Shown piece after piece: positions 1 to 64,000 of a stretch of 64,000 bases of DNA. The translations under genes were made by a program, and so were the position numbers. The stretch is taken from assembly GCA_017397065.1 (NCBI GenBank), contig JAFQKE010000024.1, forward strand, positions 1 through 64,000, written 5' to 3'. Below the pieces are notes generated by a model. That model saw nothing but the letters and a program-made list of their open reading frames with translations. It was not told the DNA's origin and ran no database searches. The stretch comes from Clostridia bacterium. Lineage in GTDB: Bacteria > Bacillota_A > Clostridia > Oscillospirales > Acutalibacteraceae. The stretch's first letter is position 1; each line of letters opens with the position of its first letter.

Positions 1-49
1 AAGAGTTTTGTAAATAGCATTATTTTTTGTTATACAAGGCTAAAACGCA

Positions 50-69
50 GTAAATCCTAACGGATTTAC
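50..69. repeat. small perfect hairpin
   Basis: GTAAATCC and GGATTTAC form an 8-bp perfect stem with a 4-nt loop. It is not followed by a T-run, so it is not an obvious terminator. No gene is seen in 1-156. Confidence 0.35.
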
Positions 70-112
70 GAGTATTTAAACAAAGTAGAGCAAAAAATAT
101 GTGTTTCAAAAC

Positions 113-140
113 CTGGTTCAAGTTTAAGTGCTTTGGCTAA
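113..140 (+). repeat. dispersed 28-bp repeat, copy B
   Basis: This intergenic 28-mer ends in GTGCTTTGGCTAA. It matches copy A (4642-4669) at 22 of 28 positions and copy C (55490-55517, opposite strand) at 23 of 28. It lies just beyond the 3' end of the minus-strand hydrolase gene. Its function is unknown. Confidence 0.6.
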
Positions 141-156
141 ACTATAATATCACTTT

Positions 157-1188
157 TTACCCAAAAACAGAAAAGATAAAATCAAATCCCTCGTCGGTAT
201 TGGGTACGGTGTGTCCACCCTCCCAAAGCTCAAAACGGAAGTTTTCGTAAACATTGGCAGCGGCAAAGTATTTGCCGGCACGCTCTGCCTCGGGAATGGC
301 GGTTTGATAGTCTTGAACCGAATCTTCTTTTCCTACTGCAATATAAATCTTGCGTGGTGCACAAAGGGCGGCTACTTCAGCATCGTGAAAGGTATTAGCA
401 GAATTTGTGTAACACCAGTCAGCCCTTGGATATGCGTTGCGATCGTTGAAAATGGCATTTGAAAAGCCTGCCTTGATACGTGTATCCGCCGCCATCGCAT
501 AAAGCGTAAAGTATCCGCCGTAGGATATTCCCGTCATGGCGATATTTTCTTTCTCAACAACATCAAGCTCAGATAAAAAAGTGATGGCATTCATTATACC
601 CTTTATTTCAAGGGCGGTTATGCTGAGTCCGTAATGCTTCAAATTCGCATCCACAGTATTCCTATTATAGGGGATCTTATGAGCAGGGGCGGTGGGAATG
701 GGCTCACCGCTATTCCATAAGAGAAGCTGTGGTGCATAAACAATAAGACCACGTTTCAGCACACGGCGAACTATGTGGTTATAGTTGTTTTTTCCGTTCA
801 TATCAGAGCAAAGCTCCGGGGTTCCGCCACCGCCGTGCTGTACAATAACAAGAGGGGCGTGCTTAATTCCGTGGGGTACGAACAGAAGTCCGAATTGCGG
901 AATTTCCTGTGTTAGATAAACGGTAACACGGTAGATAACCGCATCCTCATCTTCTCCTACCTTAATGATGGTAGAAGCGGGTGCGTCATCGGCACAAATA
1001 CGGTCAAGTCCCAGCATTTTTATATATTCTGTGCGGTACTTTTCTATATTTTCAAGGAAATTTTCCGTTGGCATAAAGGAGTCACGCATGGCATAGCTTT
1101 CTTTTGCAAGTCTTTTTATGTATGCGTCAATGCCGTCTTTATATGCCTCTCGGCAGTTATCATTTTCCTTAATTATGTTCTTATACAT
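157..1188 (-). CDS. alpha/beta hydrolase (acyl esterase / dienelactone hydrolase-like)
   Basis: This is a 343-residue alpha/beta-hydrolase-fold enzyme with no signal peptide, so it is probably cytosolic. The nucleophile elbow GISYGG puts the catalytic Ser at about residue 222. The HGGGG stretch near residue 118 resembles an oxyanion-hole segment. A late EGGHTVP supplies the His at about residue 326, and the Asp is probably in the GKEDS segment. The family includes acetyl-xylan esterase-like and dipeptidyl-peptidase-like hydrolases, and the substrate cannot be read from sequence. It stands alone on the minus strand, divergent from the polysaccharide operon, with its own promoter at 1299-1327. 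The hydrolase fold is clear; the precise activity is not. Confidence 0.85.
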   Translation of the reverse strand: MYKNIIKENDNCREAYKDGIDAYIKRLAKESYAMRDSFMPTENFLENIEKYRTEYIKMLGLDRICADDAPASTIIKVGEDEDAVIYRVTVYLTQEIPQFGLLFVPHGIKHAPLVIVQHGGGGTPELCSDMNGKNNYNHIVRRVLKRGLIVYAPQLLLWNSGEPIPTAPAHKIPYNRNTVDANLKHYGLSITALEIKGIMNAITFLSELDVVEKENIAMTGISYGGYFTLYAMAADTRIKAGFSNAIFNDRNAYPRADWCYTNSANTFHDAEVAALCAPRKIYIAVGKEDSVQDYQTAIPEAERAGKYFAAANVYENFRFELWEGGHTVPNTDEGFDFIFSVFG

Positions 1189-1298
1189 TTTTCTTCACCC
1201 GGTTTATAATGTTTTTAAACTTACTGTTTATATCACTCAAAGCAGTAAAAAAATATCTTTTTGCAGTCTATTGCTCTATTGTTTTATAAATCCCTTGA

Positions 1299-1327
1299 AG
1301 TATAACACTATTTACAACAAAAATCAA
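1299..1327 (-). promoter_or_regulatory. sigma-A-type promoter of the hydrolase gene
   Basis: Read on the minus strand, TTGATT is followed by a 17-bp spacer and TATACT, with TGT directly before the -10 (an extended -10). It would give a leader of about 100 nt ahead of the ATG at 1188. Confidence 0.6.
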
Positions 1328-1595
1328 CATCACCCCCAAAAACAATATATCGTATATTTTTTATAAAACGCAATGAAGCATAATTTTGTTAGTAAAGGAT
1401 TATTAAAATTCAAAAGGTTTTTATAATTTTAACAGATGCAAAAAAAACAAATTGTGCATATTTTGGATGATTGGTAGCTGTTTTTAACAATTTTTAGGGC
1501 AAGTATATGTTAAAAAACACAAGAATCTGCGTTTTAAAGTTGAAGATATCGACATTTTTGGTTTTAAAAGTAACAATATTTTCGATTTAAGAGTG

Positions 1596-1624
1596 TTGCT
1601 TTTATAAATGTTTTGTGTTATAAT
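1596..1624 (+). promoter_or_regulatory. promoter of the polysaccharide operon
   Basis: TTGCTT, a 17-bp spacer and a perfect TATAAT preceded by TGT form an extended -10 sigma-A promoter. The predicted start is near 1631, about 60 nt before the first gene, which has AGGAGA at 1675-1680. A perfect palindrome lies just downstream. Confidence 0.75.
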
Positions 1625-1642
1625 AATGTGGAATGAAAATAT

Positions 1643-1660
1643 AGTGCAGAAGTATGCACT
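1643..1660. promoter_or_regulatory. palindrome in the operon leader (possible operator)
   Basis: AGTGCA, a 6-nt spacer and TGCACT form a perfect inverted repeat between the predicted transcription start and the first ribosome binding site. It could be a repressor operator or a small leader hairpin. No regulator gene is adjacent. Confidence 0.35.
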
Positions 1661-1691
1661 TTTGAGCTTTTAAAAGGAGAGTCCTTGCAAA

Positions 1692-2459
1692 ATGTACACA
1701 AATGAAAACAGCAATAATATTTCGGCTAATAATGATGAACATTTTACCATTGATATATTGCACATATTAAAATTTATTATCCAACGTTTTTGGGTTTTGG
1801 TAGTTTCGGGAATCTTGGCGGCAGCAATTGGCTTTGGAATTTCCGCCTTCTTAATTACCCCAAAATATTCATCATCAATTATGCTTTATGTAAATAACAG
1901 TTCTTTCTCGCTCGGCAATACCAATTTTAGTATAAGCTCATCTGAAATTACCGCAGCACAAAGTCTTGTAAAAACATATGGTGAAATTTTAAATAATCGC
2001 ACAACCCTTGAAAGGGTCATCGAAAAAGCAGATGTTTCATATGATTATAAACAGTTATCCGATATGATTAGTGCATCGCCCTCTAACGGTACCGAGATTA
2101 TGCGTGTTGAGGTAACCTCTACAAATCCAAAAGAGGCGGCTAAAATTGCGAACTGTATTGCTGAGATTCTGCCTATAAGAATTTCAGAAATAGTTGATGG
2201 TGCTTCAATGGAGGTTGTTGATTCGGCAATACCGAACAATGAAAAGATTTCCCCAAGCATCGCAAGGTATACGGCGGTTGGCCTCATACTCGGTGTTTTA
2301 ATGGCGTGTATTATTCTTGTTATACTTGCTATTATGGACAATACAATTCACGATGAAGATTATGTTCTCAAAACCTACAATTATCCTATTCTGGCAAAGG
2401 TACCCAACCTTACAGCAAATGTTGGCGGTAAGCAATATAGGTACTATTCGAAGAAATGA
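1692..2459 (+). CDS. Wzz/CpsC-type chain-length determinant, BY-kinase activator
   Basis: This 255-residue protein has the Wzz-type layout: a cytosolic N-terminus, a membrane helix at about residues 28-55, an extracytoplasmic domain, and a second helix at about 193-216 ending in a short cytosolic tail. In Gram-positive bacteria this family (CpsC, CapA, YwqC) controls polymer length and activates the separate tyrosine kinase encoded next. The short C-terminal tail is the expected kinase-docking segment. The start is the ATG with AGGAGA 11 nt upstream. It is the first gene of the operon. Confidence 0.9.
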   Translation: MYTNENSNNISANNDEHFTIDILHILKFIIQRFWVLVVSGILAAAIGFGISAFLITPKYSSSIMLYVNNSSFSLGNTNFSISSSEITAAQSLVKTYGEILNNRTTLERVIEKADVSYDYKQLSDMISASPSNGTEIMRVEVTSTNPKEAAKIANCIAEILPIRISEIVDGASMEVVDSAIPNNEKISPSIARYTAVGLILGVLMACIILVILAIMDNTIHDEDYVLKTYNYPILAKVPNLTANVGGKQYRYYSKK

Positions 2460-2484
2460 TTTTTAGAGAAAGGATGGGATTTAA

Positions 2485-3240
2485 ATGGGTCTTATAAACA
2501 GAAAAACCAAAAATGCCTCTTTTGCGGCAAATGAGAATAAAAAAACACTTCATACCAATTTGGATTTTACCGCCATTGAGCAGTATAAGCTGTTAAGAAC
2601 AAATTTGGATTTTACTATACCTGAGGGCGTGAAGTGTCCTGTAATTGGTGTTACAAGCTCTATACGTGGCGAGGGAAAAAGCACAACAGCCATAAATCTT
2701 TCCTATGTTCTGGCCGAAAGAGGCAACAGAGTTTTGCTTATAGATGGAGATTTAAGAATTCCCTCTGTAGCTAAAAAAATGGGAATAGATAACAAAATGG
2801 GTCTTACCGATATACTTATGGGTAAGGGTGCACAAATCTCAGAATTTCAATCGCAGCTTCTTAACACTTGGTATATTGTTCCCTCGGGTGAGATTCCTCC
2901 TAATCCGTCAGAGCTTTTGGGTTCCGGACGAATGGAGAGTGTTTTAAGCGGTCTTAAAGAAAAATTTGATTATATTATAATTGACCTTCCGCCGGTCAAC
3001 ATAGTATCAGATGCTTTATCTATTGCAAACTTTATAACAGGTATGCTTGTGGTAATCCGTGAAGAGTATACCGAAAAAAGAGATTTGGAACATTGTTTCA
3101 GGCAGCTTAAGCTTTCAAATGTAAATGTTTTAGGTTGTGTTATGAATGAAGCAAAATCTGAAGGTGGCTCATATAGTAAATATAAAAAATATAGGTACTA
3201 TAAAAAGTACAGGTATTATAAGCAAGCGTATGAGGAATAA
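2485..3240 (+). CDS. BY-kinase, tyrosine-protein kinase (CpsD/YwqD type)
   Basis: This is a 251-residue cytosolic bacterial tyrosine kinase. Walker A is at about residues 58-68 (RGEGKSTT), Walker A' at about 85-92 (LLIDGDLR) and Walker B at about 164-170 (IIIDLPP). The last 23 residues carry nine tyrosines, the autophosphorylation cluster typical of CpsD/CapB/YwqD. By analogy, phosphorylation cycling with the upstream adaptor and downstream phosphatase tunes polymer synthesis. The ribosome site is AAAGGATGGG just before the ATG. Confidence 0.93.
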   Translation: MGLINRKTKNASFAANENKKTLHTNLDFTAIEQYKLLRTNLDFTIPEGVKCPVIGVTSSIRGEGKSTTAINLSYVLAERGNRVLLIDGDLRIPSVAKKMGIDNKMGLTDILMGKGAQISEFQSQLLNTWYIVPSGEIPPNPSELLGSGRMESVLSGLKEKFDYIIIDLPPVNIVSDALSIANFITGMLVVIREEYTEKRDLEHCFRQLKLSNVNVLGCVMNEAKSEGGSYSKYKKYRYYKKYRYYKQAYEE

Positions 3241-3941
3241 TGTTGATTATAGATTGGCATAGTCATATACTTCCCGCTGTTGATGATGGTAGTCGGGATG
3301 TGAATGAAAGTATTGAGCTTCTTCAGCTGTTGGCGGAGCAGGGAGTAGATACGGTTGTTGCTACCCCACATTTCAATGCCGATAAAGAATCGGTTTCGGA
3401 GTTTATTAAAAGACGTGAAGATTCATATAACCGGTTGCTTAAAAAAGCATATAATGGTATGCCGGATGTTCGTTTAGGGGCAGAGGTTGAATATTATTCC
3501 GGAATTTCACATTTGACCGACCTTAAAGCCCTGTGTATAGAAAATACCGATATTCTGCTATTGGAGATGCCTATTTCTTCTTGGCAGGAGTCAACGGTAA
3601 AAGAACTGGTGAATATTGTTACAACCAAAGGTATAACATTGATTCTGGCTCACATTGAAAGAATGATTAAAATGCAGTCAAGCGGCGTTATTGAGCAACT
3701 TGTGCAAAGCGGAGTTTTAATGCAGGTTAATGCAAGCTTTTTTGCCGAGCTTCGCACAAGGCGCAAGGCATTATCTCTTTTAAAAAGGGGCTGTATTCAG
3801 CTTTTGGGCTCTGATTGCCATAGTATTTTATCAAGGCCGCCTAAGCTAGGCAAGGCGTATGAAGTAATTAAAAATAATTTGGGTGAAGATTTTTTTGTCC
3901 AAATGAACGAGTACGGTGAGTCCGTGCTTGAAATAAACTAA
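3240..3941 (+). CDS. PHP-fold protein-tyrosine phosphatase (CpsB/YwqE type)
   Basis: This 233-residue metal-dependent phosphatase of the PHP superfamily starts with DWHSHILP (metal ligands His7 and His9) and DDGSRD. It also has ATPHF and a late GSDCH. The family dephosphorylates the C-terminal tyrosines of the BY-kinase encoded immediately upstream. The ATG overlaps the kinase stop codon by one base, indicating translational coupling. Adaptor, kinase and phosphatase together form the standard Gram-positive polysaccharide control module. Confidence 0.92.
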   Translation: MLIIDWHSHILPAVDDGSRDVNESIELLQLLAEQGVDTVVATPHFNADKESVSEFIKRREDSYNRLLKKAYNGMPDVRLGAEVEYYSGISHLTDLKALCIENTDILLLEMPISSWQESTVKELVNIVTTKGITLILAHIERMIKMQSSGVIEQLVQSGVLMQVNASFFAELRTRRKALSLLKRGCIQLLGSDCHSILSRPPKLGKAYEVIKNNLGEDFFVQMNEYGESVLEIN

Positions 3942-3963
3942 TTATCTTGAAAGGATGATTAAA

Positions 3964-4626
3964 ATGAAAAAAATATTATCAATTTGTTTGGTTCTGGTAA
4001 TGGTTATGAGCTTTAATCTTACCGCATTTGCAAAGGGTGGTTTTGTAAATAGCCCCTCAGAGAACCTCGCTCCTGAGATTGTTGATTCCAGTGACGATGG
4101 CATAGTAATTCACTCTTATGCAGATCGTCACGAGCTTACCGAGAAAGAGCGTGAGGATTTGGAAGGTGCATACGATTCTATTAAAGGTAGCACAGATCTT
4201 TCAAATTTAAATACCGCTTTAGGTAGTCTTGCCAAAAATAAAAATATAAACCCTAAAGACCTTTCGGTAAGCGATTTGTTTAATATTGGTTACAACGGAA
4301 AGAATCCTAAAGGTCCTCATTCTATAACATTATCAGCAGATACTTTAAGGAATTTCGTTGCTTTAATGACTTATGTTAACGGTAAATGGCAACTCATTGA
4401 AGGTGCTGAAATCGTGGACGGTAATTTGGTGTTCAATACTGCACAATTTGGTCCTTATGCATTTGTTGTAAACACAAGCGGCGTTGTATCTCCTCAAACT
4501 GGTGTTGCTGATTCAGCTCAGTCAAATTCAAATAATGTGAGCATTATTTTCTATGCAGTTATTATGCTTGCTTCTGCCGGCGCTGCATTAGCGTTATACC
4601 GTAAATCTAAAAAGTACACCGCTTAG
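3964..4626 (+). CDS. small secreted surface protein with SPQTG sorting signal
   Basis: This 220-residue exported protein has a signal peptide at residues 1-22 (cleavage after AFA). The C-terminal sorting signal starts with SPQTG at residues 176-180, then a hydrophobic helix and the basic tail RKSKK. The body is not a family I recognise. SPQTG fits the (S/P)PXTG type known for C. difficile sortase B, so the protein is probably wall-anchored, and the sortase domain at 47125-50010 is a candidate enzyme. An earlier in-frame ATG at 3955 is only 1 nt from AAAGG, whereas 3964 is 9 nt away; I chose 3964. A surface protein inside the polysaccharide operon suggests a role at the wall where polymer is attached. 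Confidence 0.75.
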   Translation: MKKILSICLVLVMVMSFNLTAFAKGGFVNSPSENLAPEIVDSSDDGIVIHSYADRHELTEKEREDLEGAYDSIKGSTDLSNLNTALGSLAKNKNINPKDLSVSDLFNIGYNGKNPKGPHSITLSADTLRNFVALMTYVNGKWQLIEGAEIVDGNLVFNTAQFGPYAFVVNTSGVVSPQTGVADSAQSNSNNVSIIFYAVIMLASAGAALALYRKSKKYTA

Positions 4627-4641
4627 CAAAAGCGCTTAAAC

Positions 4642-4669
4642 TTGATTCTGGTTTGAATGCTTTGGCTAA
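4642..4669 (+). repeat. dispersed 28-bp repeat, copy A
   Basis: The core GTTTGAATGCTTTGGCTA is shared exactly with copy C at 55490-55517 on the other strand (24 of 28 overall). Here the repeat is also the right arm of an imperfect 17-bp inverted repeat whose left arm is 4625-4641. It lies 18 bp before the LCP gene. Confidence 0.65.
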
Positions 4670-4687
4670 TAGAAATAAGGGATTTTT

Positions 4688-5701
4688 ATGGAAAAAACAA
4701 GGAAAGATAAAAAAAGAAAATTTTTAAAGTATGCGGCTTTGGCATTTTTAGTGGTTTTCTTTATTTCCGGCGCTTTGCTGTTTTTAAGCATTTGGGAAAA
4801 ACAGCAGGGCAATTTTCCTGTGTATGATTCTGAGGAAATTGTGGTTGAGTTTAATGGTAAAGATTATGTTTTAAAGGAAAACGTAGAAACATTTCTTGTT
4901 TTGGGACTTGACCAGACCGAAGAAACGGCAAGCGAAGATTCTTATAACAGTAATCGAAGTGCAGATTTTCTAATGCTTTTTGTTTTTGATAATAATGCCA
5001 AAAAGTTTAGTGCAATCCAAATAAATCGTGATACAATGGCTAGTATTAATGTTTTGGATATAGGCGGTAATAAAATAAATAGCGTAACCAAGCAGATTGC
5101 TTTGGCACCCACCTACGGAAGTAGTCAGAGGGTAAGATGCAGAAATACTATGGATGCCGTTTCAGCACTTCTGTTAGACAGTAAAATCAATCATTACGTT
5201 TCGCTCACAATGGAAGCGGTTCCTATTTTGAATGATTTGGTAGGCGGCGTAGAAGTTACTGTTTTGCACGATTTTTCCGGCATTGATGATACCCTTAAAA
5301 AAGGGCATAAGGTTTCTCTTAAAGGAGAGCAGGCACTGCGATATGTTCAAAGTCGTTCAGGACTTGAAGAGAACGATAATATCTCCAGAATGGAAAGACA
5401 AAAGCAGTATATCAGCGCATTTTATAACAAAGCTATTGAGTCAGCACAAAGTGATGAGGATTTCATAGTAAATGCGTTTTCTGCGCTTTCAAAGCAGGTT
5501 GGTGCTAATAAAATCATTGATTCTGATAGATCTGTAACTCAGCTTCAGGAGCTTGCTAAAAAATTCACCGAATATGAGTTCACCGGAGTTTGTGATATTA
5601 AAGGTGAATCTAAAGTTGGTAAGAATTTTTTAGAGTTTCACGCTGATATTGATTCTTTAACAGAAATAGTAATAGAAAATTTTTACAAAATCCAGAACTG
5701 A
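4688..5701 (+). CDS. LytR-CpsA-Psr (LCP) family glycopolymer ligase
   Basis: This 337-residue type II membrane protein has a basic N-terminus, one helix at about residues 12-33, and an extracytoplasmic LCP domain. LCP hallmarks visible are the FLVLGLDQ opening strand, the NRDTM arginine motif and a late Arg-rich RYVQSRSG segment. LCP enzymes move glycopolymers from the polyprenyl phosphate carrier to peptidoglycan, so this protein probably attaches the polymer made by this locus to the wall. The ribosome site is AAGGGA before the ATG. The 28-bp dispersed repeat lies in the short gap upstream. Confidence 0.92.
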   Translation: MEKTRKDKKRKFLKYAALAFLVVFFISGALLFLSIWEKQQGNFPVYDSEEIVVEFNGKDYVLKENVETFLVLGLDQTEETASEDSYNSNRSADFLMLFVFDNNAKKFSAIQINRDTMASINVLDIGGNKINSVTKQIALAPTYGSSQRVRCRNTMDAVSALLLDSKINHYVSLTMEAVPILNDLVGGVEVTVLHDFSGIDDTLKKGHKVSLKGEQALRYVQSRSGLEENDNISRMERQKQYISAFYNKAIESAQSDEDFIVNAFSALSKQVGANKIIDSDRSVTQLQELAKKFTEYEFTGVCDIKGESKVGKNFLEFHADIDSLTEIVIENFYKIQN

Positions 5702-5820
5702 TATAATATTTTGGATTTTATGGGTATATTGCGGAAGATGAGTACTTTTCTGATTTTGACAGGTATATTTCCTTTTGTGTTTCGCTAAAATACTCATAAA
5801 TTCGTTGCTTTTGTGTAAGT

Positions 5821-5826
5821 TATAAT
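5821..5826 (+). promoter_or_regulatory. possible internal -10 element
   Basis: A perfect TATAAT lies 33 bp before the sugar transferase start, in the 158-bp gap after the LCP gene. TTGCTT upstream is only 10 bp away, too close for a normal -35, so an internal promoter is possible but weakly supported. Confidence 0.3.
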
Positions 5827-5859
5827 ACTTTAAACAGCTAGTTGGTGATTGTTAAACGC

Positions 5860-6528
5860 ATGTATAAATATGTTATAAAAAGATTCATAGATATCATTTT
5901 GTCAGGTATAGCAATCGTTTTGTTGGCAATACCAATGCTGACCATTTCAATTGCAATTAAAATAGATGATTCGGGGCCTGTATTGTTTAAGCAAAAGCGT
6001 ATTGGTGAGAACAAAAACGGTCAGATATCCTATTTTATGATGTGGAAATTCAGAAGCATGAAGGCAGATACACCCCATGATATTCCCACTCATTTATTAG
6101 ATAATCCCGAACAATACATAACCCGAGTGGGTAAATTTATTCGCAAAACCAGTCTTGATGAGCTTCCGCAAATATATCAGGTTTTTGTTGGTAAAATATC
6201 TTGCATAGGCCCAAGACCCGGGCTTTGGAATCAGGTTGATTTGTGGGAAGAACGCGAAAAATACGGCGCCAATAATGTTAAGCCCGGCATTACAGGTTGG
6301 GCGCAGGTCAATGGCAGAGATGAGCTTGAAATTCCAATTAAAGCAAAGTTTGACGGTGAATATACCGAAAGACTTAACGCAGGAAAATTCAAGGGCTTGG
6401 CGATAGATGTAAAGTGTTTGCTCAAAACGGTTAAAACTGTGGTAAAGTCCAGCGGAGTTGTAGAAGGCAGTAACCATGAGCTTGGGGTAGAATCAGAGGA
6501 AACGAAAGCTGAGTTGACTTCAAAATGA
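5860..6528 (+). CDS. polyprenyl-phosphate sugar phosphotransferase (initiating enzyme)
   Basis: This 222-residue bacterial sugar transferase of the WcaJ/PglC type has an N-terminal reentrant or membrane helix at about residues 13-32, then the catalytic core with FKQKRIG, KFRSM, TSLDELPQ and IGPRPG, and KPGITGWAQVNGRD. The family transfers a sugar phosphate from a UDP-sugar to undecaprenyl phosphate, starting each repeat unit. TTG 5842 and GTG 5845 are in frame, but ATG 5860 gives the usual MYKYVIKRFID N-terminus. No strong ribosome site is visible. The C-terminus overlaps the next gene by 4 nt. Confidence 0.9.
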   Translation: MYKYVIKRFIDIILSGIAIVLLAIPMLTISIAIKIDDSGPVLFKQKRIGENKNGQISYFMMWKFRSMKADTPHDIPTHLLDNPEQYITRVGKFIRKTSLDELPQIYQVFVGKISCIGPRPGLWNQVDLWEEREKYGANNVKPGITGWAQVNGRDELEIPIKAKFDGEYTERLNAGKFKGLAIDVKCLLKTVKTVVKSSGVVEGSNHELGVESEETKAELTSK

Positions 6529-7370
6529 AGAAAATTTTAATTACCGGTGCCAACAGCTACATCGGTACTTCCTTTGAAAATTATATAAAAGATAACTATA
6601 GCGATGAATATACGGTTGATACCGTTGATATGCTTGATGAGGGCTGGAGGGAAAAAAGCTTCAGCGATTACGACAGTGTGCTTCATGTTGCAGGTATAGC
6701 CCATCAAAAAGAAACAAAGCAAAATGCTCCGTTATATTATAAAGTAAATAAAGAGCTTGCCGTAGAGGTTGCAAAAAAAGCCAAGGCAGAAGGGGTAAAA
6801 CAGTTTATTTTTTTAAGCACTATGAGCGTGTATGGAATGAATGAAGGGCGTATTACCAAACAAACAGCGCCTAATCCCAAAAGTCACTATGGTATATCAA
6901 AATGGCAGGCAGAGCAGGAAATAGAGCCACTTTCTTCCGATGATTTTAAGGTCTGCATTTTAAGGCCACCTATGGTATATGGAAAGGATTGTAAGGGGAA
7001 TTTTGGCTTTGTTGTAAAGCTTGTTAAAAAATCCCCCATTTTCCCAAAGGTTAAAAATCTTAGAAGTATGATTCATATAAGCAACTTGAATTCTTTTATT
7101 GAAATGTCTATTCGCAAGGAGTTAAAAGGCTTGTATTTTCCGCAAAATCGTGAGTACGTGTCGACCTGTGCAATGGCAAAAGAAATTGCAGGTACTTTAA
7201 ACAAAAAAATTATTTTTAATGTTGTAAGCGGTTTTGTTGTTGCAATACTCCGTTTACGATTAACTGTTGCTAAAAAGGCTTTTGGAACGTTGGTTTATGA
7301 GAATATGGAAGATTTTGATTTTTCTTATATAATTACCGAAAATGACGGAAGCTTTAAAATTAGTGTATAG
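6525..7370 (+). CDS. NAD-dependent sugar epimerase/dehydratase (extended SDR)
   Basis: This 281-residue Rossmann protein opens with ITGANSYIG, the dinucleotide-binding glycine motif at about residues 5-13. It has the catalytic STMSVYG and YGISK (Tyr-x-x-x-Lys) typical of extended SDRs acting on nucleotide or lipid-linked sugars. The paired sugar transferase gene overlaps it by 4 nt (ATGA), a common pairing in capsule loci in which the epimerase sets the identity of the first sugar. The exact sugar cannot be inferred. Confidence 0.87.
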   Translation: MKKILITGANSYIGTSFENYIKDNYSDEYTVDTVDMLDEGWREKSFSDYDSVLHVAGIAHQKETKQNAPLYYKVNKELAVEVAKKAKAEGVKQFIFLSTMSVYGMNEGRITKQTAPNPKSHYGISKWQAEQEIEPLSSDDFKVCILRPPMVYGKDCKGNFGFVVKLVKKSPIFPKVKNLRSMIHISNLNSFIEMSIRKELKGLYFPQNREYVSTCAMAKEIAGTLNKKIIFNVVSGFVVAILRLRLTVAKKAFGTLVYENMEDFDFSYIITENDGSFKISV

Positions 7371-7396
7371 CGTTTTGCGAAAGAAAGAGGTGCGTT

Positions 7397-8158
7397 GTGG
7401 TTAGTATTATTATGCCGGCATATAATGCAGAAAAGACCATTCGAGAAGCCGTGGAATCAGTTATAGCTCAAACAGTAAAAAATTGGGAACTGATTGTTAT
7501 TGACGATAGCTCAACCGATAAAACTGCAACCATTCTTTCCGAGCTTGCCGCAACCGACAGCAGAATTCACTTTTTGCAAAATGAAAAAAACAAAGGTGTA
7601 TCATACACAAGAAATAGGGCAGTAGAATCAGCAAAGGGCGAGTGGATTGCCTTTCTGGACAGCGATGATATGTGGAAGCCTGATAAACTGGAAAAGCAGT
7701 TGCTTTTATTAGAAAAAAATCCCGAAATGGTTATATGTTTTACTGCATCTTCTTTTATTGATGATAGCGGTAATCCATATAAATATGTGATGCCGGCGCC
7801 AGAAAGAATTACCTACAAAGAGTTGTTGCATAAAAATCTTATGTCTTGCTCTTCTGTAATGATTAGAACTTCAGTTATGAAAGAAATTAAGATGCCTGCC
7901 GACAATATGCATGAAGATTTTTTCACCTGGCTCACCGTTTTGAAAAGGCATAAGTTTGCGTATGGCGTGAATGAACCTTTGCTAATTTATCGCTTGTCTG
8001 CTAATTCAAAATCTAGCAACCGTGTTAAATCTGCAAAAATGCTTTATAATTCTTACAGAGCTATTGGCTACAGTTTGTTTACAACCACTTTTTTTGTATT
8101 AAGATACACCCTTTATAGCGTAAAAAAACGCAGAAGAATTTACAGCAGTAAAGCTTAA
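7397..8158 (+). CDS. family 2 glycosyltransferase
   Basis: This 253-residue GT-A fold enzyme has the opening VSIIMPAYNAEKTI, the DDSSTD motif, and the nucleotide-sugar DSDD motif (FLDSDDMW). MHEDF further on fits the ED catalytic base region. It adds one sugar to the lipid-linked repeat unit at the inner membrane face. The start is GTG 6 nt after AAAGAGG. The short basic C-terminal tail is consistent with membrane association. Confidence 0.9.
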   Translation: MVSIIMPAYNAEKTIREAVESVIAQTVKNWELIVIDDSSTDKTATILSELAATDSRIHFLQNEKNKGVSYTRNRAVESAKGEWIAFLDSDDMWKPDKLEKQLLLLEKNPEMVICFTASSFIDDSGNPYKYVMPAPERITYKELLHKNLMSCSSVMIRTSVMKEIKMPADNMHEDFFTWLTVLKRHKFAYGVNEPLLIYRLSANSKSSNRVKSAKMLYNSYRAIGYSLFTTTFFVLRYTLYSVKKRRRIYSSKA

Positions 8159-8179
8159 AGCTTTTTCAGGAGTCGGAAT

Positions 8180-9460
8180 ATGAAGGTTTTAGTTATCAGC
8201 CATAACCCACTCGGCACGCAGTTTAATATGAGCAAAACCTTGGTTTCGTTGCTTTCTTCATTAAAGCGTGAAGAAATGTGTCAACTGTACGTTTATCCAG
8301 CGTTGCCGGATATGGATTTATGCTCTTCCTATTTCCGTGTTACAGATAAGGATATTTTGAGTTCATATTATAAATTTAGGTTGAACTGTGGTGAGGTCAA
8401 GCCCTGTTGCGATACCCATAATATGTATGAAAACTTGAACGATGAAAAGCTTTATACAAATCCTAAAAATAAAAATGATATCCGGATGCTTTTTCGTGAT
8501 GCAATGTGGAAATGTGCTCATTGGTACACAAAAAAGCTTGAAAATTGGCTTGAAAAGGAAAATCCAACCTGCATATTTGTAGCGCCGGGCCCTGCCACCT
8601 TTCTTTATAATATTGCACTGAAAATATCAAAGGAACGCAACCTGCCAATAGTCACCTATATTTGTGATGATTATTATTTTGTGAATAAACCCAAGTCCTT
8701 TATAGCTTCATTTAGGGTTGCCCTTTTGAAGAAGAAAATATGCAAATTGATGCAGGTAACATCAAAGCTTGTAGTTATATGTGATGCTCTGAAAAATGAA
8801 TTTTCTAAAGAGTTCGGTGTTTCAACCACAACAATAATGACGGGTAGCGATTTTATTCATTTGAATAATCCCAAAATAGCAGAAAGTCCTACAAAATTAT
8901 CTTATTTTGGAAATCTGAGTTGTAACAGGCATCTCTCTCTTGCCGATATCGGCAGAGAACTTGACTTAATAAATAAAAATAAAGGCACAGACCTTAAACT
9001 TAATATATACACAGCAGAAAAAAATCCCGATATTATAAGCGTTTTTTCGGATATTAAATCTGTAAATATTCGTCCATTTATTTCGGGCGATGCCTTTAAG
9101 TCAGCACTATTGACTTCAGAACTCCTTTTGCACGTTGAGGCATTTGATGAGCAAAGCATTGATACGGTCAAGCATTCCGTTTCCACAAAGATTGCAGACA
9201 GTTTGGCATCGGGTATTCCTTTTGTAGCTTACGGACCGTCAAACGTCGCTTCCTTAGAGTATTTGATTTCTAAAGAGTGTGCTATTGTTGCAACCTCAAA
9301 TGAGGAAATTGAAAATGCACTCTGCAAAGCGTTTTTTGATAAAAAAGCGAGAGAGTCAGTTGTGTGTAATGCTGTAAAAACTGCTCAAACTTACCATAAT
9401 TCATTAGAAAATAGTAAACGACTACTATCTATTTTCGAAGAAATACAGGAGAAAATATGA
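8180..9460 (+). CDS. glycosyltransferase (GT-B-like)
   Basis: This 426-residue protein starts MKVLVISHNPLGT and has two apparent Rossmann-like halves. The C-terminal half (KLSYFGNLS, LLLHVEAFDEQS, KIADSLASGIPFVAYG) resembles the nucleotide-sugar side of GT4-type enzymes, with an SxGxP-like segment. The donor and acceptor are unknown. It overlaps the LicD gene by 4 nt. Placement between glycosyltransferase and LicD genes supports a role in repeat-unit assembly. Confidence 0.75.
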   Translation: MKVLVISHNPLGTQFNMSKTLVSLLSSLKREEMCQLYVYPALPDMDLCSSYFRVTDKDILSSYYKFRLNCGEVKPCCDTHNMYENLNDEKLYTNPKNKNDIRMLFRDAMWKCAHWYTKKLENWLEKENPTCIFVAPGPATFLYNIALKISKERNLPIVTYICDDYYFVNKPKSFIASFRVALLKKKICKLMQVTSKLVVICDALKNEFSKEFGVSTTTIMTGSDFIHLNNPKIAESPTKLSYFGNLSCNRHLSLADIGRELDLINKNKGTDLKLNIYTAEKNPDIISVFSDIKSVNIRPFISGDAFKSALLTSELLLHVEAFDEQSIDTVKHSVSTKIADSLASGIPFVAYGPSNVASLEYLISKECAIVATSNEEIENALCKAFFDKKARESVVCNAVKTAQTYHNSLENSKRLLSIFEEIQEKI

Positions 9461-10269
9461 ACGAGCTTCAACAAAAAGAGTTTGAATTATTAAAGTGTTT
9501 TATCGAAATATGTGAAAAATTGGGTCTTACATACTATCTTGTTTGCGGAACAGCCCTCGGTGCCGTTAAATATAATGGTTTTATTCCTTGGGACGATGAT
9601 GTAGATGTCGCTTTAACAAGAGATGACTATGAAATTTTTTGTGAAAAGGCAGGGGAGTTGCTTCCGGAGGGTATGTTTTTGCAAACCTACAAAACAGATC
9701 CCGAGTACCCCCGCATATTTGCAAAAATAAGAAATTCTAATACCGCATATTTTGAAAAGGCAGTTGCTAAGTTTAAAATAAATCACGGAGTTTATATTGA
9801 CGTTTTCCCTTTAGACGGTTATCCCACAAACAAAGCGGCGCAAAGAAAAATAGAATCAAAAAAAGTTCTATATGACCTTATTCTTTCTTCAAATTTTGAG
9901 ACAAACTGTACTTTAAAGGTGAAAATTCTAAGAAAAATTTTTAGATTTTTTGGTTTTCATAAAAGGACGGCAAAATCTATTGCAAAATTTGAAAAAATCA
10001 TTTCTGCTTATTCTACTACGGATTCGGCTGTGTGGTGCAATCACGGTAACTGGCAAGGAAAGCTTGAATATGCTCCTAAAGAGCAGTATGGTAACGGAGC
10101 TGTACTGAAATTTGAGGGTATTGACGTTGTTGTTCCAGAAAAATACGATGAATACCTTACCGGTAAATATGGCGATTGGCGTGCCGATTTGCCGGAGGAT
10201 GAAAAGGTGGGGCACCATTATTACACGATAATGGATTTAAATCGGTCCTACACCGAATATATTAAGTAG
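9457..10269 (+). CDS. LicD-family phosphotransferase
   Basis: This 270-residue LicD/fukutin-type nucleotidyltransferase-fold enzyme shows the signature CGTALGAVKYNGFIPWDDD near the N-terminus, followed by DVALTRDDY and later YIDVFPLDGYP. LicD proteins transfer phosphocholine or other CDP- or phospho-linked groups to surface sugars. The polymer made here therefore probably carries a phosphodiester-linked substituent. The neighbouring giant protein has a phosphodiester glycosidase domain and choline-binding-like repeats, which fits. The start overlaps the previous stop. Confidence 0.92.
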   Translation: MNELQQKEFELLKCFIEICEKLGLTYYLVCGTALGAVKYNGFIPWDDDVDVALTRDDYEIFCEKAGELLPEGMFLQTYKTDPEYPRIFAKIRNSNTAYFEKAVAKFKINHGVYIDVFPLDGYPTNKAAQRKIESKKVLYDLILSSNFETNCTLKVKILRKIFRFFGFHKRTAKSIAKFEKIISAYSTTDSAVWCNHGNWQGKLEYAPKEQYGNGAVLKFEGIDVVVPEKYDEYLTGKYGDWRADLPEDEKVGHHYYTIMDLNRSYTEYIK

Positions 10270-10320
10270 TGCGGCAATATTGGGTTATAAAGAATAAACA
10301 GCACTTTTTAAGTGTGTTGT

Positions 10321-10349
10321 TTGAGATTTATAATTCATTTGTATATATA
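10321..10349 (+). promoter_or_regulatory. possible promoter before the secreted phosphodiester glycosidase
   Basis: TTGAGA, a 17-bp spacer and TATATA lie in the 118-bp gap after licD. A strong ribosome site (TAAAGGAG, 10373-10380) follows. The giant gene may be transcribed partly on its own. Confidence 0.4.
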
Positions 10350-10387
10350 AACATTTTGTCCCAAAAAATAAATAAAGGAGTTTTAGT

Positions 10388-13300
10388 ATGAGAAAGTTCT
10401 ACAAGCAAATTTTAGCAGTCGTTCTAAGCGTTGTTATGCTTGTCAGTATGCTTCCAATGAATGTTTTTGCAACCGTTGAGTATACTGAGGGAGAAGACGA
10501 TTACTACAAGGTAATCTCCAAAAAAGATTGGGAGCTTGCCCCCGGTATTTTTGAATCGGAGATTGTTTTAAACAATGATGCAGGTTCTCATCGTCAGGTA
10601 GCCCATGTAGTTGAGGTCGATATACATAATGAGTATACCAAGGTTATCCCCAGCTCCAAGGGTATGACTCCTACTGCCGGTCAGTATGGAGTACAAACAA
10701 TGGATAAACAGATTGCCTATGCTGAGGCAAATGGCTATGGCAATGTTGTTGCAGGTATGAACCTCAGCCTTAGTTGGTACAATAGTGAGTATTATGCTGC
10801 ACATCCTGAGCTTGTTGGTGAGCCTTTGGGTTATATGATTCTTGACGGCGTTCAGTACACTAACAGCCAGGGTAAAACTTCAGGAGCTCAAACCTGTCTG
10901 GTTATCAACTTTGATGAAAAAGACGGTGTTCAAAGACCTGCTGATATTCCTAAAACTCAGATTCGCTCCACCGCTGATGCTATCACCGGTTGGGAGGAGC
11001 AGGTTATTCCTGCAAACTTCGGTTTCCTTGTTAAGGATGGCGTAAACCTGTATAGTGAGAATCATACTACTGATCCTGCTTCTCGTTCCTTTGTTGGTAT
11101 TAAGGAAGATGGTACCATTGTTATGGTTATGAACGATGGTAGACAGGCTCCCTATTCAACAGGATTTAATAGCTATGAGATGGCTGACTTTATGTTATCT
11201 TTAGGTTGCGTATATGCAGTAAATGGTGACGGTGGCGGTTCCTCACAGTTCTTCTCTCAGCGTCCCGGTGAAGAAATGGAAATGCATTGTTCACCCTCTG
11301 ACGGTACTCTTCGTGATACCACTCATGGTATTTTGGTTATCACTACCGCACCTTCTACCGATGAGTTCGTTCGTGCAGAGATTACAACCGAAAATGAATA
11401 TTATACCCCCGGTTCTCAGGTTCAGTTCAGTGCAATTGCTACCAACCTTGTTGGTGAATTAGTTGATATGCCTGAGGATATTACCTGGCAGTTAGAGGAC
11501 ACTTCTTTTGGTACTATTACCAATGATGGCTTATTCACCTCTAACGGTACTGTTGGTACTGTAAATGCTCAGCTTGTATATGAAGGCAAGGTTATGGGAG
11601 AAAAAGAAATAGGCATTGTATGGCCTACAGATTTTGCCTTCTCTTCTGACGCAATGACCGTTCCTTTCGGCAAGACAGTTCCTATTGACTTGGTTGTAAC
11701 TTATAACGGACCTGAATCTTACGTTGCACTTAAAGATGGCGATGTTACCTTTGAACTGTCCGATGCAACCCTTGGTACCATTAACGGATATACCTTTACC
11801 GCTAATGCCGATGAAAACCTTGAAGTAACAACTGGTACTCTTACAGCTACCATCAATGGTTTATCTGATGATATAGTTATTAATTTGGGTAAAGGTTCTG
11901 AAATTTTATTCGACTTTGAGCAGGAAAATGTTATAGATGATTGGTTTATGTATGACTACAATGTAAACCATGCAGGTGATAAGAACAATCCCGACTGGGA
12001 TATGAGAAATGATTTAATTGAAACTGTTACCCCCGAAACCGGTAAGGTTCATAGCGGTAATAGCGCAATGGCGGTTACTGTTGATTATTCAGATGCTTAT
12101 TCTAACGGTTGGCTTCAGTATCGCTTGGGATATGATGGCGAATATAAAGAAATTAAAAACGCCAAGAAGTTAGGTTTCTGGATTTGGATGCCTGAAGAAG
12201 CCTATGCAAATGAATGGGATTATTATATTAGAAGTATTGACGCTAATGGAGCGCCTCAAAGATTTTCCAATGTTCTTACAGATATTGGCTATTGTATGAA
12301 TAATCAGGATGAAGCAGGTTGGAGATATTTCACTGTTGATATTTCAGCATACCCCATATCATATTTTGGATATTATCCTGATGCTGCAGTATCTACAGCA
12401 TTATCTTACATTCAGTTCTATAACTATCAGCAACAATGGAAGGGTGATGACAGCATAGTAAACACCCAGGGTAAATTCACATACTTTATTGATGATATTA
12501 CCATAGAATATTCTGATGCGGCTGATGATACAGATGCACCTGTATTTGGAACCCCCAACCTTGTTGATAGTAACAGTCTCCTTACTGAGATAAATGGTCA
12601 AACCATTAACTATAATAATATTAGTGCGGAGGTTACTGTTGCTGACTTTGTTAAGGCAAATTCAACCGGCATCAACGCTTCTTCTGCTAAGGCTTATATT
12701 GATGGACGTGAGGTTGACTGCACTTATACAAACGGAAGAATTTCTTTCTCTAATGTTACTGTCAATGATGGACTTCACACAGTTAAGTTTGAGATTAGTG
12801 ACAATATAGGTAATTTGAATTCCGTTGTTCGCGAGTTTACCGTTGCGGCAGGTACCAATGCTCCAACCGTTAAACTTGTTCCTCACGATGAAACCCTTAC
12901 AGAGCTTAAGTGCGGTTCTGTATATTATGTTGATTTAGTTGCCTCCAATATTGAAACCACTAAGGAAATTACTGTTGATTTAGATTTGGTTAACAACTTC
13001 GATTGGGAGCTTGCAAATGCAGTTGTCAAAGAGGGCTTTGAGCTTTCTTACACAGTTGAAAAGTATGAAAATATTGCAACTATTACTGTAACCCGCACAG
13101 GTAATGTGGAATTAAGCGGTGAACAGGCTGTTGCTTCTATTCCCGTTCGTGTATGGGAACCAAGCATTGACCGTAGCCCATTTGCCGGGGCAACTCTTAA
13201 AGAGCTTTGGCTTACCATAAATACCAAAAAAGGTATTTTAGAGTGCACAGACGGCGCAGTTTGGACATTTACTTGTGATCCTATGAAGGTTGCTACCGAA

Positions 13301-14596
13301 ATGTGGATGAACCAGTGGAATGCTCCTACAGGCTTTACAGGTGTTACAGTACATAAGCATACCGCAGAAGCTATTGAAGATAAAGAGGCTACCTGCACCG
13401 AACATGGCTATGTTGGCAGAACCTACTGTGAGGTTTGTTCTTCCGTTGTTGAATGGGGTACGGTTACTCCCGCAACAGGTCATAGCTACAGCTTTGTAGA
13501 TGGCACCTTAAAGTGCGCTTGCGGCAAGCTTTACAACGGCATTTATGAAGACGGTAAAACCTATGTTGACGGTTTGGTTATTGCTGATGGTTGGGTAGAT
13601 GATACATATTACTATCTTGATGGCTTTAAACTCACCGGCCCTCAGTTTATTGATGGCGTAATGTATACCTTTGATGATGAGGGTGTATATCAGGAGGGAG
13701 CTGTTTTCGAAGGCTTCTATGAAACTCGTGACGGTAAGATGATGTATTTCATAAGCAACAATTATGTTACAGGTCTTACAAAGATAGTTGACAATTATTA
13801 CATCTTTGATGTTAACGGCTATGCTTGGGACGGTGTTAAAAACCTTTGCGGTTATGACTGCACCTTTGAAGATGGCTTGTTTGTTGAAGATGATACCGTT
13901 CTTCTTGCAGGTACTTGCGGTAGAAATGGTAAGGATAACGTAGTTTATGTTATGCTTAAAGACGGCCGTATGATTTTCGACGGCGAAGGCGAAACCGAGG
14001 ATTTCTCAAACATTGGTCTTATTCCTTGGTATGATTGGAATATTCGAGCTAAAATGACTTCCGTTTATATCGGTAAGGATATTACAACAATTGGTACTCG
14101 TTTGCTTTACAATTTAGACCATGTAACAAAGGTTGTATTTGAAAGAGGCAGCGAGCTTCAAAAAATCAAGGCTTTCGGAATGGGTATGATGGTTAATCTT
14201 AAAACAGTAGATTTACCTGAAGGCTTACAATTCCTTTATGGCGATAGCTTTAAGGATAATACTGCCTTAACATCTGTTACCATTCCCAAGAGTGTTTCTT
14301 CAATTGCTGCAACTGCCTTTAATGGTGCAAGTAATGTTACCTTTAAGGTTTTAGAGGGTACATACGCTCACAACTTTGCAGTTAATAATGGTATTGATTA
14401 TACAATTCCCGTTGCTGATGATGTTAATGATGACAAGTCAGTAAACCTTAGAGACCTTGTAACAATTGCTCGTTATATGGCCGATTGGGATAATCTTACT
14501 GTTAACAGTCTTGCCCTTGATATGAACGGTGACGGAAAGATTGATCTTACCGACGTTACCTGTATAGCAAGGCGTCTTGCAGGCTGGAATGATTAA
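10388..14596 (+). CDS. giant secreted phosphodiester glycosidase with dockerin
   Basis: This 1402-residue exported protein has a signal peptide at residues 1-29. Residues about 55-325 form a phosphodiester glycosidase (NAGPA/DUF2233) domain with NGDGGGSS at 279-286. Big-like and carbohydrate-binding-like beta modules follow (about 335-960). Next come an ATCTEHGYVGRTYCEVC segment, aromatic GWVDDTYYYLDG-type wall-binding repeats (about 1060-1160) and BspA-type leucine-rich repeats (about 1230-1335). The C-terminus is a type I dockerin (1345-1402) with two calcium loops, DVNDDKSVNLRD and DMNGDGKIDLTD. The family hydrolyses sugar-1-phosphodiester bonds. With LicD directly upstream, the target may be a phosphodiester on the polymer itself. 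The dockerin implies assembly on a cohesin scaffold, none of which is in the window. Confidence 0.85.
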   Translation: MRKFYKQILAVVLSVVMLVSMLPMNVFATVEYTEGEDDYYKVISKKDWELAPGIFESEIVLNNDAGSHRQVAHVVEVDIHNEYTKVIPSSKGMTPTAGQYGVQTMDKQIAYAEANGYGNVVAGMNLSLSWYNSEYYAAHPELVGEPLGYMILDGVQYTNSQGKTSGAQTCLVINFDEKDGVQRPADIPKTQIRSTADAITGWEEQVIPANFGFLVKDGVNLYSENHTTDPASRSFVGIKEDGTIVMVMNDGRQAPYSTGFNSYEMADFMLSLGCVYAVNGDGGGSSQFFSQRPGEEMEMHCSPSDGTLRDTTHGILVITTAPSTDEFVRAEITTENEYYTPGSQVQFSAIATNLVGELVDMPEDITWQLEDTSFGTITNDGLFTSNGTVGTVNAQLVYEGKVMGEKEIGIVWPTDFAFSSDAMTVPFGKTVPIDLVVTYNGPESYVALKDGDVTFELSDATLGTINGYTFTANADENLEVTTGTLTATINGLSDDIVINLGKGSEILFDFEQENVIDDWFMYDYNVNHAGDKNNPDWDMRNDLIETVTPETGKVHSGNSAMAVTVDYSDAYSNGWLQYRLGYDGEYKEIKNAKKLGFWIWMPEEAYANEWDYYIRSIDANGAPQRFSNVLTDIGYCMNNQDEAGWRYFTVDISAYPISYFGYYPDAAVSTALSYIQFYNYQQQWKGDDSIVNTQGKFTYFIDDITIEYSDAADDTDAPVFGTPNLVDSNSLLTEINGQTINYNNISAEVTVADFVKANSTGINASSAKAYIDGREVDCTYTNGRISFSNVTVNDGLHTVKFEISDNIGNLNSVVREFTVAAGTNAPTVKLVPHDETLTELKCGSVYYVDLVASNIETTKEITVDLDLVNNFDWELANAVVKEGFELSYTVEKYENIATITVTRTGNVELSGEQAVASIPVRVWEPSIDRSPFAGATLKELWLTINTKKGILECTDGAVWTFTCDPMKVATEMWMNQWNAPTGFTGVTVHKHTAEAIEDKEATCTEHGYVGRTYCEVCSSVVEWGTVTPATGHSYSFVDGTLKCACGKLYNGIYEDGKTYVDGLVIADGWVDDTYYYLDGFKLTGPQFIDGVMYTFDDEGVYQEGAVFEGFYETRDGKMMYFISNNYVTGLTKIVDNYYIFDVNGYAWDGVKNLCGYDCTFEDGLFVEDDTVLLAGTCGRNGKDNVVYVMLKDGRMIFDGEGETEDFSNIGLIPWYDWNIRAKMTSVYIGKDITTIGTRLLYNLDHVTKVVFERGSELQKIKAFGMGMMVNLKTVDLPEGLQFLYGDSFKDNTALTSVTIPKSVSSIAATAFNGASNVTFKVLEGTYAHNFAVNNGIDYTIPVADDVNDDKSVNLRDLVTIARYMADWDNLTVNSLALDMNGDGKIDLTDVTCIARRLAGWND

Positions 14597-14635
14597 CGCT
14601 AATCACTGCTTAACATTATTTTAGTTAATTGATAT

Positions 14636-14685
14636 ATGGAACCTATCCGGGAGATAGCGTGTTTTCTGCGATAGGTTCCATTTTT
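14636..14685 (+). terminator. intrinsic terminator after the giant secreted protein gene
   Basis: A 12-bp stem (14636-14647 with 14670-14681) contains GGAACCTATC/GATAGGTTCC and runs into TTTTT. It separates the giant gene from the Wzy gene, though the operon may read through. Confidence 0.8.
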
Positions 14686-14747
14686 AATTTTATATAACTA
14701 ATTTTTTTGCTTGGTTACATAAAATTGAAAATGGAGGTGTCCAAAGT

Positions 14748-15929
14748 ATGAGTTTAAAGCTAACTGATGATTTTTTAATAATATCCCTTTATATATTATC
14801 CAGTGCAATGCTTTTTGGACAATTTATGGGAATCCATATTATAACGAGCTTGGCCTTTGCGGCTTCATTTGTTGTTGTACTTGTTTTATGGTGTTTGCAT
14901 ATAAGAAAGGCCAATGCGTTAGATATACTGGCGATTTTTATAATAATGCTGTCCTTTGCAGGAGCGATTATTACTTGTACAAGCCTTTCTGCCGATTATT
15001 TTTATAATTGGATTATGTTTATTGCGGTGTTTTTATATTTTTCGGTATGCTTTAAAATAAAGCTTAAAAAATCAACAATAAAAACCATGTTTGCTTTGAA
15101 TTTTTTGTCGGGAGCATTCTGCATTTTGGCTTATTTTCTAAGGTATAATTCCGCATTTTATGTTACAAATATAGGTATTAGATATTTGAAATTTGATTTT
15201 TATAATCCTAATGCTCTGGCGCTATTTTTGGTTGTTATTATACTAACCGGTATGCAGTATTTCTTTATGTATAAAGTGAGGTTAGGGCTTTTATTTGAGG
15301 TTTGTTATGTTGCGTTTTTTGTGTTTTTAATTGTTCAAACCCTTTCCAGAACATCAACTTTAGCTATATTGTTTTTCATTATAATATCAATTGTTTTTGC
15401 AAGAAAAAGGTCTTATTATCTTCCCCAAAACGGTATATTTAAAACACTTGTTACAATATTCCCATTGCTATTCGCCTTTGTATATATGCTTATAATTGAT
15501 ATAATCAACCAAAACGGATTTTTGTCATTTATGGCCGGCGAGGGCAAGGGATTGGATTCACGTCAGGAAGTATGGTCCTATGCTTTTGATTTGTTTGAAC
15601 AATCACCGCTTGTAGGTTCTTATGGTGATTTAGTAACTTCATCTGAGCTTTCGCAAATGCATAACAGTCATATGAATATTTTGGTTTCATACGGTATAAT
15701 AGTTTTTATTATGGTTATGATTTTCCTCTATATGGTGCTGAGCAAGAGCATTAAAAACGCCAAAGGCAATAAAGGGGCTTTGGCAGTTTGGGCTTTTATC
15801 GTTTGTCTTATATTGGGTTCGGGTGAGGCAATTTTATTCTCGGGCGGACTTTCGTTCTATTTGTTAGTAGGTCAGTTCCTTATTCTAAGCAGAGCTGATT
15901 TGGGAAATGAGGGAGAATTAAGATTGTGA
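14748..15929 (+). CDS. Wzy/O-antigen ligase-like polysaccharide polymerase
   Basis: This 393-residue integral membrane protein has about 10-12 hydrophobic helices across its length. A larger external loop (about residues 255-310) contains GKGLDSRQEVW and HNSHMN, which resembles the Wzy_C/O-antigen ligase loop (RxxxW and H motifs). Such proteins join repeat units on the outer membrane face or ligate polymer. Its position directly before the flippase supports a polymerase role. The ribosome site is GGAGGTG. Confidence 0.85.
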   Translation: MSLKLTDDFLIISLYILSSAMLFGQFMGIHIITSLAFAASFVVVLVLWCLHIRKANALDILAIFIIMLSFAGAIITCTSLSADYFYNWIMFIAVFLYFSVCFKIKLKKSTIKTMFALNFLSGAFCILAYFLRYNSAFYVTNIGIRYLKFDFYNPNALALFLVVIILTGMQYFFMYKVRLGLLFEVCYVAFFVFLIVQTLSRTSTLAILFFIIISIVFARKRSYYLPQNGIFKTLVTIFPLLFAFVYMLIIDIINQNGFLSFMAGEGKGLDSRQEVWSYAFDLFEQSPLVGSYGDLVTSSELSQMHNSHMNILVSYGIIVFIMVMIFLYMVLSKSIKNAKGNKGALAVWAFIVCLILGSGEAILFSGGLSFYLLVGQFLILSRADLGNEGELRL

Positions 15930-17239
15930 AAGCAGTTGTAAAAAACAGGGTTGTTAGTAATGCGGCTTGGATTATAGCGTGTAGAGCTTTCCAAGCGGTG
16001 CTTAATTTGGTAATAAGTATGATGACGGCGAGATATTTCGGGCCCTCTAATTACGGACTTATAAATTACGCTGCCGCTATTGTTGCTTTTTTAGTGCCTG
16101 TTATGCAGCTTGGATTCCGCAGTACCTTAGTTCAGGAATACCTAAATCATCCAAATAATGAGGGCGAGATTCTAGGTTCATCAGTAGTTATGAATCTTAT
16201 ATCCTCCTTTTTTTGTATAATAGGTGCGGCAGCCTTCGTTTTAATAACAAACAACAATCAAAAGGAAACTGTTATTGTTTGCGTGCTTTACAGTATGGTT
16301 CTGATTTTTCAGGCAACCGAAATGATACAATATTGGTTTCAGGCTAAACTGCTCAATAAGTACACGTCGGTAGTTTCTCTTTGTGCTTATGTTGTTGTTT
16401 CGGCCTACAGAATTATTTTGTTGGTAACGGGCAAAGGTGTTTATTGGTTTGCAATTGCAAATGCACTTGATTATTTTATTATATCTGTCTGCCTGTTTTT
16501 GCTTTACAATAGGCTAGGCACTTCAAAATTATCCTTTTCTTTTAACACGGCGAAAAAACTACTTAGCAGAAGTAAGTATTATATTGTTTCCAGTATGATG
16601 GTAACTGTTTTTGGCCATATTGGCAGCGTAATGCTTAAATTCTATATCAATAATGAAGCTGTAGGATTTTATACTGCCGCCGTTACCTGTGCGGGTATGA
16701 CAAGCTTTGTTTTTAATGCCATTATTGATTCTGCACGTCCGGTTATTTTATCATATAGGTCAACCGACAAGGAAAAATATAATAAAAGTATGATAGGCCT
16801 TTTTTCAATTATTTTTTATACAGCCTTGATACAGAGTATTGTCATTTGTGTATTTGCTGATTTAATAGTATTTATTTTTTCGGGAAGTCAGTATGCCCCT
16901 GCGGTTGAGCCACTCAGGGTTATTGTATGGTATATGATTTTTTCCTACTTTGGACCTGTGAGAAATGTTTGGATTTTAGCAGAGCAAAAACAAAAATACT
17001 TATGGATAATCAATCTTTCAGGAGCTGTTTTAAGCATAGTTTTAAACATTGTGCTTATTCCGGCTATGGGCATTGTGGGTGCGGCTATTTCGGCTTTGAT
17101 AACCCAAATTTTCACAAATGTTGGTATGAGCTATTTTATAAAACCGCTAAGACAATGTAATAAACTAATGTTTAAGGGACTTGATCCACGTAATATATAT
17201 AATCTTCTCAAAATTCTAAAAAATAAAGGCAAGTGCTAA
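15926..17239 (+). CDS. Wzx-type polysaccharide flippase
   Basis: This 437-residue MATE/MOP-superfamily membrane protein begins with an amphipathic segment (NAAWIIACRAFQAVLNLVIS), has YFGPSNYGLINYA early, and contains about 12-14 hydrophobic helices. It moves lipid-linked repeat units across the membrane for polymerisation. The start is GTG in the GTGA overlap with the Wzy stop codon, showing tight translational coupling. Confidence 0.92.
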   Translation: MKAVVKNRVVSNAAWIIACRAFQAVLNLVISMMTARYFGPSNYGLINYAAAIVAFLVPVMQLGFRSTLVQEYLNHPNNEGEILGSSVVMNLISSFFCIIGAAAFVLITNNNQKETVIVCVLYSMVLIFQATEMIQYWFQAKLLNKYTSVVSLCAYVVVSAYRIILLVTGKGVYWFAIANALDYFIISVCLFLLYNRLGTSKLSFSFNTAKKLLSRSKYYIVSSMMVTVFGHIGSVMLKFYINNEAVGFYTAAVTCAGMTSFVFNAIIDSARPVILSYRSTDKEKYNKSMIGLFSIIFYTALIQSIVICVFADLIVFIFSGSQYAPAVEPLRVIVWYMIFSYFGPVRNVWILAEQKQKYLWIINLSGAVLSIVLNIVLIPAMGIVGAAISALITQIFTNVGMSYFIKPLRQCNKLMFKGLDPRNIYNLLKILKNKGKC

Positions 17240-17254
17240 AACGGGTGAATAAAA

Positions 17255-18472
17255 TTGAAACTGCTACAAATTAACTGTGTATACAAAAAAGATAGCACAG
17301 GCAAGCTTGTTTATGTTATTCATAGCGGTATGCTGGAAAGCGGCGAAGAATCGGTTGTATGTTATGGCAGAGGAGAAAAACTCAACGATAAAAACGCTTT
17401 TAAAACCTGTGGAGAACTTTATTCTAAGTTTAATAATCTGCTCTCCCGATTCACCGGTCTTATGTACGGTGGATGCTATTTTTCAACAAAAAAGCTTATT
17501 AAAATTATAAAAAAACAGAATCCGGATATAGTGCATCTGCACAGTATAAACGGATATTTTGTAAACATTTATAAGCTTATTGAGTTTTTAAATAAAAGCA
17601 AAATTAAAACGGTGCTTACATTGCACGCTGAGTTTATGCACACGGCAAACTGCGGACACGCATTGGATTGTGATAAATGGAAAACGGGGTGCGGAAACTG
17701 TCCGAGACTTAAAAGCGAAACGCTTAGTTTGTTTTTTGATAAAACTGCTTTATCCTTTAAAAAAATGAAAAAAGCGTTTGAGGGCTTTTTAAATTTAAAG
17801 GTTGTTTCGGTTTCGTCATGGCTTAAAAAAAGAGCAGAAGCATCACCAATACTTGGTGATAAAGAGCACCTAACAGTCTTAAACGGCGTTGACACTTCTA
17901 TTTTTTATAGGCGAGAGGATACTAAGATTATAGATAGTCTTAAAAAAGAAAACAGAAAAATAGTCTTTCACGCTACCGCTTTTTTTAGTGCTGATAAGGA
18001 GCACTTAAAGGGTGGGGGATATGTTATTTCGCTAGCGAAACGCTTTTTAAAAGAAGATAGTAATATAGTGTTTCTGATTGCCGGAAAGCACGATAAAGTA
18101 GAAAATCTACCATCTAATGTTATTCTTCTAGGCAATGTAACCGATCAGAACAGTCTTGCTGAATATTATTCAGCGGCTGATGTTACCCTGCTAACCAGTA
18201 AAAAAGAAACATTTTCAATGATAGTTGCCGAAAGTCTTTGCACCGGTACTCCGGTTGTAGGTTTTGAGGCAGGCGCTCCGGAGGAAATCACCATAAAAGA
18301 GTATAGCAGTTTTGTGCCCTTTGGCGATGAGGATAAAATTTTTGAGGAACTCAAAGCTTGGATTTATAAAGAGGATATTGATAAAAATGCTATATCTAAC
18401 TCTGCAAAATCAAAGTACAGTAAAGAAACAATGGTAGAGCAGTATAAAGAAATTTATAGAAGCTTTCTTTAA
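17255..18472 (+). CDS. GT4-family glycosyltransferase
   Basis: This 405-residue GT-B enzyme has the N-terminal half QINCVYKKDSTGK and DIVHLHSINGY, a Cys-rich segment (CGHALDCDKWKTGCGNCP) seen in WcaC-like glycosyltransferases, and the GT4 C-terminal core (SAADVTLLTSKKETFSMIVAESL, with the E-x7-E retaining motif). It is the last gene of the polysaccharide locus, before a strong terminator. The start is TTG at 17255, with a weak ribosome site. Confidence 0.88.
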   Translation: MKLLQINCVYKKDSTGKLVYVIHSGMLESGEESVVCYGRGEKLNDKNAFKTCGELYSKFNNLLSRFTGLMYGGCYFSTKKLIKIIKKQNPDIVHLHSINGYFVNIYKLIEFLNKSKIKTVLTLHAEFMHTANCGHALDCDKWKTGCGNCPRLKSETLSLFFDKTALSFKKMKKAFEGFLNLKVVSVSSWLKKRAEASPILGDKEHLTVLNGVDTSIFYRREDTKIIDSLKKENRKIVFHATAFFSADKEHLKGGGYVISLAKRFLKEDSNIVFLIAGKHDKVENLPSNVILLGNVTDQNSLAEYYSAADVTLLTSKKETFSMIVAESLCTGTPVVGFEAGAPEEITIKEYSSFVPFGDEDKIFEELKAWIYKEDIDKNAISNSAKSKYSKETMVEQYKEIYRSFL

Positions 18473-18513
18473 AAAAACACCGTATCTGCTAAAATGCAAA
18501 TACGGTGTTTTTT
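18471..18513. terminator. bidirectional intrinsic terminator closing the polysaccharide locus
   Basis: The stem CACCGTAT/ATACGGTG has A-rich sequence on the left and a T-run on the right, so it can end transcription from both the plus-strand locus and the convergent minus-strand esterase gene. Confidence 0.85.
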
Positions 18514-18522
18514 ATGTATAGC

Positions 18523-19164
18523 TCAAAGCGTATGTTTTAAAAACCATTCGGTAAGCTCATCGGTGTAGGCATAATCCCAAGCGTTATGCCCAACGCCATC
18601 AAGTGAGGTAAAGATAGGCTCACCACCCGATTTTTTAAGAAATTCTATCATTCTTTCACTTTCGGCGTGTGGTACAACGGTATCGGCTGTTCCGTGAGTC
18701 ACCCAAATGGGCTTGTGGGCAATTCGGCAGGCGTACCAGCATATACCGCTTCCGCATATGGGAGCAGCGGCGGCAAACCGTTCGGGATTTGCCATAAGCC
18801 AGTGCCATGTGCCTGTTCCGCCCATACTAAGTCCTGTAAGGTAAACTCGGCTTTCATCAATATTGTATTCTTTTATAATTTCATCTAAAAACAAATCAAG
18901 ACTCTCTAAATAATTACCCCAATATTTATCTTTTTTGCACTGAGGAGCCACCATAACAAAGGGGTATTCCTTTCCCTCCTTGGCGTATTTAAAGGGGCCG
19001 TGCCTGCCAGCAAGAGCAACATCATCACCACGTTCGCCTGCACCGTGTAAAAACACAAGAAGCGGAAATTTTTCATTTTTGTTGTAGTTTTCGGGAGTAT
19101 ACAAAAGATAATCAAAATTAACCTTTTTATCAAATATCTTGTCTAAACTTTCATTCTTTAACAT
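18523..19164 (-). CDS. esterase/lipase-like alpha/beta hydrolase
   Basis: This 213-residue enzyme with a single alpha/beta-hydrolase domain and no signal peptide has the oxyanion segment FLHGAGERG, the nucleophile motif GLSMGG, the Asp in HGTADTVVP and the His in GVGHNAW. It resembles feruloyl/carboxyl esterases of the LpqC/dienelactone hydrolase group. The ribosome site is AAAGGAGGAT, and an extended -10 (TGATACAAT) lies at 19187-19192 just upstream on this strand. Confidence 0.88.
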   Translation of the reverse strand: MLKNESLDKIFDKKVNFDYLLYTPENYNKNEKFPLLVFLHGAGERGDDVALAGRHGPFKYAKEGKEYPFVMVAPQCKKDKYWGNYLESLDLFLDEIIKEYNIDESRVYLTGLSMGGTGTWHWLMANPERFAAAAPICGSGICWYACRIAHKPIWVTHGTADTVVPHAESERMIEFLKKSGGEPIFTSLDGVGHNAWDYAYTDELTEWFLKHTL

Positions 19165-19186
19165 ACTTTTATCCTCCTTTTTTGAT

Positions 19187-19192
19187 ATTGTA
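19187..19192 (-). promoter_or_regulatory. extended -10 of the esterase gene
   Basis: TACAAT is preceded by TGA on the minus strand, about 22 bp before the ATG. No clear -35 is visible, as is common with extended -10 promoters. Confidence 0.45.
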
Positions 19193-19206
19193 TCATAAAT
19201 ATAAAA

Positions 19207-19235
19207 ATAAAAAAAGCCCTTAAAGGACTTTTTTA
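19207..19235 (-). terminator. terminator of the small protein gene
   Basis: On the minus strand a short stem (AAGTCCTTT with AAGGGCTT) is followed by a run of seven T. It lies directly behind the stop codon of the 54-residue protein gene. Confidence 0.65.
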
Positions 19236-19238
19236 AAA

Positions 19239-19403
19239 CTATTTTGCCATAAGGTTGTTTGCAATGCTTTTGAGTTCCTCCAAGGAGCCGACATTGCCGT
19301 GCGATTGAATAATGGTTTCCTGAATATTTTTTGGCAGAGTGTCAAAATAAATATTCATTTCGGTAGATGCCGCCGCATCAAAATAAGGTGTTTTGTTATT
19401 CAT
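19239..19403 (-). CDS. small acidic protein of unknown function
   Basis: This 54-residue protein starts MNNKTPYFDAAASTEM and contains LPKNIQETIIQS. I do not recognise a named family, although small proteins of this general look recur in Clostridia. It has no signal peptide or membrane segment and is probably a compact helical protein. An upstream in-frame ATG would give 65 residues, but the strong ribosome site (AAGGGGG) sits 8 nt before the internal ATG at 19403. It lies 41 bp behind the HAD gene and may share its transcript. Confidence 0.65.
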   Translation of the reverse strand: MNNKTPYFDAAASTEMNIYFDTLPKNIQETIIQSHGNVGSLEELKSIANNLMAK

Positions 19404-19444
19404 TTTTATTACCCCCTTATTTGGGAGTATTGACAAAATCGCCC

Positions 19445-20113
19445 CTAATATTCAAAAAGTGAAAAATCAAGCTCGGTAAAATCGGTAATCAAAAGGTCGG
19501 TATATTCAGCACCCACAAATTTTTCTTTGCCATCCGGGCAGATTCCAACAACCAACCCCGCACCGGATGCTCTTGCCGCCTTTACTCCCGAGCAGGCATC
19601 CTCAACAATAATCAGGTCTTTCATATCTACACCGAGTTTTGCCCCCGCTTTAAGGTATAAATCGGGGTGAGGCTTACCTCTTACAGTTCCGTCATCATAA
19701 ATAATATCTTCTTTTTTAAACCACTTTTCAAGGTTAAAAAGGTCATTAAAAAAGTTAACATTTTTTATTTCGGAAGATGTGGCAATTGCGTGGGGGATAT
19801 CATTTGCATTTAAAAAATCAAGCAAAGCGTTTGCACCGTTAGCAAATGAAAGAGTGTCCTTGTTTTTAAGACATTCTTCACGGTAAAGGGCCTCTTTTTC
19901 TTCGCCAAAAACTCCTATAAGCTCCTTTGGAATGGGCTTATTAAAAAGCCTTTCATATATAATGGGGTTAGTGCTTCCATGAAAATATTTATAATATCTT
20001 TCGGTAGAAACATCAATGCCCAACTGTTCTTTGGCGTAACGTTTCCAAGCCTTTTCGTGATATGGAGAATCTAGGAACAACGTTCCGTTGAAATCAAAAA
20101 TAATACCTTTCAT
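19445..20113 (-). CDS. HAD-superfamily phosphatase/phosphoglucomutase-like
   Basis: This 222-residue HAD hydrolase has motif I DFNGTLF at residues 6-12, motif II ATSS, the motif III region RGKPHPDLY, and motif IV VEDACSGV. It is similar to beta-phosphoglucomutase and sugar-phosphate phosphatases. The first motif has Asn at the second catalytic position (DFNGT rather than DxDGT), which favours a phosphatase-like or altered activity. A longer reading frame reaches 20212, but the promoter at 20130-20158 rules out that start. The chosen ATG follows GGTGA. Confidence 0.82.
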   Translation of the reverse strand: MKGIIFDFNGTLFLDSPYHEKAWKRYAKEQLGIDVSTERYYKYFHGSTNPIIYERLFNKPIPKELIGVFGEEKEALYREECLKNKDTLSFANGANALLDFLNANDIPHAIATSSEIKNVNFFNDLFNLEKWFKKEDIIYDDGTVRGKPHPDLYLKAGAKLGVDMKDLIIVEDACSGVKAARASGAGLVVGICPDGKEKFVGAEYTDLLITDFTELDFSLFEY

Positions 20114-20129
20114 TAAAATCACCAAAATC

Positions 20130-20158
20130 AGTATACAATACAACATAAAAAAAATCAA
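20130..20158 (-). promoter_or_regulatory. promoter of the HAD gene
   Basis: TTGATT, a 17-bp spacer and TATACT on the minus strand give a predicted start only about 10 nt before the ATG, a very short leader. It stands back to back with the dnaD promoter. Confidence 0.65.
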
Positions 20159-20270
20159 TAAATTTTTATTACACCTATATTTTGTGGAAAATCCAAACTG
20201 CCAAAGCTTCATTTGTCAATAGATAGTGTTTTTTAAAGAAAAAACTACAAAAAACACAAAAAATACTTGG

Positions 20271-20299
20271 TTTACAAACTAAACTTAATTTGGTATACT
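20271..20299 (+). promoter_or_regulatory. promoter of the dnaD-dnaI operon
   Basis: TTTACA, a 17-bp spacer and TATACT preceded by TGG make a strong extended -10 sigma-A promoter about 49 bp before the dnaD start. Confidence 0.75.
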
Positions 20300-20347
20300 A
20301 TTAAAATAAGCGCCAATATTCAAAAAATCAAAAAGGAGAGCTGCCAA

Positions 20348-21316
20348 ATGAATTTCAAGGTAATTAAAGATTTCAAAACGCCGCCATTTTCTGTACCCGG
20401 CGAGATAGTAGATTCGCATTTAAAATTGGCAGGGGCTCTGCAACTCAGAGTAATCCTTTATTGTCTTAGACACGCTTATGATGAAGAAATAAATCCTGCC
20501 TTAATGGCCGAGCTTTTTTCGGTGAGTGAGGAGGATATTAACGATGCCCTTATGTTCTGGGTAGAGCTTGGGTTTGTTGAATGTGAAGGTCCTGTTTTTA
20601 AGGCTCAACCAACCGCTGCAAGCCTGCCAAAGGTAGCACCGCCAAAGGCCATAAAGCCAAATCGAAAAGAGGTTGCACGCCGAGGCTTGGAATCCCCTGA
20701 AATTGCATTTTTGCTTAATGAAGCACAACAAAAATTTGGCAGAATGTTAAAGCAAAGCGAAAGCTCTGTTCTTGTTTGGATTTATGATGATTTAGGTATG
20801 GATGCATCATTGATTCTTATGGTTTTAGAGTATGCGGTTAAGGCAGGTAAGGTCAATATAAGCTATATTGAAAAAATCGCCAAAGATTGGGTGGAAAGTG
20901 GAGTAGATTCAATTGTGGCGGCCGAAAAAAGGATTGTAGAGCTTACTAATGCACGTTCGGCTTGGAACAAAATGCGCAGAGCTTTCGGACTAGATTCTCG
21001 TTCGCCCAGCGAAACCGAATCAAAGCTTGCAGTTTCGAGTATAATTGATTGGAAAATGTCGGACGAGCTACTTAAAAAAGCTTATGATATTTGTGTGGAT
21101 TCTTGTGGTAAATATAACATAAAGTATATAAAAAAGGTGCTTACCGATTGGCATAAGCAGGGGATTTCTACCGTCAAAGAGTGGGAAAATTTAAATGCCG
21201 CTATGGCTGAGCAGTCAGCAGAAAAAACAAATCAAAAATCCAAATCAAAAGCAAAATCTACTACTTCAGGCAGTATTGATTGGTCGCTTATGGATGAAAT
21301 AATTAATGGGGATTAA
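20348..21316 (+). CDS. dnaD: DnaD-domain primosome protein
   Basis: This 322-residue protein has an N-terminal winged-helix-like part (about residues 1-80, SVSEEDINDAL) and two DnaB_2/DnaD C-terminal domains. The first is at about 125-205 with GRMLKQSES and VWIYDDLG, the second at about 220-285 ending in KKVLTDWHKQGI, followed by a basic linker. DnaD-like proteins help load the replicative helicase at origins and restart sites. The next gene encodes the helicase loader, so the pair is functionally coherent. The start at 20348 follows AAAAGGAGAG; an upstream in-frame GTG-type start overlaps the promoter and was rejected. Confidence 0.9.
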   Translation: MNFKVIKDFKTPPFSVPGEIVDSHLKLAGALQLRVILYCLRHAYDEEINPALMAELFSVSEEDINDALMFWVELGFVECEGPVFKAQPTAASLPKVAPPKAIKPNRKEVARRGLESPEIAFLLNEAQQKFGRMLKQSESSVLVWIYDDLGMDASLILMVLEYAVKAGKVNISYIEKIAKDWVESGVDSIVAAEKRIVELTNARSAWNKMRRAFGLDSRSPSETESKLAVSSIIDWKMSDELLKKAYDICVDSCGKYNIKYIKKVLTDWHKQGISTVKEWENLNAAMAEQSAEKTNQKSKSKAKSTTSGSIDWSLMDEIINGD

Positions 21317-21318
21317 AA

Positions 21319-22284
21319 ATGGGATACAACAAACAGTACATAAAAAAGGCACTGGACGAGATAATAGAAAAGGGAAATAAATCTCGTATAATTTATGAAA
21401 AACAAAAAGCCGAGATTTTGGATAAAGAACCAAGACTTAAGGAGATTGAGCAGCAGTTTATGCAGCTCGGAAGTTTGCTTGGTGTAACCGCTCTTTCGGG
21501 TAACTCTGAGCGACTTGCCGCCCTACAGATTAAGTTTGACGCTTTGGTAAAAGAGCAAAAAGAGCTTAAAGCCAAGGTGTCGCTTAAAGACTATACTCCG
21601 CACTGCGAAAAATGCTCTGATACCGGATATGTAGGCTCAGCCCTTTGCAAATGTGTGTTAAAAAGAGCAAAAGAGCTCTCCTTTGCAGGGCTTTCGGCAG
21701 AAATGCCAATAGGTGAAAGTCGCTTTGATAATTTCAGCTTGGATTACTATAGCGGTGAAAGCAAAGATGCAATGAAAAAGATTTTTGCTTCGGTAAAAAA
21801 ATATGCCGAAGAGTTTAATCCTAAATCTGAAAGCCTTTTGTTTTTTGGAGAAACAGGATTGGGTAAAACCCACCTTTCTTTAGCTATTGCGGCCGCCGCC
21901 CTTGAAAAGGGAATGGGAGTTGTTTACTCTCCCGTTCAAAATCTTATTCAAAAGCTGGAAAAGGAGCATTTTTCATATAATTCTGATACCCCGATTCTGG
22001 ATGATGTTATGGAATGTGATCTTCTTATTTTAGATGATCTTGGCACAGAGTTTTCAACTGCATATTCGCAGTCACTCATATATAACATAATTAACACCCG
22101 AATTTTAACCTCAAAGCCTACCATCATAAGTACCAATCTTACTGTTGAGGAGATGGCTTCAAAGTATCATAACAGGGTTGCCTCCAGAATAATCGGCAGC
22201 TATAACATAAAAAAATTCTGCGGTAGTGACGTGCGCCAACAAAAGAAAATTGAAGAATTTAAAAGAGGTAAATGTAATGATTGA
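21319..22284 (+). CDS. DnaI/DnaC-type helicase loader ATPase
   Basis: This 321-residue AAA+ protein has an N-terminal coiled-coil-like region, a zinc-binding four-Cys cluster at about residues 95-112 (CEKC...CKC), Walker A GETGLGKT at about 177-184, Walker B LLILDDLG, and a late SRIIGSY arginine-finger region. The family loads DnaB helicase onto DNA. It begins 2 nt after dnaD, and its end overlaps the DUF896 gene by 8 nt. Confidence 0.92.
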
Positions 22285-22510
22285 GGATAAAATTAAAAGA
22301 ATAAATGAGCTTGCAAGAAAGCAAAAGGCAGAGGGCTTAACCGATGAAGAAAAGGCAGAGCAGGCCGAACTCCGCAGGGAATATATTGAATCATATAAAC
22401 GAAGCCTTATTGCTCAGCTTGAAAACACCTATGTTGTGGATGATAACGGTAATAAGCAAAAGCTTACCGAACGTGTAAAAACCAAAGAAGAAAAGAAATA
22501 TATGAATTAG
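22277..22510 (+). CDS. DUF896/YnzC-family small protein
   Basis: This 77-residue cytosolic protein has the family signature [17 protein letters not shown] and [12 protein letters not shown]. The fold is a helical hairpin; the function is unknown, although YnzC is SOS-linked in Bacillus. The start at 22277 overlaps the end of dnaI and follows AGAGGT, so it is translationally coupled. Confidence 0.88.
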
Positions 22511-22514
22511 TATT

Positions 22515-22724
22515 ATGGAAAAAATATCTGCTTATTGCGAAAAGCATCCCGATTCTAAATTCAACAAATCACTTATGGTTGCAATTAAAACAAAAAGTGG
22601 ACGAAAGACTATAAATGGCAATGAATATAAAGAGTTTATAAATGATGAGGTTGCTTTCGAGGAAACCTTAAATGACCAAACCTTAAAAGAGCACCTTAAA
22701 AAAGATTTTTTTATAAACAACTAA
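22515..22724 (+). pseudogene. probable remnant of an arylamine N-acetyltransferase C-terminus
   Basis: The 69-residue frame reads ISAYCEKHPDSKFNKSL, then GRKTINGNE, then LKEHLKKDF. This matches the order of the C-terminal part of arylamine N-acetyltransferases (the NYYxSTHPxSxF segment, the GRxTLxG strand and the final L-x3-LxxxF helix). The rest of a NAT (Cys-His-Asp catalytic domain, about 190 residues) is absent and there is no clear ribosome site. It begins 4 nt after the DUF896 stop and ends at a terminator. I infer a truncated remnant; a small stand-alone protein is the alternative. Confidence 0.5.
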
Positions 22725-22726
22725 AA

Positions 22727-22770
22727 ATAAACCTGCTAAGGATTTTGCATTTCCTTGGCAGGTTTATCTT
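22727..22770. terminator. bidirectional terminator
   Basis: A 15-bp stem (22727-22742 with 22752-22767) lies between convergent genes and contains AAACCTGC/GCAGGTTT. Confidence 0.75.
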
Positions 22771-23857
22771 ATTTATACTTTTTCAAAAGTTCTAAAAAAG
22801 CTTTTTTGTTTGAAAGCTTGCAAGCATCCATAAGCTTTTTTATGCGGTATTTTGCGGTGTTATGTGAAATAAAGCAGGCTTCGGCTGCCACTGCGTACGG
22901 ATACCCATCTAAAATAAAGTCAAGAAGCTTTAAATCGGTATCATCGCATATTGAGAGCATATTTTCAATTAGTATCATCTCATTTATTTCGCTGTCGCTA
23001 TAAAAAAGTTCATCTGCACGTTGTGATTTATTATCGGTTGAGAAGTGGGAATCGTCCGGTAATTCATTTTTTATAAAGTCACCTCTGTAACCGATTTTCC
23101 ACTTAACGGCAATGTTGGAATAAAGCAAAGCGGTATTTTTGCTAAGTATTTCGCATATCGAAACTGCTGCTTTTCCGTATTCCTCATAACACATTGATAT
23201 GGTAATAAGCTCATCGATTCCACGTGAAAGGAGCGTGTTGCCATAGCTTACCGTAAGTAAGTTGTGAGGTGTTGCTTTAAGTTTTTTAAAATTTCTCGTA
23301 AGGGATATTGCAGCGTAATCATTGGCACAGATAACACAGTCATAATTATGGTAAAACTTATAAAAATCATCAAAGCAACCTTTTAAAGAGCCGTTGTTAT
23401 AGTAAATATCGTTTTCGCCGGCCATATTTTCAGCGTAGTTTAAAAAGGTAGCCTTTCTTACCGAATCGGAAAGGGAGGCGGGGTTAATTCCGTACAGAGC
23501 CGGCTTTGTTTTTCCCTTTTTTTTAAGATGATTTATTAAATAATACATCGACTGACCGATATCAGAAGTTACCGAGCTGAATATTCCTTTAATCAAATCT
23601 TTTTGTATAGGACCCAACACAACGGGGTGAATTTTTTCCTTATTAGCGAGTGAAACAGCGTAATTAAGCCATCCGGTATCAGAGCCTATAAGTAGTAAAA
23701 AGTGGGAATTATCAATTCCTTTAAGATGTTCACAGTCTGATATTTTTTTGAATTTAAGCTTCTTTTTTGTAAGAGCGGAGCAAACCCCATCAAAAATAAC
23801 CTTTCCCCAAGAACTCTCTTCAAACGCAGGCTCTATGAGTATCTCAATATAAATAAT
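22769..23857 (-). CDS. LacI-type sensor regulator with C-terminal HTH, probable ATT start
   Basis: The protein is about 362 residues. Most of it resembles the type I periplasmic-binding fold of LacI/GalR sensors: DIIYIEILIEPAFEESSWGK opens it, LLLIGSD and DCVICANDYAAISL lie in the middle. The last 60 residues form a helix-turn-helix (AAEACFISHNTAKYRIKKLM), so the DNA-binding domain is C-terminal rather than N-terminal. No ATG, GTG or TTG opens the full frame. AAAGGGG at 23862-23868 points to ATT at 23857 (or 23854), and a promoter at 23886-23891 fits. A TTG at 23620 would delete a quarter of the sensor. It probably controls the divergent DUF5107 gene in response to a sugar. Confidence 0.7.
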   Translation of the reverse strand: MIYIEILIEPAFEESSWGKVIFDGVCSALTKKKLKFKKISDCEHLKGIDNSHFLLLIGSDTGWLNYAVSLANKEKIHPVVLGPIQKDLIKGIFSSVTSDIGQSMYYLINHLKKKGKTKPALYGINPASLSDSVRKATFLNYAENMAGENDIYYNNGSLKGCFDDFYKFYHNYDCVICANDYAAISLTRNFKKLKATPHNLLTVSYGNTLLSRGIDELITISMCYEEYGKAAVSICEILSKNTALLYSNIAVKWKIGYRGDFIKNELPDDSHFSTDNKSQRADELFYSDSEINEMILIENMLSICDDTDLKLLDFILDGYPYAVAAEACFISHNTAKYRIKKLMDACKLSNKKAFLELLKKYK

Positions 23858-23885
23858 ATCACCCCTTTAAAAACCTTGCTTTTAT

Positions 23886-23891
23886 ATTGTA
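23886..23891 (-). promoter_or_regulatory. extended -10 of the LacI-type regulator gene
   Basis: TACAAT is preceded by TGT on the minus strand and TTTAAA lies 17 bp further upstream. The predicted start near 23879 leaves about 22 nt before the proposed ATT start, agreeing with the ribosome site at 23862-23868. Confidence 0.5.
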
Positions 23892-24022
23892 ACATTTTTT
23901 GCTTGAGATTTAAAGTCCAAAAAAGTACAAAAATTCGTGTATATTTTTCGCATATTTTATGCTTTAAACTATCTGCTTTAAGTGTTAAAATTAGTATATA
24001 ATAATCTGAAGGTGTGATTTTA

Positions 24023-27000
24023 ATGAAAATGGTAGTTGCAGAGGTTGAAAAACTTGTAATACCAACCTATCCCGAACCTGAAAAAGAACAAATGCCAATG
24101 TTTGCAGAAAACCGTGTGCATCAGCGTTCAAGCGGCAGACCGTACCCAAATAAAATAGTTTTAAAGGTTAACAGAGATGAAAAAATAAACAAAGAATATA
24201 CCGTTATCCGTATGGAAAATGAATATCTTTCGCTTTATATTCTTCCTGAAATTGGTGGCAGAATTTATGCCGCTAAGGACAAAACAACAGGATATGATTT
24301 TTTCTATAAACAGCACGTCATAAAGCCTGCACTTATCGGCGTTTTGGGCTCTTGGGTTTCGGGTGGAGTGGAATTCAACTGGCCATTCCATCATAGAGCT
24401 TCCGGGTTTATGCCTTGTGACTATAGTATTGAATACGAAAAGGACGGCACTGCCATTTGCTGGCTTTCCGAGCATGATCCTATCGATAGAATGAAAGGTA
24501 TGGTGGGCATTGTGCTTAGCCCCGATTCGGCGTATTTTGAAACCCGAATGAAGCTTTATAACAGAACGCCTCTTCGCCACTCCTTTTTGTGGTGGGAGAA
24601 TGCCGCAGTTCCCGTTAATGAGGATTATCGCATTTTCTTCCCCAAAGACGTAACATATGTTAATTTTCATTATTTAAAATCAAGAGCAAGCTATCCCATT
24701 GCGGGCAGCTGCACCTTTAATGGTATACCTATGAAAGAGAAGAGAGATATTTCTTGGCACAAAAACACCCGACAAGCTACCTCCTATTTTGCGTCGGCAT
24801 CCAAGTATGATTTCTTTGGAGGTTACGATTACGCTAAGGATGCAGGTGTCGTTCACATAGGAAACCATCATCTTTCGCCCGGCAAAAAAATGTTCACGTG
24901 GGCCTATTCACAGCTTGCTACCTCGTGGGAAAACGCCCTTACCGATACCGATGGTCAGTACGCTGAGCTTATGGCAGGCTCCTATTCGGACAATCAGCCT
25001 GATTTTGCTTGGATTGAACCGTATGAGACAAAAAGATTCTCACAGTATTGGTATCCAATAAGCAAAATAGGTGCACCTTGCTTTGCAAACCTGAATGGCG
25101 CCGTTAATATTGAAAGAACCGATAAAAAATCAGAGCTTAAAATTCAGTCTACCAAAAACTTTGAAAATGCCGATATTAAGGTTTTTGAAAACGATAATCT
25201 CATTTTCACCGAAGTCACAAATCTCAATCCCAAAGTACCGCTCTGTTTTAATCTTGGAAAAATAGGTGAGTACATAAAAATCGAGGTAACAGTAAACGGT
25301 AAACCCATTATTTCTTATACAGAGGAGAAAGTGGATAACTTTAAAAAGCCTGACCCGATAGAGGATACACCTTCGTCTGAAAAATTAGCTTCGGCAGAGG
25401 AGCTTTACCTTGCCGGCGTACATGTTGCACAGTATAGAGATCCTGCGATATATCCTGATGCCTATTGGCTTGAGGCACTCCGCCGTAACCCCAATCACAT
25501 TCCCTCTCTGATTGCTATGGCTGATTATCGTTATAGACTTTGTGACTATGATAACGCTTATGATTACATTCAAAAGGCGATAGAAAAATTAACTTTTTTA
25601 AACGCTCATCCCGAAAGCGGCAAGGCTTATTTTATCTGCGGCCTTATTCTTGAGGCAATGGGCAAGCGAAAAGATGCTTATGATTTTTATTACAAAGCTG
25701 CATGGAGCGGCATTACTTATGATATCGCAATGACCCGAATTGCCCTTTTGGATATTTATAACAAGAACTATGAAAAGGCACTTGAACACACCGAAAACGC
25801 ACTTTCACGTAACGTTAACAATCGCCTTGCGATGGCTTTGAGGGTTATTGCCTTAAAGTACCTTAATATGGGCGATGAGGCAGAAACACTCATAAAAAAA
25901 GCACTTGATGCCGATAAATTAGACCATTTAATGCGTTTTCTTGCCGCCGAGGATGAACTTTCGGATTTCTTTGAGGTAATGGATTGTTCGCCCGTTCAAA
26001 CCTCAATTGATTTAGCCCTTGATTTTGTGGATATGGGTGAATATAAAAGAGCCGAAGCTTTACTCAATGCACTTTTAAGGGCAATTCCTAATAAGGTTAC
26101 TGCACCGTTCTATTTCACTCTTGCCTACATTAAAAAGCTTATGGGTGAGGATGACGAGGTCTACATAAAATCAGCCGAAAAGGCATCTATCGGTGATACC
26201 TTCTCTTTCCGTCCGGGCGAACTCAAAGCTTTGCAAAGTGCTGAAAACAGCACACTTGCAAAGGAACTTTTGGGCAATCTTTATTATTCAAAACGTCAAA
26301 TCGATAAGGCCGAAGAATGTTATGAAGCAGTGCTGAAGAGTGAACCCGATAACTCCACAGTTATTCGCAATTTGGCAGTTTTGAAGTTTAATTATCGTGG
26401 CGAAACTATTTCGCCACTAAAAATGATAAAGAGGGCCGTTGCACTTAATCCTTTAAGCGAAGAGCTTGTTTATGAAACTGTAGTTTTAATGGATAAGTTA
26501 TCTGTAGAGCCGAGTGAAAAGGTGGCATTTTTGGAGTCGAAGAGAAATATTATCACACGTGATGATATTTTAACCGAGCTTGCAAAGGCTTACAATCAGG
26601 CTAAAAATCCAAGCAAAGCCTTGGATGTGCTTTTAAATCACAACTTTGTGCCCTGTGAGGGTGGTGAGCACGCCATTGCTGATCAGTATATTTTTGCAAA
26701 CTTTATGTTGGCACAGGAAAAATTTGTTGCAAACGATTTTGAAAAAGCTCTTGAGTTATTTAGAAAGGCTCAGGTTCTTCCGCAAAATCTTGGTGCCGGT
26801 ATTTGGAATCATTGCAAGCTGATTCCTCTAAGATATTTTGAGGCAATCTGTTTAGAAAAGCTAGGTCAAAAGAATAAGGCTGATGAAATTTATTTTTACA
26901 TCACCGATACCGAGATTGAATACTTCAGCAATATGCACTTTAAAGAGTTACCTTGGTATCAGGCACTTAGCTATAACAAATTAGGCGAGCCGCTTAAAGG

Positions 27001-27259
27001 ACAAGACCTTATCACTCGCTATAACCGCCTTTGGAAATCAGCCCTCAAGGCAAAGGATGACGGCTATTTTGCCACAACTCCATTCTTTATTCCCTTTACC
27101 GATTCTCCCGAAAAATTAAGGAGGGCACAGTTCGGTTATCTATTGGGTCTTGCAGAAGCTTATATGGGCAATAAAGAAAAAGGCAAAGAACTGTTATCAT
27201 CGGCTTATGACCTTAACAGCGAGCTTCTTTTCGCAAAATTTTATTCCGAAAATCTATAA
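24023..27259 (+). CDS. DUF5107-TPR protein, probable carbohydrate-active
   Basis: This 1078-residue protein has no signal peptide and is presumably cytosolic. The N-terminal half (about residues 20-360) is DUF5107: PEIGGRIYAAKDKTTGYDFFY, VSGGVEFNWPFHHR and WWENAAVP are typical, and the fold recalls mutarotase-like beta-sandwiches. The C-terminal half (about 450-1075) is a long array of TPR helices (AKAYNQAKNPSKALDVL, EALGDL-like repeats). The domain is thought to act on sugars, but I know of no proven reaction. The start is ATG 24023 after AAGGTG; a GTG at 24014 overlaps that ribosome site. The divergent LacI-type sensor is its likely regulator. Confidence 0.82.
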   Translation: MKMVVAEVEKLVIPTYPEPEKEQMPMFAENRVHQRSSGRPYPNKIVLKVNRDEKINKEYTVIRMENEYLSLYILPEIGGRIYAAKDKTTGYDFFYKQHVIKPALIGVLGSWVSGGVEFNWPFHHRASGFMPCDYSIEYEKDGTAICWLSEHDPIDRMKGMVGIVLSPDSAYFETRMKLYNRTPLRHSFLWWENAAVPVNEDYRIFFPKDVTYVNFHYLKSRASYPIAGSCTFNGIPMKEKRDISWHKNTRQATSYFASASKYDFFGGYDYAKDAGVVHIGNHHLSPGKKMFTWAYSQLATSWENALTDTDGQYAELMAGSYSDNQPDFAWIEPYETKRFSQYWYPISKIGAPCFANLNGAVNIERTDKKSELKIQSTKNFENADIKVFENDNLIFTEVTNLNPKVPLCFNLGKIGEYIKIEVTVNGKPIISYTEEKVDNFKKPDPIEDTPSSEKLASAEELYLAGVHVAQYRDPAIYPDAYWLEALRRNPNHIPSLIAMADYRYRLCDYDNAYDYIQKAIEKLTFLNAHPESGKAYFICGLILEAMGKRKDAYDFYYKAAWSGITYDIAMTRIALLDIYNKNYEKALEHTENALSRNVNNRLAMALRVIALKYLNMGDEAETLIKKALDADKLDHLMRFLAAEDELSDFFEVMDCSPVQTSIDLALDFVDMGEYKRAEALLNALLRAIPNKVTAPFYFTLAYIKKLMGEDDEVYIKSAEKASIGDTFSFRPGELKALQSAENSTLAKELLGNLYYSKRQIDKAEECYEAVLKSEPDNSTVIRNLAVLKFNYRGETISPLKMIKRAVALNPLSEELVYETVVLMDKLSVEPSEKVAFLESKRNIITRDDILTELAKAYNQAKNPSKALDVLLNHNFVPCEGGEHAIADQYIFANFMLAQEKFVANDFEKALELFRKAQVLPQNLGAGIWNHCKLIPLRYFEAICLEKLGQKNKADEIYFYITDTEIEYFSNMHFKELPWYQALSYNKLGEPLKGQDLITRYNRLWKSALKAKDDGYFATTPFFIPFTDSPEKLRRAQFGYLLGLAEAYMGNKEKGKELLSSAYDLNSELLFAKFYSENL

Positions 27260-27263
27260 TATT

Positions 27264-27308
27264 AAAAAACGATAGTTTGTGTTTAATTCGCACAAGCTAT
27301 CGTTTTTT
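27264..27308. terminator. bidirectional terminator
   Basis: A long stem (AAAACGATAG-type left arm 27264-27281, right arm 27291-27308) with A and T runs at its ends serves the convergent DUF5107 and AraC genes; it overlaps the AraC stop codon. Confidence 0.85.
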
Positions 27309-28068
27309 ATTTTTCAGCTTTCCTTATATCTTTTGGCAAGGCAGAATACCTTTTTTTCATTACATTTCGTAGCTGATTAGGGGAAAATCCCACCTCTTTT
27401 GCAACATCTTCAATCGACAACTCGGTGGTTCTAAGTAGTGTTTCGGCTTTAACTGCTTGAATTCTCTGCTTTATTTCAATCGGTGTAGTACAAAGAATTT
27501 TGCCAAAAGCAGCTCTGAAACGTCTTTCATTCATTTCACAATATTCCGCAAGCTCACTGATTGTGTAGTTATTGTTTTCTTTCATAAATGCAAGGGCTTT
27601 TTTAATTTTTAAACTGTGTTTATCGGTGTATTTAACAACTTCTTTTTGAAAAACATCTAAAAACTTGTATACCTTCCAAATAACGCTGCTGTCAACATTT
27701 TCCTCATATCGATCTAAAATAGGTATATCATCAAACAGCTTTTTAAATTCATCACTCATTTTTATTATCTGAGGTGGGTAACCCAGCACATCTACTTCGG
27801 GCATATAAGCTGAACGCATAACCGTTCCCAGACAAATTGGTTCTGCAAAAACCTTAATATCGGCATAACGTCCAAAGGGTATGTAAAATAAATCACCTTC
27901 GTTTGCAATTATTGTTTTACCTTGACAATTAACAACGATTCGTCCCTTTTCAACCGAACGCAATTCGTGGGACAATTCGTGGGAATTAATAGTATTTATG
28001 TTGAATTGAATATCTTTATTATGACAATATTTATATTTATGAAACGAATTGTTAAAAATATTTTTCAA
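27307..28068 (-). CDS. AraC-family regulator of cassette 1
   Basis: This 253-residue regulator has an N-terminal cupin-like sensor (NEGDLFYIPFGRYADI) and two C-terminal HTH motifs (TISELAEYCEMNERRFRAAFG and SIEDVAKEVGFSPNQLRNVM). It is homologous to the regulator at 33474-34265, in the same position of the second cassette. The start is TTG at 28068, exactly 8 nt after GGAGG; an ATG nine codons upstream precedes that ribosome site and was rejected. It is divergent from the DUF4838 gene, which it probably activates. Confidence 0.88.
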   Translation of the reverse strand: MKNIFNNSFHKYKYCHNKDIQFNINTINSHELSHELRSVEKGRIVVNCQGKTIIANEGDLFYIPFGRYADIKVFAEPICLGTVMRSAYMPEVDVLGYPPQIIKMSDEFKKLFDDIPILDRYEENVDSSVIWKVYKFLDVFQKEVVKYTDKHSLKIKKALAFMKENNNYTISELAEYCEMNERRFRAAFGKILCTTPIEIKQRIQAVKAETLLRTTELSIEDVAKEVGFSPNQLRNVMKKRYSALPKDIRKAEK

Positions 28069-28208
28069 TTTTGCAACCTCCAATAAAAGATACAAAAGTG
28101 TCCGAAAATTGTGTTTTTTATAAATAATATTGTCTTGAAAAGCTAAAATAAATGTGGTAGTTTTAAAATATAGATTTTTAAATGTATATTTGATTTGGAG
28201 ATGTTTTT

Positions 28209-29156
28209 GTGAAAACTTCTATGCTGCTTCATCCGGATGAGATTGGGATAAAACAAATAAATCGTTTGGCTGATGCAAATGTTTCCGTACTGGGAATACA
28301 TCCTGTAGGTGGAGCAAAAGCATTTGAATCACTAGAGGAATTAATTATAAAGCTAAAAGACCCTGATTTTCAAAAAATATTGGACTATGCAATCTCAAAA
28401 GGGCTTGATGTTGAATACGAACTGCATGCAGCAAGTTATCTTTTGCCACGTGAACTCTTTAATGAAACTCCCGAGCTTTTTCGTATGAATGAGCAGGGAG
28501 AAAGGGCAAACGATTTTAATTTTTGCGTATCCAACCCCAAAACTCTTGAAATAGTATCAAAGCGTGGGGCAGAGCTTGCTGACCTGCTTTACGGTAATAA
28601 TAACAACTTTTTCTTTTGGATGGATGATGGAAAAAACACATATTGCAACTGTCCAATGTGCCAAAAATACACTCCGTCCGACCAGCAAACAATAGTGCTT
28701 AACGCAATTTTAAAAAAAATAAGGGAAAAACATCCTTTGGCTAAAATAGCATATCTGGCTTATTGTGAAACACTACCTCCACCAACCAATATAAAGCCAC
28801 AGGATGGAATATTTTTAGAGTATGCCCCATTTGAAAAGTATACAGCCAAGGGCGAAGACGCAGCTCGGTTAATAAAGCGAGAGCAGGAAATGCTATTACC
28901 GTTGCTTGAGTTTTTTGGAACCAAAAATTCAAGAGTATTGGAATATTGGTATGATAATTCACTTTATTCCGAATGGAAAAAGCCGCCAAAAAAATTCAAG
29001 GTTGATATTAAAAAAATGAACGCCGATGTAGCATATTATATGGGCAAAGGTTTTTTGCATATTTCCACCTTCGCTTGCTATTTGGGTGATGATTATGAGG
29101 CTTTGCACGGCGATGTAGATATTACTCCTTTTGTAAGAGCAATAAAAAACCAGTAA
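28209..29156 (+). CDS. DUF4838-type glycoside-hydrolase-like protein
   Basis: This 315-residue protein has no signal peptide. The segment FFWMDDGKNTYCNCPMC is the DUF4838 hallmark, a barrel-like domain found next to carbohydrate-active enzymes. The C-terminal part (LEYWYDNSLYSEW, FLHISTFACYLGDDY) is also typical. A sugar-active role is likely, but the reaction is unproven. The start is GTG after TTTGGAG. It occupies the place taken by a PHP-domain protein in cassette 2. Confidence 0.8.
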   Translation: MKTSMLLHPDEIGIKQINRLADANVSVLGIHPVGGAKAFESLEELIIKLKDPDFQKILDYAISKGLDVEYELHAASYLLPRELFNETPELFRMNEQGERANDFNFCVSNPKTLEIVSKRGAELADLLYGNNNNFFFWMDDGKNTYCNCPMCQKYTPSDQQTIVLNAILKKIREKHPLAKIAYLAYCETLPPPTNIKPQDGIFLEYAPFEKYTAKGEDAARLIKREQEMLLPLLEFFGTKNSRVLEYWYDNSLYSEWKKPPKKFKVDIKKMNADVAYYMGKGFLHISTFACYLGDDYEALHGDVDITPFVRAIKNQ

Positions 29157-29258
29157 TACATAATATAAAAGTTTTTAAAAAATTATAGCATAGTTTTTTG
29201 TTTTTTGCAAGGCGCTTAGCCGCTTTGTGGTTTAAATAAATTTTAGAGGAGAATGGTT

Positions 29259-32200
29259 ATGAGAAAGTTATTAGCAAGTTTATTATCATTAATTATGGTA
29301 GTAAGCAGTATTAGTTCTACATTTACTTTTACTGCAATTGCAGAGTCGGTTAATTTGCTCACAAACGGCAATTTTAAAACAACCGACTTAGAGGCGAATA
29401 CCGCTACAAATTGGGTGGCGGACGGTTCGTCCTACAACCTAGATTTTGAGGAGGGAACCGCAGATAACCTTCCGGAAGGCGAAGATTTTAACATAGTAAC
29501 CTTTAATAGAAATACTGCGGTAGCAAGCGGAATGACCGTTTTGTACAATCATTATACCGTAAAGCTTCAAAAAAATACCGATTACAAAATAAGCTTCTGG
29601 ATTAAAAATAACGGCGTAAAATCCTTTAGATATTATATGTATGAGCCTATTTATGTTGATTTAAATGGCAACTATAAAATGAATCGCACCCCACAAGAGG
29701 GTCAGAATATTTATTCTTATGATTATAACAATGGTGCCACTCGTTTAAGTCGTTTGGATGTTAATCATCTTATAAAAGATGCTACCAATAATTTGGAGCT
29801 TCGCAACAAACCATCTTCTATGGCTAGTTTTTCAGGTTCGCTTATTGCACCAAATAATCAGGGCGAATGGGTGAAAATTGTGCATACCTTTACAACCGGT
29901 AATGACGATTACCACGTTGCTAACATTCGTTTGGCCTTTTCTGTTGAAGCGGTTACAGATAATACTTCTGAAAAGACTCTTTCCGTTGGTGGAATTGAAA
30001 TGACAGCAACACCCAAAGACGTTGTTATTGCTACCGCTGAGGCAAATAACTACGACCTTGGTACAGTTGAGCCTATTAACGGTGCAGAAGTTGTGGGCGG
30101 CGAAGCAACCTTTACCGCAAAACCTTTTGGTAACAATAAATTCTTAGGTTGGTACAAGGGAGGCAAGCTTGTAAGTCAGAACCCTACCTTAAGCTATACT
30201 TATAATGCTGACGATACCGAAAAATATAAAGCTATGTTTGAAAACAACAGCATTGGTGTTACAGATGGCGCTGAAAAATATACAAATGATTATAAGGTTG
30301 TAACACATAAAGACGGCGGTTATGATAATTCTGCCTCAAATGGCGATTGGGCATTGGCATCCCCATATCCTTTAACTTGGCAAACAGTAAGAGTAGTAAC
30401 CTCTAGAGCCAGAAGCGGCTTAAATTCTTTTTATTTAAATTCCCGTTATTCTTTTGCGGGACGAAATTTTACGGGCCTTCAAGAGAATACCGATTATACA
30501 GTAACTTTCTATTCGTATATGGATGTTGAGCATACTGATACATCAGATATAACCAGACAACTTGAGCGTGTATTTGTGCTACCTAAAAATGTAACAGTTT
30601 CTAATGAATCGGGTACAATATCATCAGACGATAGTCGTATTATGGCAAAGAAAACAGGCTTGTATTGTACAGGCAGATGGGAAAAAACAGAACTTACTTT
30701 TAATACAGGTGATAATACAGATATTACACTTTGGATTAATTTTGCAGGACATAAAGATGGTTGCTATATTGATGATATTTCACTTACCTGCAATGAGCCT
30801 GAAGAAGGTGATGTTGAAGAGGAGCCAATAGAAATGAATTTTGAGGATATAACTAAATGGGGTAAGGGTGGTAACGGATCCAAGCAGATTGAAGGATATG
30901 CAGGTTACGTTTCCCCTGAAAGTTATGTTACAATAAAGACCAACATAGCAAAACCTGAGCTTATTAAGGAGGGTGAATCTTCTATTGTATTTAACCCACA
31001 AACCCGTTGGTATGATTATAAGCTCACCGGACTGAAGCCCAACACCAAGTATGCACTTAGCTTTTCTTACGCAACCAACGAAATGAAATCCAGCACCGGT
31101 GCAACACAAAAAATTATATTAAATAGATATGGTGTTTTCAATTATGCTGCGGAGGGTGCCAATTTAAACGGAACTGTTAACAGTCCCTCTTGGAAGCCTT
31201 CAGGATATTTGCATTATATAGGCACTAATATGTTCACCATAATGGATGATGATGGCGTAGGTACGCCTTATTATACAAATTATTCTATTCGAAGAATAAA
31301 TGATGGCGGAGCAAATGGTCTAGCCGAGGTTGCCAACACTTGGTATGATACAGTATTATACTTCAATTCTGGTAGCGTGAGTGACACATTGGCTTTTGTT
31401 GTTTATGGTAATTGCCAAAATACATATTTAGATGATTTTAAACTTGTAGAAATTAAAGATGATACTACCGCTCAAGAGTATTATGCACCTGCTTTAGAGG
31501 GCAAAACTGCAACCGGCAGTTATGATACCGAAAAGGCTACAACCACTCTTTATGAGGGCGTAACCGAAGCTGATTTCAGCGCCTACAAAACTACCCTTGC
31601 AAACGCAAACTTTGCAGAATATTCTACAAATGCCTTTGGTAATAATAAGTTTGCAACTTATGTTAAGGGTAACACTACCGTTAACGTAACCTATACTCCG
31701 GCAAACAGTACGATTTTAATTGCCGAGCAGGTAACCGACACCTTACCCACTTCGGCAGAGCAAAATGTTTATGACGATAAAGGCTATGAGCCCCTTATTA
31801 TTCAACTTGACCATAATAATGTAACGGGTGGCGGCATAGGTATGAGCTACATTATCCGCCTTGCCGACGGCAGCTTTATTATTGTCGATGGTGGTCACGC
31901 CGAGACCTACTTTGATAACGCAAATAGGCTTTACAAATTACTTCGTCAGTATACTCCTGAGGGTAAAATTCAAATTGCCGCTTGGCTTTTAACGCATTGC
32001 CACAGTGACCATATAAGCGGATTTTCAAGTTTCATAGAGCGTTATGGCTCACAGATTAACCTTGAGCAGGTTGTTTATAACTTCCCCACCTATGAGCAGA
32101 ATGTTTATGGCAAAAACGATTCTTTGGTAGGTTATACCGGATTTGAATTTTTAGATATCTGCCTTAAACTCAATCCCGATATAAAAATTTCTACCTGTCA

Positions 32201-33377
32201 CAGCGGTTATAAATATCACATTCGTAATGCGGTTATAGATATAATGTATACTTTGGAGGATAATTTCCCCAAAGTGCTTGGTTACACGCTTTCGGATGCT
32301 AATAATACCTCTACAACCTTTAAAATTTCCTTTACCGATGAAAATGTAGACCAAACTCTACTTATTGTGGGTGACAGTGCAAATGAACAATGCACAGGCT
32401 TGCTTAAAAAATATGCGGACACCGAGCTCAAATCCACCTTTGTACAGGTAATTCATCACGGTATTGCATATGGTTCTTATGAACTTTACAGCAAAATGGC
32501 TCCCGAGGTTGCGTTGTGGCCTGCATCGGGTAATCGTGTTAACAATGTTCTTTATCAACCACAGAACAGATATTTTATAAATGAGGATAGCGTTAAAGAG
32601 ATTGTTTGCTCTGATTATGGTACCAGAGTTTTCGCACTTCCTTATACTGCTCCTGAGGGACTTACCGGAATGGGTAAATTTACACTTCCTGCTGGTATGG
32701 ACGAACTCAATACAGTTAACAGCTTTGTTGGCGTTTCAATCCGTCAGGCAGGGGAGAATGGTACCACCGCAAAACAGGCACTTCGATTTAAATTCCAGAT
32801 TCCCGAACATATCATAAGAGCTCATACCGAGGATGAATATTCTGTTGCCGAATACGGTATGATAGTTAGCGAAGCAAACGCAAATCTCAATTATTATGAG
32901 GGAAATAAAGCCTATACCACAGTAGACGGCAAAAAGGTATTTAAGGGCGTTGCCTACAACAAGGAGACAAATAAAAACGTTGTTTTTGATTATGTAAATT
33001 ATGTAAACCTTGATGATGGCGAAAGCCGTTCCACACAGTACACCGTAGCCCTTAATAATATAGGTGGGCTGAGCGATGGTACTACCGATTATACCAAGTA
33101 TGATACAACCTACTATGTTCGTTCTTACATCACCTTTAAAAACGCAAACGGAGATACTAAGGTTTATTATGGCGATGTACAGTCGGCAAGTATATTTGCG
33201 GTGATGCAGACAATACTTAAGTCAACCGCTACAGATGACCAGACCACAAGTGATAAAGCATATGTTAAAAACTTCCTTGATGGTAAGGTAGAAGGCTTTA
33301 TAGCTGATGCCGCCGCTATTAAAGCCGCTTGGATTGCAGATTCTACCCGTGCATCACTTTATACCCCCGCAAACTAA
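29259..33377 (+). CDS. giant secreted multi-domain protein with metallo-beta-lactamase fold (cassette 1)
   Basis: This 1372-residue exported protein has a signal peptide at residues 1-27. Several beta-sandwich carbohydrate-binding-like modules fill about 30-730, with an InlB-like repeat FLGWYKGGKLVSQNPTLSY between two of them. An MBL domain spans about 830-1120: TCHSDH-type motif T-H-C-H-S-D-H with His913, His915, Asp917, His918, then VGDSAN and VIHHGIAYGS. A C-terminal module (VGVSIRQAGENG to the end) is shared almost unchanged with 35553-39920. The MBL resembles ComEC-type hydrolases, but its substrate is unknown. The start is ATG 29259, 8 nt from AGGAG; an ATG at 29253 is too close. Confidence 0.82.
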   Translation: MRKLLASLLSLIMVVSSISSTFTFTAIAESVNLLTNGNFKTTDLEANTATNWVADGSSYNLDFEEGTADNLPEGEDFNIVTFNRNTAVASGMTVLYNHYTVKLQKNTDYKISFWIKNNGVKSFRYYMYEPIYVDLNGNYKMNRTPQEGQNIYSYDYNNGATRLSRLDVNHLIKDATNNLELRNKPSSMASFSGSLIAPNNQGEWVKIVHTFTTGNDDYHVANIRLAFSVEAVTDNTSEKTLSVGGIEMTATPKDVVIATAEANNYDLGTVEPINGAEVVGGEATFTAKPFGNNKFLGWYKGGKLVSQNPTLSYTYNADDTEKYKAMFENNSIGVTDGAEKYTNDYKVVTHKDGGYDNSASNGDWALASPYPLTWQTVRVVTSRARSGLNSFYLNSRYSFAGRNFTGLQENTDYTVTFYSYMDVEHTDTSDITRQLERVFVLPKNVTVSNESGTISSDDSRIMAKKTGLYCTGRWEKTELTFNTGDNTDITLWINFAGHKDGCYIDDISLTCNEPEEGDVEEEPIEMNFEDITKWGKGGNGSKQIEGYAGYVSPESYVTIKTNIAKPELIKEGESSIVFNPQTRWYDYKLTGLKPNTKYALSFSYATNEMKSSTGATQKIILNRYGVFNYAAEGANLNGTVNSPSWKPSGYLHYIGTNMFTIMDDDGVGTPYYTNYSIRRINDGGANGLAEVANTWYDTVLYFNSGSVSDTLAFVVYGNCQNTYLDDFKLVEIKDDTTAQEYYAPALEGKTATGSYDTEKATTTLYEGVTEADFSAYKTTLANANFAEYSTNAFGNNKFATYVKGNTTVNVTYTPANSTILIAEQVTDTLPTSAEQNVYDDKGYEPLIIQLDHNNVTGGGIGMSYIIRLADGSFIIVDGGHAETYFDNANRLYKLLRQYTPEGKIQIAAWLLTHCHSDHISGFSSFIERYGSQINLEQVVYNFPTYEQNVYGKNDSLVGYTGFEFLDICLKLNPDIKISTCHSGYKYHIRNAVIDIMYTLEDNFPKVLGYTLSDANNTSTTFKISFTDENVDQTLLIVGDSANEQCTGLLKKYADTELKSTFVQVIHHGIAYGSYELYSKMAPEVALWPASGNRVNNVLYQPQNRYFINEDSVKEIVCSDYGTRVFALPYTAPEGLTGMGKFTLPAGMDELNTVNSFVGVSIRQAGENGTTAKQALRFKFQIPEHIIRAHTEDEYSVAEYGMIVSEANANLNYYEGNKAYTTVDGKKVFKGVAYNKETNKNVVFDYVNYVNLDDGESRSTQYTVALNNIGGLSDGTTDYTKYDTTYYVRSYITFKNANGDTKVYYGDVQSASIFAVMQTILKSTATDDQTTSDKAYVKNFLDGKVEGFIADAAAIKAAWIADSTRASLYTPAN

Positions 33378-33424
33378 AACGTATTTTTCCAAACGGCTTC
33401 TCCTCCAAGATGAGTCGTAAAATA

Positions 33425-33467
33425 AAAACCGCTTTGAGTTAAACTGAAAACTCAAAGCGGTTTTGTT
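33425..33467. terminator. bidirectional terminator
   Basis: A 16-bp perfect stem (33425-33440 with 33449-33464, AAAACCGCTTTGAGTT and its complement) ends in TTTT and lies between the convergent secreted-protein and AraC genes. Confidence 0.9.
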
Positions 33468-33473
33468 TATGGT

Positions 33474-34265
33474 TTAGTTATTTTTATAGTTATTTTCCGA
33501 TCGGTTTTTCTTGCGTATTTCTTTTGGCGAGTCATTAAATCTACTATGGAAGACTTTACGAAAATGCGATGCTGAAGAATATCCAACTCTTTCTGCTATT
33601 TCATCAATCGAAAGGTCAGTAGTTTTTAGCAAAAGGTCAGCTTTGGAGGATTGCAGCTTGTGTTTCATTTGTATTGGCGTAATTCCCAAAGCTTTTTTAA
33701 ATAATATGTATAAATAAGATTCGCTTATATTACATAGATTAGCAAGTTGCGGTATGGTGTATTGATCATGTGCGTTCATATAATCCAGTGCCGGTTGTAG
33801 TATTTTGATGTATTTTTCGTTTGATTTTTTTAAATGCAGCAACAATTCATTTAAAAACTGATAGGTTTTAAAAAGGAAAAAACAGTTTACGTTAGTTGAA
33901 CGCTCAGGTACTTGATTTAAAAACTCTAATAATGTATTGTTAAGCTTAATAATTTGTGGCGGAAAATCATGATGGCCGACGTCGGGAAAGAAACGAAAGC
34001 ATAGAATACGTCCGTAGCATATTTTGCCCGCATTATTGTGAACAACCAACCTATATTCAGTATCGGGAGGAATATAAAGCATTTGCCCGGGACGTAAGGT
34101 TAATTTATCGCCATGCACCGATGTGTATTCCGCTATACCTTCCTCCTGCATATAATAAATTTCAAATGTTTTACGAGGTTCGTTTAAATAATCAACTTCA
34201 TACGTGCGGTTTGTTTTTAAAATATAAAAATGGTAAGAGTCAGAATTTAGAATTACATCCTTCAC
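33474..34265 (-). CDS. AraC-family regulator of cassette 2
   Basis: This 263-residue regulator has an N-terminal cupin-like half (LRPGQMLYIPPDTEYRLV) and two C-terminal HTH units (TIPQLANLCNISESYLYILF and SIDEIAERVGYSSASHFRKV). It is a paralog of the regulator at 27307-28068. The start is GTG, 5 nt after GGAAGTG. It is divergent from the PHP gene, its probable target together with the downstream secreted protein. Confidence 0.88.
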   Translation of the reverse strand: MKDVILNSDSYHFYILKTNRTYEVDYLNEPRKTFEIYYMQEEGIAEYTSVHGDKLTLRPGQMLYIPPDTEYRLVVHNNAGKICYGRILCFRFFPDVGHHDFPPQIIKLNNTLLEFLNQVPERSTNVNCFFLFKTYQFLNELLLHLKKSNEKYIKILQPALDYMNAHDQYTIPQLANLCNISESYLYILFKKALGITPIQMKHKLQSSKADLLLKTTDLSIDEIAERVGYSSASHFRKVFHSRFNDSPKEIRKKNRSENNYKNN

Positions 34266-34418
34266 AAAATCACTTCCTTTTTAGTCGTAAATAGTAAAGA
34301 ATACCGCCGTTTTATTATAGAATACCATATTGAAATAAAATTGTCAACAAAATATAATTATGATATAAGCTAGTAATTCGTGAAGAATGACAATTAAATT
34401 ATTCTGGAGAAAACAAAT

Positions 34419-35465
34419 ATGAAAAGGTATTTACTTCCCAAAGACGGAAACTTTTATAAAGCTAATTTGCATTGTCATTCTACTTTTTCTGACGGTCAAA
34501 AAACGCCTGAGGAAATTAAAAGTATTTATAAATCTAAGGGGTATTCTATTGTAGCTTATACCGATCATGGTATTTTAATCCCCCATGATGAATTAACAGA
34601 TGATGATTTTTTGGCATTGCACGGATTTGAGCTTGAAGTAAATGAAAATAAACCTGATGCATCCTTTGAAGAAGTAAAAGTCTGCCATATTTGTTTTATA
34701 GGTATAGAGCCCGAAAACATTATTCAGCCCTGTTGGCATAGGGAAGCAGGGCGGTATCTTGGCGGAAATGCTTTAAAAAATAAGCATCTTGTTAAATTTG
34801 ATGAAAACGAACCCGATTTTGTTCGCAGTTACACACCGGAATGTATTAGCAAAATGATGCAAATAGGCAGAGAAAAGGGCTTTTTTGTTACATATAATCA
34901 TCCAACATGGTCGAAGGAATTTTATCCCGATTATATAGGTTATAAGGGCATGCATGCTATGGAAATGTTTAATGGCGGATGTTTGGCTTACGCTTATGAG
35001 GAATACAATCCAAGAGTTTATGATGACTTTTTGCAATCAGGAAATATGATATATTGTATTGGTGCTGATGATAATCACAACAAAGAGCCGGACATTGCCA
35101 GAAGATGTGATTCTGGATGGGCTTTTACGGTAATTAAAGCAGATAAACTGGAATACAGAACCATAACCAACGCTTTATTAAAAGGTAATTTTTACGCTTC
35201 CGAAGGGCCTGAAATATATGAATTTTATGTTGAGGATGATAAAGTTCATATTACAACTTCGCCTGCAGATTGCATTTTGGCAACTTATGCTACCCGCCGA
35301 GCCCGTTTTGCATTGGCAGAAAAGACTGATGCTGATAGTACGGTTACAGAGCTTTCTTTTAAAATTAATCCTGAAGATAAATATTTCAGAGTAACCGTTA
35401 CCGATAAAAGAGGAAGACGTGCTTGCACAAACGCATATTCCGTGTCAGAATTTTTTGAAAAATAG
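34419..35465 (+). CDS. PHP-domain metal-dependent phosphoesterase-like protein
   Basis: This 348-residue cytosolic protein of the PHP superfamily starts with KANLHCHSTFSDGQKTPEE, followed by AYTDHG, then TYNHPTW and CIGADDNHN, giving the usual His/Asp metal ligands. It could be a phosphatase or a sugar-phosphate phosphoesterase. The ribosome site is TGGAGAAA. It sits between the AraC regulator and the giant secreted protein, taking the place of the DUF4838 gene of cassette 1. Confidence 0.85.
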   Translation: MKRYLLPKDGNFYKANLHCHSTFSDGQKTPEEIKSIYKSKGYSIVAYTDHGILIPHDELTDDDFLALHGFELEVNENKPDASFEEVKVCHICFIGIEPENIIQPCWHREAGRYLGGNALKNKHLVKFDENEPDFVRSYTPECISKMMQIGREKGFFVTYNHPTWSKEFYPDYIGYKGMHAMEMFNGGCLAYAYEEYNPRVYDDFLQSGNMIYCIGADDNHNKEPDIARRCDSGWAFTVIKADKLEYRTITNALLKGNFYASEGPEIYEFYVEDDKVHITTSPADCILATYATRRARFALAEKTDADSTVTELSFKINPEDKYFRVTVTDKRGRRACTNAYSVSEFFEK

Positions 35466-35509
35466 TTACAAAAAACAAACATATTTATGCGAAAACAAAT
35501 TCGGTATAA

Positions 35510-35525
35510 ATGTATGTCAATACAT
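35510..35525. promoter_or_regulatory. palindrome upstream of the cassette 2 secreted protein gene
   Basis: ATGTAT, a 4-nt spacer and ATACAT form a perfect inverted repeat 28 bp before the start codon. It may be an operator or just AT-rich leader sequence. Confidence 0.3.
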
Positions 35526-35552
35526 TATATATAAATATTAGGAGGAATGTTT

Positions 35553-38500
35553 ATGAAAAAATCAATTGCAATTCTTTTGGCAGTTTTAATGGTAATAAGT
35601 AATCTTACTTGTGCTTTTACCATATCTGCTGCCGCAACAGCGACGTCAGATTCAGTAGGCGAATACTTTGAGAATCCTGATAACTGGATTATCTATAACA
35701 GTGGTGCCCAGTCGCTAAGCCAAACAGATTTAATTTTGGAAAAGAGCGCTGGCGGTTGGCCGGATATCCAAAATAAATCAAATATTGTTTTGGAGGGCGA
35801 TCAGTCTTTATATATGCGCACCAGAACTAAGTATTCTGCCATATATCTACCTTCTGATTTAAAGGCAAATACTGATTATGTACTTTCATTTTCTTATTAT
35901 GCTACCGCATTATATGGTGATTTAGAATATGCATTTAACCCCATTTCCCTTAGCACAACCGATGTGGAAAATGCAGGCTTCTTTTATAGCAACCCCGGTG
36001 TTTTAACCTATTGGACTGATAATGTTTCTTATACCTCTACCGATGGTATAACTAAGGAAAATATAAAATACCATCCTGCTAACTGTGTTAGTCCTTTAAT
36101 TACTACCGCCGGCGAATGGCACGAAGTAACCTTTGAATTCAATACAGCAGATTTTAGTGAATTTGCTTTGGTGTTTAAATCTCAAGTTGAGTATTTGTAT
36201 TTGGATGATTTTTCATTGGAAGAAAAGCCTATTGATATAGGTGAATATTTTGAAAATCCCGATAACTGGATGCTTTATGCTGATGGTACTACGTCGCTTA
36301 GCCAGACGGATAAAATTTTGCAAAAGAGTGCCGGTGGCTATCCTGATATTCAGAACAAAACATCCTATGTTCTGGAGGGTGATAAATCCTTATATATGCG
36401 CTCCAGACTTAGGTATTCTGCCATATATCTTCCTTCAAATCTAAAGGCAAATACTGATTACCAGCTTTCATTTTCTTATTATACTACCGCATTGTACGGT
36501 GATTTAGAATACGCATTTAACCCTCTGTCCCTTAGCACAACCGATGTGGAAAACGCAGGCTTCTTTTATAGCAACCCCGGCGTTTTAAGTTATTGGGCAG
36601 ATAATGTTTCGTATACTTCTACTGACGGTACAACTAAGGAAAATACAAAATACCATCCTGCTAATGGTACTAGTCCACTTGTTACTACCGTCGGCGAATG
36701 GCATAAGGTAACCTTAGAATTCAATACTGCAGATTTTAGTGAATTTGCTTTGGTGCTTAAATCTCAGGTTGAGTATTTATATCTGGATGATTTCTCACTT
36801 GCCGAAAAAATCGTTCCCCCCGAAGAGTATTTTAATGGCCCTGAAAACTGGATGTTGTTTGGTGAATCTACGCAAAGCATCGAAACTCCCTTAACTAGTA
36901 CTTGGGCTACCATTAGCAATTCATCTGTTACTGTTGGAACAGAAACTACTGCTAATGCGCTTAAATTTTTCGCTCTTAATCATCGTGTGGCTGCTTACTT
37001 GCCAAATTTAAAGAAAAACACAGAATATACTTTTTCTTTTAAATATTATGCTGAAAGTTTAGCATCTGCCGGTTATATCTTCCAGGATATGGTGTTATTC
37101 AATCCCGATTATCCTGATGCTAAAATAGCTTGGAGCATCGACGCCGCTAACGGTGTTAAGGAATATGTATCACACAACGGTTATTATATTTGGAATACCG
37201 ATTATTCACAGTCAACAACAAATTGGGATACAAGTGCTACCACAAAAGCCGCAAAAGCCGGCGAGTGGAATACTTATACCATTACCTTTAATACAGGTGA
37301 TTACGATAAGTATGCAACCGTTCTTTGTGCAAAGGTTGAAAATATTTATTTGAAAGATTTCAAGCTTTTTGATACCTCTAATCCCCCTGTAGAGCCTGAA
37401 GAACCGGTTGTTCTTGATTTTGAAGATGCTTCACAGTGGGAACGCTATTCTTATAATGCGGTTAATACCACTTCAGGCCAATCTCAAAATTCCTGGCATG
37501 TTATATCTGAAAATACTGCCGATACCGATTATATTAAAGAGGGCGATACCTCTATAAAAATTACACCTCAGTCGCAGTTTAATATGATTAAGCTTGGCGG
37601 ATTAGAGCCTAATACCAAATATATGCTTAAATTCTCATATATTACCGACTCTATGAAAAATTCTGATGGTACTGTTAGAAAGACCGTTTTAAGCAGTTGT
37701 GGTATTTGGAATTATAAATATAGCGATGCAAAATTTGCAGTAAGCCATGTGGAAAATCGTGGATATTTACATGCAAGTAAAATGTCGGGCGATTATTTTG
37801 AAATATACTTTGATTCACTTGGCGAGCGTACTCTTGATTACTTCGCAAGAAAGGTAACTAATCAGCAGGCCGGTGTTTGGTATGATAAGGTTTTATACTT
37901 TGATTCAGCAAGCGTTAGCGATACTTTGGCATTTGTTGTATCGTTAGATGTTGCTAATGTTTATTTTGATGATTTTATGCTTGTTGCATTGGATGAAAGT
38001 GAAGCAGAGGCAGAATACACCGCTCCTGCACTCAGCGGCAAAACCGCTGTTGGTACCTATGAAAGCTATAAAACAAGCACAACCCTTTATAATGAGGTTG
38101 CAGCAACCGATTATGAAGGTTATCTCACTACCCTTGCAACTGAAGGCTTTGCAGAATATGCAACCAACGCATATGGTGACAATGAATTTGCTATTTATAC
38201 CAAGGGTAATGTAACTGTTAATGTAACCTATAATCCCTATAACAGCACAATGCTTGTTGCAGAGCAGGTAACTAATACTTTACCTCTCCGTGCCGAAGAT
38301 AATGTGTATACCGATAAGGGTTATGAGCCTGCATTTATCCAAATTGACCATGATACTTCAATTAACGGTGGAACTGGTATGGTATACGCAGTTCGTCTTG
38401 CTGATGGCAGTTTCATTGTAGTTGATGGTGGTATGCCGGCATATAGCAATGCAGATTGCATTTTCAATACACTTAAAGAATATTCTTCAGAGGAAAAACC

Positions 38501-39920
38501 CGTAATTGCCGCATGGCTTATTACACATGGACACGAAGACCACATTGGCGGACTTACAGCCTTTGTTGAAAAGTATTATGACGAGGTAGCATTAGAACAG
38601 GTTATTTTAAGCTTTCCAACTATGGAACAGTGTGTTTTAAGTAAGAGCACTTTTGATCATACAATGACTTGCGGAAGCATTGCTCCTATGTTCCTCAGTA
38701 TTCAGACACTTATGCCCGATACCAAAATATCTACCTGTCATAGCGGTTACAAATACAACATTCGTAACGCTGTTGTAGATGTTATGTTTACTTTAGAGGA
38801 TCTTTTCCCAACAGTACTTGGCTCAAGCTATAATGACCATAACGGTATTTGTACACTATATAAAATTTCTTTTGCAGATGAAGGCGAAGACCAGACAATG
38901 TTCTTAACCGGAGATATTAACGGTTATGAAGCAGAAAAAGTTCTTGAAAAATATCCTAACGACGAGCTTAAATCAACCTTTGTTCAGGCGGTTCATCACG
39001 GCATAAGCTTTGGCGGCCCCATTGATGAATTGTATAGCAAAATACAGCCTGAGGTTGTACTTATGCCCACCACTTCAGCTATTGCAATGGCATATATGTA
39101 TCAGGATCAGAATCAATATTTAGTAACTCAGGATAGTGTTAAAGAAATTGTTGTTTCCGATTACGGTACCCGTGCTTTTGTACTGCCTTACACTGCACCC
39201 GAGGGACTTACAGGTCTTGGCAAGTTCACCCTTCCCGCTGATATGGATGTATCGAATACCTTGAACTCCTATGTTGGTGTTTCTATCCGTCAAGCAGGGG
39301 AGAATGGTGATGCTAAGCAGGCACTCCGCTTTAAGTTCCAGATTCCCGAGCACATTATAAGAGCTCACACCGAGGATGGATATTCTGTTGCCGAATACGG
39401 TATGATGGTTAGCGAAGCAAACGCAAACCTCAATTACTATGAAGGTAATAAAGCCTACACCACAGTAGACGGTACAAAGGTATTCAAAGGCGTTGCCTAC
39501 AACAAGGAGACAAATAAAAACGTTGTCTTTGATTATGTAAATTATGCAAATCTTGACGATGGCGAGAGCCGTTCAACACAGTACACCGTTGCACTTAATA
39601 ATATAGGTGGACTGAGCGATGGCACTACCGATTATACTAAATATGACACAACCTATTATGTTCGCTCATACATTACCTTTAAAAATGCAAACGGCGACAC
39701 CAAGGTTTATTATGGTGATGTACAGTCAGCAAGCGTATTTGCGGTAATGCAGACTATATTAACTTCTACCGCTACAGATGACCAAACCGTAAGTGACCAG
39801 ACCTATGTTAAAAACTTCCTTGACGGTAATGTAGAAGGCTTTACTGCCGATGCCACCGCTATTAAAGAGGCATGGATTTCTGATGAAACCCGCGCAACAC
39901 TTTATACCCCTGCAAACTAA
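35553..39920 (+). CDS. giant secreted multi-domain protein with metallo-beta-lactamase fold (cassette 2)
   Basis: This 1455-residue exported protein has a signal peptide at residues 1-30. Four beta-sandwich modules follow. The first two (residues about 36-229 and 230-423) are near copies; the third has the same 194-residue period but is diverged; the fourth resembles modules of the cassette 1 protein. The MBL domain has T-H-G-H-E-D-H with His992, His994, Asp996 and His997, then TGDING and VHHGISFGG. The last ~210 residues match those of 29259-33377 nearly residue for residue. The start is ATG 35553, 7 nt from AGGAGG. The MBL substrate is unknown. Confidence 0.83.
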   Translation: MKKSIAILLAVLMVISNLTCAFTISAAATATSDSVGEYFENPDNWIIYNSGAQSLSQTDLILEKSAGGWPDIQNKSNIVLEGDQSLYMRTRTKYSAIYLPSDLKANTDYVLSFSYYATALYGDLEYAFNPISLSTTDVENAGFFYSNPGVLTYWTDNVSYTSTDGITKENIKYHPANCVSPLITTAGEWHEVTFEFNTADFSEFALVFKSQVEYLYLDDFSLEEKPIDIGEYFENPDNWMLYADGTTSLSQTDKILQKSAGGYPDIQNKTSYVLEGDKSLYMRSRLRYSAIYLPSNLKANTDYQLSFSYYTTALYGDLEYAFNPLSLSTTDVENAGFFYSNPGVLSYWADNVSYTSTDGTTKENTKYHPANGTSPLVTTVGEWHKVTLEFNTADFSEFALVLKSQVEYLYLDDFSLAEKIVPPEEYFNGPENWMLFGESTQSIETPLTSTWATISNSSVTVGTETTANALKFFALNHRVAAYLPNLKKNTEYTFSFKYYAESLASAGYIFQDMVLFNPDYPDAKIAWSIDAANGVKEYVSHNGYYIWNTDYSQSTTNWDTSATTKAAKAGEWNTYTITFNTGDYDKYATVLCAKVENIYLKDFKLFDTSNPPVEPEEPVVLDFEDASQWERYSYNAVNTTSGQSQNSWHVISENTADTDYIKEGDTSIKITPQSQFNMIKLGGLEPNTKYMLKFSYITDSMKNSDGTVRKTVLSSCGIWNYKYSDAKFAVSHVENRGYLHASKMSGDYFEIYFDSLGERTLDYFARKVTNQQAGVWYDKVLYFDSASVSDTLAFVVSLDVANVYFDDFMLVALDESEAEAEYTAPALSGKTAVGTYESYKTSTTLYNEVAATDYEGYLTTLATEGFAEYATNAYGDNEFAIYTKGNVTVNVTYNPYNSTMLVAEQVTNTLPLRAEDNVYTDKGYEPAFIQIDHDTSINGGTGMVYAVRLADGSFIVVDGGMPAYSNADCIFNTLKEYSSEEKPVIAAWLITHGHEDHIGGLTAFVEKYYDEVALEQVILSFPTMEQCVLSKSTFDHTMTCGSIAPMFLSIQTLMPDTKISTCHSGYKYNIRNAVVDVMFTLEDLFPTVLGSSYNDHNGICTLYKISFADEGEDQTMFLTGDINGYEAEKVLEKYPNDELKSTFVQAVHHGISFGGPIDELYSKIQPEVVLMPTTSAIAMAYMYQDQNQYLVTQDSVKEIVVSDYGTRAFVLPYTAPEGLTGLGKFTLPADMDVSNTLNSYVGVSIRQAGENGDAKQALRFKFQIPEHIIRAHTEDGYSVAEYGMMVSEANANLNYYEGNKAYTTVDGTKVFKGVAYNKETNKNVVFDYVNYANLDDGESRSTQYTVALNNIGGLSDGTTDYTKYDTTYYVRSYITFKNANGDTKVYYGDVQSASVFAVMQTILTSTATDDQTVSDQTYVKNFLDGNVEGFTADATAIKEAWISDETRATLYTPAN
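35658..36821 (+). repeat. 582-bp tandem repeat inside a secreted protein gene
   Basis: Two adjacent units (35658-36239 and 36240-36821) encode nearly identical 194-residue modules starting GEYFENPDNW. A third unit starting at 36822 (EEYFNGPENW) keeps the same period but is much diverged. The in-frame spacing of exactly 582 bp shows module duplication. Confidence 0.85.
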
Positions 39921-39961
39921 AATAAGTTTTTGACTGCGGTCTCCTCCCAAATCAACCGCAT

Positions 39962-40001
39962 AAAAAAGGATAACCTCGTTTTTTCGGGGTTATCCTTTTT
40001 T
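39962..40001 (+). terminator. intrinsic terminator after the cassette 2 secreted protein gene
   Basis: AAAAAAGGATAACC pairs with GGTTATCCTTTTTT around a short CG-closed loop, with T-run on the right and A-run on the left. Confidence 0.85.
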
Positions 40002-40375
40002 GTACTTTTACTTGATTTTTTATGCATTTTTGCAGTAGATCAAAGTCACCGAAAAACTGTGGTTTATTAGCCTTCCCCTTGATGGGGATGGGGGACCGCA
40101 TCAGCGGTGGATGAGGTGAAAAACGCTAAATTATACAATTTTTTTCGGGCAGTCGAGGCTAATTCCCCTCATAGGGGAAATGCCACAAGGTGGCAAAGGG
40201 GTTTGGGCGAAGCCGTACCGCCTGCCCCTACAGATGTTAAATATAATCACATCTTCAAACCACAATTTATCTGTATCTTTCCGGCCGCGGAACGAGATTT
40301 AGCCAAACGAATAAAACCTATTCGGAATTGGATGAAACGTCACACGTTTCAAACTACAATTTATTACTATATACA
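40002..40375. repeat. noncoding hairpin-rich repeat region
   Basis: No real gene is seen; a 90-codon frame here has no gene-like character. GC-rich hairpins cluster in two groups. The first group is TCCCC/GGGGA at 40074-40088 and ACCGC/GCGGT at 40095-40108, ending in GGATGAGGTGA. The second group is TTCCCC/GGGGAA at 40163-40179 and TGCCAC/GTGGCA at 40181-40195. A direct repeat (14 of 15 bases) sits at 40256-40270 and 40350-40364. The pattern resembles the short palindromic intergenic repeats common in gut Clostridia, possibly derived from non-autonomous elements. Confidence 0.6.
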
Positions 40376-42679
40376 CTAATAATTCTTCTTTAAAATGCCT
40401 ACCATAACGGTAATGTCATCGTTGTGACCGTCGCTTCTGCGGCGGCGTGCGGCAAAGGCTATTTCATCAGCCAACTGTTGTGCCGAGCCAATGCTCCACT
40501 GGTTAATTATATTGCTTATCCACTCACTACCCTCGGTAATAACGCCATCCGAAACCATTACAATAATGTCTTCTGCTCTTAAATTTACCGTTGCTTTATC
40601 AAAGCTTATATTGCGTAATATTCCGGGGGGAAGTGAGCGGCTTTCGGCCTTTCCTACACCGGCACTCCTTTTAATAAAGGTGGGCGCCGCTCCGGCTTTT
40701 AAAAGCTCACACTCTCCGCTGAAAAGGTCAATAGTGGCTATATCAATAGTGGCAAGCGATTCATCGGTGGATTTAAATATCATAGATGAGTTTATGATTT
40801 TAAGCGAACAGTCGTAACCAAACCCGCTACGTAGCATTCTGCTAAAAAGTCCCGATACCATTGCCGAGTCCACAGCCGCACGGCCTCCCGTTCCCATTCC
40901 ATCGGAGATAAGCAGTATAAATCTGCCCCGTCCATCACTAAAATACTTTGCAGAGTCTCCACAAAGCTTTCCCTGCTCTTCGGGGATTTGCGAAAGTCCT
41001 ATTTCTATTTTAAAATTAGGACGTTCGGTTATAAATATAAAGGCTTCATCACCTGTGGTGCTAACCATTGGGGTATCAAAATCCCTGCCTACAGCAAGTG
41101 AAAGGTGCTTTAGTATTGTCATTTTGTTAACGGGTATGTCGGTTACACCTTTAATGTGAATATCTGCTGAAATTCGGCCAAATTTGTCCTTGGCGGCAAT
41201 GCAGTTTACAGCGTGGTAACCTATGTTTTTAAGCGATAAAATAATATTCTCTGCCGCCTTGTTATCGTGGCAGACATCATATTTAAATTCGTTTGAAAGG
41301 TCACTCAGCATTCGGGATATTCCGTCAAACTGATCATTTATTACATTTCTTACCTCTCTAAGCCTGAGCTCTGCTGATCTTTTACTTTCATACTCTGAGC
41401 AATGCTTTTTCAAAGCATTTTCAAACTTATTCATTCTAAGGCATTTAAAGTTGGATTCTTCGTCCTTTTCATCCCTTTCAGCTGATGGACGTTTAAGTCT
41501 GTTCCAAGTGGCAAGTGCATCGGTTGCGGTAATTTCTTTTGCAGTTTCCCAGCAATGTCGCCTAAGACTGCATCCTCCGCACACCTCGTCCTCGACTTTA
41601 TTAAGAGTGTAGTCAAAATCAGGGGAATTGATTTTGCCAAGCTTTTTTGCAACATCCTCAACCGTCTCGTATACATCCTTTAAAGCGCCGCTTGCAAATT
41701 CAAGCCGCATAATAAGTGCGCCTTTAACGCTATCCAGTTTTGAAATTTGGGTTGTAGGGGAGAGTAGTCCACCTATGTAGCCTACTAATTTTTTAGGAAG
41801 CAACAAAAAAGCCCCCGAACCGATTACCGCCTCAAAAAACATTACTGAAATGAGTCCGTTTTCGCCTATTATAAAGGTGGAAATCAAGGTGGTTGCAAGG
41901 TATGCCGCTATCATACCTATAGACCCTAAGGCAGAAAAAATTCCACATATCAGTCCTGAAAAGGCGAAGGTTACCGAACCTACAAAATAATCATTTCCGG
42001 CGATTGCCAGAACAAAGCTTATTATAGAGCCGCTTACCGCTCCGTAGGAGGCTTGTCCATACCTTGCGGTTGCAAGAATTACTGAAACGGCTAGAATTCT
42101 GCCTATTGAAAGCTCCAAAATACCATATTTTGAAAGTGATAATAGCAGTACAGCGGCAAAAAAAGATAATGCGGTGGTCTCTTTAATATCTGTCCCGCTT
42201 TTTTCGGTTGGAGATATTTTAAAAACAATCGCTACAAAGTAGGCGGTACTGCTCGCCAGAGCCGCCTCGGTGATAACCATTGTTATATTTCCGCCGTAAG
42301 AGCTGCTGACGGCAAGGCGTATGATTCCCGCTGCAGCAAAGGCAAGACAACCCGAAAAAACAGGCGAATTACTAAACTTTTCATTACCTAATATAATTCT
42401 TACGGTGGTAATGGCAAAAACCGATGCTATGTACACAAAGCCTCCGCCCGAAAGATTAAATAAATAGCCTATTGCCGCCCCTGCGGAGGCGGCAGATAGG
42501 TATTTTCTTTTAACACCGCTTGTAAAGGCTGCTCCAAACGGCAAAAGATTTTTCATTATAGGGGCGTTTGAAAACAAAAATGCACAAATTGCGGTTGCTA
42601 TATGTAAAAGCAGACCGACGGTAGTATCATTTTTTAAGGTCTTTTCTTTTATAAGCTCTGTGGTGGTCGTCTCTTTCAA
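40376..42679 (-). CDS. spoIIE: stage II sporulation protein E (SpoIIE phosphatase)
   Basis: This protein of about 767 residues has ten or so N-terminal membrane helices (to about residue 320), a central region with the Cys motif CGGCSLRRHC, and a C-terminal PP2C phosphatase domain with LLISDGMGTGG, IDIATIDLFSGE and MVSDGV. SpoIIE dephosphorylates SpoIIAA in the forespore and so activates sigma-F. Frames reaching 42754 would start upstream of the promoter -10 (42722-42727), so they are excluded. AAAGG at 42689-42693 is 9 nt from a TTG at 42679 and abuts an ATG at 42688; I chose the TTG, with the ATG as the alternative. Confidence 0.93.
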   Translation of the reverse strand: MKETTTTELIKEKTLKNDTTVGLLLHIATAICAFLFSNAPIMKNLLPFGAAFTSGVKRKYLSAASAGAAIGYLFNLSGGGFVYIASVFAITTVRIILGNEKFSNSPVFSGCLAFAAAGIIRLAVSSSYGGNITMVITEAALASSTAYFVAIVFKISPTEKSGTDIKETTALSFFAAVLLLSLSKYGILELSIGRILAVSVILATARYGQASYGAVSGSIISFVLAIAGNDYFVGSVTFAFSGLICGIFSALGSIGMIAAYLATTLISTFIIGENGLISVMFFEAVIGSGAFLLLPKKLVGYIGGLLSPTTQISKLDSVKGALIMRLEFASGALKDVYETVEDVAKKLGKINSPDFDYTLNKVEDEVCGGCSLRRHCWETAKEITATDALATWNRLKRPSAERDEKDEESNFKCLRMNKFENALKKHCSEYESKRSAELRLREVRNVINDQFDGISRMLSDLSNEFKYDVCHDNKAAENIILSLKNIGYHAVNCIAAKDKFGRISADIHIKGVTDIPVNKMTILKHLSLAVGRDFDTPMVSTTGDEAFIFITERPNFKIEIGLSQIPEEQGKLCGDSAKYFSDGRGRFILLISDGMGTGGRAAVDSAMVSGLFSRMLRSGFGYDCSLKIINSSMIFKSTDESLATIDIATIDLFSGECELLKAGAAPTFIKRSAGVGKAESRSLPPGILRNISFDKATVNLRAEDIIVMVSDGVITEGSEWISNIINQWSIGSAQQLADEIAFAARRRRSDGHNDDITVMVGILKKNY

Positions 42680-42721
42680 AATGGTCATCCTTTCGGCAAA
42701 AAAAGTATCTTGTTTCATATA

Positions 42722-42768
42722 ATTATAAGCTACTCTTGCCGAAGATTCTGTCAAAACAGGATGTCGAG
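42722..42768 (-). promoter_or_regulatory. Spo0A-type spoIIE promoter with 21-bp spacer and two 0A-like boxes
   Basis: On the minus strand, TTGACA (42754-42749) and TATAAT (42727-42722) are separated by 21 bp. That spacing is the known peculiarity of Spo0A-dependent sigma-A promoters such as Bacillus spoIIE and spoIIG. On the plus strand, TGTCAAA (42749-42755, overlapping the -35) and TGTCGAG (42762-42768) each match the Spo0A box TGTCGAA at 6 of 7 positions. Confidence 0.75.
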
Positions 42769-42777
42769 AAGAATTTT

Positions 42778-43713
42778 TTATTGATTTAAAAAGTCGGTAT
42801 AAATGTTTTTAACAGAAGCTAATGGAGAATAATACCACTTGCTTATTTTTTCCTCGGTAGGATAATATTTTAAAGGATTTGTATTATCTCCCTCAAAGGT
42901 GTCGATAATAATCAGTTTAACCTTCATTTTTTCCGGAATAATGCTTTTTATGTAAACGCTGGCCAGCATACCTGCTTGTGCCCCTGCTTTGGGTTCGGCA
43001 AGACCGGCAAGGTTTGGGGCAAGCTCTACAAAAACACCGTAATTTTCCACAGAGCGGATTATTCCCGTTACCGTTTGTCCCTCTCTAAAAAGGGCTACAT
43101 TTTCTTCCCAAGTGCCGAGCAGCTCCTTGTGTGAAAGGGTGAATCTTGATGAGTCATCAATGGATTTTATTATGGCTTTTATGTTATCGCCAACGCTAAA
43201 TCGGTCGGAAGGATGTGAGATTCTCGAAACCGAAATAGCGTCTATTGGCAGGAGTGCAATAATACCGCATCCAATATCGCAAAAGGCACCAAAGCTTTCA
43301 AGATGTGTTATTTTTGCATCAATTACCGAGCCTGGAGATTTAAGGTTCAAATATTCATCTATGCATTTTTGTTGAGCCTTTTTTCGTGAAAGCTCGGCGT
43401 AGAATTTGCCCGAAGCATCTGTTTTGATTTGCTCAACGGTAAAGCTCAAAGGCTTGCCAACTCTTGAAATGAGAGCTATATCACGAATCCTGCCCTCCTC
43501 AATTCCAAGAGCACCATCATTTCTTTTAATAATGCCTTTCATACAGCCTAAATCTACCGTAAGATTGTGTTCCGAATCGCACATTAAGGCGGTGGCTTCA
43601 AGTATAATTTCTTTAGATTTAGCCTCGGTAAGGGCAAGGGGCGATGCCAGCCATTTACGGTTTTCAGGAGTGTTTATAAGTCTTCCCTCAGGTGTATATA
43701 AATTCATTGTCAT
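42778..43713 (-). CDS. S1-domain RNA-binding protein
   Basis: This 311-residue protein has two S1 domains in its second half: about residues 125-195 with SPGSVIDAKITHLESFGAFCDIG, and about 205-275 with EGQTVTGIIRSVENYGVFVEL. An N-terminal region of about 110 residues is of unclear fold. It is much smaller than ribosomal protein S1 and resembles Clostridial S1-like regulators of unknown target. The start is ATG after GAGGG. It lies directly upstream of spoIIE, whose promoter begins just after its stop codon. Confidence 0.85.
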   Translation of the reverse strand: MTMNLYTPEGRLINTPENRKWLASPLALTEAKSKEIILEATALMCDSEHNLTVDLGCMKGIIKRNDGALGIEEGRIRDIALISRVGKPLSFTVEQIKTDASGKFYAELSRKKAQQKCIDEYLNLKSPGSVIDAKITHLESFGAFCDIGCGIIALLPIDAISVSRISHPSDRFSVGDNIKAIIKSIDDSSRFTLSHKELLGTWEENVALFREGQTVTGIIRSVENYGVFVELAPNLAGLAEPKAGAQAGMLASVYIKSIIPEKMKVKLIIIDTFEGDNTNPLKYYPTEEKISKWYYSPLASVKNIYTDFLNQ

Positions 43714-43781
43714 ATCAGTCCCTCATTTTTTGTTTTGTTATTAAAATCTATGCCAAAATTCATTAAAAAGAACTATCACAG

Positions 43782-43810
43782 TTGAAAAGATGAAAAAAAT
43801 ATGATAAAAT
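43782..43810 (+). promoter_or_regulatory. promoter of the SDR gene
   Basis: TTGAAA, a 17-bp spacer and TAAAAT preceded by TGA form an extended -10 promoter 29 bp before the start codon. Confidence 0.7.
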
Positions 43811-43839
43811 GTTTTAAAAATTAAGATAGAGGTATAAAA

Positions 43840-44616
43840 ATGTCTATTGCAATTATTACGGGAGCATCTTCAGGAATAGGAGCAGAGCTTGTAAAGCAGC
43901 TTGAAAACTATACCGACGGGATTGATGAAATTTGGGCTATCGCACGCAGAGAGACTCTTTTGGTTGAGCTTAAAGGAAAAACAAACATTCCGTTAAGAGC
44001 CATTTCGCTGGATTTAACCGAATTAAATAGCCTTAACATTATTTCAGATATGCTTAAAGCCGAACAAAAAGATGTAGGAGTGTTGATAAACTGCGCAGGA
44101 TATGGTAAGTTTGGAAGCTATGCCGATATTGAAAATTCTGCAGCACTTGGTATGATAGATTTAAACTGTCGTGCGTTGGTGGGCGTTACCAACATAGTCT
44201 TACCCTTTATGAAGCGTGGTGCCAAAATACTTCAGATATGCTCAATCTCTTCATTTCAGCCGCTACCTTTAATGGCTGTTTACGCCGCAAGCAAGGTGTT
44301 TGTGCTTAACTATTCCAGAGCACTTTATATAGAGCTGAAATCCCGTGGAATATCTGTAACCGCCCTTTGCCCGGGGTGGGTAGATACCGCTTTTTTTGCA
44401 ACCGCAACCGATACCAAAAACCCTAAGGCTGTTACAAAATATACCTTTTTGCAGTCACCCGAAAGGGTTGTCAAACAGGGTCTTAAAGCAATGAAAAAAG
44501 GTAGGATGTTATCTATTGTAGGCAAACAAAATAAGTTACTATATGTAATAAACAAAATACTTCCTGTAAAATTAGTGATGAAAACTTGGCTTAAAACCCA
44601 AAAGACAAAAGATTGA
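43840..44616 (+). CDS. short-chain dehydrogenase/reductase
   Basis: This 258-residue classical SDR has TGASSGIG at residues 7-14 for NAD(P), NCAGYG, and catalytic Tyr148 and Lys152 in YAASK. The basic residues around the cofactor motif (ARRE) suggest NADPH. It resembles DltE/YqjQ-type oxidoreductases; the substrate is unknown. The ribosome site is GAGGT. It is a single-gene unit between its own promoter and terminator. Confidence 0.88.
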   Translation: MSIAIITGASSGIGAELVKQLENYTDGIDEIWAIARRETLLVELKGKTNIPLRAISLDLTELNSLNIISDMLKAEQKDVGVLINCAGYGKFGSYADIENSAALGMIDLNCRALVGVTNIVLPFMKRGAKILQICSISSFQPLPLMAVYAASKVFVLNYSRALYIELKSRGISVTALCPGWVDTAFFATATDTKNPKAVTKYTFLQSPERVVKQGLKAMKKGRMLSIVGKQNKLLYVINKILPVKLVMKTWLKTQKTKD

Positions 44617-44636
44617 TAATTTACGGAAAACTATAA

Positions 44637-44684
44637 CAAAACAGCAGTTCTTGCTTTTAAGTAGGCGGGGACTGCTGTTTTGCG
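44637..44684 (+). terminator. terminator after the SDR gene
   Basis: CAAAACAGCAGT (44637-44648) pairs with ACTGCTGTTTTG (44671-44682). Confidence 0.75.
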
Positions 44685-44726
44685 TTCAAAAATGTTAAAA
44701 AAATTATATTTTTTCTAAATTAAATC

Positions 44727-44755
44727 TTGTTTATTTTATCTGTTTATGATATACT
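44727..44755 (+). promoter_or_regulatory. promoter of the nifS-thiI operon
   Basis: TTGTTT, a 17-bp spacer and TATACT preceded by TGA form an extended -10 promoter about 30 bp before the gene. It may also drive the two downstream fusion genes. Confidence 0.7.
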
Positions 44756-44790
44756 AAAATAGAATATTTGTATTATGAAGAGGTATGCGC

Positions 44791-45927
44791 TTGGAACGTC
44801 TAATTTATCTTGATAACAGCGCCACCACCAAACCCTGCAAGGAGGCTGTGGCGGCGGCGGTTAATGCTATGGAAAAAAGCTATGGCAATCCTTCATCACT
44901 TTATGAGTTTGGAATGATAGCCGAGGATGAGGTCACAAAGGCTAGAGAGATTTTGGCTAAAGCTCTTTTTTGTCGTGATGATGAAATATATTTTACTTCC
45001 TGCGGAAGCGAGAGCAATAACACTGCAATTCTAGGAGCGGCTAAACTGCTTTGCCGTAGTGGTAAACACATTGTAACAACAACTATTGAACATCCTTCGG
45101 TTTTAGAGCCTATAAACGCTTTGGAAAAAGAGGGGTACGAGGTAACAAGAATCGCTCCGAATTCCGGCGGTTTGATTTTGGAGTCGGATATTAAAAATGC
45201 CATTCGTAAGGATACGGTTTTAGTATCAGTTATGTATGTTAATAATGAAGTAGGGTCAATTCTTCCGGTGGAAAAAATCAAAAATTTCTGCAAAGAAAAG
45301 GGGAGTCCCGCTTTAGTTCATATAGATTGTGTGCAGGCTTTTGGAAAAATTAAAATCAATGCCAATTCAATTGGTGCAGATTTAATTTCGCTAAGTGCAC
45401 ATAAAATCCACGGAATAAAAGGCGCAGGAGCGCTGTTTGTTAAAAAGGGCGTAAGATTGCCGGCGTTTATAATGGGCGGAGGTCAGGAAAAAGGGCTTCG
45501 TTCGGGAACAGAGGCGGTGCCCGCAATAGCGGCTTTTGGTGCCGCAGTAAAGGCTTTGCCCGATTTAACTAAAGCCGCCGATAAGGTTTCAAACATTAAA
45601 AACTACTGCATAGAAAAATTAAAAGAATTTGAAAATGTGGTTATAAATTCAGCCGAAAACAGTAGCCCGTACATACTTAATTTTTCTTTTTCGGGTTATC
45701 GTTCCGAAACTATATTACATCATTTGGAAAGGTATTCTATTTGTGTTTCAAGCGGTAGTGCCTGCAGCAAGGGAAAGGGAAGCTATGTATTGCGTGAAAT
45801 GGGGCTTAGTCAAGCATTGGTAGACAGTGCCATAAGATTAAGCTTCAGCCGTGAAACCGAAGCTTTAGATATTGATAAGCTGGCAGAGGCTTTAAAAACG
45901 GCACTCTGCCTTAGAAAATCAAAATAA
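44791..45927 (+). CDS. cysteine desulfurase
   Basis: This 378-residue PLP enzyme of the NifS/IscS class has YLDNSATT at the N-terminus, TSCGSESNN, SAHKIHG with the PLP lysine at residue 205, and the catalytic cysteine in SSGSACSKG. It takes sulfur from cysteine for thiolation. thiI follows after 13 nt, so tRNA 4-thiouridine is the likely product. GAAGAGG (44777-44783) is 7 nt from TTG 44791 but only 1 nt from an in-frame ATG at 44785; I chose the TTG, giving MERLIYLDN. Confidence 0.92.
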   Translation: MERLIYLDNSATTKPCKEAVAAAVNAMEKSYGNPSSLYEFGMIAEDEVTKAREILAKALFCRDDEIYFTSCGSESNNTAILGAAKLLCRSGKHIVTTTIEHPSVLEPINALEKEGYEVTRIAPNSGGLILESDIKNAIRKDTVLVSVMYVNNEVGSILPVEKIKNFCKEKGSPALVHIDCVQAFGKIKINANSIGADLISLSAHKIHGIKGAGALFVKKGVRLPAFIMGGGQEKGLRSGTEAVPAIAAFGAAVKALPDLTKAADKVSNIKNYCIEKLKEFENVVINSAENSSPYILNFSFSGYRSETILHHLERYSICVSSGSACSKGKGSYVLREMGLSQALVDSAIRLSFSRETEALDIDKLAEALKTALCLRKSK

Positions 45928-45940
45928 TCAGGGAGACATT

Positions 45941-47110
45941 ATGAAAGAGATTATCCTTATAAAAAACGGTGAATTGGCCCTAAAGGGTCTTAACCGAATG
46001 AATTTTGAAAACGCACTTATAAAGAACATTAAAACAGCTATAAATGGTCTGGGTGCTACTAACATTACACGTGCACAGTCTACAATTACAATTGAGCCCG
46101 ATAAAGAAGATTATCCCTTTGAGGAAGCATTGCAGAAAATTAAAAAGGTGTTCGGCATAGCGGCTTTTTGCCGTGCGGCCGCCGTTAATAAAGATATGGA
46201 TGAAATTATAAAACAATGCGTTCCATATCTTAAAAACACGATGCAGGGTGTAAAAACATTCAAGGTAGAGGCCAAGCGGGCCGATAAAAAATTTCCACTT
46301 ACCTCTCCTGAAATTTCACGTTTGGTTGGTGGAGAACTACTTAAAAACTATCACCATCTTAAAGTAGATGTCCATAATCCCGAGATTGTGGTAACGGTGG
46401 AGATAAGAGATAAATGGGCATTTATACGTGCAGGTCAGATTCACGGCGCAGGCGGTATGCCTGTAGGAACGGGAGGTAAATCCACAATTTTAATTTCCGG
46501 TGGAATAGATAGCCCCGTTGCCGCATGGATGATGGCTAAAAGAGGAATTGAGCTTAATGCAATTCACTTTGCAAGCCCACCTTACACCAGTCTAAGAGCC
46601 GAGCAAAAGGTTAAAAAGCTGCTCAGCAGAGTGGCAGCCTATAGCGGTCCAATCCGTATGGGAATAGTTCCATTTACTGAGCTTCAGCAAACAATAGCGG
46701 ATAATTGTCCCGAAGAATATTTTACGCTTATTATGCGTCGTATGATGATGCGAATTAGTGAGCGGCTGGCAAAAAGGTCAAAAAGTCTTGCACTTATCAC
46801 AGGGGAGAGTGTGGGTCAGGTTGCAAGTCAGACCTTGCCGGCACTTGTTACAACCGACGCTGTTGTTAATATGCCAGTTTTTAGACCTTTAATAGGTATG
46901 GATAAGGATGAAATAGTTGAAATTTCCAGAAAAATAGATACCTTTGAAATTTCAATAGAGCCGTATGAGGATTGTTGTACAGTCTTCACCCCTAAGCATC
47001 CACGCACACGCCCCACGATAGAGCAATGCGAAAATGCGGAGGCTATGTTTGATTTTGAACCCCTTATTGAGCAGGCGGTTGAAAACACTGTTTTTGAGGT
47101 TATTGAATAG
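45941..47110 (+). CDS. thiI: tRNA 4-thiouridine sulfurtransferase ThiI
   Basis: This 389-residue protein has an N-terminal ferredoxin-like part, a THUMP domain (about residues 60-165), and a PP-loop adenylating domain starting at SGGIDSP (about residue 185). No C-terminal rhodanese domain is present, as is usual for Gram-positive ThiI working with a partner cysteine desulfurase. The partner is the gene just upstream. It makes s4U8 in tRNA; the thiamine role may be absent without rhodanese. Confidence 0.94.
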   Translation: MKEIILIKNGELALKGLNRMNFENALIKNIKTAINGLGATNITRAQSTITIEPDKEDYPFEEALQKIKKVFGIAAFCRAAAVNKDMDEIIKQCVPYLKNTMQGVKTFKVEAKRADKKFPLTSPEISRLVGGELLKNYHHLKVDVHNPEIVVTVEIRDKWAFIRAGQIHGAGGMPVGTGGKSTILISGGIDSPVAAWMMAKRGIELNAIHFASPPYTSLRAEQKVKKLLSRVAAYSGPIRMGIVPFTELQQTIADNCPEEYFTLIMRRMMMRISERLAKRSKSLALITGESVGQVASQTLPALVTTDAVVNMPVFRPLIGMDKDEIVEISRKIDTFEISIEPYEDCCTVFTPKHPRTRPTIEQCENAEAMFDFEPLIEQAVENTVFEVIE

Positions 47111-47124
47111 AGGAGTAGTAAAAA

Positions 47125-50010
47125 ATGAATGCTGAAATAATTTGTGTAGGTACCGAGCTTTTGCTTGGCGATATTTTAAACACAAACGCTAAGTTTTTAT
47201 CAGAAAGGTTAGCAGAGCTTGGTTTTAATTTGTTCAGCCAGTCTGTGGTAGGTGATAATGCAGAGCGTTTGGAACGTCAAATAGCCGTTTCGTTATCGCG
47301 AAGCAATATTGTTATTTTAAGCGGTGGTCTCGGCCCTACAGATGATGATATTACCAAGGAAACTGTTGCTAAGGTTTTGAATCTTACCTTGGAGGAGGAC
47401 GAGGAAAGCCTTAAAAGAATAGAGTCGTATTTTGCCCTTACTGGTAGAAGAATGAGTAGTAATAATAGAAAACAAGCTATGAAACTCAAAGGCTCTACCA
47501 TTCTTGTTAATGAGCATGGTACAGCCCCCGGTATATTTTTAGAGGTTCCAAGCGGTGCGGTAATTCTTTTGCCCGGACCACCATCCGAGCTGGTTCCCAT
47601 GTTTAACAACAAGGTTGTTCCATTGCTTAAAAAGTTTAGCAACAGCGTTATTGTTTCGCACAATGTACGCATTTTTGGTGTTGGTGAATCGGCTGCGGCT
47701 GAAATATGCGGAGATTTGCTTAATGGCTCCAATCCCACAGTTGCAACCTACGCTAAAACCGGTGAGGTGGATATACGTGTAACCGCTTCGGCTGAAAGTT
47801 ATGCTGTGGCAAAATCTCTTTGCGCTCCAATTGTTCAGCAAATAAAGGATTTGTTTGGTAATCACGTTTATGGTGTAGATGTTGAAAACCTCCAACAAAA
47901 GGTGGTTGAAACATTAAAAAGCAAAGAAATGAAAATAGCTACCGCTGAGTCTTGCACAGCCGGTATGCTTTCGGAAAGAATAACCGAAGTTTCCGGTGCC
48001 AGTGATGTTTTCGAAATGGGCGTTACGGCATATGCTAACTATGTTAAAATACAAGCCCTTGGTGTAGATGCTGAGGTTATCGAAAAAAAGGGTGCCGTCT
48101 CCGATGAGGTTGCCGTTCAAATGGCAAAAGGAATTAGGGCTATGTGCGGTGCCGATATAGGTGTTGGCATTACGGGTGTCGCAGGGCCCGGACAGAGCGA
48201 GGGTAAGCCGGCAGGACTTGTTTATATCGCTTTGGCAGATAGCGAAAAGGTTTTTGTTCGTAAAATTATGTCCAGAGGCACCGATAGAGATACAACCCGC
48301 ATTATCGCAACATCCACAGCACTTGATATGGTAAGACGTTATTTAGAGGGCTGTACGGATTTAATTTCGTTTGGTACCGCTTACGGAGAGCCTTTAAAGC
48401 TTATGGAGGGTTATGAGGATCCAAAGAACTCAAAAATAGCATCCCAAAAAGCTCAAGATGCGGAGGAAAATTTGCTTCAGATTTACACCGACGAAGAGCT
48501 CATGGATATGTTTAATACCGTTGATGAGACAGCAATTGTTGAAGAGGAGCTTCCCGATAAACTGGAAATTGCCGACGATTCAATAAACTTTGTTTTTGAT
48601 GATGACGAGGCTGATACCGATACCAACAGTTATTATCAGGTTGGCAAAATTACCGATTTTCTTCAAAATCTTGAGCAGGCCGATCAGGTAGAAAGCAATG
48701 AAAATAAAGAGGAGCCTCAAGAAAAAGATATGAAAAAAGCTAAAGACTCCGCACCTGCAAAAAAACGTGGATTTTTCGGTTCGTTTTTCCCTTGCAGAGG
48801 TGATTCCGTTTCTGAAAAAATCAGAAAAATCATCTTTTTAATTGCATTTTTAGTCCTTATAGGTACCACCATTTATCTTGTTAATTATTTCATCGAGGGT
48901 TGGGATGCACAGAACCTTATTTCCGATGCCGCTGAGGTTTGGGAAGATGATAATAGTATGAACAAAAATGATGACGGTATGTTTATAGGATTCGAAACTC
49001 TTAAAAAGCAGAATTCCGATATAAAAGCTTGGATAAAAATTGACGGCACAAACATAAACAACCCTGTTTATCAGCGGAAGAAAAGTGATAAAGACGGTAA
49101 TGAGTTTTATGTTGAGCACGATATGGCAAAAAAGCCCAGCAGATACGGTGCATTATTTATTGATAAAAATGCAAAAATAGGCAAGGTTCGAAACAGCAAA
49201 AACGTTGTAATTTACGGCCACCATATGAGAGATGGCACAATGTTTGGACCCTTAAAAAGCTACACCGATATTTCTTTTTATAAAAAACATCCTATTATAG
49301 ATTTCACAACACTCTATCAAGAAGGTAAATATAAGGTTTTTTCTGTGTTTATAACAAATACTATTGAATCGCACGATAATGGCGAGGTGTTTAATTATTG
49401 CAGAGAAAGCTTCCATAGTGACAGCGATTTTCTTGGATTTATTGATGATGCTAAAAAACGCAGTATTATAGATACAGGCGTAGATGTATCATATGATGAT
49501 GAAATAATAACACTTTCAACCTGTACCTATGAGTTTGATGAAGCCCGACTTGTTGTTATGGCTCGTAGGGTGCGTGATGGTGAAACAAATATTACCGATA
49601 CAAACGCTGCCAAGGTCAACCCCAATCCGCTTTATCCTCAGATTTGGTATGATTTAAAGGGCGGTAAAAAGCCGGTATTCTCTAGCACTCCGTCAACCTC
49701 ATCTGAACCTGTTTCTTCTGAGGAGCCTTTGGTATCTGACACCTCCTCAACCTCAAGCGATGCATCTTCAAGCAGTCAGCCTGCTAATTTGACCGATAGC
49801 AGCAAGCAGCAGGGAACAACCGCTTCAACTAATACTAATACCTCAAGCAAGCCTACTTCAAGTAAACCCACTTCAAGCAAACCGGTGACAAGTAAGCCTA
49901 CTTCAAGCAAGCCTACATCTAGCAAGCCTACTTCAAGCAAACTTACAGAATCCTCATCTTCAAGCGTTCCGGAGGCAGCAGTTACCTCAGAACCAAGTGC
50001 AGGACAGTAG
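47125..50010 (+). CDS. CinA fused to a membrane-anchored class-B-like sortase
   Basis: This 961-residue fusion has four parts. Residues 1-415 are a full CinA: an MoCF-like domain (GTELLLGD, GGLGPTDDD, LLPGPPSEL) and an NMN amidase domain (TAESCTAG near 270, GVAGPGQSEGKP). Residues 415-560 are an acidic, disordered linker. Residues 568-590 are a single membrane helix. Residues 610-835 are a sortase with catalytic His699 (YGHHM), Cys800 (LSTCTYEF) and Arg808. A Ser/Thr/Pro tail with TSSKP repeats ends it. Topology fits: CinA inside, sortase outside. The frame is continuous with no stop. An internal ATG (48730) with AAAGAGGAG upstream could also yield sortase alone. It starts 14 nt after thiI. 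Confidence 0.88.
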   Translation: MNAEIICVGTELLLGDILNTNAKFLSERLAELGFNLFSQSVVGDNAERLERQIAVSLSRSNIVILSGGLGPTDDDITKETVAKVLNLTLEEDEESLKRIESYFALTGRRMSSNNRKQAMKLKGSTILVNEHGTAPGIFLEVPSGAVILLPGPPSELVPMFNNKVVPLLKKFSNSVIVSHNVRIFGVGESAAAEICGDLLNGSNPTVATYAKTGEVDIRVTASAESYAVAKSLCAPIVQQIKDLFGNHVYGVDVENLQQKVVETLKSKEMKIATAESCTAGMLSERITEVSGASDVFEMGVTAYANYVKIQALGVDAEVIEKKGAVSDEVAVQMAKGIRAMCGADIGVGITGVAGPGQSEGKPAGLVYIALADSEKVFVRKIMSRGTDRDTTRIIATSTALDMVRRYLEGCTDLISFGTAYGEPLKLMEGYEDPKNSKIASQKAQDAEENLLQIYTDEELMDMFNTVDETAIVEEELPDKLEIADDSINFVFDDDEADTDTNSYYQVGKITDFLQNLEQADQVESNENKEEPQEKDMKKAKDSAPAKKRGFFGSFFPCRGDSVSEKIRKIIFLIAFLVLIGTTIYLVNYFIEGWDAQNLISDAAEVWEDDNSMNKNDDGMFIGFETLKKQNSDIKAWIKIDGTNINNPVYQRKKSDKDGNEFYVEHDMAKKPSRYGALFIDKNAKIGKVRNSKNVVIYGHHMRDGTMFGPLKSYTDISFYKKHPIIDFTTLYQEGKYKVFSVFITNTIESHDNGEVFNYCRESFHSDSDFLGFIDDAKKRSIIDTGVDVSYDDEIITLSTCTYEFDEARLVVMARRVRDGETNITDTNAAKVNPNPLYPQIWYDLKGGKKPVFSSTPSTSSEPVSSEEPLVSDTSSTSSDASSSSQPANLTDSSKQQGTTASTNTNTSSKPTSSKPTSSKPVTSKPTSSKPTSSKPTSSKLTESSSSSVPEAAVTSEPSAGQ
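49840..49944 (+). repeat. 15-bp coding tandem repeat (TSSKP)
   Basis: Seven in-frame 15-bp units encode TSSKP, with one VTSKP and a final TSSKL. It forms a proline/serine-rich tail of the sortase fusion, possibly a wall-spanning or flexible segment. Repeat number may vary between strains. Confidence 0.8.
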
Positions 50011-50102
50011 TTCTAACAATAATGCAGAGGGCAGCTAACATATATTAGTTATGTAGAACAGTTATAAAATCATTAAACAACTAATCAGTAAGGAGAATTT
50101 AA

Positions 50103-53096
50103 ATGGTTCCGGACCTCACTTTAGAAGTCATATATTTAAATCAACCAACCGACTTTAAAATGGAGTTTGAGCTTTGCGGCAGTTCAAATGTCCGCTTTTT
50201 AAGCCTGCCCGTAAAAAGTCACGCAGAATTTCTAAGTGTTATTTCTAAAAGTGTTGTTCGTAGCCGTGCTATAATTACGGTGGGTAGCTTTAATCCTTTG
50301 GATAAGCTTTATATTCCCAGAATTATTGCAAAGGCAACGGGATATGAGTTAAAGGCGGTGGAGAATGAAAAGTTTGGCATCGCCTCAGAAAATGCTGTTT
50401 TGCTTCCCGAATCTTCTTTGCCACTTGTAGACGAAAACGGAAACCTTGGTGGTTGCGTTTTAGAAAGTAATGATCAGGTTATAATTATGCTCACATCTGA
50501 CAGAGAGTTGCGTCATAGCATAGTTACAAATTTGGTTTGCCCGTATTTAAAACTTTTTGGCAGCAAAGAAACAAAGCGCTTCAAAAACATCTCTCTAGCA
50601 CATAGTGCCACAAGGAAGGTAACTAAAGAGGCAGAGCAGGAACAACCGGGTCAATCTCAAACCGAGCCTATACAAAATGCATCGGAAGAAAAAGAGCCTG
50701 ATGCGGAAGATAATAATATTAACTCTTCTGATTCTACAAATTCTTCTGATTCTACAAATGAAACGATTACCGATGCTTTTTCTGACATTCTTAAAAAATA
50801 TGATATTCCTTTTACTCCTCAAGCAGCGGTTATTCCCGAGACTCCTGATGTTATAGTGAGCCCCGCCGTTTCTGATGAATCAGAGAACTCTAACACACCC
50901 GTTATCCCTTTGGTGCAAACTATTCCGGAATCTTTGGATGAGCCTGAAATTCCAGCAGAGTCCGAAGCAATTGAGAATCCTGAACAACCCGAAATGAATT
51001 TAGAGCCCGAAAAAACCGACATACCTTTAACTGTTGATGTGCCACAAGAAAGCGAACCTATTGCCGAGGATTTCAGCGAACCGGCAGAGGATACTTCACA
51101 AAAATCAACAGAGCAATCAAATGGGCAGTTGCCACAGTATTCTATATTAGAGCAACCGGGTGCAAATGATGTTCCGGCCTTTGATTTAAGTGGTTTTTTA
51201 ATTGAAGATGATGAATACGAAGCTAAAAAACCTAAAAAACGCAAAGGCGTACTAAAGGCTATAATCTCAATTATTTTGGTATTAGCGGTGCTTCTTGCCT
51301 CGTATTTCGGGTATGATCTTTTTTTCCAACCAATGCAGCGGGATAACGTGTATGAAGAAGTAAGAAATATGTACGGTCAAACATGGGAGAAGCTTCCCGA
51401 GGATATGTTATACAAATTTGGTAAGCTATATCAAACAAATTCTGATATATATGGTTGGCTTAGCGTACCAAATACCAATATCAATCTGCCGGTTGTAAGC
51501 TCGGCTGAGAAAGCGTCAAGCTATTATCGTTCCCATCTTTTTGAGGGTAGCGTAAACCGTTATGGTACACCATATACTCCATCCAAAGTAGTTAAGGATA
51601 ATTATCACAGAAATATCGTTATTTACGGTAAAGACACCAATGATGATGTTATGTTTTCTGAGCTTGATAAGTTTTTGGATATTGAACAGTATAAGGATGT
51701 GCCCGCCTTTACCTTTGATACATTATATTTAGAAAACAAATGGAAAATCTTTTCAGTATTTAAAACAAAATCACAAAAGAAAAACGATTATCTTAAAACC
51801 GATTTTTTTGATGATACAGAGTTTTTAGAGCATATAAAGCTTTTGGAAAAGGTTTCAGCTATCGATACGAATATAGATGTTACATACACAGATCAGATTG
51901 TTACGTTGGTTGCGCAGGCAGATGAGACCGATGTTATTCTGGTTGCAAGAAGAGTGCGTGACGGCGAATCCCCAATGGTTGATGTCACAGGCTCTACCGA
52001 AACCTATGATGTGCAGAACAAAAACGATGTTCCGGTTGTGGCTCAGCCTATGAAACCAATAGATGAATCTTCGAAAGAGGGCGATGGTTCCGAGCTTGTA
52101 GATTCAAATATGATAGATGGTGCTTCAAGTCGTTTTGAACAGCAGGGCACAAATTCCACCATTACCATAAAGCCCACAGCTCCTACAATTTCTTCTGTGC
52201 CGGATATTTCATCCGAAAAGCCCTCATCCTCAAAGCCATCTTCTTCCTCAAAAACAAGTAGTGTGACATCGTCTGTTTCTTCAAATACACCTGCTAACAA
52301 CAACCTACCGATATTAACCGTCACAAACACCTTTAACAAGGCAAAGGTTAAGGGAAATGCGCTAGATATAATCGCACAGAATATTGAGGCTGAAATGGGC
52401 TCAAGTTATCATATAGAAGCACTTAAAGCTCAGGCGGTTGCCGCCTATTCTTGGCTTTTGAACAATGGCTCTGCAAACGGTAAATACCCCAGCCTGCCGC
52501 TTAAGACTCCCAGCAAAAAGTGCATAGAAGCAGCAAATGCGGTTGCGGGTCAGGTTGCTGTTTATAATGGCAAAGTTGCAACAACATATTATTATGCAAT
52601 TTCAGCAGGACGCTCATCCTACAGTCAGAACATATGGTCAACAGCAATTCCTTATCTTGTTAGCGTTGATTCATCGGTAGATAAATCGGTTAAGGGCTTT
52701 CAGACAATACGAAAATATTCAGCCGATGAAATAGCTCAAAAAGCTAAAAAGCTTTTGAATGTCGACCTTACTAAAATAACCGACAAAAACAAGTGGTTTA
52801 CCTGCAGTTATGATGTTAATGGACTATATTGCACTAAGGTAAAAATAGGAAATGTTGAGAAAAAAGGCACCTACTTGCGTGAAACTTTCTTCAATTATGA
52901 TTTGCGTTCCAGCGCATATACAATATCTTATAATAAAAATGAGGACAACTTTATTTTTACCGTAAAAGGCTATGGACACGGTGTTGGTATGAGTCAGACC
53001 GGTGCAAATCAATACGCCAAAAGCGGTTGGAATTATGAAAAAATATTAAAGCATTATTTTACAGGTATCTCGCTTGGTACTTATTATGTAGATTAG
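50103..53096 (+). CDS. degenerate MoCF - transmembrane - pseudosortase - SpoIID fusion
   Basis: This 997-residue protein repeats the layout of its upstream neighbour in decayed form. Residues 1-165 align with the CinA MoCF domain (SVVRSRAIITVGSFNPLDK against the GGLGPT region), but the active motif is lost. An acidic, Pro-rich linker follows to about 380 and a membrane helix lies at about 386-405. Residues 420-625 are sortase-like, with YGKDT in place of YGHHM (Lys510), Gln605 for the Cys and Asp for the Arg, yet the ARRVRDGE end is kept. A Ser-rich linker leads to SpoIID (740-997) with EALKAQAVAAYSW and GYGHGVGMSQTGAN. The SpoIID domain is probably an active peptidoglycan lytic transglycosylase. 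The ribosome site is AAGGAG. Confidence 0.88.
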   Translation: MVPDLTLEVIYLNQPTDFKMEFELCGSSNVRFLSLPVKSHAEFLSVISKSVVRSRAIITVGSFNPLDKLYIPRIIAKATGYELKAVENEKFGIASENAVLLPESSLPLVDENGNLGGCVLESNDQVIIMLTSDRELRHSIVTNLVCPYLKLFGSKETKRFKNISLAHSATRKVTKEAEQEQPGQSQTEPIQNASEEKEPDAEDNNINSSDSTNSSDSTNETITDAFSDILKKYDIPFTPQAAVIPETPDVIVSPAVSDESENSNTPVIPLVQTIPESLDEPEIPAESEAIENPEQPEMNLEPEKTDIPLTVDVPQESEPIAEDFSEPAEDTSQKSTEQSNGQLPQYSILEQPGANDVPAFDLSGFLIEDDEYEAKKPKKRKGVLKAIISIILVLAVLLASYFGYDLFFQPMQRDNVYEEVRNMYGQTWEKLPEDMLYKFGKLYQTNSDIYGWLSVPNTNINLPVVSSAEKASSYYRSHLFEGSVNRYGTPYTPSKVVKDNYHRNIVIYGKDTNDDVMFSELDKFLDIEQYKDVPAFTFDTLYLENKWKIFSVFKTKSQKKNDYLKTDFFDDTEFLEHIKLLEKVSAIDTNIDVTYTDQIVTLVAQADETDVILVARRVRDGESPMVDVTGSTETYDVQNKNDVPVVAQPMKPIDESSKEGDGSELVDSNMIDGASSRFEQQGTNSTITIKPTAPTISSVPDISSEKPSSSKPSSSSKTSSVTSSVSSNTPANNNLPILTVTNTFNKAKVKGNALDIIAQNIEAEMGSSYHIEALKAQAVAAYSWLLNNGSANGKYPSLPLKTPSKKCIEAANAVAGQVAVYNGKVATTYYYAISAGRSSYSQNIWSTAIPYLVSVDSSVDKSVKGFQTIRKYSADEIAQKAKKLLNVDLTKITDKNKWFTCSYDVNGLYCTKVKIGNVEKKGTYLRETFFNYDLRSSAYTISYNKNEDNFIFTVKGYGHGVGMSQTGANQYAKSGWNYEKILKHYFTGISLGTYYVD

Positions 53097-53121
53097 CAAA
53101 TTTTTGGAGTGTAAAAACAAA

Positions 53122-53967
53122 ATGACAAAAATCTTAGTAAAGCAAAATCTTAATCCCACAGTTACAAAAATGGTTGTAGAAGCACCTCTTATTGCCAAAA
53201 AGGCTGAGCCTGGGCAGTTTATTATATTTCGTGCTACCGAAGATGGTGAGCGTGTTCCTCTTACCATTGCAGATTATAACAGGGAAGCAGGAACGGTTAC
53301 AATAATTTTTCAGGTCGTAGGCCAGGCTACCACCGAGCTTAACAGTCTCAGCGTGGGTGATTATATCCACGATTTTGTAGGCCCGCTTGGTACACCTAGT
53401 AAGATTGATGGGCTAAAAAAGGTTGCTGTAGTAGGCGGCGGTGTAGGGTGTGCTATTGCTTATCCTGTCGCCAAGAAATTGGCCGAGCAGGGTTGTGAAG
53501 TTCATTCGGTTGTAGGTTTTAGAAATAAAGACCTTGTTATTTTAGAGGAAGAGTTTAGTAGGGTAAGCGATAAACTGCTTATTATGACAGATGATGGCAG
53601 TTATGGTACAAAAGGCCTTGTAACAAACGCTCTCGAGGAGCTTATAAACGGCGGAAATGAGTATGATGAGGTTATAGCTATAGGTCCCCTCATTATGATG
53701 AAGTTTGTTTGTTTGCTTACTAAAAAATATGGTATAAAAACAACTGTTTCTATGAATCCAATTATGATTGACGGTACAGGTATGTGCGGAGGATGCAGAC
53801 TCACAGTTGGTGGTGAAACCAAATTCGCTTGTGTTGATGGTCCCGATTTTGATGGCCATTTGGTGGATTTTGATGAGGCTATGAAGCGTGGCTCAATCTA
53901 TAGGGATACCGAGAACAAAAAGCGTGAAGAGTCCTGTAATCTTTTAAAACAAGGGGAGGGCAAATAA
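53122..53967 (+). CDS. NfnA-like flavoprotein subunit (FAD/NAD-binding)
   Basis: This 281-residue protein of the ferredoxin reductase type has the FAD segment PGQFIIFRA and RVPLTIADY, the NAD-binding VVGGGVGCAIAYP, and C-terminal DGTGMCGGCRL with Cys ligands of a 2Fe-2S centre. It is the small subunit of electron-bifurcating NADH-dependent ferredoxin:NADP oxidoreductase; a sulfide dehydrogenase subunit is the alternative. The partner follows 1 nt after the stop. A TTG-initiated start at 53104 is possible, but ATG 53122 gives the family N-terminus. Confidence 0.88.
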   Translation: MTKILVKQNLNPTVTKMVVEAPLIAKKAEPGQFIIFRATEDGERVPLTIADYNREAGTVTIIFQVVGQATTELNSLSVGDYIHDFVGPLGTPSKIDGLKKVAVVGGGVGCAIAYPVAKKLAEQGCEVHSVVGFRNKDLVILEEEFSRVSDKLLIMTDDGSYGTKGLVTNALEELINGGNEYDEVIAIGPLIMMKFVCLLTKKYGIKTTVSMNPIMIDGTGMCGGCRLTVGGETKFACVDGPDFDGHLVDFDEAMKRGSIYRDTENKKREESCNLLKQGEGK

Positions 53968-53968
53968 A

Positions 53969-55366
53969 ATGGAAAATATTCGCAATATGTCTAACGAAAA
54001 ATGCCCTATGCCCTGCCAAAAGCCTGAGGTAAGAAACAAAAATTTTTATGAGGTTGCACTTGGCTACACCGAAGAAATGGCGGTTAATGAGGCACGCCGT
54101 TGTCTTAATTGTAAAAATAAGCCCTGCAAAACAAAATGCCCTGTGGGTATTGATATTCCGGCTTTTATTGAGAAGGTGGCCGTAAGAGATTTTGAAGGAG
54201 CTTATAACGAGCTTACAAAATACACTTCACTTCCTGCCGTTTGTGGCAGAGTTTGCCCTCAAGAGGTGCAGTGTGAAAGTGTTTGCGTAAGGGGTATAAA
54301 GGGTGAACCGGTTGGTATTGGTCGATTAGAGCGTTTTGTTGCCGATTGGTATCGTAATAACGGTAAAAAAACAATCAATAAGCCTGAGCTTAACGGCAAA
54401 AAAGTTGCTATTATCGGCTCGGGTCCTGCAGGTCTTACTGCCGCAGGCGATCTTGCTAAAAAAGGTTATGAAGTAACGGTTTTTGAGGCATTGCATCTGG
54501 CTGGCGGAGTTTTGGTTTATGGAATCCCTGAATTTCGTTTACCAAAGGATATCGTAAAGGCCGAAATTGAAAACCTCAAATCCCTTGGCGTTGATATAAA
54601 CACCAATATGGTAATTGGAAAAATTCTAACCATAGATGAGCTTATGGAAATGGGATATGAGGCCGTATTCATCGGTTCAGGTGCAGGACTTCCACGGTTT
54701 ATGGGAATTCCCGGTGAAAGCCTTAATGGTGTATATTCGGCAAACGAGTTTTTAACCCGAATCAATCTTATGAAAGCGTATAAGGAAGATAGCAAAACTC
54801 CTGTTCGCCATGGTAAAAAGGTTGCTGTGGTAGGTGGCGGTAATGTTGCTATGGATGCTGCAAGATGTGCTAAGCGCCTTGGTGCCGAGGAAGTTTATAT
54901 TGTTTATCGTCGCAGTATGGAAGAGCTTCCTGCACGAAAAGAAGAAGTAGAACACGCTATGGAAGAGGGTATTATTTTTAAAACCCTTGTTAATCCTATT
55001 GAGGTTCTAGGGGATGAAAACGGCGATGTAAGGGGACTTAGCTGTGTGAAAATGGAGCTCGGCGAGCCGGATGAAAGCGGCAGAAGAAGTCCTAAAGCCA
55101 TTCCAAATAGTGAGTTCAGCATTGATATTGACTGTATGATTATGTCAATCGGCACTTCGCCAAACCCTCTCATTCGCTCAACAACGCCCGGTTTAGAAAC
55201 AAATAAAAGAGGTTGCATTGTTGTGAAAGACGAGAGCGGCCTTACCAGTCGCACTGCTGTTTATGCAGGCGGTGATGCCGTAACGGGTGCTGCTACCGTA
55301 ATCCTCGCTATGGGTGCAGGTAAAAATGCCGCAGCCGCTATAGATGAATATTTAAAGAATAAATAA
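53969..55366 (+). CDS. NfnB/GltD-like NADPH-binding flavoprotein subunit
   Basis: This 465-residue protein has N-terminal iron-sulfur Cys clusters (CLNCKNKPCKTKCPVG and CGRVCPQEVQCESVCV), an FAD-binding GSGPAGLTAAGDLAKKG, and the second nucleotide site VVGGGNVAMDAAR. It is homologous to the glutamate synthase small subunit and to NfnB. Without a GltB partner nearby and with NfnA upstream, an electron-bifurcating transhydrogenase is the better reading. Confidence 0.9.
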   Translation: MENIRNMSNEKCPMPCQKPEVRNKNFYEVALGYTEEMAVNEARRCLNCKNKPCKTKCPVGIDIPAFIEKVAVRDFEGAYNELTKYTSLPAVCGRVCPQEVQCESVCVRGIKGEPVGIGRLERFVADWYRNNGKKTINKPELNGKKVAIIGSGPAGLTAAGDLAKKGYEVTVFEALHLAGGVLVYGIPEFRLPKDIVKAEIENLKSLGVDINTNMVIGKILTIDELMEMGYEAVFIGSGAGLPRFMGIPGESLNGVYSANEFLTRINLMKAYKEDSKTPVRHGKKVAVVGGGNVAMDAARCAKRLGAEEVYIVYRRSMEELPARKEEVEHAMEEGIIFKTLVNPIEVLGDENGDVRGLSCVKMELGEPDESGRRSPKAIPNSEFSIDIDCMIMSIGTSPNPLIRSTTPGLETNKRGCIVVKDESGLTSRTAVYAGGDAVTGAATVILAMGAGKNAAAAIDEYLKNK

Positions 55367-55372
55367 AACGAA

Positions 55373-55410
55373 GGTGGGGCTTAGCTTTGAGATGCCCCGC
55401 CCTCTTTTTA
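55373..55410 (+). terminator. terminator after the nfn-like operon
   Basis: GGTGGGGC (55373-55380) pairs with GCCCCGCC (55394-55401) followed by CTCTTTTTA. Confidence 0.8.
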
Positions 55411-55452
55411 TATAAAAATTATCAAATTTTAAAAAAAGTATCAAATCTTTCA

Positions 55453-55481
55453 TTGAAAAAAACGGTTTTATATTGTATTAT
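55453..55481 (+). promoter_or_regulatory. promoter of the first glycoside-hydrolase-like gene
   Basis: TTGAAA, a 17-bp spacer and TATTAT predict a start near 55488, so the 28-bp repeat copy C is at the very front of a leader of about 120 nt. Confidence 0.6.
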
Positions 55482-55489
55482 TAAATAGT

Positions 55490-55517
55490 CTAGCCAAAGC
55501 ATTCAAACTCGAATCAG
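55490..55517 (-). repeat. dispersed 28-bp repeat, copy C
   Basis: On the minus strand this reads GTTTGAATGCTTTGGCTA in its core, identical to copy A at 4642-4669 over 18 bases. It lies at the start of the leader of the glycoside-hydrolase-like gene. Confidence 0.65.
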
Positions 55518-55608
55518 CCTTAAATGGCTATTTTTAGGCATCTTTAGGCTCATCAAATTTCATAGGCGAATAGGCTAAGGTAAAAAATGTAAAAGGGAGA
55601 GAAAAATA

Positions 55609-58600
55609 GTGTTAAAAACCAAAAAACAAACAAAACTCTTTTTAGTAAAAATAGTTTCAATTATTTTGTGTATTGTTTTTGCGTCTACAATAGCTCCTGT
55701 TTCGGATTTTTCGGATTTAATTATTAGTGCAAATGCCGAAGAATTGCCCGAATACAATCCCGAGTACGGTAGCTTTACTGTAACCGAGAAAAACGGAAAT
55801 ACAGTTCTTAACGCAACATCAAATTATGGTTGCGGTTTTAGAGGCTGGTACGATAAAAACGGTAATGAAGTATCTTATAATACTTCTTTCACAATTCCTG
55901 CAGGTACAACGGCAGAGGATTATATCCCCGTTTTTTATTCTTATAATCTAGCGGTGAACGGTAATTTTGAGGCTTATGAAGTCGGTACTAATATGAAAAC
56001 AGATGTTTCTGCCGATGAATTGTGGGATGGTATGACCGATTCTGAGCTTGCAGGCAATAGCGACTGGTCCTCTATGAAAATAAGTGACGACCGTGCAAAA
56101 AGCGGCACAAAATCCCTTAAAATAGGTTGCCAAAGCAACACAGCTTATCATACTTTTAGAGGCTTGGATAAGAACGCCCAGTATACAGTTAAATTTTGGT
56201 ATAATTTAGATCCTTCTGTTGGTCAGACCTCAGCAGGTGTTGATTTCAAGCACTATTTAACCTACGTTTCGGTTGTGTCAGGCGATAATGAAATCACCAC
56301 AAGAGCTAACAAAGATGGTAGTTATCTTGCTAAACAAATCTACAGTTTTGAGAGTGGCTCAACCGAGGCGGGCGAGTGGAAAGAGGCTTCTGTTACCTTC
56401 TACACCGATGAAAACACCGATGTAACCCTTTGCCTTCTTTATAACTCAACAGCAGACACCGCAAATAATATATCTTCAAAACCTCTTTATATTGATGATT
56501 TGACCTTGGTTGAGGATATATTTGCAGCACCTACATATTTCAATGAGGATTTTTCCACTACAGGGCATAACAATTGGAAACCATATGACAATAATAGGGT
56601 AGGGCTTTATCAGACTAACGATTATCGCTTTAAGCTAAGCTCGCTCTGGACCTTTAAATGGACACAGAGTGCGCCTATTCTGTTTAAAAAAGGTGCAGAA
56701 TATACATTGAGCTTTAAGGTTGATATTAGTGAGGTGGAGTTCGAACAGTATCTCCCCGCCGTTACAGATGATAATCCGCCAAAATATATATTGGATGAAA
56801 ATGGTGATTACACCTGGCAAAAAAGTGAAGATGGCGACAGTTATCTTTCTAACTGGATAAACTTCAACATTTCAAACGAGTACAGAATGTGGGGTCAGCA
56901 AGGTGCCGGAACCCTTGTAACCGACAATAATATAGCAAATAGTGTTAAAATCACAATTGCCGATACAAACGGAAATACCTTGAGCGGCTATGACAGAAGC
57001 TATACAGCCTTTGGCTTTACCAAAAAGACCGTTACAGATAAAGGCCTTGATCCTGCAAACCTTGTTATTACTGTGACTTTCACTCCTAACGAAACCACCG
57101 AAGGCTATTTTAATATTCGTCTTAACTCTCCCGGCACATATTATCTTGATAGTATAGTAGTTAAAGAAACCCAGAAAGAAGTTAATCCAACCGACTATCT
57201 TGAAGGCAAAATGAACTCTTTGGGTACTGCTATAAGAACAACCGGTAAACAGGGTATGCGTTATAAAACATCATTTGATAAACGCCTGCTTGCCGCTGAA
57301 ATGTATTACGGTATTCGCCTTACCGAATATGGCACTATTGCTATTAAAAATGAATATTTAGGCGAAAACGAACTCACTTTAGATGGTGAGTATAGCTATT
57401 CCGGCGAAACCTATACCCCTAAAAAAGGTGTTGCATATTCCTTTAATGATAATATTGATTTAATATATTTAGAAAATCCTGATTCAATTGATTTTACCGG
57501 CGTTTTAATGAATATTGCTAAAACCAACTGGAATAGCGACTATACAACAAGAGCATATTTTAAATATGTTGATAAATTAGGTAACGATGGCGTAATTTAT
57601 TTAGATCAGAGTGATATTTCGGTTTATCCTATATCAAAAGCGGCATATTCTGCTAAAGATGCGAATGGCGAGTATTCAGAATTACCTGAAGTCAGAGAAT
57701 ATTTATATAACAAAATTATAAGTAATTTTACCGATAAGGTAATAAACATTAAAAATGCATCTGCCCCCGCATTTACCAATTTTGAGGGTATGCGTTCTAC
57801 AGTTTATCACGCAACAACCTTCTTCCCAAGCAAGCACGGCAGAACCTATACCGATGAGCAGGCTGCCATAGAAATGGATCGCCTTAAAGACACCAAGGTG
57901 GATAACGTTCGTACTCGTTTCGCTTCTCAGTGGGTGTGGAATTCCTCTACCAACAATTGGAATTGGGAGTCCACCAAAATGATGGCTGTGTATAAATGGG
58001 CTGAAATGCTACAGGATAGAGATATATCCATAACCCTTAACGCAGGCTGGCATTTGCACGATTTTATATATTTCTACGATAAGCAATTTAACGGTGATGC
58101 CTATAAATATAACTCAACCGATGCAGGACATTCCTCTATACCCGAAGTGAATTATCTCCACGGTTATAACGATGATTTAACTCCCATTTCTGACATATAT
58201 GGCGAGGATTCCAAAGCTTCTGCCATTACCGCTATGGGTAAGGAGGTAGGACTCGATCTTACCGATTCAGAGTATAACTATTATTCAGTAGTTGCAGCTC
58301 GTTATTCTGAATGGATAAAACAGGCTCTTAACGCCTTTAAAGCTCACGGTATTAACAATGTAAAATACGTTCTTCCCTTCACCGAAACTGGCTATCACCG
58401 TGCTGACGATCCAACATATTCTTGCGATGAGTGGATTCTTATGGTAATGGCTCTTGATAGTGAGCTAAAAACCGAAGGAATACGCCAAAATTACAAATTT
58501 GTAGGACCTAGCCAATCTAACTATACCTATCAGGGCAGAACGGTTCAGTTTGTTGAATATATTTATGAAAAAATCGGTGGCACCAAGTATGAGGATATGA

Positions 58601-59505
58601 TAGATATTATATCTATGCATCAGTACACAACCCCCAACACTCAAAAAGGTTATGAAAATACCATTTTTGATCCCTATGCCTGTTATTCCAGAGCGGCTGA
58701 AAATTTCCCTTATTTTAAGCAGATAAGAGAAAATGCAGGCGTTTTTGAAAAGGAGTTCTGGTGCGATGAATATTTTGCATACGCTAACGATGCAAGATGG
58801 CACGATAACGTTGGTATGCAGATGACACAGTATGCCGCCGGATTTACAGCCGGTATGAACAATGGCGTTAATCGTTTCTCGGTATGGCAAATGTTTGATT
58901 GCCTTTGGGACGATAGCGCAACACACGGCACCGCTCATTTGGCTGACTACAAAACAAGCAATGAGTTCATAGGCGGTATTCACGCTTGCGGCACTTGTCC
59001 ATCACTTGTAAAAGCAGATGGTGAAACCTGCACTATTGATGGTTGTGCCTGTAAAAATTACACGCCTTATTCCAGCTATGTTCCTCGCACATCGTATTAT
59101 GGCATAAATCTTATTGGTAAATATCTTAACAATGAAAATGCCAGCGTTTTAAATACCGAGGTTCTGGATGACGCCACCAAGGACAACGGCGGTGTTTATG
59201 TAAGCGCCATTGAAAATGATTTGGGTCAAACCGTAATTATGGTTGTAAACACAATGCCTACTTTCTCCAGCTTTGATATCAACCTTGAAAAGGGTAATCT
59301 TGTTGGATTTAAGCGTTACACATATAATCCTGATGAGGTTGTTGCTACTGCTGAGGCAAAATCCATTGAAAGCGATAAAACTATAAATATTAAAGGCGAG
59401 GATTCCTTTGCCGATATACTCCCTGCAGGTTCTTTTGCAATTTATGTTTCTACCGGAATTTATAATGGTGATGATGTGGATATGGAAGTACCGTCGGAAG
59501 ACTAG
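55609..59505 (+). CDS. giant secreted glycoside-hydrolase-like protein 1
   Basis: This 1298-residue exported protein has a signal peptide at residues 1-43, an InlB-like strand segment (GFRGWYDKNG), two carbohydrate-binding-like modules (about 110-300 and 310-525), and a module with LGTAIRTTGKQGMRYKT (about 535-710) that resembles the C-terminal module of the MBL proteins. The catalytic-type domain is at about 725-1200 with NVRTRFASQW, TLNAGWHLHDF, VLPFTETGYH (Glu926) and EFWCDEYF (Glu1049 or Glu1054). It looks like a clan GH-A barrel, with those Glu residues as candidate acid/base and nucleophile. No named family was recognised. The start is GTG after GGGAGAG. Confidence 0.78.
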   Translation: MLKTKKQTKLFLVKIVSIILCIVFASTIAPVSDFSDLIISANAEELPEYNPEYGSFTVTEKNGNTVLNATSNYGCGFRGWYDKNGNEVSYNTSFTIPAGTTAEDYIPVFYSYNLAVNGNFEAYEVGTNMKTDVSADELWDGMTDSELAGNSDWSSMKISDDRAKSGTKSLKIGCQSNTAYHTFRGLDKNAQYTVKFWYNLDPSVGQTSAGVDFKHYLTYVSVVSGDNEITTRANKDGSYLAKQIYSFESGSTEAGEWKEASVTFYTDENTDVTLCLLYNSTADTANNISSKPLYIDDLTLVEDIFAAPTYFNEDFSTTGHNNWKPYDNNRVGLYQTNDYRFKLSSLWTFKWTQSAPILFKKGAEYTLSFKVDISEVEFEQYLPAVTDDNPPKYILDENGDYTWQKSEDGDSYLSNWINFNISNEYRMWGQQGAGTLVTDNNIANSVKITIADTNGNTLSGYDRSYTAFGFTKKTVTDKGLDPANLVITVTFTPNETTEGYFNIRLNSPGTYYLDSIVVKETQKEVNPTDYLEGKMNSLGTAIRTTGKQGMRYKTSFDKRLLAAEMYYGIRLTEYGTIAIKNEYLGENELTLDGEYSYSGETYTPKKGVAYSFNDNIDLIYLENPDSIDFTGVLMNIAKTNWNSDYTTRAYFKYVDKLGNDGVIYLDQSDISVYPISKAAYSAKDANGEYSELPEVREYLYNKIISNFTDKVINIKNASAPAFTNFEGMRSTVYHATTFFPSKHGRTYTDEQAAIEMDRLKDTKVDNVRTRFASQWVWNSSTNNWNWESTKMMAVYKWAEMLQDRDISITLNAGWHLHDFIYFYDKQFNGDAYKYNSTDAGHSSIPEVNYLHGYNDDLTPISDIYGEDSKASAITAMGKEVGLDLTDSEYNYYSVVAARYSEWIKQALNAFKAHGINNVKYVLPFTETGYHRADDPTYSCDEWILMVMALDSELKTEGIRQNYKFVGPSQSNYTYQGRTVQFVEYIYEKIGGTKYEDMIDIISMHQYTTPNTQKGYENTIFDPYACYSRAAENFPYFKQIRENAGVFEKEFWCDEYFAYANDARWHDNVGMQMTQYAAGFTAGMNNGVNRFSVWQMFDCLWDDSATHGTAHLADYKTSNEFIGGIHACGTCPSLVKADGETCTIDGCACKNYTPYSSYVPRTSYYGINLIGKYLNNENASVLNTEVLDDATKDNGGVYVSAIENDLGQTVIMVVNTMPTFSSFDINLEKGNLVGFKRYTYNPDEVVATAEAKSIESDKTINIKGEDSFADILPAGSFAIYVSTGIYNGDDVDMEVPSED

Positions 59506-59522
59506 AATCTTCATTTTAAAAG

Positions 59523-59562
59523 AAAAAAAGCCGTTTTCCAAAAAGGAAGACGGCTTTTTTGT
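59523..59562 (+). terminator. terminator between the two glycoside-hydrolase-like genes
   Basis: AAAAAAGCCGT-type stem pairs with ACGGCTTTTTT, giving a strong bidirectional-looking hairpin. Confidence 0.85.
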
Positions 59563-59589
59563 CTAAATTTAACAAAAAAATTATTAACC

Positions 59590-59618
59590 TTGCAAAAATA
59601 ATGACTTTATGGTAAAAT
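59590..59618 (+). promoter_or_regulatory. promoter of the second glycoside-hydrolase-like gene
   Basis: TTGCAA, a 17-bp spacer and TAAAAT preceded by TGG form an extended -10 promoter 48 bp before the ATG. Confidence 0.7.
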
Positions 59619-59665
59619 TTATATGTATTAGTGTACTGTAAATTTTGGTGTAAGGAGATAAAATT

Positions 59666-62600
59666 ATGTCAACTATTTTATTAGGCAAAAAATCAGTAAT
59701 TAAGTTTATTGCTGTAATAGCTTCAGTTGCACTTGTTTTCGGTCTTGTTCCTACTTTGGATTTTGCCGATTTTTCAATAAGTGCAAGTGCTGAAACGCCG
59801 GTGCATGATCCTGCACTCGGTAGCTTTACTACATCTACAAATGCAAACGGTAATACCGTTTTAACTGCCATCCCAAACGACGGATGCGGTTTTAGAGGAT
59901 GGTTCCTAAAATCCGGAGAAGAGGTTGCTTATACAGAAGAGTACACCCTTCCTAAAGGAGCTAATAAAAGCGATTACATTCCGGTCTTTTACAATTTCAA
60001 TCTCAATAAAAACTTCGGCTTTGAAAATTATGCAGTAGGCACTAATATGAAAACCGACGTTCCTGCAGATGAAATTTGGGAGGGTATGAGTGACAGCGAA
60101 GCTCTAGGTAAAGCGGACTGGACTACCGCTACAGTTACTGATACGGTAGCAAGAACAGGTACAAAATCTTTGGAAGCTGTATCTTATAGTAATGCCACAT
60201 ATCACGAATTAAAAAATCTTGAGACCGATACCCAGTATACTCTTAGCTTTTGGTTTTATATTCCGCCTAGTGACGATAACAATAACAAAATGAATTTTGT
60301 TAGTATCGTAGGCGAAAAAGATGCCGTTTCTGCTCGTGCTAATAGTGCCACAACCGATAAATATATTGCACACAAGTTGTTAGAGGGTACTAGCGGTATT
60401 TGTGAAGAAAACGTATGGAAAAACGTTTCTATAACCTTCTATACCGACGATAATACAAGCGTGAAACTTGCTTTTACCTATGGTTCAAGCAACAACTCTC
60501 CTATGTATATTGATGACGTTTCTTTAACTAAAGATATCGCAGCCGCACCCACATATGTTACTGATGATTTTAAAAAGAACGTTAATTCTTGGAATGTAGT
60601 TGATTCGGCTAATGCAAATATGAGTTTGGAGAGCGGTAGCTGGACAAAGGTAGAAGGTGTAAAAAACGGTGGATTAATTTATTCATCACCATTCCAACTT
60701 AAAAAAGATGCAAAATACACCCTAAACATTGTTGCTAATTTCAAAGATGTTACCGAAAGAAATTATGATTCTCGCGATGGCAGTAACTGGATAAACATAT
60801 TCTTAACCACCGTTGGAGGAAACGAAAGTTATCGCTATTACAATTCATCTTCTGCTGGCACAGCCAAGTTTAAATGGACCATAAACCAAACTGACGGTAC
60901 TGTTGTAGATAAAACCCAAGTATCGGGTAACTACGGCTCTAGTTTTACCGGCTTTACAGCAGCAGATTATAATGCTGTCGGCAATGTTACAATCACCGCC
61001 GAATTTGAAGCTACCAAAACAGCAGAGACCTATTTGAACTTTAGACTTAATGGTGTAGGTACTTATTACATAGATAGCATTGAACTTATTGAGGATTCTG
61101 AAAATTTTGATAAAACAACCTATTTAAACGAAAACGCTTTGGGTGCAGTTGGTACTGCTATCAGAACTGAGGGAATACAAGGTCTTCGTTACAAAACCGA
61201 AATTGATAAGCACTATTTAACCGCCGATATGCCTTACGGTGTTCGTTTTACCGAGTATGGAACTATTGCTATAAAATCTGAATATTTAAATGGTAAAGAG
61301 CTTACTCTTAACGGTGAATATGATTATAATGGCGTTACTTATGGCGCTAAATCTGCCACTGCTTATTCCTTTGAAGATAACATTGATAAGGTTTTTGAAG
61401 ATAATTTTGATACCTTGCATTTTACGGGTGTTTTAATTAATATACCCACTTCAAGGTACAATTCGAAATATACGGTAAGACCTTATTTTAAATATGTAGA
61501 TAAAAATGGCGAGGAAGACATACTATACGCCAATCAAGAAGAAATTGCAATTTATCCTGTTGCTAAAGCCGCTTATTCAAAAAGGGATAGTAAAAATCAG
61601 TTTGTAGAGTCTGAAAGCGTGCGTCAGTATCTCTATAACAATATCATAAGCAAATTTGCAGATAAATCTATAAACGTTTCTAATGCTGGTACTCCTTTGT
61701 ATGATAATTTCCAAGGTATCAGCTCCACAGTTTATCACGGCACCATTTTCTTCCCCGATAATCTTGATAATGCTGTGGCAAAAACCATAATGAAATCAGA
61801 TTTCAAGGCAGATTATGTAGCAGGCTCAACCAATTGGGTTAGTACATTTTCTAACTCTAACCACGTTACAATTGAAAAAGAGCAAAATGAAGAAACTTAT
61901 TTTGCCCATGTTTCTAACGCAGGCAAACAACGCGCTGGTATGTTATCTGCACCCTTTGAACTAGTCCCCGGTAAGGAATATGAAATTACCTTCAGTATGC
62001 GTATACCCGAGCAAACCCGTGCAGAAGGTTATAAATTTGGCGATATAAATTATCAGCCTAATTTCGCATTATTAGAAGCCCAAACCACAGACGATGGTGA
62101 AAAGGTTAAAAACAGCACGAGATTTGCCCCCACTGAAACATATTATAGCATTCAGAATTCGCGTCGTTCAGGTTTTACAACAACCTGGACCATAGAAGTT
62201 CCAAATCAGACGCCTGTTACATTTATCCAAGACAAAAACTCAACAATTACCTATAATAATCCTGCAGAATATAAAAATATGGTTGCAAATAACGATGCAA
62301 CGGTTGTTTATAAGGATTGGACTAAATTCACCGCTAAGTTTACTGCCAGTGAAGATGAAGATGGTGAAACCTCACAAACCGCCGCATTAGGATTCTATTT
62401 CTTGGATTTAAGTAACCAATTAACCTTTGATATTAAAGACGTTAAGCTTGTTGAATACAACGATTCCGGTGAAGCTACCGATGTCACCGATTACATCAAT
62501 AGGCATAACAGAACCTATACCGACGAACAGGCTCAAATTGAAATTGACCGTTTGGTAGATTCTAACGTAACCAACGTTCGTACACGTTTGGACTCCCATT

Positions 62601-64000
62601 GGATGTGGAAGGACGGAACCGGTTGGGATTGGAATTCTACTAAAATGAAAGCATTTTATAAATGGGGTAGATTGCTTAATGATAACGGAATTTCAATAAC
62701 CCTTAATGCAGGCTGGCATTTAGTAGATTTTATCGAGTTTTATGATTATTACTTAAATGGCGATTCAGCCCCCGTAAGTAGTGGTTCTAAGGGCCATTCA
62801 TCCATCCCTGAGGTTAATTACCTCCACGGTTATGCCGCAGACGGAACCACCAAACAAACCAATCTTTACGGTGAGGATTCCAAGGCATCAGCCCTTGCCA
62901 CAAAAGCAAAAAATATAGGGCTTAACTTAACAGATTCGGAACTTGCACATTACTCCGTTGCCGCAGTTCGCTATGCAGAGTGGTCTACACAGGCTTTAAT
63001 TAACCTTAAAGCTAACGGTGTAACCAATGTTGAGTACGTTATGCCCTTTACCGAAACAGGTTACTACACTAAACAGTCAGGCGGTAGCGGAGAAGAATTA
63101 GATCCAACCTATTGTTATGATGAATGGATTATTATGACAATGGCACTTCAGGATGCACTTGTTTCAAAGGGAATAAGAAACAACTATAAGTTAATAGGTC
63201 CCAGCCAGTCAGAGCATGCTTTTTATAATCGTCAGGTTAGATTTATTGAGTATGTCTACGAAAAAATCAGAGGAACCGAATATGAAAATATGCTTGATAT
63301 TAACTCAATGCATTGTTATCCTCAGCCCCGTAGCGGATATAAAGATACCGTTTATGATCCCGAGGCCATCTACGCTAGTGCCGAAGAAGACTTCTCTTGG
63401 TATGATGAAATTTTAGTTAATGTCGGCGTAAGAGATATGGAGTTCTGGTGTGATGAGTACTTTACAATGTCAGGCGATGCCGATTTAGGCGAGAATGTTG
63501 CCATGCATGGAACACAGTTTGCCGCAGGTCTTACCGCAGGTATGAAATATGGTATAAACCGCTTTATTTCTTGGCAGTTGTTCGATACCCTTTGGGATGG
63601 TAGTTCAACCCACACAACAGGTCAATTCGTTGGCGGTGTTCACAATGTAGGTACCTGTCCGTCTTTGATATTTGCAGATGGCGATGTTTGTGATAATCCA
63701 AACTGTGGATGTAGAAAGTACCTAACATATTCCTCTTACGTGCCAAGAGATACTTATTACGCAGTAAATCTTATTGGTAAGTATATGAACAATAAAAACG
63801 CTAAAGTTTATAAAGCCGAGGTTATAGATAATGCAAGTGAAAACGGTGATCTTTACGTTGCTGCAATTGAAAACGATAATGGTAAAAACGTTATTTTGGT
63901 TGTAAACACCTTAACACAGGTTTCTACAGTTGAAATCAACTTAGAAAAGGTAACCGGTAAGAGCTTTAAACGTTATGTATATGACCCTAATGAGATTGTT
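59666..64000 (+). CDS. giant secreted glycoside-hydrolase-like protein 2 (cut by window end)
   Basis: The reading frame is open from ATG 59666 (after AAGGAG) to the window edge, at least 1445 residues. It is a paralog of 55609-59505: signal peptide at about 1-43, GFRGWFLKSG, carbohydrate-binding-like modules, the LGAVGTAIRTEG module, then NVRTRLDSHW, TLNAGWHLVDF, VMPFTETGYY and EFWCDEYF (Glu1259). About 250 extra residues (61757-62506) are inserted between STVYHGTIFFP and NRTYTDEQAQ, which are almost adjacent in the first protein. The last codons match the final part of protein 1, so only a short C-terminus is missing. Confidence 0.8.
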   Translation, partial: MSTILLGKKSVIKFIAVIASVALVFGLVPTLDFADFSISASAETPVHDPALGSFTTSTNANGNTVLTAIPNDGCGFRGWFLKSGEEVAYTEEYTLPKGANKSDYIPVFYNFNLNKNFGFENYAVGTNMKTDVPADEIWEGMSDSEALGKADWTTATVTDTVARTGTKSLEAVSYSNATYHELKNLETDTQYTLSFWFYIPPSDDNNNKMNFVSIVGEKDAVSARANSATTDKYIAHKLLEGTSGICEENVWKNVSITFYTDDNTSVKLAFTYGSSNNSPMYIDDVSLTKDIAAAPTYVTDDFKKNVNSWNVVDSANANMSLESGSWTKVEGVKNGGLIYSSPFQLKKDAKYTLNIVANFKDVTERNYDSRDGSNWINIFLTTVGGNESYRYYNSSSAGTAKFKWTINQTDGTVVDKTQVSGNYGSSFTGFTAADYNAVGNVTITAEFEATKTAETYLNFRLNGVGTYYIDSIELIEDSENFDKTTYLNENALGAVGTAIRTEGIQGLRYKTEIDKHYLTADMPYGVRFTEYGTIAIKSEYLNGKELTLNGEYDYNGVTYGAKSATAYSFEDNIDKVFEDNFDTLHFTGVLINIPTSRYNSKYTVRPYFKYVDKNGEEDILYANQEEIAIYPVAKAAYSKRDSKNQFVESESVRQYLYNNIISKFADKSINVSNAGTPLYDNFQGISSTVYHGTIFFPDNLDNAVAKTIMKSDFKADYVAGSTNWVSTFSNSNHVTIEKEQNEETYFAHVSNAGKQRAGMLSAPFELVPGKEYEITFSMRIPEQTRAEGYKFGDINYQPNFALLEAQTTDDGEKVKNSTRFAPTETYYSIQNSRRSGFTTTWTIEVPNQTPVTFIQDKNSTITYNNPAEYKNMVANNDATVVYKDWTKFTAKFTASEDEDGETSQTAALGFYFLDLSNQLTFDIKDVKLVEYNDSGEATDVTDYINRHNRTYTDEQAQIEIDRLVDSNVTNVRTRLDSHWMWKDGTGWDWNSTKMKAFYKWGRLLNDNGISITLNAGWHLVDFIEFYDYYLNGDSAPVSSGSKGHSSIPEVNYLHGYAADGTTKQTNLYGEDSKASALATKAKNIGLNLTDSELAHYSVAAVRYAEWSTQALINLKANGVTNVEYVMPFTETGYYTKQSGGSGEELDPTYCYDEWIIMTMALQDALVSKGIRNNYKLIGPSQSEHAFYNRQVRFIEYVYEKIRGTEYENMLDINSMHCYPQPRSGYKDTVYDPEAIYASAEEDFSWYDEILVNVGVRDMEFWCDEYFTMSGDADLGENVAMHGTQFAAGLTAGMKYGINRFISWQLFDTLWDGSSTHTTGQFVGGVHNVGTCPSLIFADGDVCDNPNCGCRKYLTYSSYVPRDTYYAVNLIGKYMNNKNAKVYKAEVIDNASENGDLYVAAIENDNGKNVILVVNTLTQVSTVEINLEKVTGKSFKRYVYDPNEIV

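Follow-up and report, generated by a model that had tools for sequence, protein, structure and literature searches.

The window analysed here, the whole stretch of 64,000 nucleotides, holds a row of genes separated by small gaps, in the order iscS, thiI, cinA::srtB, fusion gene, PyrK-like gene and gltA. The features from iscS to the end of the fusion gene lie on the forward strand. The first two genes, which recur upstream at related loci, encode a cysteine desulfurase of the NifS/IscS type (44785..45927) and ThiI, the tRNA uracil 4-sulfurtransferase (45941..47110). The next gene (47125..50010) encodes CinA, with its MoCF, KH and PncC domains, joined through a linker and a transmembrane segment to a class-B sortase having the catalytic residues H699, C800 and R808; we propose it as the partner of the fusion protein. 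The fusion gene itself (50103..53096), preceded by a likely ribosome binding site AAGGAGA (50090..50096), encodes 997 amino acids arranged as pseudo-MoCF domain, linker, transmembrane segment, pseudosortase B, Ser/Thr-rich linker and SpoIID domain. No terminator-like site was detected by the window scan in the 92-base gap (50011-50102) behind the CinA-SrtB gene, the scans of the window running near chance for terminators (9 compared to 10.4, sd 3.0) as well as for promoters (36 compared to 28.4, sd 5.4). A spoIIE-like gene is found at 40376-42754, about 7 kb upstream of the fusion gene.

The pseudo-MoCF domain (residues 1-155; 50103..50567) has a CinA-type fold and is predicted to be cytoplasmic. 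It leads into an acidic, disordered linker (residues 166-375; 50598..51227), in which 50 Asp and Glu compare with 9 Lys and Arg in 210 residues and the pLDDT is mostly below 50, and then into a long helix (residues 381-423; 51243..51371) containing the transmembrane segment, with KKPKKRK ahead of it predicting the N-terminus to be inside. The pseudosortase with its class-B fold (residues 432-622; 51396..51968) is followed by the Ser/Thr-rich linker (residues 630-733; 51990..52301; 35 Ser and Thr and 9 Pro in 104 residues) and by the SpoIID lytic transglycosylase-like domain (residues 736-996; 52308..53090). A simple scan reveals a hydrophobic stretch in all 121 fusion-family proteins, and its N-terminal side is the more positive one in 115 of them, so that the prediction places the MoCF part in the cytoplasm and the other two parts, sortase and SpoIID, outside. 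Of 120 homologs, among the matches listed, 28 have annotated PASTA domains, which in part of the family are placed between sortase and SpoIID. The window scan for sorting signals, which considers hydrophobic C-termini only, flagged none in the fusion protein; the ORF that it did flag is a different one, at 3955-4626.

Structure prediction bears out the reading of an earlier note on this DNA, that the N-terminus is a MoCF remnant devoid of the GGLGPT motif. The MoCF fold is predicted for residues 1-155, and the prediction for residues 1-165 rejects an unrelated fold. GGLGPT-like and PGPP-like motifs are each absent from all 85 family members, when the same patterns recover 27 and 24, respectively, of 31 CinA N-termini. 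The KH and PncC domains, both present in the neighbour, gave no Pfam or NCBIfam match in the fusion protein at E values up to 1. The CinA-SrtB and fusion proteins share 28% identity in the MoCF domain and 41% in the sortase domain.

In the sortase domain, H699, C800 and R808 of the neighbour align with K510 (51630..51632), Q605 (51915..51917) and D610 (51930..51932), so the replacement of all three catalytic residues noticed earlier holds, and it extends through the family. Triads were counted in 121 sequences, comprising the query and the best 120 of 196 homologs, with 7996 best candidates scored. The catalytic His is missing in 121 of 121 in both alignments used. The catalytic Cys occurs in none of the 121 in the first alignment and in seven in the second, none of these with the His; 19 of the 121 have a Cys one residue ahead of the catalytic position in the first alignment, which may account for the difference. 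The catalytic Arg is kept in four (first alignment) or two (second). The fold is predicted to be that of sortase B, an unrelated fold for residues 420-625 being rejected, and it matches the enzymes of B. anthracis (2oqz; 29% identity) and S. aureus (4lfd; 26%) over 208 aligned residues each. The score of 112 bits with the class-B sortase profile TIGR03064 is below the curated cut-off of 153.75.

The lytic SpoIID domain assigned earlier to the C-terminal end passes the curated cut-off and has the fold of SpoIID/LytB (TIGR02669, PF08486). By alignment, E764 (52392..52394) occupies the column of the catalytic Glu101 of C. difficile SpoIID, the chain index of that structure having been converted to Glu101 by counting. 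Exchange of Glu101 for Ala is described to render the enzyme inactive and unable to complement sporulation (PMC6221140). All 26 sortase-fused SpoIID domains have Glu at this position, as do 15 of 17 other SpoIIDs of the loci (with two gaps) and four of four canonical SpoIIDs; in an alignment of 76 sequences the residue is invariant. Within the GYGHGVGMSQ stretch, H959 is kept in 24 and Q965 in all of the 26 fused loci. The domain is apparently an intact cell-wall cutter. Its score with the SpoIID equivalog TIGR02870 (143.3 bits) is under the cut-off of 234.75. The zinc motif described for C. difficile SpoIID (H134, C140, H145, C146; PMC6221140) was not recognisable by eye in the fusion SpoIID aligned with it. 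The view reported in that source is that the motif is confined to C. difficile SpoIID, and we do not take the failure to recognise it here as an argument against SpoIID activity.

Related loci place the gene in a recurrent setting. The fusion family is carried by gut Clostridia, in most cases with a live sortase encoded in the same cluster. Our sample comprises 81 loci, 41 from one contig scan and 40 stretches from further genomes searched, with L042-L071 left out of the counts; an order-level trial on 10 genomes added nothing. In 20 fused loci (L001, L003-L006, L009, L072-L077, L079-L083, L087, L092, L093) cinA is preceded by ThiI, with small gaps in many of them. In L007, the 627 bases visible ahead of cinA, where the contig ends, hold no ThiI match, and the remaining fused loci end too early upstream to show ThiI. 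Seven loci (L016, L023, L026, L028, L030, L039, L090) comprise thiI, a short cinA (PncC part only), three live sortases and a separate SpoIID; L095-L097 comprise thiI, a short PncC-type cinA, one sortase and a separate SpoIID. CinA, dead sortase and SpoIID are one protein in L083 and L087; there the live sortase is encoded separately, between iscS and thiI, and thiI lies between the live and the dead sortase. In L082, CinA, live sortase and SpoIID make up a single protein. That CinA, sortase and SpoIID occur variously fused (L082, L083, L087) or unfused in one row suggests a shared task. SpoIID is not obligatory, given that L085 and L100 have a pseudo-MoCF and pseudosortase protein lacking it and L086 a lone pseudo-MoCF gene of 147 amino acids; in L088 and L101, a CinA-MoCF-like N-terminus precedes SpoIID with no recognisable sortase.

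The alignment contains 125 sortase rows, which represent 76 of the 81 loci. Of 26 rows in SpoIID-containing proteins, 25 are dead and one (L082) is intact; of 23 in CinA proteins without SpoIID, 21 are intact and two (L093, L099) dead; and the three in pseudo-MoCF proteins without a SpoIID match are all dead. Stand-alone sortases are intact in 65 rows and partial in eight, the latter being L010-L012 without the His, L037 and L091 as split rows (two each) and L100 without an aligned Arg. The L089 and L107 rows are incomplete, spanning part of the domain, and L089 is called dead from the Cys column alone; the L078 row has a gap at the Cys column. A complete neighbouring sortase is present in 21 fused loci (L001, L003-L007, L009, L072-L081, L083, L087, L092, L093); it is live in 20 of them and dead in L093, where it belongs to a CinA-sortase.

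A tree of 118 sortase domains, built by a quick method (no bootstrap) with the triad columns blanked and leaving out the rows of seven loci (partial or near-duplicate) except for one L091 row, puts 22 of 23 SpoIID-fused dead sortases within a single dead-sortase group of 30 rows (support 85; 87 for a 27-row part). The SpoIID-fused dead sortases require four label changes on the tree compared to 21.4 in shuffles. Two dead sortases fall outside this group: L076, whose branch is very long, and the CinA-sortase of L093. The group is nested in a 99-row set (support 99) composed of sortases of the cinA-sortase locus and some stand-alone ones from elsewhere (e.g. L013, L015, L017); 42 of the 115 inner branches have support under 80. 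The best reading of this tree is a duplication within the locus, with catalysis lost once or a few times and fusion repeated.

In L001, L003-L007 and L073, the pseudosortase is 77, 69, 55, 58, 52, 45 and 43% identical to that of the window and the live sortase 80, 70, 62, 70, 61, 50 and 53%, so that the dead domain is somewhat less conserved in seven of seven loci compared; the linkers vary, with 23-57% identity in the same loci. A chance product or pseudogene is rejected, for the reading frame is intact across independent genomes and in some near relatives the conservation of the dead sortase comes close to that of the live one (77 vs 80% in L001, 69 vs 70% in L003), the gap being wider elsewhere (58 vs 70% in L005, 43 vs 53% in L073). 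Twelve columns are fixed (at least 80%) in live sortases and not in dead ones, seven of them being triad positions, the two positions that precede the Cys, or equivalents of Asn92 and Leu96 of S. aureus SrtB. Fourteen columns are fixed (at least 75%) in the dead family only, including L479 (98%), Y491 (92%), T489 (89%) and D539 (89%); the Y491 column is shared by the two lists, with Phe in the live sortases and Tyr in the dead ones. Mean column information is 2.27 for the dead and 2.09 for the live set, and as the dead set is the more closely related one, we put weight on the column pattern and less on this mean.

Considered together, the folds are predicted to be intact, two active sites are lost, the SpoIID glutamate is kept and the gene is tightly paired with a live CinA-SrtB gene. 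We tentatively favour as the best explanation, short of thinking it probable, that the dead halves serve in partner binding and place SpoIID at the anchoring site of the sortase in growing or dividing cells. The fusion protein, with the same reserve as part of that explanation, would be a bitopic membrane adaptor in which two dead enzyme domains carry a live one. Its dead halves would have arisen by duplication of sortase proteins belonging to the locus itself. The pseudo-MoCF domain would pair inside the cell with the MoCF domain of CinA or with another cytoplasmic protein, and the pseudosortase would pair outside with the live sortase, the structure predictions being those of single chains. 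SpoIID would thereby be held at the site at which the sortase joins proteins to newly made peptidoglycan, and there it would cut peptide-free glycan strands and so open or trim the wall. Action would be expected in growing or dividing cells, not in engulfment. A dead sortase fold holding SpoIID at the membrane was the idea of the earlier note, of which the dead fold and its fusion to SpoIID stand; the anchor, as predicted, is the transmembrane helix (about residues 381-404) and not the sortase. The live and dead copies found in one locus in 20 of 21 readable cases, together with the several fusion arrangements, point to pairing or docking over simple holding. The overall pattern suggests that inactive enzymes were given a new use in uniting wall cutting with protein anchoring. 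In a more far-reaching form, which we see as possible yet rather doubtful, the live/dead sortase pair would be a transmembrane machine whose MoCF halves join inside and sortase halves outside, uniting anchoring and glycan cutting in one complex.

Alternatively, it could be that the dead domains bind nothing specific, the transmembrane segment anchoring the protein and the pseudosortase and linkers setting the reach of SpoIID. The predicted helix would suffice as anchor, the linkers are variable (23-57% identity) and PASTA domains, found in 28 of 120 homologs among the matches listed, are in some inserted between sortase and SpoIID. However, a spacer would be free to lose the class-B fold, which is kept here at 43-77% identity and with residues fixed specifically in this family, and it would not have to occur in one locus with a live sortase, as it does in 20 of 21 readable cases. 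We consider this explanation unlikely. Two loci run counter to pairing: the neighbouring CinA-sortase of L093 is also dead, and the SpoIID-fused sortase of L082 is live. By analogy with inactive LytM domains, which act in this way on other wall hydrolases, the pseudosortase might instead regulate SpoIID, or it might be the receptor of a sorting signal or of a precursor of the cell wall; it would bind without cleaving and switch SpoIID on or off. We assign a low probability to this role. Asn92, Leu96, Tyr128 and Tyr181 are given as substrate contacts of S. aureus SrtB (PMC5118464); with residue numbers placed by counting along the alignment, the equivalent of Tyr128 is Tyr in 89 and that of Tyr181 in 61 of 121 family members. 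The groove is thus partly kept, and retention of the Tyr128 equivalent in most members may allow peptide binding. The equivalents of Asn92 (Asn in 6 of 121) and Leu96 (Leu in 3 of 121) are mostly lost, however, making it unlikely that a sorting signal is bound in the usual manner.

A role in sporulation has genomic context in its favour; the fusion protein would then be an additional SpoIID that acts in engulfment or in subsequent remodelling of the wall, its sortase fold being an old anchor. We tested 35 genomes of unstated completeness, 28 included by a sortase-SpoIID match and seven by the locus without it. Most carry sporulation genes: matches to SpoIVA were obtained in 32 genomes (exceeding the cut-off in 28) and to SpoIIP in 30 (exceeding it in 29), and no clear non-sporulating carrier of the fusion was found among the 35. 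The spoIIE-like gene is about 7 kb upstream, and G001, G025, G065 and G089 show no SpoIID other than the fused one. Against this, 24 of the 28 fusion genomes have a further SpoIID_LytB gene over cut-off (in G062 partly a fragment), and the four canonical SpoIIDs retrieved group separately from the fused ones, as a clade with support 97. ThiI precedes cinA in 20 fused loci, many with small gaps, and a chlamydial SpoIID homolog localises to the division septum (PMC6635528). The second SpoIID and the operon-like link to iscS-thiI make us lean to growth and away from engulfment, and we judge the sporulation role improbable. Very improbable, to our mind, is a division scaffold of Glp or gephyrin type, in which the pseudo-MoCF domain would bind a cytoskeletal or divisome protein and take SpoIID to the septum, with sortase pairing being secondary. 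Folds of the MoCF superfamily have been so reused, the precedent being Glp, a MoeA-like protein described as binding the C-terminal domain of FtsZ and having a membrane receptor (PMC10522489). The pseudo-MoCF domain is kept even as the lone 147-residue gene of L086, and L088 and L101 show the CinA-MoCF-like N-terminus before SpoIID without a recognisable sortase. Glp differs, however, in being of MoeA type with a separate membrane receptor, and a scaffold role of the fusion protein would follow by analogy.

The proposed adaptor shares parts with several known systems. Relative to SpoIID of the DMP complex (C. difficile 5i1t, B. anthracis 4rwr), it adds a pseudosortase and a pseudo-MoCF domain, and it departs from the sporulation enzyme in its score below the equivalog cut-off, the unrecognisable C. 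difficile zinc motif and the second SpoIID in 24 of 28 genomes. The whole fold is shared with class-B sortases (2oqz, 4lfd); unlike these, the fusion protein has the triad replaced, two substrate-contact residues changed and the domain in mid-protein. Compared to CinA (T. thermophilus 4cta, Thermoplasma 3kbq), GGLGPT and PGPP are missing and no KH or PncC domain was found. The LytM domains of EnvC, NlpD and ActS are inactive. These proteins are described as LytM-domain activators (PMC12440217), and DipM as an inactive wall-enzyme fold driving hydrolases (PMC10336132). Like them, the fusion would use an inactive wall-enzyme fold working with active wall hydrolases, so the principle is already known in another fold; here, dead fold and hydrolase are in the same chain and a live paralog is in the locus. 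Glp/GlpR of Actinobacteria and gephyrin are likewise MoCF-superfamily proteins reused as scaffolds. In the openly licensed PMC literature, by title and start of abstract, we found no description of SpoIID fused to a sortase, of CinA fused to a sortase or of a family of sortase pseudoenzymes, and in the same literature nothing combined at least three of thiI, cinA, sortase and Oscillospir. What that literature returned on inactive sortases concerns Lactococcus pili, and on SpoIID with the PASTA domain, a review of spore formation.

If the more far-reaching reading of a transmembrane machine is true, the live/dead pair would represent, as judged from the openly licensed PMC literature, the first known sortase pseudoenzyme family used as adaptors, with a CinA-type fold as cytoplasmic hub. 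Sortases are known as transpeptidases. A conserved family that lost the active site but retained the fold, is fused to a glycan cutter and mostly shares its locus with a live sortase would mean that sortase folds also serve the wall machinery structurally or as regulators. The cellular role of CinA is poorly understood, and the repeated fusions tie it to the cell envelope.

In the protein encoded by the gene neighbouring the pseudosortase-SpoIID gene (window 47125-50010, plus strand), a TM helix connects a complete CinA with a class-B sortase whose triad is intact, and a long, Ser/Pro-rich C-terminal tail follows; a CinA-sortase fusion of this kind was not found described by title in the openly licensed PMC literature. 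A 223-aa ORF in the same window (3955-4626), without NCBIfam match at 1e-10, carries SPQTG at its C-terminus together with a hydrophobic segment and the tail RKSKK, resembling the (S/P)PXTG signals that PMC5118464 gives for C. difficile SrtB; its product is a candidate substrate for CinA-SrtB. Upstream of the locus lies a divergent SpoIIE (40376-42754, minus strand), scoring 371 bits, below its own cut-off of 490.8; in one genome searched (G006), the canonical SpoIID has a SpoIIE homolog nearby (L109).

In related loci of other genomes, CinA, a dead sortase and SpoIID are combined in a single protein (L083:5754-9233; L087:4996-8460), with a separate live sortase placed between iscS and thiI. 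The L082 protein (1158-4787) has the same domain order, but its sortase triad is intact. PASTA domains occur in 28 of the 120 homologs listed (196 found), all within P0088-P0120; in P0088 and P0092, the latter lacking the MoCF domain, they are located between pseudosortase and SpoIID. Other forms include stand-alone sortase-like genes of 311-325 aa without the catalytic His, positioned after CinA-SrtB (L010:9749-10708; L011:9713-10690; L012:6112-7047) and with no adjoining SpoIID match found, as well as a lone 147-aa pseudo-MoCF gene directly 3' of a live sortase gene (L086:7548-7991). Two further proteins (L088:6145-8538, 797 aa; L101:4494-6863, 789 aa) comprise a CinA-MoCF-like N-terminus, TM and SpoIID, with no recognisable sortase between the N-terminus and SpoIID; their middle part may represent a sortase decayed further.
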